Below, piece after piece: positions 1 through 33,322 of a stretch of DNA of 33,322 nucleotides; position 1 is the first letter of the stretch, and each line of letters opens with the position of its first letter. This DNA is from Rhodospirillales bacterium (GTDB taxonomy: Bacteria > Pseudomonadota > Alphaproteobacteria > Rhodospirillales > Magnetospirillaceae): NCBI GenBank assembly GCA_015654615.1, contig JAATGN010000407.1:1-33322 (forward strand), in the 5' to 3' direction. The notes under the pieces were generated by a model. That model saw nothing but the letters and a program-made list of their open reading frames with translations. It had not been told where the DNA came from and searched no databases. Position numbers and translations under genes: made by a program.

Positions 1-198
1 CTTGGCTTCCAGCGCGACGTCGATCTCGTCCAGATAATGCAGAAACAGCACATATTCCGAAGGGATCGTCACATCCGCTTCCAGGGGAAAGACCCAATGT
101 CCATCCCGATGCTGCCGGGCGGCCAGGGCGGCGGTGGAATGGGATATGGCCGCACCGAGCCGCTCGGCGAGCAGCGCGGTCTTTACGTCGGCATTCAC
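1..198 (-). CDS. shc: Squalene-hopene cyclase, N-terminal part only (runs off left edge)
   Basis: Reverse-strand translation from GTG at 198: MNADVKTALLAERLGAAISHSTAALAARQHRDGHWVFPLEADVTIPSEYVLFLHYLDEIDVALEAK. The DGHWVF.LEAD.TIP.EY..FLHYLDEID block is typical of SHC N-termini. Missed in the ORF track because it is truncated. Confidence 0.85.
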   Translation of the reverse strand, partial: MNADVKTALLAERLGAAISHSTAALAARQHRDGHWVFPLEADVTIPSEYVLFLHYLDEIDVALEAK

Positions 199-476
199 GT
201 CGCCGCCCCCGGGAGATGGCTCGCCGCCGGCTCGAAAGTGTCCGATCCCGAACGCATGCGGATGAACGAGGGGGACCGCATGGTCGGGATCGGACGGCCG
301 ACCCCGGCCGCGGCGGGTGGGACGCCGCCGGATCGGGATCGGACAACGCCTCGTGATGGGGGCCACGGGACGTCATCGCGGTTTTCGAAAACGGCCGGTC
401 CATGCGATGCCTGGCGCGATGCCGAAGAGAACCGGACCGGGAATTCAGCGGAAGGACCGACATGCCATCTCATTCT

Positions 477-499
477 AAACGATACCGGACTGTTTCGTT
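477..499 (-). promoter_or_regulatory. Putative TetR-type operator, site A (shc promoter)
   Basis: aaacgataccggactgtttcgtt; 21/23 identical to site B (3816-3838) and 20/23 to site C (10058-10080); imperfect 19-bp palindrome. Confidence 0.6.
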
Positions 500-635
500 A
501 TAGCGCGTACCATAGCATTATGCGATCATGCGACACAACGTGAATGACAAAAACCTTATTTCGATTATAAGGAATTATCAAAGTCGTTGTGATAACGCGA
601 GTTAGCCACCCTTTGCCAAGATTGGATAGCTGACC

Positions 636-1430
636 ATGATGCAGTCCGCCGCCTCCCGCACCCGGTTGGATGGTCCTTTGACGTCCGATGCCCTGACGCA
701 TTTCGATCGCACCGGTTGGGTGCCGGTTCCGGGGTTCTTCAGCGCCGCCGAGATCTCCGAAATCTCCGGCTGGATCGACGAACTGCTGGCCAGGCCGGAA
801 GTTCCGGGAACCCACTGGGTCTATCATCAGCCGAGCCTGCTCGACCCTGGCCGCCGGCTGGTGCAGCGGATCGAGAATTTCTGCCCTCACCATGCCGGCC
901 TGGATACCCTGGCCCGCCGGTCGCGCCTGCATCGGGCCACCGAACAGGTCCTGGACGGACCGGTTTTCCTCTTCAAGGAAAAGATCAATTTCAAGGAGCC
1001 GGGCGGCGCCGGCTTCGAGTTGCATCAGGACCAGCAGGCCGGATGGTCCCGCTATGCTCCCCTGTTCGTCACCGTCATGGTCTGCATCGATCCGGCGACG
1101 ATCGAAAACGGCTGCCTGGAAATGGCGGACGGACTGCCCCGCCTCGACCGCCTGATCGCCGACGAATGGCGGCCGGTCAACGATACCGAAGCCGCCGAAT
1201 TCGCCATGTCGCCCATTCCGACGCAGCCGGGCGACGTGGCGTTCTTCGACAGCTTCATCCCCCATGCGTCGAAGGCCAATCTGTCCGCCGACCAGCGGCG
1301 CCTGCTGTTCTTCACCTACAACAACCAGATCCATGGGGATCGGCGGGACCATTACCATACCGACAAGCGCGCCAGCTTTCCGCCCGATATCGAACGGGCT
1401 TCGGGGGCGGAATACAAATTCAGGGTCTGA
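636..1430 (+). CDS. Phytanoyl-CoA dioxygenase (PhyH) family Fe(II)/2-oxoglutarate dioxygenase
   Basis: HxD motif (ELHQDQQAGW) and distal His (FFDSFIPHAS), ENGCLEMADG, C-terminal PPDIER. Confidence 0.85.
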   Translation: MMQSAASRTRLDGPLTSDALTHFDRTGWVPVPGFFSAAEISEISGWIDELLARPEVPGTHWVYHQPSLLDPGRRLVQRIENFCPHHAGLDTLARRSRLHRATEQVLDGPVFLFKEKINFKEPGGAGFELHQDQQAGWSRYAPLFVTVMVCIDPATIENGCLEMADGLPRLDRLIADEWRPVNDTEAAEFAMSPIPTQPGDVAFFDSFIPHASKANLSADQRRLLFFTYNNQIHGDRRDHYHTDKRASFPPDIERASGAEYKFRV

Positions 1431-1464
1431 TCTCGACCGATCACGGAACAGGGGGAATTCAACG

Positions 1465-2037
1465 ATGCGAGCGATCGGCTCATTCCTTGCCACTATCGCC
1501 GTTCCGATTGCGATATGTTCAAGCCTTCCGCCTCATCGCGCCATGGCCGGCGAATTTCTCGATGAGATGAAGGTCGGTGTCCTCAATCACGACATCGCCT
1601 TTCTCGGCCACCATAAGGAAAACGGCGTCGACGTCAATCTCGAGGCCCTGCTGGCCTCCCCCGGCTTTCTCGCCATCATCGGAGCGCCGCGGCCGGATCT
1701 CGGGGTCATGGTCAACAGCGCCGGGAAAACCGACCAGGTCTATGGCGGGCTGACCTGGACGGTCGGCTTCGCCGGAAATCTTTTCGTTCCCGACGACGGT
1801 CTTTTTCTCAGCGGCAGCCTGGGCGGTGCCGGAAACGACGGAAAGCTGGACGGCACTTGGCGGAACCACAAGATTCTGGGGTCCAACCTGCTTTTTCGGG
1901 AAAGCGCCGAGTTCGGTTATCGCTTCCGATCGTCTTACAGCCTGTCGCTGATCGTCGACCACAGCTCCGATGGCGGGCTTTCCGATCACAACCAAGGGTT
2001 GACCAATGCCGGCGCCCGCCTCGGCATAATGTTCTAG
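1465..2037 (+). CDS. Outer-membrane acyloxyacyl hydrolase / lipid A 3-O-deacylase (PagL-like)
   Basis: Signal peptide, then KVGVLNHDIAFLGHHKENGVDVNLEALL and C-terminal DHSSDGGLSDHNQGLTNAGARLGIMF (H-x-S motif, terminal Phe). ATG at 1465 is internal to the listed 1264-2037 ORF. Confidence 0.75.
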   Translation: MRAIGSFLATIAVPIAICSSLPPHRAMAGEFLDEMKVGVLNHDIAFLGHHKENGVDVNLEALLASPGFLAIIGAPRPDLGVMVNSAGKTDQVYGGLTWTVGFAGNLFVPDDGLFLSGSLGGAGNDGKLDGTWRNHKILGSNLLFRESAEFGYRFRSSYSLSLIVDHSSDGGLSDHNQGLTNAGARLGIMF

Positions 2038-2192
2038 AGCGCGATGCCTTAAATCGGCATCACGCTCTGGCTTTTCTTGATGTCCCTCGCCGGGCGCGCG
2101 CCTCCGCGCGCTTGGCCGCGGCCTCAATGGCCGCTGGAGCGCGATGACGTGAGATCGAACCAGACTTGGTTCGATCTCACGTCATCGCGCTC
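2036..2192. repeat. Palindromic intergenic element, copy 1 (hairpin, core, 25-bp-stem hairpin)
   Basis: 2036-2137 matches the reverse complement of 13091-13192 at 101/102 nt; arms 2137-2161 and 2168-2192 are a perfect 25-bp inverted repeat with loop agactt. Confidence 0.93.
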
Positions 2193-2265
2193 TCATTTAT
2201 TGAAAAGAGTCGGAGGCTTCGACCATCGTGGCGTGGGCGACCCGAGGCTTGTGAAATGATTCCAG

Positions 2266-2291
2266 CGGCACCGGCGTCCCCGCCGGTGCCG
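2266..2291. repeat. GGCACCGGCGTCCC-type repeat, palindromic
   Basis: cggcaccggc-gtcccc-gccggtgccg; preceded by gcttgtgaaatgattccag, shared with about 20990-21010. Confidence 0.8.
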
Positions 2292-2396
2292 CGCTGAGTT
2301 CTTCCCTTTATTTCACATACGCTCCTGCCCACCGTCTCGGCAGGTAAGGCGGGCGCGGAGGCCCGCCCCACTGGGGCTAATATCCAAAGAGGCTAA

Positions 2397-3029
2397 CTAA
2401 CCGGCCGCCCGCAGCTGATCGAGCTTGGTGCGCATGGCGGACAGCAGACCGTCCATCCGGCCGTCGTTGGCCTGCATGGCGCCGACATAGTCGGAACGAA
2501 GGGTAATGGCCATGCTGACGCCCTCTGCGACGATGTCGACGACGCGGAAGGTGCCGTCGTCCTCCTGGCGAAGACGCCATTGCACCCGGTTCGGCGGCCC
2601 CCCTTGCGGCTTTACGATGCGCGAATCGACCAACCAGTTGCGGTCCCCCTCCTTGGCGGCGCCGGAGGTTTCCAGCCGCTCGCCATTGTAGTCCCGAAAC
2701 CGCTTGGCCCAAGTGAGGACGGTGATGTCCTCGAACAGCGAGAGGAATTTGTGCTGCTGCTCGACCGTGGCGATACGCCAATAGCGCGACAGCACGAAAC
2801 GGCCGATCTCGGGAATATCGAAGGCCGAGACGAAGAGCGCGCGGAACCGATCGTCGCGCTCGCTCTGCGACAACTGCTTGTCGGCCACCGCCGTAATGGC
2901 GCGTTGGGCCAAGGCCTCGATGAAACGCTGGGCATCGTCCGGACTCTGGGCACGGACCGTGCCAGGCAGCGCGGCCATCAGAAGAACGGCGAAAATCGCC
3001 TGCAGAAAAGTGCGACGAATCATCATCAT
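2397..3029 (-). CDS. MlaC/HpnM-like periplasmic lipid-binding protein (Tol-Pal/ABC toluene-tolerance family)
   Basis: Signal peptide MMMIRRTFLQAIFAVLLMAALPGTVRAQ; FxxLFxxxLxxTWAKRFRDYNGERL; directly follows mlaA. Confidence 0.82.
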   Translation of the reverse strand: MMMIRRTFLQAIFAVLLMAALPGTVRAQSPDDAQRFIEALAQRAITAVADKQLSQSERDDRFRALFVSAFDIPEIGRFVLSRYWRIATVEQQHKFLSLFEDITVLTWAKRFRDYNGERLETSGAAKEGDRNWLVDSRIVKPQGGPPNRVQWRLRQEDDGTFRVVDIVAEGVSMAITLRSDYVGAMQANDGRMDGLLSAMRTKLDQLRAAG

Positions 3030-3030
3030 A

Positions 3031-3810
3031 TCACGGACGCTCCGATTTTCCGGTCCCATTGATTTGCACATTGCGACGCTGTCTGTAAAGGCTCCGCATG
3101 GTGGAATAAAAATCGAGCGACGTCCGCTTCATATCGTCGAGGGCGTCGAGATAAGCCTCGCGCCGGGAAATCGCCGTCACGCCGAGGCGGGTCCAGGAAA
3201 CCCAATCCATGCTGTTGTTCTGCAGATAGCGGTCGAGCGGATCGGCATAGGATTCGATGCCCAAACCGACGGCGTCCCGCGGGTTCGAGGGACCGAACAG
3301 CGGCAACACCAGATAGGGTCCCTCGCCGATTCCCCAAATTCCCAGGGTTTGGCCCAAATCGCTTTGATGGCCGGGAATGCCGAGCGGATCCGCCACATCC
3401 ATCAGGCCCAGCACGCCGAAGCTGGTGTTCAGCGCAAAACGCTCGATGGTGACGCCGGCCAGCGTGAAATTGCCCTGCAGCAGATCGTTTGCCAGATAGA
3501 TCGGCGACTTCAGATTGTCGAGGAAATCGGCGATGCGGGCGCGGCCGAAAGGCGGCATCGCGGCACGATAGCCTTCGGCGACCGGCCGCAGCAGATAGGT
3601 ATCGGCGCCTTCGTTGAAGGCGAAGATGGCGCGGTTGGCCGGCTCGAAGGGATCATTGATCTGCTCGAACTCGGCCCGGGCCTCCGGATCGTCGTCCGGA
3701 GGCGGCGTCGCGCAACCGGCAAGCCCGGCGGCGGCGATGGCGAGCAGAACGCGCGCGGTACGCCGAATCGAAGTTCGCTTCGCTCTCGAATGCCCCAATC
3801 GCTGCCCCAT
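3031..3810 (-). CDS. mlaA: MlaA/VacJ family outer-membrane lipoprotein
   Basis: Lipobox LAGC; NDPFEPANRAIFAFNEGADTYLLRPVAEGYR; GIGEGPYLVLPLFGPSNPRDAVG. Confidence 0.94.
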   Translation of the reverse strand: MGQRLGHSRAKRTSIRRTARVLLAIAAAGLAGCATPPPDDDPEARAEFEQINDPFEPANRAIFAFNEGADTYLLRPVAEGYRAAMPPFGRARIADFLDNLKSPIYLANDLLQGNFTLAGVTIERFALNTSFGVLGLMDVADPLGIPGHQSDLGQTLGIWGIGEGPYLVLPLFGPSNPRDAVGLGIESYADPLDRYLQNNSMDWVSWTRLGVTAISRREAYLDALDDMKRTSLDFYSTMRSLYRQRRNVQINGTGKSERP

Positions 3811-3815
3811 TTTCT

Positions 3816-3838
3816 AAACGGTACCGAACTGTTTCGTT
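3816..3838 (-). promoter_or_regulatory. Putative TetR-type operator, site B (mlaA promoter)
   Basis: aaacggtaccgaactgtttcgtt; similarity with site A continues for about 70 bp including -10/-35-like boxes. Confidence 0.6.
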
Positions 3839-3997
3839 CGTGACCCACCCTAGCATCTTGTGATGGCCGCAGACAATGTGAATGAACATCGTTCCCCGAT
3901 CCGAAGGCCCGCGGCGGCGTCCCGGGGTTCACGCGGACTTTATTGCCGCTTGAACGAGCCCCCTTCCCCGCGTCGACATCCGCCGCTCACCCCGAAT

Positions 3998-5524
3998 TCA
4001 AGGGGCTTCGCCGGTATGGGGTTCCATCCCGGCTCGGAGACCGCCGGCGTCGACGGCCGGCGCCCCATCGCGCCCCTGCACCGTGCGTTCGCTCCACCCT
4101 CCGCCCAGGGCCTTGTACAGGGTCACCAGATTGGACAGGCGCGACAGGCGGGTCACGATCAGGGTCTGCTGCGCGCTGTAAAGGGTCCGCTGGGCGTCGA
4201 GGGTATTGAGATAACCCTCGATGCCGTTGCGGAACCGCATGTCGGAAAGCCGGTAGCGCACGTCCGAGGCTTCGACCAGGGCGCCCTGCGCCCGCAGCTG
4301 ATCGTCGAGCGTTCCCCGGGCGGCAAGCGCGTCGGCGACCTCGCGGAAGGCCGTCTGAATGGCCTTTTCATAACGCGCCACCTCGATGTTCTTCGTCACC
4401 TTGGCATAGTCGAGGCTGGCCTCGAGCCGTCCCCCTTCGAAGATCGGCACCACGATGTTGGGGGCCAAGGTCCATGTCCGCGACGCGCCCTGGAACAGTT
4501 CGGAAAGGCCGGTGCTGGCGGTGCCGCCGCTGGCCGTCAAGGTGATGGTCGGGAAAAAAGCGGCGCGGGCCGCCCCGATATCGGCGTTGGCCGCCTTCAG
4601 GCTATGTTCGGCCGACCGGATGTCGGGACGCCGTTCCAGCAACGCCGAAGGCACGCCGGCCGGCAGATCGGCCAGCGGAATCCCTTTCGCATCGAGTCCG
4701 TGCCCCTCGGCCAGATCGGCCTCCAGCCCGGCGGGAAGCGCCTGTCCGACGAGCAGCACCAGGGCATTGCGATCCTGGGCGACCTGCCGGGTGTACTGGG
4801 CGAGGTTCACCTCGGCGGTCCGCACCGAGGTTTCCGCCTGCCGCAGATCAAGCTCGGTGGCCACGCCCTGACCGCTGTTCAGCTTGATGAGATCATAGGA
4901 CTGCCGCTGGCTTTTCAGGGTGTCCTGGGTCAGCCGCAGCAGGTCCTGGTCGCCCTGCAGCGTGAGATAGGCATTGGCCACCTCGGCGACCAGCGCGATC
5001 TGGACACTGGTGCGGGTCTCTTCCTGGGCGAAATATTGTTCGAGGACCTCCTCCTTCAAGCTGCGGACGCGGCCGAACAGATCCAGTTCGTAGGCGGTGA
5101 AGCCGACGCCGACGCTGTATTGGCGTTCGATCATCGGCGCGCCGGTGGTCGAGAGCCGCGCCGGCAGCCGTTCGTTCAGGCCGCTGCCGGTCGCGTCGAT
5201 CGAGGGAAAAAGATCGGCCCGCTGGATCTGGTATTGGGCGCGGGCGGCCTCGACGTTCAAGGCCGCGACCCGCAGATCCCGATTGTTGGACAGGGCGAGC
5301 TCGATCAGGCCTTGCAAGCGCTGGTCGGTGAAGAAATCGCGCCAGCCGATGTCGGCCGCCGCCGGCCGGCCGGTTTGATCGCCCGCCTCCGGCCCGTAAG
5401 CCGGACCGGTCGGCCAGGCCGCCGCGGTCGGCGCCGCCGGCCGGTCGTAGAACGGGATCAGCGAACAGCCGGCGAGGAGCACGGCGCTCGCCGCCAGCGA
5501 AAGAATGCGTTTCGTCATCATCAT
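3998..5524 (-). CDS. RND efflux outer-membrane factor lipoprotein (NodT/OprM family)
   Basis: Lipobox LLAGCSLIP; YELDLFGRVRSLKE; GVPSALLERRPDIRSAEHSLKAANADIGAARAAFFP. Start ATG at 5524 is internal to the long listed ORF; overlaps the pump stop (taATG). Confidence 0.95.
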   Translation of the reverse strand: MMMTKRILSLAASAVLLAGCSLIPFYDRPAAPTAAAWPTGPAYGPEAGDQTGRPAAADIGWRDFFTDQRLQGLIELALSNNRDLRVAALNVEAARAQYQIQRADLFPSIDATGSGLNERLPARLSTTGAPMIERQYSVGVGFTAYELDLFGRVRSLKEEVLEQYFAQEETRTSVQIALVAEVANAYLTLQGDQDLLRLTQDTLKSQRQSYDLIKLNSGQGVATELDLRQAETSVRTAEVNLAQYTRQVAQDRNALVLLVGQALPAGLEADLAEGHGLDAKGIPLADLPAGVPSALLERRPDIRSAEHSLKAANADIGAARAAFFPTITLTASGGTASTGLSELFQGASRTWTLAPNIVVPIFEGGRLEASLDYAKVTKNIEVARYEKAIQTAFREVADALAARGTLDDQLRAQGALVEASDVRYRLSDMRFRNGIEGYLNTLDAQRTLYSAQQTLIVTRLSRLSNLVTLYKALGGGWSERTVQGRDGAPAVDAGGLRAGMEPHTGEAP

Positions 5525-8500
5525 TATTTCTCGCTCGGAGCGGCGTCTGCCGGCTCGGATGTCGCCTCGTCGATCAGTCGCGGCTTGACCCGGAACAGGC
5601 GAAGTATGACGACGAAGAACAGGGGAACCAGGACGATGGCCAGGAAGGTCGCGGTCAGCATGCCGCCGATCACTCCGGTGCCGATGGCGTTCTGGGCCCC
5701 CGAACCGGCCCCGGAGGCGATCGCCAGCGGCAGCACGCCCAGGATGAAGGCCAGCGACGTCATCAGAATCGGCCGCAGGCGCTGACGGGACGCATGGATG
5801 GCGGCCTCCGCCAGATCCGTGCCGTGATCGAAATAGTCCTTGGCGAATTCGACGATCAGAATGGCGTTCTTCGCCGCCAAACCGACGGTGGTCAACAGGC
5901 CCACCTGGAAATAGACGTCGTTGGACAAGCCGCGCAGCCAGGTCGCGCCGATCGTGCCGACCACGCCGAGCGGCACCACCATCATCACCGCCACCGGAAT
6001 CGACCAGCTCTCGTAAAGGGCGGCGAGGCTGAGGAAGACGACGATCAGCGAAATCGCGTAGAGAGCCGGGGCCTGCGCGCCGGCCAGCCGTTCTTCGTAG
6101 GACAGACCCGTCCATTCGAATCCGACGCCCGGCGGCAGCTTGGCCGTCAGGGTCTCGACCGTGGCCATCGCGTCGCCGGTGCTTTGTCCGGGCGCCGCCT
6201 GCCCCAGCACTTCGACGGAGGGAACGCCGTTGTAGCGTTCGAGCTTCTGCGGTCCGGTCGCCCATTCCGCCGAGGAAAAGGCGGAGAAGGGAACCATTCC
6301 GCCGCCGTGGTTGCGAACATACCACTTGTTCAAATCGTCGGGCATCATCCGCGACGGGGCGTCTCCCTGGACGAACACCCTTTTTACGCGGCCCCGGTTG
6401 ATGAAATCGTTCACATAGGTCGATCCCCAGGCGGTCGACAGGGTATCGTTGATGTCGGCGATCGACAAACCCAGGGCGCTGGCCTTCTCCCGATCGATGA
6501 GAAGCCGATATTGCGGGGCGTCCTCCAGGCCGTTCGGCCGAACCGCCGTCAGGACCGGCGATTGTGCGGCCAGGCCCAGGAACTGATTGCGCGCCGCCAT
6601 CAATTTGTCGTGCCCGATGCCGGCGCGATCCTGAAGTTCCAGATCGAAGCCGTTGGCGTTGCCGAGTTCCAGCACCGCCGGCGGGGCGAAGGCGAAGACC
6701 ATGGCGTCCTTGGTCACGGCGAAATGGCGCATCACCCGGGAGGCAAGAGCCTGGACCTTGCGCTCCGGCGCCGAGCGCAGGCTCCAGTCCTTGAGCTTGA
6801 CGAAGGCCAGGCCGGCATTCTGGTCGCGGCCGTTGAAGCCGAAGCCGCTCACCGTGAAGGCCGACTCGACCGAGTCCTTCTCGTCCCCGAGCAGATATTT
6901 CTGCACCTGTTCGAGCACGGCGTCCGTCCGCACGCTGGTGGCTCCCGGCGGGGTCTGCACCTGGACGAACATGATCCCCTGGTCTTCCTCCGGCAGGAAG
7001 GCGCTGGGCAATCGCACGAACAGCACCCCCATGACGACGACCAACGCGCCGTAAATGAACAGAAAGCGGATCGGGCGGACGAGAACGCCACCCACGCTGG
7101 CGACGTAGCCGCGGTTGCCGCGGTCGAAATTCCGGTTGAACCAGCCGAAGAGGCCGCGCTTATCGACGTGCTCGCCCTTGGAAACCGGCTTCAGCATGGT
7201 GGCGCAGAGGGCCGGAGTCAGGATCAGGGCGACCAGCACCGACAACGCCATGGCCGACACCATGGTGATGGAGAACTGCCGGTAGATCACCCCGGTCGAG
7301 CCGCCGAAAAAGGCCATCGGCAGAAAGACCGCCGCCAGCACCAGGGCGATACCGACCAGGGCGCCGGTGATCTGCTGCATCGACTTCTTCGTCGCCTCCT
7401 TGGGCGACAGCCCCTCCTCGTTCATCACCCGCTCGACGTTCTCGACCACCACGATGGCGTCGTCGACGAGAAGACCGATTGCCAGAACCATGGCGAACAT
7501 GGTCAGCGTATTGATCGAGTAACCGGCGGCGGACAGGGCGGCGAAGGTCCCCAGGAGCACCACCGGAACCGCGATGGTCGGGATCAGCGTCGCCCGGAAG
7601 TTTTGCAGGAAAAGATACATGACGAGGAAGACCAGGATGATGGCCTCCCCCAGGGTCTTGACCACCTCCTCGATCGAAAGGCGCACGAAAGGCGTCGTAT
7701 CATAGGGATAAACGACTTCGAGACCCGGCGGAAAGAACGGTTTCAGCCCGTCGATGGTCGCCTTCACGGCCTTGACCGCATCGAGCGCGTTCGCCCCGGT
7801 GGCCAATTTCACCGCCAGACCGGCGGCCGGCCGACCATTGTACTGCGTCTCGATGGCGTAGCTCTCGCCGCCCAATTCGCTCCGTCCGACGTCATGCAGT
7901 TGGACCTGCGAACCGTCGGGATTGACCTTCAGCAGGATATTGCCGAACTGCTCGGGCGTCTGCAGGCGCGACGGCCCGATGATGGTGGCGGTCAACTGCT
8001 GTCCGGCACTGGCCGGACGGTTGCCGAGCTGACCGGAGGAAACCTGGACGTTCTGCGCCTGGATGGCCGAAATGATGTCGTCGGTCACCAATCCGTAGTT
8101 GTTCAGTTTTGCCGGATCGAGCCAGATCCGCATCGCATATTGCGAGCCGAACAGGGTGAAATCGCCGACGCCGGCCGTACGGCTGATCGGATCTTGAATG
8201 TTCGAGGCGACATAATCGGCCAGATCGTAGCGATTCATGCTGCCGTCGGTCGAGACGAGACCCACGATGATCAGGTAATTCTTCGTCGCCTTCGCGACCC
8301 GCATGCCCTGCTGCTGGACCTCCTGCGGCAGAAGCGGCGTCGCCAGTTGCAGCTTGTTCTGCACCTGGACCTGGGCGATGTCGGGATTGGTGCCCTGCTG
8401 GAAGGTCAGGTCGATTTCCATGCTGCCGTCGGAATTGCCCTGCGACGCCAGATATTCCAGGCCGTCGATGCCGTTCATCTGCTGTTCGATGACCTGGACG

Positions 8501-8682
8501 ACGGTATCCTGCACGGTCTGCGCCGAGGCGCCGGGATAGTTGACGGTTATGGCGATCTGCGGCGGCGCGATGCTCGGATACTGCGAAATCGGCAGGGTAT
8601 CGATCGCCAGGGCGCCGGCCAGCATCAGGACGAGCGCGATGACCCAGGCGAAAACCGGCCGCTCGATAAAAAACTTGGACAT
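5524..8682 (-). CDS. RND multidrug efflux permease, AcrB/HAE1 family
   Basis: 1052 aa; [63 protein letters not shown]. Confidence 0.97.
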
Positions 8683-8693
8683 GAAGGGTTCCT

Positions 8694-9878
8694 TTACTGC
8701 GCCGACGGAGCCGGGCCCAACGGCGCCGGTGCCACATTCCCGGCAGCGACGGCGCGCACGGGAGCACCGGGCCGCACCTTCTGCAGGCCCTCCACGATCA
8801 CGCGGTCATTGGCCTTGAGACCATCGGTCGCCAGCCATTTGTCGCCGATGGCGCGATCGACCGTCACCGGGCGCAGTTCGACCTTGTCGTCGGCTCCGAT
8901 CACCAGCACCGTCGCCTCGCCGCGCTGGTTGCGGGTCACCCCCTGCTGGGGCACGAGAATCGCCTGGTCATCGACGCCTTCTTCGATGCGGGCGTGGACG
9001 AACATGCCCGGCAGCAGAAGCCGCTTCGGATTGGGGAATACCGCCCGCAAGGTGACGGAGCCGGTCCCCGGATCCACCGTCACTTCGGAAAACAGCAGTT
9101 TGCCCGCTTCGGAATATTCGCTGCCGTCCTCCAGAAGGAGATGCGCCACCGCCTGCCCCTCGCCGGCCTTCTGCAGACGGCCGTCGGCCAGTTCGCGCTG
9201 CAGGCGCAGCATCTCGGCGCTGGACTGGGTGACGTCGACATAGATCGGATCGAGTTCCTGGACCGTGGCCAGGGAGGCCGCCTGTCCGGTGGTGACGAGG
9301 GCTCCCTCGGTTACCGACGAACGGCCGATGCGGCCGGAGATCGGCGAAAGGACCTTGGTGTAGACGAGGTTGATGCGCGCCGTTTCCACCGCCGCCTTGG
9401 CCGAAGCGACATCGGCGTCGGCCTGCTCGGCCGCCGCCACCGCATTGTCGTAATCCTGCTTGCTCACCGCATTGGCGGCGACCAGCGGCCGATAGCGCCC
9501 GGCCAGCAGATTGCTGCTTTTTCGCGTCGCCTCGGCCCGCGCCAGCGATGCCCGGGCGCTGTCATAGGAAGCCTGATAGGTCGCGGGGTCGATCTGATAA
9601 AGCTGCTGTCCGGCCTTCACTTCGCTGCCTTCGGTGAACAACCGCTTGAGAAGCACGCCCCCGACCTGCGGACGGACGTCGGCGACGCGATAGGGCGTGG
9701 TCCGGCCCGGCAGTTCCGTCAGGATCGCGACGCGCTGCGGCGCCAAGGTGACCACGCCGACCTCCGTCGGGGCAGCCGGAGCGGCCGCCTTCCCATTGTG
9801 CTCCGCCTGGTCGCACCCCAGCAGTGCCAAGACGACGATCGACGACCATATCCAAGAGCGAAAATGCAGATGATTCAT
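8694..9878 (-). CDS. RND efflux periplasmic adaptor (AcrA family lipoprotein)
   Basis: Start MNHLHF at 9878; lipobox [40 protein letters not shown]. Confidence 0.95.
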
Positions 9879-10057
9879 AGACCTATCCTGATGATCGGTA
9901 ACTGATGGCCGAACGCGCGATTCATCCAGAGAATCATTATCCCGTCCGGTAGACGTCCCCTCTGCCGGATAAACAATAATCCAAATATACTTTCCAAGGA
10001 CAATCATTTACCGGTGCGTGACGGTGGCGAAACTTGTCATATGACGGAAACATAAAA

Positions 10058-10080
10058 GAACGATACCGTACTGTTTCGAT
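10058..10080 (-). promoter_or_regulatory. Putative TetR-type operator, site C (RND operon promoter)
   Basis: gaacgataccgtactgtttcgat; on the minus strand lies just downstream of a perfect TTGACA -35 box (10106-10101). Confidence 0.65.
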
Positions 10081-10382
10081 TTTTGCTATCTTTGCCGGCA
10101 TGTCAAGGTCATTTCCCCGAGAGCCCTCCGAAGTCCGCTGTCGGAAGGCCAACCGTCGATAAGCGAAGGGTCATGGTTCAAAACCGGCAGATTGGGTGCA
10201 GATGATTGTTTTTCCTGACACCTTATCCTAATGATGGGTTCTGGAAAATCAGCATCGGACCGCGATGGGACTGCCCCGAAGGAGTCTGATTGAGGGTCGT
10301 CAACCATACCGGCGGACGAGAGATGTTGGTACTGCGTTCCGCACGGGTTTAAAAATTGGCGACGGTTTCGGAAGGGACATTC

Positions 10383-11081
10383 ATGATCGCAGAGCGCATA
10401 CAATGTCGTGGCACGGGAGGACGCCCCCCGGCCTGCGAAATCGAGGGTCGACGGCAACATCTGATCACGGTGGCGACCAGACTTTTCCTGTCCAACGGCT
10501 ACGAAGCCACCAGCCTGGAGAACATCGCCAAGGCCGCCGGTGCGTCCAAGACGACGATCTATCGAAATTTCGGCGACAAGGCCGATCTGTTCCGCATCGT
10601 TCTCAACCGTTTCGTCGAGCCGATCTGGCCGACGCTCAGCGACGTCTGCATCGAGGGCAAATCGCCGAAGGAGGTCCTGGCGGCCTTTGGGAATCTGATG
10701 ATTTCGACGACCATCCTCAATCCCGACGGCATCGCGCTGATGCGCCTGATCTACCGGGAAGCACCGCGGTTTCCCGAACTGGCGCGAATTTTCGCCGAAA
10801 CCGAACAGATCACCGTCGAAGTGGTGGCCAGATATCTGACCCTGGCCATGCATCAGCAATATCTGCGCCCGATCGATCCCGCCTGGGCGGCCAGCCAGTT
10901 TCTGGAACTGATCTGGGGCATCCTGGCGCGCCGCCTGCTGGTCGGAACGATCTCCTTCCCGGACGAGGCCGAACGGCGGCGCGTCGTGGATTCGGCCGTC
11001 GCCCTGTTCCTGACCGGGACCGCGAGAATAGACCAACCACCGACCATGACATCCCACAGCGAGGCGGTTTCCGATGAATGA
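10383..11081 (+). CDS. TetR/AcrR family transcriptional regulator
   Basis: HTH: ATRLFLSNGYEATSLENIAKAAGASKTTIYRNFGDKADLF. ATG 10383 has a ggaaggg SD; the listed 10356 start is less likely. Confidence 0.93.
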   Translation: MIAERIQCRGTGGRPPACEIEGRRQHLITVATRLFLSNGYEATSLENIAKAAGASKTTIYRNFGDKADLFRIVLNRFVEPIWPTLSDVCIEGKSPKEVLAAFGNLMISTTILNPDGIALMRLIYREAPRFPELARIFAETEQITVEVVARYLTLAMHQQYLRPIDPAWAASQFLELIWGILARRLLVGTISFPDEAERRRVVDSAVALFLTGTARIDQPPTMTSHSEAVSDE

Positions 11082-11934
11082 TATGCCGACCAACTGGAAA
11101 AATATTTCGGTCTTTCTCGACGACACGCCGCAAAGCGGGAAAATCGGCGATTATGCCGCCACGCTGGCCCAGCGTTTCGGGGCGCATCTGATCGGCATCC
11201 ACGGCATTGCCGGCATCCCCGGCGAATATGCCGCGGATGCCTTCGCCCGCGGCAGGAAGGCCATCGACAGCATCATCGCCAGGCGACAGGCGGCGGAGGA
11301 GGAACAGGCCCTGGCCGTCGGCCGGCGTTTCGCCGCGCTGCCGGCACAGTACGACATCAGCACCGAGTTCCGGGTGATCTGGAGCGGACGCGGCGACGAG
11401 GAGGCCTTGCTCAATTCGCTCCACTGCGACCTGGTCGTCCTCGGACATCCCAAACCGCACGGCTTGCCGAAGAACTGGACCGCCGAGCGCCTGCTGATCG
11501 CCAGCGGCGTGCCCATTCTCATCGTTCCGGACATCTGGAAAGCCGAAACGATCGGCAACAAGGCGCTGGTCGCCTGGAACGCCAGCCGCGAAGCGCGCCG
11601 GGCCATCGCCGATGCGATGCCGATCCTCCGTTCGGCGCAATCGGTGACGGTCCTGGTCGTCGACCCCGCCAAAGCCCCCGCGAAATATGGCGAAGAACCC
11701 GGTGCCGACATCGCGACCTATCTGTCCCGGCATGGCGTCAGGGTCGAGGTCGAGCAGGTGAAATCGCAGGGAAAGCCGATCGCCGAAATCATCGGCTCCC
11801 AGGCCGTGGCGCAAGGCGCCGACCTCATCGTCATCGGAGCCTACAGCCATGCCCGGTCCTCGGAGATCATTTTCGGAGGCGTCACCCGCGCCCTGCTGAC
11901 CGAGATGCCGATGCCGATCCTGGTCTCGCGATAA
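11074..11934 (+). CDS. Universal stress protein (UspA family, tandem domain)
   Basis: GxxxxxSEII-type ATP-binding tail (VIGAYSHARSSEIIFGGVTRALLTEMPMPILVSR). Confidence 0.88.
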   Translation: MNDMPTNWKNISVFLDDTPQSGKIGDYAATLAQRFGAHLIGIHGIAGIPGEYAADAFARGRKAIDSIIARRQAAEEEQALAVGRRFAALPAQYDISTEFRVIWSGRGDEEALLNSLHCDLVVLGHPKPHGLPKNWTAERLLIASGVPILIVPDIWKAETIGNKALVAWNASREARRAIADAMPILRSAQSVTVLVVDPAKAPAKYGEEPGADIATYLSRHGVRVEVEQVKSQGKPIAEIIGSQAVAQGADLIVIGAYSHARSSEIIFGGVTRALLTEMPMPILVSR

Positions 11935-12078
11935 GGCCCGCACGATGCCTCCGGGGTGGGCGCTTCGCTCCCCCGGCGGGCTCGGGCACCGCTCGGGTTT
12001 AGCGGCACGTTTCATGGAGGATGGAACGTGCCACCAGGGCAATTCCGTCCGGCCCGGAATTGCGCTAGGCTCTCGCGC

Positions 12079-12564
12079 ATGAGCAGCCTTAAGCCCCTCT
12101 CCCTTCGCGATCCGACAACCCTGCTTTCGACCTGGTTCGGCACCGGTTTGCTGCCATGGGCCCCCGGCACCTGGGGATCCCTGGCCGCCCTGCCCTTCGC
12201 CTGGATCATTTCCCGGGCCGGCGGGTGGCCCGCCTTGTCGCTTGCCGCCGCCTTGATCTTCTTCGTCGGCTGGTGGTCCGCGTCGCGCACCGCCGGCGCC
12301 ATGGGGCTCGCCGATCCCGGCAGCATCGTGATCGACGAAGTGGCGGGACAATGGCTGGTCCTGCTGGCGACGCCGCCCGATCTCGGGCGCTATCTGATCG
12401 GCTTCGTGCTCTTTCGCATTCTCGACATCGCCAAACCCTGGCCGGCCAGCTGGGCGGATCGGCAGGTCAAGGGAGGACTGGGCATCATGCTCGACGACGT
12501 TTTGGCAGGCCTGTACGGCCTGATCGCCATGCAGCTGCTGGCGCAGATCTGGAGGATGGAATGA
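12079..12564 (+). CDS. pgpA: Phosphatidylglycerophosphatase A
   Basis: STWFGTGLLPWAPGTWGSLAALP; DPGSIVIDEVAGQWL; FRILDIAKPWPASWADRQVKGGLGIMLDDVLAGLY. Confidence 0.95.
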   Translation: MSSLKPLSLRDPTTLLSTWFGTGLLPWAPGTWGSLAALPFAWIISRAGGWPALSLAAALIFFVGWWSASRTAGAMGLADPGSIVIDEVAGQWLVLLATPPDLGRYLIGFVLFRILDIAKPWPASWADRQVKGGLGIMLDDVLAGLYGLIAMQLLAQIWRME

Positions 12565-13058
12565 ACGGATTGCCGCAGACTCTGATCGCTATGGCCAATC
12601 GCGTTCTGGCGGTCTGCGAACGCACGACGACGCCGTTGGTGACGGCCGAATCCTGTACGGGCGGCCTGGTCGGGGCCTCCCTGACCGCCATATCCGGCAG
12701 TTCCGCCTGGATCGATCGCGGTTTCATCACCTATTCCAACCAGGCCAAGATCGACATGCTGGGCGTGGCGGAAACCCTGATCGAGCACTATGGCGTGGTC
12801 AGCGAGGAGGTCGCCCGCGCCATGGCCGAAGGCGCCCTGGTCCATTCCCGCGCGACGGCCGGCATCGCCATCACCGGCATCGCCGGACCGACCGGCGGCA
12901 CGCCCGACAAACCGGTCGGCCTGGTCCATATCGCCGCGGCGCACCACGGGCGCGACACGCTGCACCGGCGTCTGCTGCTGACCGGCGACCGCGACCAGGT
13001 CCGCCACGACGCCGCCCTGGCCGCCATGGAACTGCTGGTGCAGCGGATCGAAACTTAG
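12561..13058 (+). CDS. Nicotinamide-nucleotide amidohydrolase (CinA C-terminal family)
   Basis: VTAESCTGGLVGASLTAISGSSAWIDRGFITYSNQAKIDMLGV; GIAGPTGGTPDKPVGLVHIA; overlaps pgpA by ATGA. Confidence 0.95.
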   Translation: MNGLPQTLIAMANRVLAVCERTTTPLVTAESCTGGLVGASLTAISGSSAWIDRGFITYSNQAKIDMLGVAETLIEHYGVVSEEVARAMAEGALVHSRATAGIAITGIAGPTGGTPDKPVGLVHIAAAHHGRDTLHRRLLLTGDRDQVRHDAALAAMELLVQRIET

Positions 13059-13192
13059 AGCGGCGTGCGTCAAATCTGACGCACGCCGCTCCAGCGGCCA
13101 TTGAGGCCGCGGCCAAGCGCGCGGAGGCGCGCGCCCGGCGAGGGACATCAAGAAAAGCCAGAGCGTCATGCCGATTTAAGGCATCGCGCTCT
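13058..13192. repeat. Palindromic intergenic element, copy 2 (inverted relative to copy 1)
   Basis: Perfect 15-bp stem 13058-13072/13077-13091 (loop aatc), then a 102-bp core matching copy 1; flanked by TA on both sides. Confidence 0.93.
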
Positions 13193-13208
13193 AAGGCCGG
13201 CGCTTCGA

Positions 13209-13493
13209 TTACCGCGCATATTTGTTGCACCATCCTCCCGGCGCGATGGCGCCCTCGACGATGAGGCATGACGAGGGCGACTGGAAATATTTGCAGTTGC
13301 TGCAGACCGACGCCCCTTGCGCCGCGGCACGATAGTCGACCGAGTCCTGAGTCGCCTTGCGCTCGGCGGCGGCGGCGGCATTTCTCCTCGCCGTCATGGC
13401 GAGCGCGGAAAGACCGAAAGCGCCGAAGATAAAATTTCGCAGGAACGAGCGTCGGCAAAGTCCGGTCGGCCGGCGTTTTGGGGTGTTGCGCAT
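13209..13493 (-). CDS. High-potential iron-sulfur protein (HiPIP) with Tat signal
   Basis: RRSFLRN twin-arginine motif; VCSNCKYFQSPSSCLIVEGAIAPGGWCNKYAR. Confidence 0.87.
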   Translation of the reverse strand: MRNTPKRRPTGLCRRSFLRNFIFGAFGLSALAMTARRNAAAAAERKATQDSVDYRAAAQGASVCSNCKYFQSPSSCLIVEGAIAPGGWCNKYAR

Positions 13494-13511
13494 GCGTTCT
13501 CCTTCGCGGCT

Positions 13512-13973
13512 CTATCGGCCGTGATGGCCGATCAGATGATCGTCGGCGCCATAAAGTTGGCTGGCGCGGCGCTCGAAGGACGCCACCATCACCCGCGCCG
13601 CCTCGTTGAACAGGGCGCCGATCAGGGTCTGCAGGACCTTCGAGCGGAATTCGAAATCGACGCAGAAATCGATATTCGTCCCGCCGTCCGGGGCCCGATC
13701 GAAGATCCAATGATTGTTCAGATATTTGAAGGGGCCTTCGGTATAGACCACGTCGAGCCGACTGTCGCCCAGCGTCACCTTCGAGGTAAAGCGTTCGCGC
13801 ACCATCTTGAAACCGATGACCAGATCGGCAAAAAGCACATTGCCCTCCCGCCGTCTGATGCGCGCCGCCACGCACCAGGGCAGGAATTCGGGATAACGCT
13901 CGATATCGACGACCAGGTCGAAAAGCTGCTGCGGCGTATAAGGCAGATGCCGCTTTTCGGCGTGGGTCGGCAT
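13512..13973 (-). CDS. RatA/COQ10-type START-like ubiquinone-binding protein
   Basis: LPYTPQQLFDLVVDIERYPEFLPWCVAARI; adjacent to lipA. Confidence 0.92.
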   Translation of the reverse strand: MPTHAEKRHLPYTPQQLFDLVVDIERYPEFLPWCVAARIRRREGNVLFADLVIGFKMVRERFTSKVTLGDSRLDVVYTEGPFKYLNNHWIFDRAPDGGTNIDFCVDFEFRSKVLQTLIGALFNEAARVMVASFERRASQLYGADDHLIGHHGR

Positions 13974-13975
13974 GG

Positions 13976-14968
13976 TCAGCCCCGGCCGAGTTGACGGGCG
14001 CGCGCGTTCTTCAGTTCCAGAAAATCCTGGTCGGCGTGATGCGACGAGCGGGTCAAGGGCGACGCGGCGACATGCAGGAATCCCTTGGCGCGGGCCATGC
14101 TTTTATAGTCTTCGAATTCAGCGGGGGTGACGAAACGCGCCACGGCGGCATGCTTCGGCGTCGGCTGCAGATATTGGCCGATGGTCAGGAAGTCGACGCC
14201 GGCGGAGCGCAGGTCGTCCATCACCTGCAACACTTCCTGGCGCTCTTCGCCCAGGCCGACCATGATGCCCGACTTGGTGAAGGTCTCGGGCTCGACGTCC
14301 TTGACCCGCTGCAGGAGACGCAAGGATTCGAAATAGCGGGCGCCCGGCCGGATGGCCGGATAGAGACGCGGCACCGTTTCGAGATTGTGGTTGAAGACGT
14401 CCGGCCTGGCTTTGGCCACCCGCTCCACCGCCCCGGTCTTGTCGCGGAAATCGGGCGTCAGGATTTCCACCGTGGTCCCCGGCGAAACGGCGCGGACCCG
14501 TTCGATACAGGCGACGAATTGAAAGGCGCCGCCATCGTCCAGGTCGTCGCGATCGACCGAAGTGATCACCACATGCTTCAGCCCCATCGCCTTGACCGAT
14601 TGGGCCAGATTTTCCGGCTCCAGCAGATCGACGGCGCCGGGCCGGCCGGTCTTCACATTGCAAAAGGCGCAGGCCCGCGTGCAGGTGTCGCCCAGGATCA
14701 TGAAGGTGGCATGACGCTGCTTCCAGCATTCGCCGATGTTCGGGCAAGCCGCCTCCTCACACACCGTGTGCAGGTTTTTCTCGCGCATCAACTTGCGCAC
14801 TTCGGCGGCTTCCGCGGACGTCGGGGCCTTGACGCGGATCCATTCGGGCTTCCTGGGCGACGGATTGTCCGGCCGATGGATCTTTTCCGGATGGCGGATC
14901 GGGCTGTTTTCGTTCATGACGTCGATATTGGACGGAGCGACAGAGAGGTCAAGCAGATCCTGGTCCAC
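13976..14968 (-). CDS. lipA: Lipoyl synthase
   Basis: [13 protein letters not shown]; radical [26 protein letters not shown]. Start could alternatively be 14917. Confidence 0.97.
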
Positions 14969-15015
14969 AGGTCCATTCCACCTTTATTAAGAGACGGGTT
15001 CACCATGCTCCGGCG

Positions 15016-15444
15016 TCATGAGGATGCTTGCTCCTCGTGCACGCGAAGCCGCGAAGACGCGAAGTCGTTATGATGGTTGACGATACGCTGGACGCCCTCC
15101 TTGAAGGTCGCCATGCCGAAATTCATCAGCAGGTCCAAGGGCAAATTCATCAGCCGCAAATATGTCAAGACCTGCTTGCCATGTACGGGGGCTGCTTTTT
15201 CGACCGACTTCAACTCAACGAGCAATTTTCCATCAATCAGCAGATCAACCTTGAAGGCATCCTCGAACCGCATGTCATCGAAGGTAAATGAAACCGTCTT
15301 CTGACGCTCAACGTGCAATCCACGCTTCTCAAGCGACCGAAACAGAACGACTTCATAGACCGACTCCAGCAAGCCAGGTCCCAGTTCACGATGGATACGA
15401 AGGCCGCAATCCACGGCAATACGCGCCAAGTCTTCAATATTCAT
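15016..15444 (-). CDS. GxxExxY family protein (PD-(D/E)XK nuclease-like)
   Basis: GPGLLESVYE; FKVDLLIDGKLLVELKSVEK (D...ExK); C-terminal FASSRLRVHEEQASS encoded by the bounding repeat. Confidence 0.92.
   Translation of the reverse strand: MNIEDLARIAVDCGLRIHRELGPGLLESVYEVVLFRSLEKRGLHVERQKTVSFTFDDMRFEDAFKVDLLIDGKLLVELKSVEKAAPVHGKQVLTYLRLMNLPLDLLMNFGMATFKEGVQRIVNHHNDFASSRLRVHEEQASS
15039..15064. repeat. Inverted repeat bounding the GxxExxY gene (3' side)
   Basis: gcacgcgaagccgcgaagacgcgaag; first 18 nt match the reverse complement of 15452-15469 at 17/18. Confidence 0.85.
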
Positions 15445-15451
15445 CGTCCCT

Positions 15452-15469
15452 CTTCGCGCCTTCGCGTGC
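15452..15469. repeat. Inverted repeat bounding the GxxExxY gene (5' side)
   Basis: cttcgcgccttcgcgtgc, reverse complement gcacgcgaaggcgcgaag. Confidence 0.85.
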
Positions 15470-15491
15470 GATCCGCAGGTGGCATCATCAC

Positions 15492-16892
15492 CTAAAAATG
15501 AATGGCGCGGCCATAGGCGTCGAGCACCGACTCGTGCATCATTTCGGAAAGGGTCGGATGCGGGAAGATGCCGTTCATCAGATCGGCCTCGGTGGTCTCG
15601 AGGGTCTTGGCGACCATATAGCCCTGGATCAATTCGGTGACCTCGGCGCCGACCATGTGCGCCCCCAGCAATTCGCCGGTCTTGGCATCGAACACCGTCT
15701 TCACCAATCCCTCGGTTTCGCCCAAGGCGATCGCCTTGCCGTTGCCGATGAAGGGGAAGCGCCCGACCTTGACGTCATAACCGAGTTCCTTGGCCTTGGC
15801 CTCGGTCAGGCCGACGCTGGCGATCTGGGGATGGCAATAGGTGCAGCCGGGAATGTTGCGGGTGTTCAGGGGATGCACGTCCTTGAGCCCGGCGATCTTC
15901 TCGACGCAGATCACCCCTTCGTGGCTGGCCTTGTGGGCCAGCCAGGGCGGGCCGGCCAGATCGCCGATGGCATAGACGCCGGGCTCGGCCGTCGCCGTCC
16001 ATTCATTGATGACGACATGCGTCTTCTCGACGACCACCTTGGTGTTTTCCAAGCCGAGGTTCTCGACATTGCCGACGATGCCGACCGCCAGGATCACCCG
16101 ATCGACGGTGATGCTCTCGCTCTTGCCGCCGGCTTCGACGGTCACCGTCACTTCGTTGGCCGTCTTGGTCAAATTCTTCACCGTCGCCTTGGTGCGAATC
16201 TTCATGCCCTGTTTTTCGAAGGACTTCTGGGCGAAGGCGGAGATTTCGGCGTCTTCCACCGGCAACACGCGATCCAGCACCTCGACCACCGTGACGTCGG
16301 CGCCGAGCGCATTGTAGAAACTGGCGAATTCGATGCCGATGGCGCCCGAACCGACGACCAGGAGCCGCTTCGGCATGACGTCGGGCACCATGGCCTCCCG
16401 GTAGGTCCAGACCAGCTTGCCGTCCGGCTCCAGCCCGGGCAACGCCCGGGCCCGCGCCCCCGTGGCCAGGATGATATGCTTGGCCGCGAGACTAGCCACC
16501 GGTTTGCCGTCCTTGGCGACCGACACCTTGCCCTGGCCTTCGAGCTTGCCCTGGCCGTCGAAGACGGTGACCTTGTTCTTCTTCAGCAGATGCTTGACGC
16601 CGGCCTGCAGTTGCCCGGCGACGCCGCGCGAACGGGCGACCACCTTCGACAGGTCGAAGCCGATGCCCCCGGCCGAAAGACCGTAGGATTCGGCATGTTT
16701 CATATTGCGAAAGACCTCGGCCGAACGCAGCAGGGCCTTGGTCGGGATGCAGCCCCAGTTGAGGCAGATGCCCCCCAGATGTTCGCGCTCCACCACCGCG
16801 GTCTTCAGCCCGAGCTGGGCGGCGCGGATCGCCGCCACATAGCCGCCGGGACCGCCGCCGATGACGATGAGGTCGAAAGAAGTATCGGACAT
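15492..16892 (-). CDS. lpd: Dihydrolipoyl dehydrogenase
   Basis: GGGPGGYVAAIRAAQLG; LGGICLNWGCIPTKALL; C-terminal HPTLSEMMHESVLDAYGRAIHF. Confidence 0.97.
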   Translation of the reverse strand: MSDTSFDLIVIGGGPGGYVAAIRAAQLGLKTAVVEREHLGGICLNWGCIPTKALLRSAEVFRNMKHAESYGLSAGGIGFDLSKVVARSRGVAGQLQAGVKHLLKKNKVTVFDGQGKLEGQGKVSVAKDGKPVASLAAKHIILATGARARALPGLEPDGKLVWTYREAMVPDVMPKRLLVVGSGAIGIEFASFYNALGADVTVVEVLDRVLPVEDAEISAFAQKSFEKQGMKIRTKATVKNLTKTANEVTVTVEAGGKSESITVDRVILAVGIVGNVENLGLENTKVVVEKTHVVINEWTATAEPGVYAIGDLAGPPWLAHKASHEGVICVEKIAGLKDVHPLNTRNIPGCTYCHPQIASVGLTEAKAKELGYDVKVGRFPFIGNGKAIALGETEGLVKTVFDAKTGELLGAHMVGAEVTELIQGYMVAKTLETTEADLMNGIFPHPTLSEMMHESVLDAYGRAIHF

Positions 16893-16965
16893 GGTGAGTT
16901 CCTCGCTTAAGGCTTTATATGACGCCTCCGCTCCGCTTCGGCGGGCTCAAGCGCCGCTCGGGCTT

Positions 16966-16988
16966 AAGGGCCTGTTCAACAGGCCCTT
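16966..16988 (-). other. Perfect palindrome at the pdhC stop codon
   Basis: aagggcctgtt-c-aacaggccctt; overlaps the pdhC stop (16987-16989); no U-tract. Confidence 0.7.
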
Positions 16989-18291
16989 AGAGCAGCATGG
17001 TCAGCGGTTCTTCGATCAGCTTCTTGAAGGCCGCCAGGAATTCGGCGCCGATCGCTCCGTCGACGACGCGATGGTCGACCGACAGCGTGCAACTCATCAC
17101 CGTCGCGATGGCCAAGGCGCCATCCTTGACGACCGGGCGCTGTTCGCCGGCCCCGACGGCCAGAATGCAGCCCTGCGGCGGATTGATGATGGCGGCGAAA
17201 TCCTTGACGCCATACATGCCGAGGTTGGAGATGGAAAAGCCGCCGCCTTGGAATTCCTCGGGTTTCAGCTTGCCGTCGCGGGCCTTGGCGGCCAGAACCT
17301 TCATTTCGTTGGAAATGGCGGCCAAACCCTTCTGATCGGCATGCTTGACGATCGGCGTGATCAGCCCGTTGGGGGTCGCCACCGCCACCGAAATGTCGAC
17401 GTCGGTGTACATGCGCAGCGCCGTCTCGGTGAAGGAGGCATTGGCCGCCGGCACCTTGCGCAAGCTCAGCGCCGCCGCCCGAATGACAAAATCGTTGACC
17501 GACAATTTGTAGTCGTCCGAACGGCCGTTCAGGTCGGCCCGCAAGGCCAGCAGCTTGTCGACCTGGCAATCGACGGTCAGATAGAAATGCGGCACCGTCT
17601 GCTTGGCTTCGCTGAGACGCCTGGCGATCACCTTGCGCATCGAGGTGAGCGGAACCTCGGTATAGGCCGGACCGAATTCCGGAATGGGCGCGGCCGCCGG
17701 TTTGGCCGGCGCCGCCGCCGCCACGGCGGACGGAGCCTGGACCTGGACCTGGGTCTGAGCCTGGGCCGGACCGCCGGCGATCGCCTTGTCGACATCGGCC
17801 CGGATGATCCGTCCATGCGGTCCCGAGCCGGCGATGGCCTTGAGGTCGAGGCCGGCGTCCCTGGCGATGCGCCTGGCCAGAGGCGAGGCGAAAGTCCTGT
17901 CGCCGGGCGCCGCGGCGACAGCCGGAGCGGCGGCCGGCGCCGGCACCGCGACCGGAGGGGCGCCGGGGGCGGGTGCCGCCGCCGGGGGAGCCGGCGGTTT
18001 CGCAGGCGCGGCCTTCGGCGTCGCCGCGGCCAGGGCCGAAGCGTCCTCGCCCTCCTCCAGCAACAAGGCGATCGGTTCGTTGACCTTGACGCCCTGGGTT
18101 CCGCCGGCGATCAGGATCTTGCCCAGCGTCCCCTCGTCGGTGGCTTCGAACTCCATGGTCGCTTTATCGGTCTCGATCTCGGCCAGCACGTCGCCGGCCT
18201 TCACCGCATCGCCCTCCTGCTTCAGCCATCGGGCGAGATTGCCTTCGCTCATGGTCGGCGAAAGCGCGGGCATCAAAATCTGGATCGGCAT
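16987..18291 (-). CDS. pdhC: Pyruvate dehydrogenase E2, dihydrolipoyllysine acetyltransferase
   Basis: Lipoyl domain ([13 protein letters not shown]), E3-binding domain, catalytic [26 protein letters not shown]. Confidence 0.97.
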
Positions 18292-18303
18292 GTCAGGCGC
18301 TCC

Positions 18304-19677
18304 TCAACGATAGCTGACGGCTTTGACCGCGGCGACGATGTCGTCGATCTGCGGCAGCGCCAGTCGTTCCAGATTGGCGGCATAGGGCATCGGCACGTCC
18401 TTGCCGGTGACGCGGGTGACCGGGGCATCCAGCCAGTCGAAACAGTTTTCCTGGACGAGCGCGGAAATTTCGGCGCCGATGCCGGCGAACGGCCAACCGT
18501 CCTCCACGGCGACGATGCGATTGGTCTTCTGGACCGAGCGGACGATGGTCTCGACGTCCAGCGGACGGATGGTCCGCAGATTGATCACCTCGACATCGAT
18601 GCCTTCCTTGGCGAGGATTTCGGCGGCGTCGAGGGCGGATTGCACCATTCGCGAAAAGGCGACCACGGTCGCGCCGGCGCCGGCCCGCTCGATCTTCGCC
18701 TTGCCGATCGGCACGACGAAATCCGCATCGTCCGGCACGTCGAAGCTCTGGCCGTAAAGAAGCTCGTTTTCCAGGACGATGACCGGGTTGGGGTCGCGGA
18801 TCGCCGCCTTCAGCAGCCCCTTGGCATCGGCGGCCGAATAGGGCGCCACCACCTTGAGGCCGGGAACATGGGCATACCAGGAGGCATAGCATTGCGAATG
18901 CTGGGCGCCGACGCGCGAGGCCGGACCGTTGGGACCGCGGAAGACGATCGAGGCGGGCAATTGGCCGCCTCCCATGTAAAGGGTCTTGGCCGCGGAATTG
19001 ATGATGTGATCGATCGCCTGCATGGCGAAATTGAAGGTCATGAATTCGACGATCGGCTTCAAGCCGGCATAGGCCGCGCCGGTCGCCAGGCCGGTGAAGC
19101 CCATTTCGGTGATCGGCGTGTCGATCACCCTTTTTGCCCCGAATTCGTCGAGCAATCCCTGGCTGACCTTATAGGCCCCCTGATATTGGGCGACTTCCTC
19201 GCCGATCAGGAAAACCTTGGGATCGTTCCGCATTTCTTCGGCCATGGCGTCGCGCAGCGCTTCGCGGACACTTTGCCTGATGGTCTTGGCATAGGTTTTT
19301 TCGGCCGGCAGATCGGTGCTGGCGGCACTTTGCTCGACCCTCGGCACCGGCGGCGGCACCGGCGGCGGGGTAACGCCCGTCGCGGCCGGGGGCAGCCGGG
19401 CCGGAGCCGCGTCGGCCAGCGCCGCCTTGTCCTCGCCGTCTTCGAGCAGCAGGGCGATCGGCGTGTTCACATGGACGCCCTCGGTGCCGTCGGCGACCAG
19501 GATCTTGCCCAGCGTCCCCTCGTCGACCGCTTCCATTTCCATGGTCGCCTTGTCGGTCTCGATCTCGGCCAGGATATCTCCCGACTTGACGGCGTCCCCC
19601 TCGCCTTTGAGCCAACGGGCCAGCTTGCCCTCGGTCATGGTCGGCGACAGCGCCGGCATGAGAATCTGAATCGGCAT
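18304..19677 (-). CDS. pdhB: Pyruvate dehydrogenase E1 beta with N-terminal lipoyl domain
   Basis: [28 protein letters not shown] lipoyl domain fused to a transketolase-type beta subunit. Confidence 0.97.
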
Positions 19678-19689
19678 GTCCGTTCCCCC

Positions 19690-20700
19690 TCAGGCTTCGA
19701 TCAGGATGTCGGTATAGAGTTCGGAGGCTTCCGGCTCCGGGCTGTTCTGGGCGAAATCGGCGGCCTCGCTGATCACCGCCTTGGCATCGCGATCGATCTC
19801 CTTCAGGCGGTCTTCGGTCACGGCCCCGCTGTCGAGGAGCTTCTTGCGCAGCTGATCGATCGGATCATGCTGCTCGCGCATTTTCGCCACCTCTTCCTTG
19901 GTCCGGTATTTGGCCGGATCGGACATCGAGTGGCCGCGGTAGCGATAGGTCTTCATTTCCAGGATATAGGGCCCTTCGCCGGCCCGGGCCCGCGCCACCG
20001 CTTCCTCGCCGGCGGCCTTCACCGCCAGCACGTCCATGCCGTCGATCTGCTTGCCGGGGATGTCGTAGGCGGCGCCGCGGCGATAGAGGTCGTTGCCGGC
20101 CGAGGAGCGCTCGGTCGAGGTCCCCATGGCGTATTTGTTGTTCTCGATGACATAGACCACCGGCAATTTCCACAAGGAGGCCATGTTGAACGACTCATAG
20201 ACCTGGCCCTGGTTGACCGCGCCGTCGCCCAGATAGCAAAGACAGATACCGCCGTCCTCGGAATATTTGTGGGCGAAGGCGAGGCCGGTGCCCAGGGGAA
20301 CCTGGGCGCCGACGATGCCATGGCCGCCGTAGAATTTCTTCTCGAGGCTGAACATGTGCATCGAGCCGCCCTTGCCCTTGGAATAGCCGCCGGCCCGGCC
20401 GGTCAATTCCGCCATGACGCCTTTGGGATCCATGCCGCAGGCCAGCATATGTCCGTGGTCGCGATAACTGGTGATCACCGAGTCGCGGACATTGCTGATC
20501 GTCGATTGCATGCCGACCACCACGGCCTCCTGGCCGATGTAGAGGTGGCAAAAACCGTTGATCAGGCCCATGCCGTAGAGCTGCCCCGCCTTCTCCTCGA
20601 AGCGCCGGATCAGCAGCATATCTTTATAAAACGCAACGAGATCCTCAGCTTTCACGGCGGAATCTCCCGGCTTCGCTTTGCGCCTGGTCAAGGCCATCAT
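19690..20700 (-). CDS. pdhA: Pyruvate dehydrogenase E1 alpha
   Basis: MLLIRRFEEKAGQLYGMGLINGFCHLYIGQEAVVVG; GDGAVNQGQVYESFNMASLWKLPVVYVIENNKYAMGT. Confidence 0.97.
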   Translation of the reverse strand: MMALTRRKAKPGDSAVKAEDLVAFYKDMLLIRRFEEKAGQLYGMGLINGFCHLYIGQEAVVVGMQSTISNVRDSVITSYRDHGHMLACGMDPKGVMAELTGRAGGYSKGKGGSMHMFSLEKKFYGGHGIVGAQVPLGTGLAFAHKYSEDGGICLCYLGDGAVNQGQVYESFNMASLWKLPVVYVIENNKYAMGTSTERSSAGNDLYRRGAAYDIPGKQIDGMDVLAVKAAGEEAVARARAGEGPYILEMKTYRYRGHSMSDPAKYRTKEEVAKMREQHDPIDQLRKKLLDSGAVTEDRLKEIDRDAKAVISEAADFAQNSPEPEASELYTDILIEA

Positions 20701-20873
20701 CTACCCTCCCGGTGGGTCATTCGGTGCCCAACAGGTAGCGTCTTAGCATGCCGAACGCAAGCGCAACTCATCACTTAACGTGTTGTTTCGCAATGCACAA
20801 TGAAGATTTAACTCGATTATAGTTAATTTATCCGATGACCGCTTTTTAAGCGTAAAAATGCCGGCGAGCGGGA

Positions 20874-21209
20874 CTAGAGCGATTTGCGATCAGACTGGAT
20901 CATCGATTTTTCTCGTCATTGCCTTGGATCAGCCGGAATCCAGGGGGCGCCCCACGGGCGTTTCCGAGACTCCCGGATCCCCGCTTTCGAGCTTGTGAAA
21001 TAATCCCAGTGGCACCGGCGTCCCCGCCGGTGTGCCGGCGAAGCCGGCAGCGCCAGAGCGGCCGAGGGGATCGATCCTGAAGGGAACGTTTCCGCCGCAG
21101 GGCGGCGGACACCGGCAGGGACGCCGGTGCCACGTTCCCTTGCTTCACAAGCTTTTTCGCCGGGACGATGGTACAGGGATTGAGCCCGTTTGGTCGCAAA
21201 CCGCTCTAA
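20874..21209. mobile_element. MITE-like element with imperfect terminal inverted repeats and TA flanks
   Basis: Left end gagcgatttgcgatcagactggatca and right end (reverse complement) gagcggtttgcgaccaaacgggctca; TA on both sides; internal inverted GTGGCACCGGCGTCCC repeats at 21009 and 21110-21133. Confidence 0.65.
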
Positions 21210-21287
21210 GGTCCTGAGACAAAACGAAAGATGCGTTTTGTCCCGACCCCTGGGGACTTGCCATGGCGAGCGTCGGCGCCGGAAGAC

Positions 21288-21320
21288 AAAACCGCCGGCC
21301 CGGGGGGGACGGGCCGGCGG
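21288..21320 (-). terminator. Probable intrinsic terminator downstream of ftsB
   Basis: Perfect 10-bp stem ccgccggccc/gggccggcgg followed on the minus strand by TTTTGTC. Confidence 0.6.
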
Positions 21321-21503
21321 AACTTGGGTCGCGCGGTGGGGGACCGGCGATCCATCGGGAGCCTTCCGTGACCGGAACGGCTATGACCACGAGGGGGTCA
21401 TGGGTCGCAGCATAATGGTCTTCGCGTCTTCGGCGCACCCCTGGAATCTACTCAGAAGGGCAAGGCAAGGAAACCGCGCCGCCGCGGCCGAAAGAGGCAA
21501 TCG

Positions 21504-21830
21504 TCAGGAGTGCGGACGAAGCACGACGACCTCGTCGTCGCGCCCCATATTGAGCATGAGACGGGCCCGCTCTTCCAGCATGTCGGGATCGAGATGATCG
21601 GGGCGCAACAGCCGCGCCCGGTGGTCCAGATTGTCGCGCGCCTCCTCGATCTGGGCCAGGCTTTCCTCGGCCTGCTTGATTTCCTGGTTGAGCCGCCACC
21701 ACGCCATCAATCCACGGTCGCCTTGGACCGTATGATAGGCGAAATAAACGACCGCGGTCAGTCCGAGAAAAGGACCGACGACATGGCGCGCCCGGCGGCG
21801 GATCTCGTTGAAAATCATCATGGGCGACAT
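21504..21830 (-). CDS. ftsB: FtsB/DivIC-like septum formation initiator
   Basis: Short N-terminal TM, coiled coil LNQEIKQAEESLAQIEEARDNLDHRARLLRPDHLDPDMLEERARLML; between pdhA and eno. Confidence 0.88.
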   Translation of the reverse strand: MSPMMIFNEIRRRARHVVGPFLGLTAVVYFAYHTVQGDRGLMAWWRLNQEIKQAEESLAQIEEARDNLDHRARLLRPDHLDPDMLEERARLMLNMGRDDEVVVLRPHS

Positions 21831-22314
21831 GGAATCACACTCTGATTCCCATCGTCAACAGTATTCGGAAGTTATCCTCTGTATTTTTTTCTCCATAGTC
21901 AGAACAGGAACAGACCAGGTTCCTTTCGACGATTCCCTGGAATATTGCCACTTTTGAGACACAGGCCAGGCATCGCGCGGCACCTCGGCAAGACCCCCAG
22001 TCTAGAGGATTCAAATTCAAGATATAAAATAACGAGAAATATAATTTACGCTATTTTGATCGATTGATGATTCTTCCCCTCGGTAACTTTGACTCTCTCC
22101 AGCCGCCCCTCTATTCGACGTGATTCTACGAAAGACGAACGATGACTCGAACATCATGAGCGATGATTCGAAGCCAAGATGAACACGCCCCATATTTGCG
22201 TCATTATATTTCCATAATACTATTAAGGTCTTATCCACGACCATAACGCCCTATTGCGTTAACATTTTGTTTTCATACATACTACAAGTTGATATCGAGG
22301 AAGGGCGAACCATC

Positions 22315-23484
22315 ATGCCGAGCCGCAGCGGCCGACATTTCCTGCAAATTCCGGGTCCGACCAATGTTCCGGACCGCATCCTGCGGGCCATGGACCGTCC
22401 GACCATCGACCACCGCGGGCCCGGTTTCGCGCAAATGGCCGGCGAGATCTTCGAAGGCCTGAAGCAAATTTTCGGCACCGGCGGATCGGTCGTCATCTAT
22501 CCGTCGTCGGGCACCGGAGCCTGGGAAGCGGCCATCGTCAATGTGCTGCGGGCCGGCGATCACGTGCTGATGTTCGAGACCGGACAGTTCGCCGGCTTAT
22601 GGCGCAAAATGGCCGAACGCTTCGGCCTCGTGGTCGATTTCGTCCCGGGCGACTGGCGGCGGGGGGTCGACGCCGCCAGCGTCGAAGCCAAGCTGGCCGA
22701 CGACAAGACGCACCGCATCAAGGCGGTGATGGTGGTGCACAACGAGACCTCGACCGGCGTGACCAGCCGCATTCCCCCGATCCGTCGGGCCATCGACCGA
22801 ACGGGGCATCCGGCGCTGCTGATGGTCGATACGATTTCCTCCCTCGGCTCGATCGACTACCGCCACGATGAATGGGGCGTCGACGTCACCGTCGGCTGTT
22901 CGCAGAAGGGCCTGATGCTGCCCCCCGGCCTCGGTTTCAACGCGGTCGGCGCCAAGGCGGCGGCCGTCGCCAAGGAGGGCGGGATGCCCCGCTCGTTCTG
23001 GGATTGGGACGAGATGATCAAGGCCAACCGGGCGGGGTACTTTCCTTACACGCCGGCCACCAACCTGCTCTATGGCCTGCGCGAGGCCATCGATATGCTG
23101 CTGGACGAAGGATTGCCCGGCGTCTTCGCCCGTCACGCCCGTCATGCCGAAGCGACGAGACGGGCCGTGCGCGCCTGGGGCCTCGATATTCTCTGCGCCG
23201 AACCCGAGGAATATTCCAACATCACGACGGCGGTGATGATGCCGGAAGGCCACGACGCCGACCGCCTGCGGGCGACCATCCTCGATCGTTTCGACATGTC
23301 GCTGGGCACCGGCTTGGGCAAGCTGGCCGGCAAGGTCTTTCGCATCGGACATCTTGGCGACTTCAATGACCTGATGCTGATGGGCAGCCTCTCCGGAGTG
23401 GAAATGGGCTTGACGGTGGCCGAGGTTCCGCACCGCGCCGGCGGCGCCCAGGCCGCCATGCACTATCTCGCTTCGACGAACTGA
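22315..23484 (+). CDS. Class V aminotransferase, alanine/serine-glyoxylate aminotransferase family
   Basis: FLQIPGPTNVPDRILRAMDRPTIDHRGPGF; PLP-Lys region VTVGCSQKGLMLPPGLGF; SD gaggaaggg before ATG 22315. Confidence 0.93.
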   Translation: MPSRSGRHFLQIPGPTNVPDRILRAMDRPTIDHRGPGFAQMAGEIFEGLKQIFGTGGSVVIYPSSGTGAWEAAIVNVLRAGDHVLMFETGQFAGLWRKMAERFGLVVDFVPGDWRRGVDAASVEAKLADDKTHRIKAVMVVHNETSTGVTSRIPPIRRAIDRTGHPALLMVDTISSLGSIDYRHDEWGVDVTVGCSQKGLMLPPGLGFNAVGAKAAAVAKEGGMPRSFWDWDEMIKANRAGYFPYTPATNLLYGLREAIDMLLDEGLPGVFARHARHAEATRRAVRAWGLDILCAEPEEYSNITTAVMMPEGHDADRLRATILDRFDMSLGTGLGKLAGKVFRIGHLGDFNDLMLMGSLSGVEMGLTVAEVPHRAGGAQAAMHYLASTN

Positions 23485-23554
23485 CAAAAAAACTGATTTC
23501 CGTGGCCGCGGCGTTCCGCCGGCGTCACCGAAAAAAATCGGGTGGAGGATGTCA

Positions 23555-24838
23555 ATGATTCGAAGACCGACGGCACCCGGCATCGTCTTGTTCCTGCTGT
23601 GCCTGATGTATTTCATCACCTATGTCGACCGCGTCAACGTCGGAACCGCCGCCGGCGCCATCAAGGCGGAATTCCATCTGAACAATACGGAACTCGGGCT
23701 CATCCTGTCCGGATTCGCCTATCCTTACGCCCTGTTCCAGATCTTCGGCGGCTGGATCGGCGACCGTTTCGGCGCCCGCCGCACGCTGTTCGTCTGCGGC
23801 GCCATCTGGGCCGTCTCCACCATGCTGACGGGCCTGTCGACCGGCCTCTTCACCATGTTCGCCTTCCGCCTGGCCCTGGGCTTCGGCGAAGGCGCCACCT
23901 TCCCCACCGCGACGCGCGCCATGCAGAATTGGGTGGCCGACGGCAAACGCAGTTTCGCCCAGGGCCTCACCCATTCCTTTTCCCGCCTTGGCAACGCCAT
24001 CACGCCGCCGGTGGTGGCCGCCCTGATTTTGGCCGTGACCTGGCGCGGCGCCTTCGTCGTCCTCGGCCTCTGCAGCCTGATCTGGGTGCTGGTCTGGGTC
24101 TGGTATTTCCGCGACGATCCGCGCGATCACAGGGGCGTCACCGCCGCCGACCTGGCGCTCCTGCCGCCGTCGGACAAAGCCCGCAACCGCAGGAAGAAGG
24201 CCCCCTGGGGGCGGCTGGTCAAACGGATCATGCCGGTCACCCTGACCTATTTTTGCTATGCCTGGTCGTTATGGCTCTATCTGAACTGGCTGCCGTCCTT
24301 CTTCCTGCAGGCCTATGGCCTCGACTTGAAGAAGTCCGCCCTGTTCGCCTCGGGCGCCTTCTTCGCCGGCGTCGTCGGCGATACGCTGGGCGGGGTGATC
24401 AGCGACAGGATTCTGCGGCGCACCGGCAATATCAAATTGGCCCGGCTGTCGGTGATCCTGTTCGGACTGCTGGGGGGCGCCGCCTGCCTGGTCGGCGTCT
24501 TCCTGACCAGGGATCCGGGGATCATCGCCCTGATGCTGTCGGCCGGCTTCTTCTTTCTGGAATTGACCATCGGCCCCATGTGGTCGATTCCGATGGATAT
24601 CGCGCCACAGTATTCCGGCACGGCCAGCGGCCTGATGAACACCGGCTCGGCGGTGGCGGCCATCGTATCGCCCTTGGCGTTCGGCTATATCGTCGACGTC
24701 ACCGGCAACTGGGTGCTGCCCTTCGTCGGATCGATCGGACTGCTGCTGATCGGCGCCGGCCTGGCTTTCACCATGCATCCGGAACGAAGCTTCGTCGAGG
24801 AGACGCCCCCCTCGGGATTGTCGGCGGCGGCGGAATGA
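23555..24838 (+). CDS. MFS transporter, anion:cation symporter-like
   Basis: 12-TM pattern; YVDRVNVGTAAGAIKAEFHLNNTELGLILSGFAYPYALFQIFGGWIGDRFGARR. ATG 23555 has proper SD spacing (ggagg, 6 nt); the listed 23549 start does not. Confidence 0.93.
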   Translation: MIRRPTAPGIVLFLLCLMYFITYVDRVNVGTAAGAIKAEFHLNNTELGLILSGFAYPYALFQIFGGWIGDRFGARRTLFVCGAIWAVSTMLTGLSTGLFTMFAFRLALGFGEGATFPTATRAMQNWVADGKRSFAQGLTHSFSRLGNAITPPVVAALILAVTWRGAFVVLGLCSLIWVLVWVWYFRDDPRDHRGVTAADLALLPPSDKARNRRKKAPWGRLVKRIMPVTLTYFCYAWSLWLYLNWLPSFFLQAYGLDLKKSALFASGAFFAGVVGDTLGGVISDRILRRTGNIKLARLSVILFGLLGGAACLVGVFLTRDPGIIALMLSAGFFFLELTIGPMWSIPMDIAPQYSGTASGLMNTGSAVAAIVSPLAFGYIVDVTGNWVLPFVGSIGLLLIGAGLAFTMHPERSFVEETPPSGLSAAAE

Positions 24839-24999
24839 GACAAACGTAAAGAACGAAAAGGCGTCGCAATCGTTGCAAGCCAGGGACAAAACGCATTTTG
24901 TTTTTCCCGGAGCCGAAGCGACGCGCGTTCGAACTCAACAGCGCCGATACGCAGGGCCTATGCGACCGATGTGCCGACAGCGGATCAACGAACGGAAAC

Positions 25000-26313
25000 T
25001 CAGGCGGCAATGGCATCCGAAGACAAAAGGCCGTTGTTGGCAAGGTGACTTCTGATCGCCAATGGCGAGATATCGAAGTGATCGGCCGCCTCTTCAATGG
25101 ATTCGCCGGATATGTCGCCATCGAGGAATGCCTGCAGCGCGCTTATCGGACAAAGGAACTCCGCCGCGAAAGCGCGTTGAACCTTCTGTCGCGCCGTCCT
25201 CGTGTCGGTGGTCGGCAGCCAACGATCCGCGGCGGGAGCCAACAAATGATCGGCGAGGAACCGGGCCGCCTCGAAGCGACGTCCCGGGCTATTCCGTTTG
25301 CGAAAATGCAGCGCCAACCTTTCCGACGCCTCATCCCGCACGGCGAGGCCCATGCGTAGGCGTCCCGGCGTCGGAGCTTCGTCGCGCAATGTCCCGCGCG
25401 GCATGGACAGAATGTCGGAAAGGATTGCGTCCGATACGGGCTCCATCTCCAAAGCCCAGGCTTTTCGGGCATCGCGCGCCAGCAGTCGCCCTCGTTCCCA
25501 AGGCAATCCATTCCGATAGGCCGAATCCTTGAGTGCCTGGGAAAGCGACCCGGGCGATTCGACTTTTCCTTCGATCCCAGACGCGCGGGCCATCTCGACC
25601 ACTTGCTCCAGGGCTCGACCAGGATTCAAGCCGGAACACGCGGGGGCTATCTCGGAAATCGCCGCGTCCCCCGCCTCGGACGAAAGATTCGACAATTCAT
25701 CGATGACCGTCTCCGGCGCCTCCTCGGGATCAAATCCCAGCCGCGCTTCCAAGCGACGATAAAGAGAGGCTTCCGGATCCCTGCGCTCATCCAGCACGTC
25801 CCGCCACAAGCCATGCAGATCGGTATCGCGCTCACCCACCTTGGTTAGTCGTTGCAATACCAAACCCACAAAGCCGTCCACCGTTTGTTCAAATTCGCGG
25901 GCAGGTACCGAACTTTTGAATCCCGCCAGGTAACGGATGGGTTCGATGGCAGTTGGCTCGCTCGGACGGCAAAGCACCTCTATGTTTTCGCCGTCGGATT
26001 CGAAAGTCAGCCGCGGCCACAGGAACCCGCCCCCCACGGCCGCCATGTGGTGCGCCATCCGCCAACCGACCGATGGGATGGCGTCACGAGCCGGTTCCCA
26101 ACGAAGTCGCCACCATGAAGATGCGAACCAAAGTGCCAGGGGATAGGCGGAGAGGCGAATTTCCTCATCAACCGACTGGGACCAGCTATCGATGACCGAG
26201 GTGGCAACATGGCCATCGAAGGCGATCCGCAGGAAAGCCGAGGTCTGCCGCACCTCCTCGGCCCCATGATTGGCCGACTTCCATTTGGCCTCAATCCGGA
26301 ACCCGCTACTCAT
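25000..26313 (-). CDS. IrrE/ImmA-like protein with degenerate metalloprotease motif
   Basis: C-terminal RFEAARFLADHLLAP...RQKVQRAFAAEFLCPISALQAFLDGDISGESIEEAADHFDISPLAIRSHLANNGLL follows the ImmA/IrrE (COG2856) layout but lacks HExxH. ATG 26313 overlaps the upstream stop (ATGA). Confidence 0.7.
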   Translation of the reverse strand: MSSGFRIEAKWKSANHGAEEVRQTSAFLRIAFDGHVATSVIDSWSQSVDEEIRLSAYPLALWFASSWWRLRWEPARDAIPSVGWRMAHHMAAVGGGFLWPRLTFESDGENIEVLCRPSEPTAIEPIRYLAGFKSSVPAREFEQTVDGFVGLVLQRLTKVGERDTDLHGLWRDVLDERRDPEASLYRRLEARLGFDPEEAPETVIDELSNLSSEAGDAAISEIAPACSGLNPGRALEQVVEMARASGIEGKVESPGSLSQALKDSAYRNGLPWERGRLLARDARKAWALEMEPVSDAILSDILSMPRGTLRDEAPTPGRLRMGLAVRDEASERLALHFRKRNSPGRRFEAARFLADHLLAPAADRWLPTTDTRTARQKVQRAFAAEFLCPISALQAFLDGDISGESIEEAADHFDISPLAIRSHLANNGLLSSDAIAA

Positions 26314-26696
26314 CGTCTTTTCCATCGCGCGAGGACGACGTCGCGAAGGGGATCGTCGGACAACATCGGATAGCCGTGATAGGCGCCTATCTCGCGATTT
26401 TCCAACATAGCCTCCATCGGCACGTCGTCTTCGGTTACAGCCCAGACATTCTGAGGCCAGCCGTTGCGGACTTGAAGGCTGGCCAGTCCCCGCCGCAGTC
26501 CGTCTTTCAGAAGTGCCGTGGCGACGGCTCGGTTGAACACCTGCGCCTCGTCACACAGCGTTTTCCCCTGCCTGGGGTCGCTCGGCGGGCTGAGATCGAA
26601 ATCGCCAGGATTGCGTTTGTGCTCGGGATTGCCGCAATAACTCGCTTGCTCCGCCAGTCGGACGAGCGCCTGTTTCTCGTGCGCAGTCGCCGGCAC
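26310..26696 (-). CDS. Conserved hypothetical protein, partner of the IrrE/ImmA-like protein
   Basis: GTG start; SYCGNPEHKRNPGDFDLSPPSDPRQGKTLCD...WPQNVWAVTEDDVPMEAMLENREIGAYHGYPM; 4-nt overlap with the downstream gene. Confidence 0.75.
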   Translation of the reverse strand: MPATAHEKQALVRLAEQASYCGNPEHKRNPGDFDLSPPSDPRQGKTLCDEAQVFNRAVATALLKDGLRRGLASLQVRNGWPQNVWAVTEDDVPMEAMLENREIGAYHGYPMLSDDPLRDVVLARWKRR

Positions 26697-26921
26697 GAAC
26701 CGCTATTGGCGTTTCTGATTGGCAACCTTCCGCTTTCTCATTGTCCGTGATTTTTACCACATCATGCCCGGAGTCCCATCACAAACAAACGGGGGCCATG
26801 CACCTCCACACTCTCTCAGCCATTTCTCGAGGCGCCAGCCAGCCGGTACGGAACGCGCAATGACGGCGGCGAGGAGACACGAAGCGGAAGATTGGTCTGT
26901 TCCCGGATTTCGGGGCCGGGA

Positions 26922-26952
26922 TTGGAAAAGGGGCCGCCGAAGCAGCCCCTTT
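26922..26952 (-). terminator. Probable intrinsic terminator of eno
   Basis: Minus-strand aaaggggc-tgcttcggcg-gccccttttcc. Confidence 0.65.
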
Positions 26953-26965
26953 CATGTCGTCGCCG

Positions 26966-28261
<1,296 letters not shown>

Positions 28262-28273
28262 CTAGGAAAAATG

Positions 28274-29119
28274 TCAAAAATGATGAAGAGGCCTGGCTTT
28301 GGCCAATCGATCGAAGGCGACCAGGGTGGCGATAAAATCCGGCATCGCGGCCAGCGGAATCATGTTCGGCCCGTCGGAGGGCGCGGTATCGGGGTTCTCA
28401 TGGGCCTCGGCGAAGACCGCGGCGACGCCGATGGAAACGGCGGCGCGGGCCAGGACGGGCGCGAATTCCCGCTGGCCGCCGGAACTGCCGCCCAGGCCGC
28501 CCGGCTGTTGCACCGAATGGGTCGCATCGAACACCACCGGACAGCCGGTCCGCGCCATGATCGGCAGGCTGCGCATGTCGGTGACCAAGGTGTTGTAGCC
28601 GAAACTGGCGCCGCGTTCGCACAGCATGACGCGGTCGTTGCCGGTGCTTTCGATCTTCTCCGCGACATGGACCATGTCCCAGGGGGCCAGGAACTGACCC
28701 TTCTTGACATTGATCGCCCGCCCGGTGGCCCCGGCCGCCAACAACAGATCGGTCTGGCGGCAGAGGAAGGCCGGGATTTGCAGAACATCGACGACTTCGG
28801 CAACCGGGGCGCATTGCCCGGCATTGTGGACATCGGTCAGGACCGGGATCCCCAGGCTTTCGCGGATTTCGGCGAAGATCGGCAACGCGGCCGTCAGACC
28901 GACGCCGCGTTCACCGGCCACGCTGGTCCGATTTGCCTTGTCGAAGGAGGTCTTGTAGATCAGCCCGACCCCTTCCCTGTCGCACATATCCTTGAGCCTG
29001 AGCGCCGTTTCCAGCGCATGTTCGCGGCTTTCCAGCTGGCAGGGCCCGGCGATCAGCACGAAGGGAAGGTCATTGCCGAGGCGAAGAGAGCCGATGGTGA
29101 TGTGACGGGCTTGAGTCAT
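28274..29119 (-). CDS. kdsA: 3-deoxy-8-phosphooctulonate synthase
   Basis: IAGPCQLESREHALETA; YKTSFDKANRTS; DATHSVQQPGGLGGSSGGQREF. Confidence 0.97.
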   Translation of the reverse strand: MTQARHITIGSLRLGNDLPFVLIAGPCQLESREHALETALRLKDMCDREGVGLIYKTSFDKANRTSVAGERGVGLTAALPIFAEIRESLGIPVLTDVHNAGQCAPVAEVVDVLQIPAFLCRQTDLLLAAGATGRAINVKKGQFLAPWDMVHVAEKIESTGNDRVMLCERGASFGYNTLVTDMRSLPIMARTGCPVVFDATHSVQQPGGLGGSSGGQREFAPVLARAAVSIGVAAVFAEAHENPDTAPSDGPNMIPLAAMPDFIATLVAFDRLAKARPLHHF

Positions 29120-29126
29120 GAAGGAC

Positions 29127-30761
<1,635 letters not shown>

Positions 30762-30814
30762 TTACAATACACCAGAGGCCGGCCACGCCCAAGAGGGGGT
30801 GATACCGTCACAGT

Positions 30815-30851
30815 CAAAAAAAGAGAGAGGCGTCATTTCTGAGGCCTCTCT
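30815..30851 (-). terminator. Intrinsic terminator of secG
   Basis: Minus-strand agagaggc-ctcagaaatgac-gcctctct-ctttttttg. Confidence 0.85.
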
Positions 30852-30868
30852 GGCGGGATGAGCCGGAC

Positions 30869-31183
30869 TTACCGGCTGAGCGGTGCGGCGGGCGCCGTCG
30901 GCGCGGCCGGAATGGCGGGTGCGGTCGTCGCCGGCGCGTTGTCCATGATGGAACTGGGCTGGCTGCGCGAATTGGCGATCAGGGCCAGAGCGAGGCTGGT
31001 CATGAAGAAGCCGGTGGCGAGAATGCCCGTGGTCCGGGTCAGCAGATTGCCCGCCGCCCGGCCCGTCATCACGCCGCCGCCGCCGCCGATGCCGAGCGCC
31101 CCGCCTTCACTGCGCTGCAGGAGAATGACGCCGACCAGGCCGAGGGCGATCAGGAGATGGATGACGAGCAGAACGTTCAGCAT
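30869..31183 (-). CDS. secG: Preprotein translocase subunit SecG
   Basis: VLLVIHLLIALGLVGVILLQRSEGGALGIGGGGGVMTGRAAGNLLTRTT. Confidence 0.96.
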   Translation of the reverse strand: MLNVLLVIHLLIALGLVGVILLQRSEGGALGIGGGGGVMTGRAAGNLLTRTTGILATGFFMTSLALALIANSRSQPSSIMDNAPATTAPAIPAAPTAPAAPLSR

Positions 31184-31431
31184 GCGACCACCAAAAAGGA
31201 ATTTTCCCCGTCACACGACAGGGAAACGAGAGATTGGGGCCTTTTTATTCGTCCCGGCCGCCCAAGGCAAGACGCCAATGCAGCGGAGCCGAGGAATCTC
31301 TCGAAGGAACGATCCGCGGCCCCACCGGGCCAAGTGACGATTCCGATGAAAAAACAAGACGTTGCCGCAAATGCCGCGCGCCCGTTTCCCGATCCCCCCG
31401 ATCGCGACATTCGTATCGGAAGCGCCCGCCT

Positions 31432-31662
31432 TCAGCGGTCTTCGCGGTGGCACATGCGGACCGCCGGCGCGGCGTCGTCGGCGTGGCGGCGCTCGCAGGC
31501 CGGTCCGCCGCACTCCATCGCCCCGCGCATCGACGTCATGCATCGACCGCATTGCGGTTTCACGCCGAAATGCCGGAAGACTTCGCTGTGCGTCGCGGCG
31601 CCGGCGGCTTCGGCGGAACGCACATCGCCGTCGGTCAGGGCATGGCAGATACAAATGTACAT
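31432..31662 (-). CDS. bfd: Bacterioferritin-associated ferredoxin-like (2Fe-2S) protein
   Basis: MYICICHALTDGDVRSA...FGVKPQCGRCMTSM: CxC...CxxC BFD-like [2Fe-2S] pattern; divergent from bfr. Confidence 0.88.
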   Translation of the reverse strand: MYICICHALTDGDVRSAEAAGAATHSEVFRHFGVKPQCGRCMTSMRGAMECGGPACERRHADDAAPAVRMCHREDR

Positions 31663-31726
31663 GAAGAACCGATCTCCTCGACGGCGCCGGCTCAAGGGCG
31701 ATCACCGAACCCATTGCGCGGCCAAT

Positions 31727-31741
31727 TGCGAATGATTCGTA
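31727..31741. promoter_or_regulatory. Candidate iron-regulator site in the bfd-bfr divergent region
   Basis: tgcgaat-g-attcgta, 7-1-7 inverted repeat with one mismatch; a second IR cattgc-N8-gcaatg at 31786-31805. Confidence 0.35.
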
Positions 31742-31840
31742 ACTTACCGTTATTATCGCAGAAATGCGAGGGGTTCTTAATCGCACATTGCATTTTTTCG
31801 CAATGCTATAAAACCGTCGACTTTTTGCGTTTCCGAGTGC

Positions 31841-31871
31841 ACCCTTTCTTTATTGTTTTTTAAGAAAGGGT
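31841..31871 (+). promoter_or_regulatory. Hairpin covering the Shine-Dalgarno region of the first bfr
   Basis: accctttctt-tattgtttttt-aagaaagggt, perfect 10-bp stem; 3' arm ends 5 nt before ATG 31877. Confidence 0.6.
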
Positions 31872-31876
31872 CACCG

Positions 31877-32362
31877 ATGCAGGGAAAAAAATCGGTCATC
31901 CAGGAGCTGAACAAGCTGCTCACCGGTGAACTGACCGCCGCCGACCAATATTTCGTCCATTCGCGCATGTATGAGAACTGGGGCTTTTCCCAGCTTTATC
32001 AGCATGCCGAACACGAACGCATCGAGGAATTGGAGCATGCCGCCCTGCTCATCCGCCGCATCCTTTTTCTCGAAGGAACGCCGGACGTCGCCTCGCGCTC
32101 GCCTTTGACCATCGGGACCACCGTCCCGGACATGCTCAAGGCCGACCTGGCCTATGAAGGCCAGGTGATCGCCGCCCTGAAAAGCGCCATCGTTCTTTGC
32201 GAAACCGAGCAGGATTTCGAAACGCGGCGCATCCTGGTCAAATTGCTGGAAGACACGGAAGAAGACCATACCTATTGGCTCGAACAGCAGTTGGGACTGA
32301 TCGACAAGATCGGCTTGGCGAATTATCTGCAGTCCGCCACCGGTTCGGACCTTGGTACCTAG
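31877..32362 (+). CDS. bfr: Bacterioferritin, ferroxidase-type subunit
   Basis: E18, E51, H54, E94, E128 and H131 present by residue count; heme-ligand position 52 is Leu. Confidence 0.95.
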   Translation: MQGKKSVIQELNKLLTGELTAADQYFVHSRMYENWGFSQLYQHAEHERIEELEHAALLIRRILFLEGTPDVASRSPLTIGTTVPDMLKADLAYEGQVIAALKSAIVLCETEQDFETRRILVKLLEDTEEDHTYWLEQQLGLIDKIGLANYLQSATGSDLGT

Positions 32363-32371
32363 GCAAGAATT

Positions 32372-32418
32372 CGGTGGGGCCGGATCGCCGGCAGGCAGAC
32401 CGGCGCCACCGCGTTTTT
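32372..32418 (+). terminator. Terminator-like hairpin between the two bfr genes
   Basis: cggtggggccgg (32372-32383) / ccggcgccaccg (32400-32411), 11 of 12 paired, followed by cgttttt. Confidence 0.5.
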
Positions 32419-32443
32419 CCGTCCTGAGCGAGGGAGCGCAACG

Positions 32444-32923
32444 ATGAAGGCGAGCAAGGGAATCAACGGGCATCTGAACAAGGTGCTGCGTCATTATCTG
32501 ACCGGCATCAATCAATATTTCCTGCATGCCCGCATGTTGAAGAACTGGGGATTCCAAGGTCTCGGCAAGCGCGAATACAAAGCGTCGATCGCGCTGATGA
32601 AGGAAGCCGACGAACTGATCGAACGCATCCTGTTTCTGGAGGGCCTGCCCAATCTGCAGGATCTGGGAAAACTGCTGATCGGCGAGGACGTCCCCGAAAT
32701 CCTGAAAAACGACCTCGAACGCGAAACCGCCGCGCGGGCCGAGTTGGTCATAACCATCGCCAAGACCGAGGAATCGCAGGATTTCGTCAGCCGCGACCTG
32801 CTGACCGAAATGCTCGAAGAAACGGAGGAACGCATCGACTTCTACGAGACCCAGATCGATCTTCTGGGAAAAGTGGGCCGGGAAAACTATCTGCAGTCCG
32901 CCGTCGGCGAAATCGACGATTAG
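32444..32923 (+). CDS. bfr: Bacterioferritin, heme-type subunit
   Basis: Met52 retained; ferroxidase positions substituted (Y18, L51, E54, I131). Confidence 0.94.
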
Positions 32924-32978
32924 CTGTTGGGCTCGTTTCGCCCCCTCGTCTTATCGATCCCTGAATGAATAAGGAAAA

Positions 32979-33056
32979 GTGGCACCGGCGTCCCTGCCGG
33001 TGTCCGCCGCTGGCGCGGCGGAGTCTTTTCTCCACCGGCAGGGACGCCGGTGCCAC
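32979..33056. repeat. Long inverted repeat of the GTGGCACCGGCGTCCCTGCCGGTG family
   Basis: Perfect 24-bp arms 32979-33002 and 33033-33056; internal tccgccgc-tggc-gcggcgga. Confidence 0.92.
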
Positions 33057-33073
33057 CGAACTCTTTTCCTCTT

Positions 33074-33101
33074 TAGAGCCCGTTAAAAATTAACCGCTCT
33101 A
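33074..33101. repeat. Minimal GAGCC...CGCTC palindrome flanked by TA
   Basis: TA-gagcccgttaaaaattaaccgctc-TA. Confidence 0.6.
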
Positions 33102-33163
33102 TTTATGAAATCGTCATTGCGCGTTCCGCACCGACCGAGGTCGCCCCTCCTGGGTGAAAATGC

Positions 33164-33243
33164 CGTCACTGCGAGCGCAGCGAAGCAGTCCAGGACAGCC
33201 TGGCACTCTGGATTGCCGCGTCGCTTCGCTCCTCGCAATGACG
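33164..33243. repeat. CGTCA(T/C)TGCGAGCGCAGCGAAGCA... interspersed palindromic repeat
   Basis: Imperfect palindrome cgtcactgcgagcgcagcgaagcagtcc...ggattgccgcgtcgcttcgctcctcgcaatgacg; spurious ORF reads SLRGAKRRGNP, a commonly seen translation of this repeat. Confidence 0.85.
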
Positions 33244-33255
33244 GCGTTTTCTTGT

Positions 33256-33322
33256 TAGAGCGGTTTGCGACCAAACGGGATCAATCCCTGTACCCTCGCC
33301 CCGGCGAAAGAGCTTGTGACGC
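33256..33322. repeat. Terminal part of a second copy of the 20874-21209 element (runs off right edge)
   Basis: TA-gagcggtttgcgaccaaacgggatcaatccctgtaccctcgccccggcgaaagagcttgtga aligns with the reverse complement of the 21140-21207 end with few mismatches. Confidence 0.8.

Follow-up and report, generated by a model that had tools for sequence, protein, structure and literature searches.

A dyad shared by hopanoid, Mla, efflux and phosphonolipid genes is a candidate operator of one TetR-family regulator in Telmatospirillum

For repressors of the TetR family, operators that cover the transcription start or the -35 region of a promoter are standard (PMC6790063). In the AcrR/PmeR type the TetR gene is divergent from an adaptor-pump operon, a palindrome lies between the two and autoregulation is probable (PMC6790063; PmeR, PMC12421961), while MtrR and EnvR combine local control of a pump with remote targets (PMC6790063). 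TetR-linked RND pumps are also represented in rhizobia by the flavonoid-induced FrrA-FreCAB system (PMC4070704), and in S. fredii hopanoid-related genes are inducible by an external signal, under the control of nod box/NodD1 and not of a TetR protein (PMC4990936).

The window analysed here is a stretch of 33,322 nucleotides from a contig of the peat bacterium Telmatospirillum, and its own genome (G000) is a fragmented draft of 5.70 Mb in 466 contigs with an estimated contamination of 7%. The locus resembles the AcrR/PmeR type in its divergent TetR gene, intervening palindrome and probable autoregulation, and resembles MtrR and EnvR in that local control of a pump would be combined with remote targets. 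Around the local site the features are:

3998..6325, minus strand: frame of the RND outer-membrane factor (family match over residues 279-743; PF02321; TIGR01845 over cut-off)
5524..8682, minus strand: AcrB/MexB-type RND pump (PF00873, 1318 bits; TIGR00915 over cut-off)
8694..10007, minus strand: RND periplasmic adaptor (TIGR01730 over cut-off)
10058..10080, unstranded: putative operator C, exact motif, between the divergent RND operon and the TetR gene
10383..11081, plus strand: TetR/AcrR-family regulator, the proposed cognate repressor (PF00440, E 3e-15; PF14246, E 3e-23)
11074..11934, plus strand: universal stress protein (USP) gene overlapping the end of the TetR gene (PF00582)

The helix-turn-helix of the regulator scores 56 bits against PF00440 (cut-off 24) and its C-terminal ligand-binding domain 82.7 bits against PF14246, TetR_C_7 (cut-off 22), while the NCBIfam AcrR equivalog gives 45.7 bits against a cut-off of 271. 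With site C between the TetR gene and its divergent target, both in the window and in T. siberiense, the arrangement is that of a Type I (divergent) TetR regulator. Two further sites lie at some distance, among lipid genes:

1..366, minus strand: 5' part of squalene-hopene cyclase (shc), frame to a GTG at 366, cut by the contig start
477..499, minus strand: putative operator A, exact motif, between second-copy shc (minus) and the divergent PhyH gene (plus)
636..1430, plus strand: PhyH-family dioxygenase (PF05721, E 2e-21), distant from the methylphosphonate hydroxylase PhnY
1264..2037, plus strand: frame of a PagL-like lipid A deacylase downstream of PhyH (PF09411, E 5e-10)
2397..3071, minus strand: mlaC-like gene, accessory copy (PF05494, E 4e-35)
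3031..3810, minus strand: mlaA, accessory copy (PF04333, E 1e-67)
3816..3838, minus strand: putative operator B, exact motif, directly upstream of mlaA (ATG at 3810)

Cut as it is, shc gives a partial match to TIGR01507 (42-44 bits over the first residues, the HMM match beginning at ~168). MlaA is assigned by PF04333 with 228 bits (cut-off 25); the MlaC-like protein carries the Pfam MlaC domain and lies below the cut-off of both equivalogs, MlaC (47.5 against 195) and HpnM (96.6 against 160.1). The PhyH protein, which is below the cut-off of NF052437, has a 72% identical paralogue beside the fourth site described below (L009:375-1190), and site A may also serve the divergent PhyH gene.

A preliminary description of the window had proposed that this TetR protein represses the hopanoid, Mla and efflux genes through one 23-bp palindrome. 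Its three sites are exact in coordinates and sequence, with 19 of 23 columns invariant, and the TetR gene is indeed divergent from the RND operon. The palindrome too is real, but the notation used for it (AAAC..T.C.G.A..GTTT) is better replaced by AACGAWAC-N6-GTWTCGTT, a 22-bp imperfect dyad in which 16 of 22 positions are symmetric in A and C. Among 20-mers common to the regions upstream of all three units the best one needs no more than 2 mismatches, compared with 6-8 in 40 shuffled sets. Whole-genome scans were made with patterns, and matrix scans were confined to selected loci. When up to three mismatches were allowed, the window's own genome returned four exact sites (A-D), none at one or two mismatches and four at three, whereas the reversed pattern gave no match in the same scan even with three. 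All four exact sites are intergenic and lie at shc, mlaAC, RND/TetR and a phosphonolipid/hpnL locus. The matches at three mismatches (C132, C273, C284 and C430) were too weak and were left out of the set. Further members were sought with the degenerate dyad plus one mismatch, but the extra single-orientation matches were about as numerous as those of the reversed control, so that in this assembly the set is taken to be sites A-D.

Site D (contig C103, L009:2432) had no part in defining the motif and is conserved in T. siberiense (L022:5206). On its minus-strand side, 460-475 bp from the start, is a nucleotidyltransferase (NTP-transferase)/PhyH pair; on its plus-strand side, 155-215 bp from the start, are genes for a PEP mutase-nucleotidyltransferase fusion, phosphonopyruvate decarboxylase, HpnL (TIGR03476, 290.6 bits, cut-off 195.65) and 2-aminoethylphosphonate (AEP) transaminase. 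The cluster of T. siberiense includes, between the genes for HpnL and the transaminase, one for a CDP-alcohol phosphatidyltransferase. D may control either of the two directions. The cluster would thus be one for the synthesis of an aminoethylphosphonate lipid, and D, which came from a blind genome scan, looks like a functionally coherent fourth target. We note that in both genomes hpnL lies inside the AEP cluster and not in an hpn cluster (L022:8266-9276, L009:5493-6503), which places HpnL, a protein whose role is not established (PMC12583986), in the functional context of 2-aminoethylphosphonate synthesis.

In our judgement it is probable that the dyad is the operator of the TetR protein encoded at 10383-11081, which would repress the units at A, B and C together with its own gene, with D as a fourth operator, until a hydrophobic ligand released it and the units rose together. 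A TetR dimer, or a pair of dimers, would lie over the transcription start of shc copy 2, the accessory mlaAC and the RND operon, and at site C would also cover the -35 region of the TetR promoter, leading to autorepression. The ligand would probably be an RND substrate or an envelope-active compound, and on release the pump, TetR-USP, the spare squalene-hopene cyclase, the spare MlaA/MlaC and the phosphonolipid genes would increase together. The TetR gene, and probably USP along with it, would therefore be a member of the regulon too.

What can be read directly from the DNA is the identity, rarity and intergenic position of the sites, their conservation and their co-occurrence with the TetR gene. 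Orthologues of TetR occur in all three larger relatives, G001, the isolate T. siberiense 26-4b1 (G003) and the MAG SA7853_bin3 (G004), with 64-68% identity over their length in alignment, and the USP gene is beside TetR in all four genomes. The site lies ~200 bp upstream of the orthologue in G003 and G004 and ~30 bp upstream in G001, and the operator plus TTTTTGCTATC forms the main block that all four species keep when this intergenic region is aligned. The recognition helix, GASKTTIYRN, does not vary among the four TetR proteins whose genes adjoin a site. Near-exact intergenic sites were found only in these four among 317 genomes of the order, and in none of those that lack this TetR. Taken together, the adjacent TetR is very probably the cognate regulator of the sites. 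A paralogous TetR in G001 (C183) has the helix GVSKTTIYHN, and neither a variant nor a matching operator was found upstream of it; its locus (L096) carries TetR-USP-mlaC-RND genes all on one strand. G002, listed in the same genus, measures 0.9 Mb at 100% completeness; its mlaAC and RND genes are very diverged and the TetR orthologue is absent. A match in G002 (C28) was rejected with a PWM score of 13, against 36-42.

On one contig of the isolate T. siberiense sites stand at shc copy 2 (A', L021:629-650), at RND/TetR and at the phosphonate locus (D'), so that the isolate repeats three of the links seen in the draft window genome; A, B and D, and there A' and D', would by sequence give the regulator the remote targets of Type III. 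The anticipated presence of the site at orthologous promoters was thus confirmed for T. siberiense shc and RND. It did not extend to the mlaAC genes of that species, which lie downstream of TetR-USP, nor to most targets in the other two relatives. In T. siberiense mlaA and mlaC come after TetR-USP and run in the same direction, apparently in a single operon, so that the TetR promoter would serve them as well; the window has mlaAC at another place, with an operator (B) of its own. The site was looked for and found absent at the RND orthologue of G004 (C98), the phosphonate loci of G004 and G001 and housekeeping mlaAC, which leaves the TetR-adjacent site as the only one conserved across the genus. 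The wide regulon pattern is seen only in the window genome and T. siberiense and, with most targets not conserved in two of three relatives, the regulon appears young and variable. Other genes have been noted around these sites. In G004 (C49, L024) TetR-USP is followed not by mlaAC but by a propeller-GGDEF protein (Pfam) and a chemotaxis-receptor gene, and the genes after TetR-USP in G001 (C398, L025) look like the same set by sequence. A slightly weaker variant site in G004 (C94, L108:4678-7714) precedes genes for PagL, a radical-SAM/B12 protein and a CDP-alcohol phosphatidyltransferase; the second of these has a distant likeness to HpnJ and the third is related to the phosphatidyltransferase of the phosphonate cluster. 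In T. siberiense a second, unrelated TetR gene (L021:693-1313) ends just upstream of A' and shc copy 2.

These distributions bear on an alternative that we consider unlikely, namely that the TetR protein reads site C only, for its own gene and RND, and that the other three sites are recognised by another TetR-family protein with matching DNA specificity, or are bound only weakly and to no physiological effect. It would account for the conservation of just the TetR-adjacent site in all four genomes and for the differences between the A/B and C/D flanks (see below), and the second TetR gene beside T. siberiense shc copy 2 offers a candidate reader. However, that second protein is only 25% identical, and in the window neither A nor B has a counterpart of it alongside; of the 20 core bases of C, 18-20 recur in A, B and D, and intergenic sites are confined to genomes with this TetR.

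The promoter-like elements around the sites are:

509..538, minus strand: shc copy 2 pair TTGTGT-18-TATGGT with extended -10 TGCTATGGT, predicted from sequence (on the plus strand, ACCATA 509-514 and ACACAA 533-538)
3847..3876, minus strand: mlaA-mlaC pair TTGTCT-18-TAGGGT, predicted from sequence, its flank common with A (plus strand, ACCCTA 3847-3852 and AGACAA 3871-3876)
10079..10106, minus strand: RND pair TTGACA-16-AAAAAT, operator C beginning at its -10 (plus strand, ATTTTT 10079-10084 and TGTCAA 10101-10106)
10084..10092, plus strand: extended -10-like TGCTATCTT towards TetR, operator C over its -35 region

The spacings of 18, 18 and 16 bp are as the preliminary description gave them. 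In three cases, A, B and C as seen from the RND operon, the operator starts level with the -10 or immediately beyond it and covers the transcription start (9-10 bp past the -10 in the case of shc). The RND -35 is TTGACA in T. siberiense and TTGAGC in G004 and is lost in G001, which has no divergent RND gene; TGCTATCTT, just 3' of the operator, is kept in three of four species and partly in the fourth. A dyad so placed would let a repressor block these promoters, and the action of the adjacent TetR as their repressor is accordingly a well-supported prediction. The likeness of the A and B flanks with a 1-nt indel, claimed earlier, also held: over 75 bp upstream, with the operator removed, the local alignment score is 15 (0/1000 shuffles). 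The flanks of C and D are alike to the same degree (local score 15, 0/1000 shuffles) and differ from the A-B flank, and a comparison of A with C showed no similarity (0.84). Two promoter families thus carry one dyad, which suggests that it is the dyad itself that is kept. It is quite improbable that the element belongs to a non-TetR regulator or came about by duplication of a promoter segment, of which A and B would be copies: the ~75 bp common to A and B would fit such a duplication, but C and D share the dyad and not the A/B flank, the dyad alone persists where flanks diverge, and no genome has the element without TetR next to it.

Functionless chance similarity, for which one could cite exact matches in coding DNA elsewhere (NDTELFR in G274 and G278; NDTPLFR at C4:48460 of T. 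siberiense), was already strongly disfavoured and is scarcely credible against an expectation of ~4e-5 exact sites in 5.7 Mb, four sites that are all intergenic and their conservation across species. Those matches were rejected: in G274 and G278, which belong to another genus of the order and in which no TetR protein closer than ~30% was found, they lie inside an aldehyde dehydrogenase gene and are thus coding coincidences, and the T. siberiense match is likewise coding sequence. That operator 20-mers occur, exactly or nearly so, in coding DNA (L113, L114, L023:5461) counsels caution in calling regulons from a motif alone.

If the TetR protein does govern all four sites, the genes it governs are largely second copies. 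In the window genome as well as in T. siberiense shc is present in two near-identical copies, which agree at 99-100% where they meet, and these junctions are the points at which the contigs break (window 1-366; G000:C116, C185; G003:C33, C68, C75), suggesting that the gene was duplicated or converted recently. Contig ends cut off copy 2 in both genomes, and the housekeeping copy sits with hpnG/hpnH/hpnM. Another mlaA occurs in the window's own genome (G000:C428), and housekeeping mlaAC is without the site both there and in T. siberiense. The presence of a second shc and mlaAC, with housekeeping copies that lack the site, implies that the regulated genes are the spare ones. The proposed coupling would therefore concern second copies of shc and mlaAC rather than hopanoid level or outer-membrane lipid asymmetry as such. 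The accessory mlaA copies form one clade (support 98/99), as do the accessory mlaC copies of G000, G003 and G001 (100/99), apart from housekeeping copies and all in TetR-USP-RND loci, so that mlaC stays tied to the regulator through rearrangements. Hopanoids are known to contribute to a robust envelope and to drug tolerance. The gene set suggests that a single sensor may turn on a coordinated outer-membrane repair set. A more specific reading, which is possible rather than probable, is that of a silent spare outer-membrane kit comprising the second shc, the second MlaA/MlaC, a hydroxylated 2-aminoethylphosphonate lipid with HpnL, and the RND pump, by which a lipophilic toxin would cause outer-membrane lipids to be swapped and efflux to be raised; this lipophilic-stress reading, like the physiological purpose we infer, is drawn only from the identity of the genes.

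The PhlF operator reads CGAAAC-GTACC-GTATCGTT, and we take it to have the same two half-sites as the dyad here and to be read by a similar recognition helix, with a spacer of 5 instead of 6. AefR-like TetR proteins (3cdl AefR, 8ke8 NalC, 6g87) share the TetR_C_7 family with the window TetR at ~30% sequence similarity, the best PDB match reaching only 82.7 bits. Unlike the AcrR/PmeR type, the present system has identical operators at remote lipid genes as well, and its TetR is not the AcrR equivalog; unlike those of MtrR and EnvR, its remote targets are hopanoid, Mla and phosphonolipid genes. An operator common to pump and hopanoid genes, as seen here, is not reported for FrrA-FreCAB or S. fredii, and in the open-access literature we found no local regulator that has been shown to switch efflux and lipid transport along with hopanoid synthesis. 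The mechanism would thus be ordinary for a TetR protein, while the content of the regulon appears to be new. If the proposal is correct, one small-molecule-responsive repressor would provide a genetic handle on the link between hopanoids, efflux and lipid transport in the culturable T. siberiense 26-4b1.
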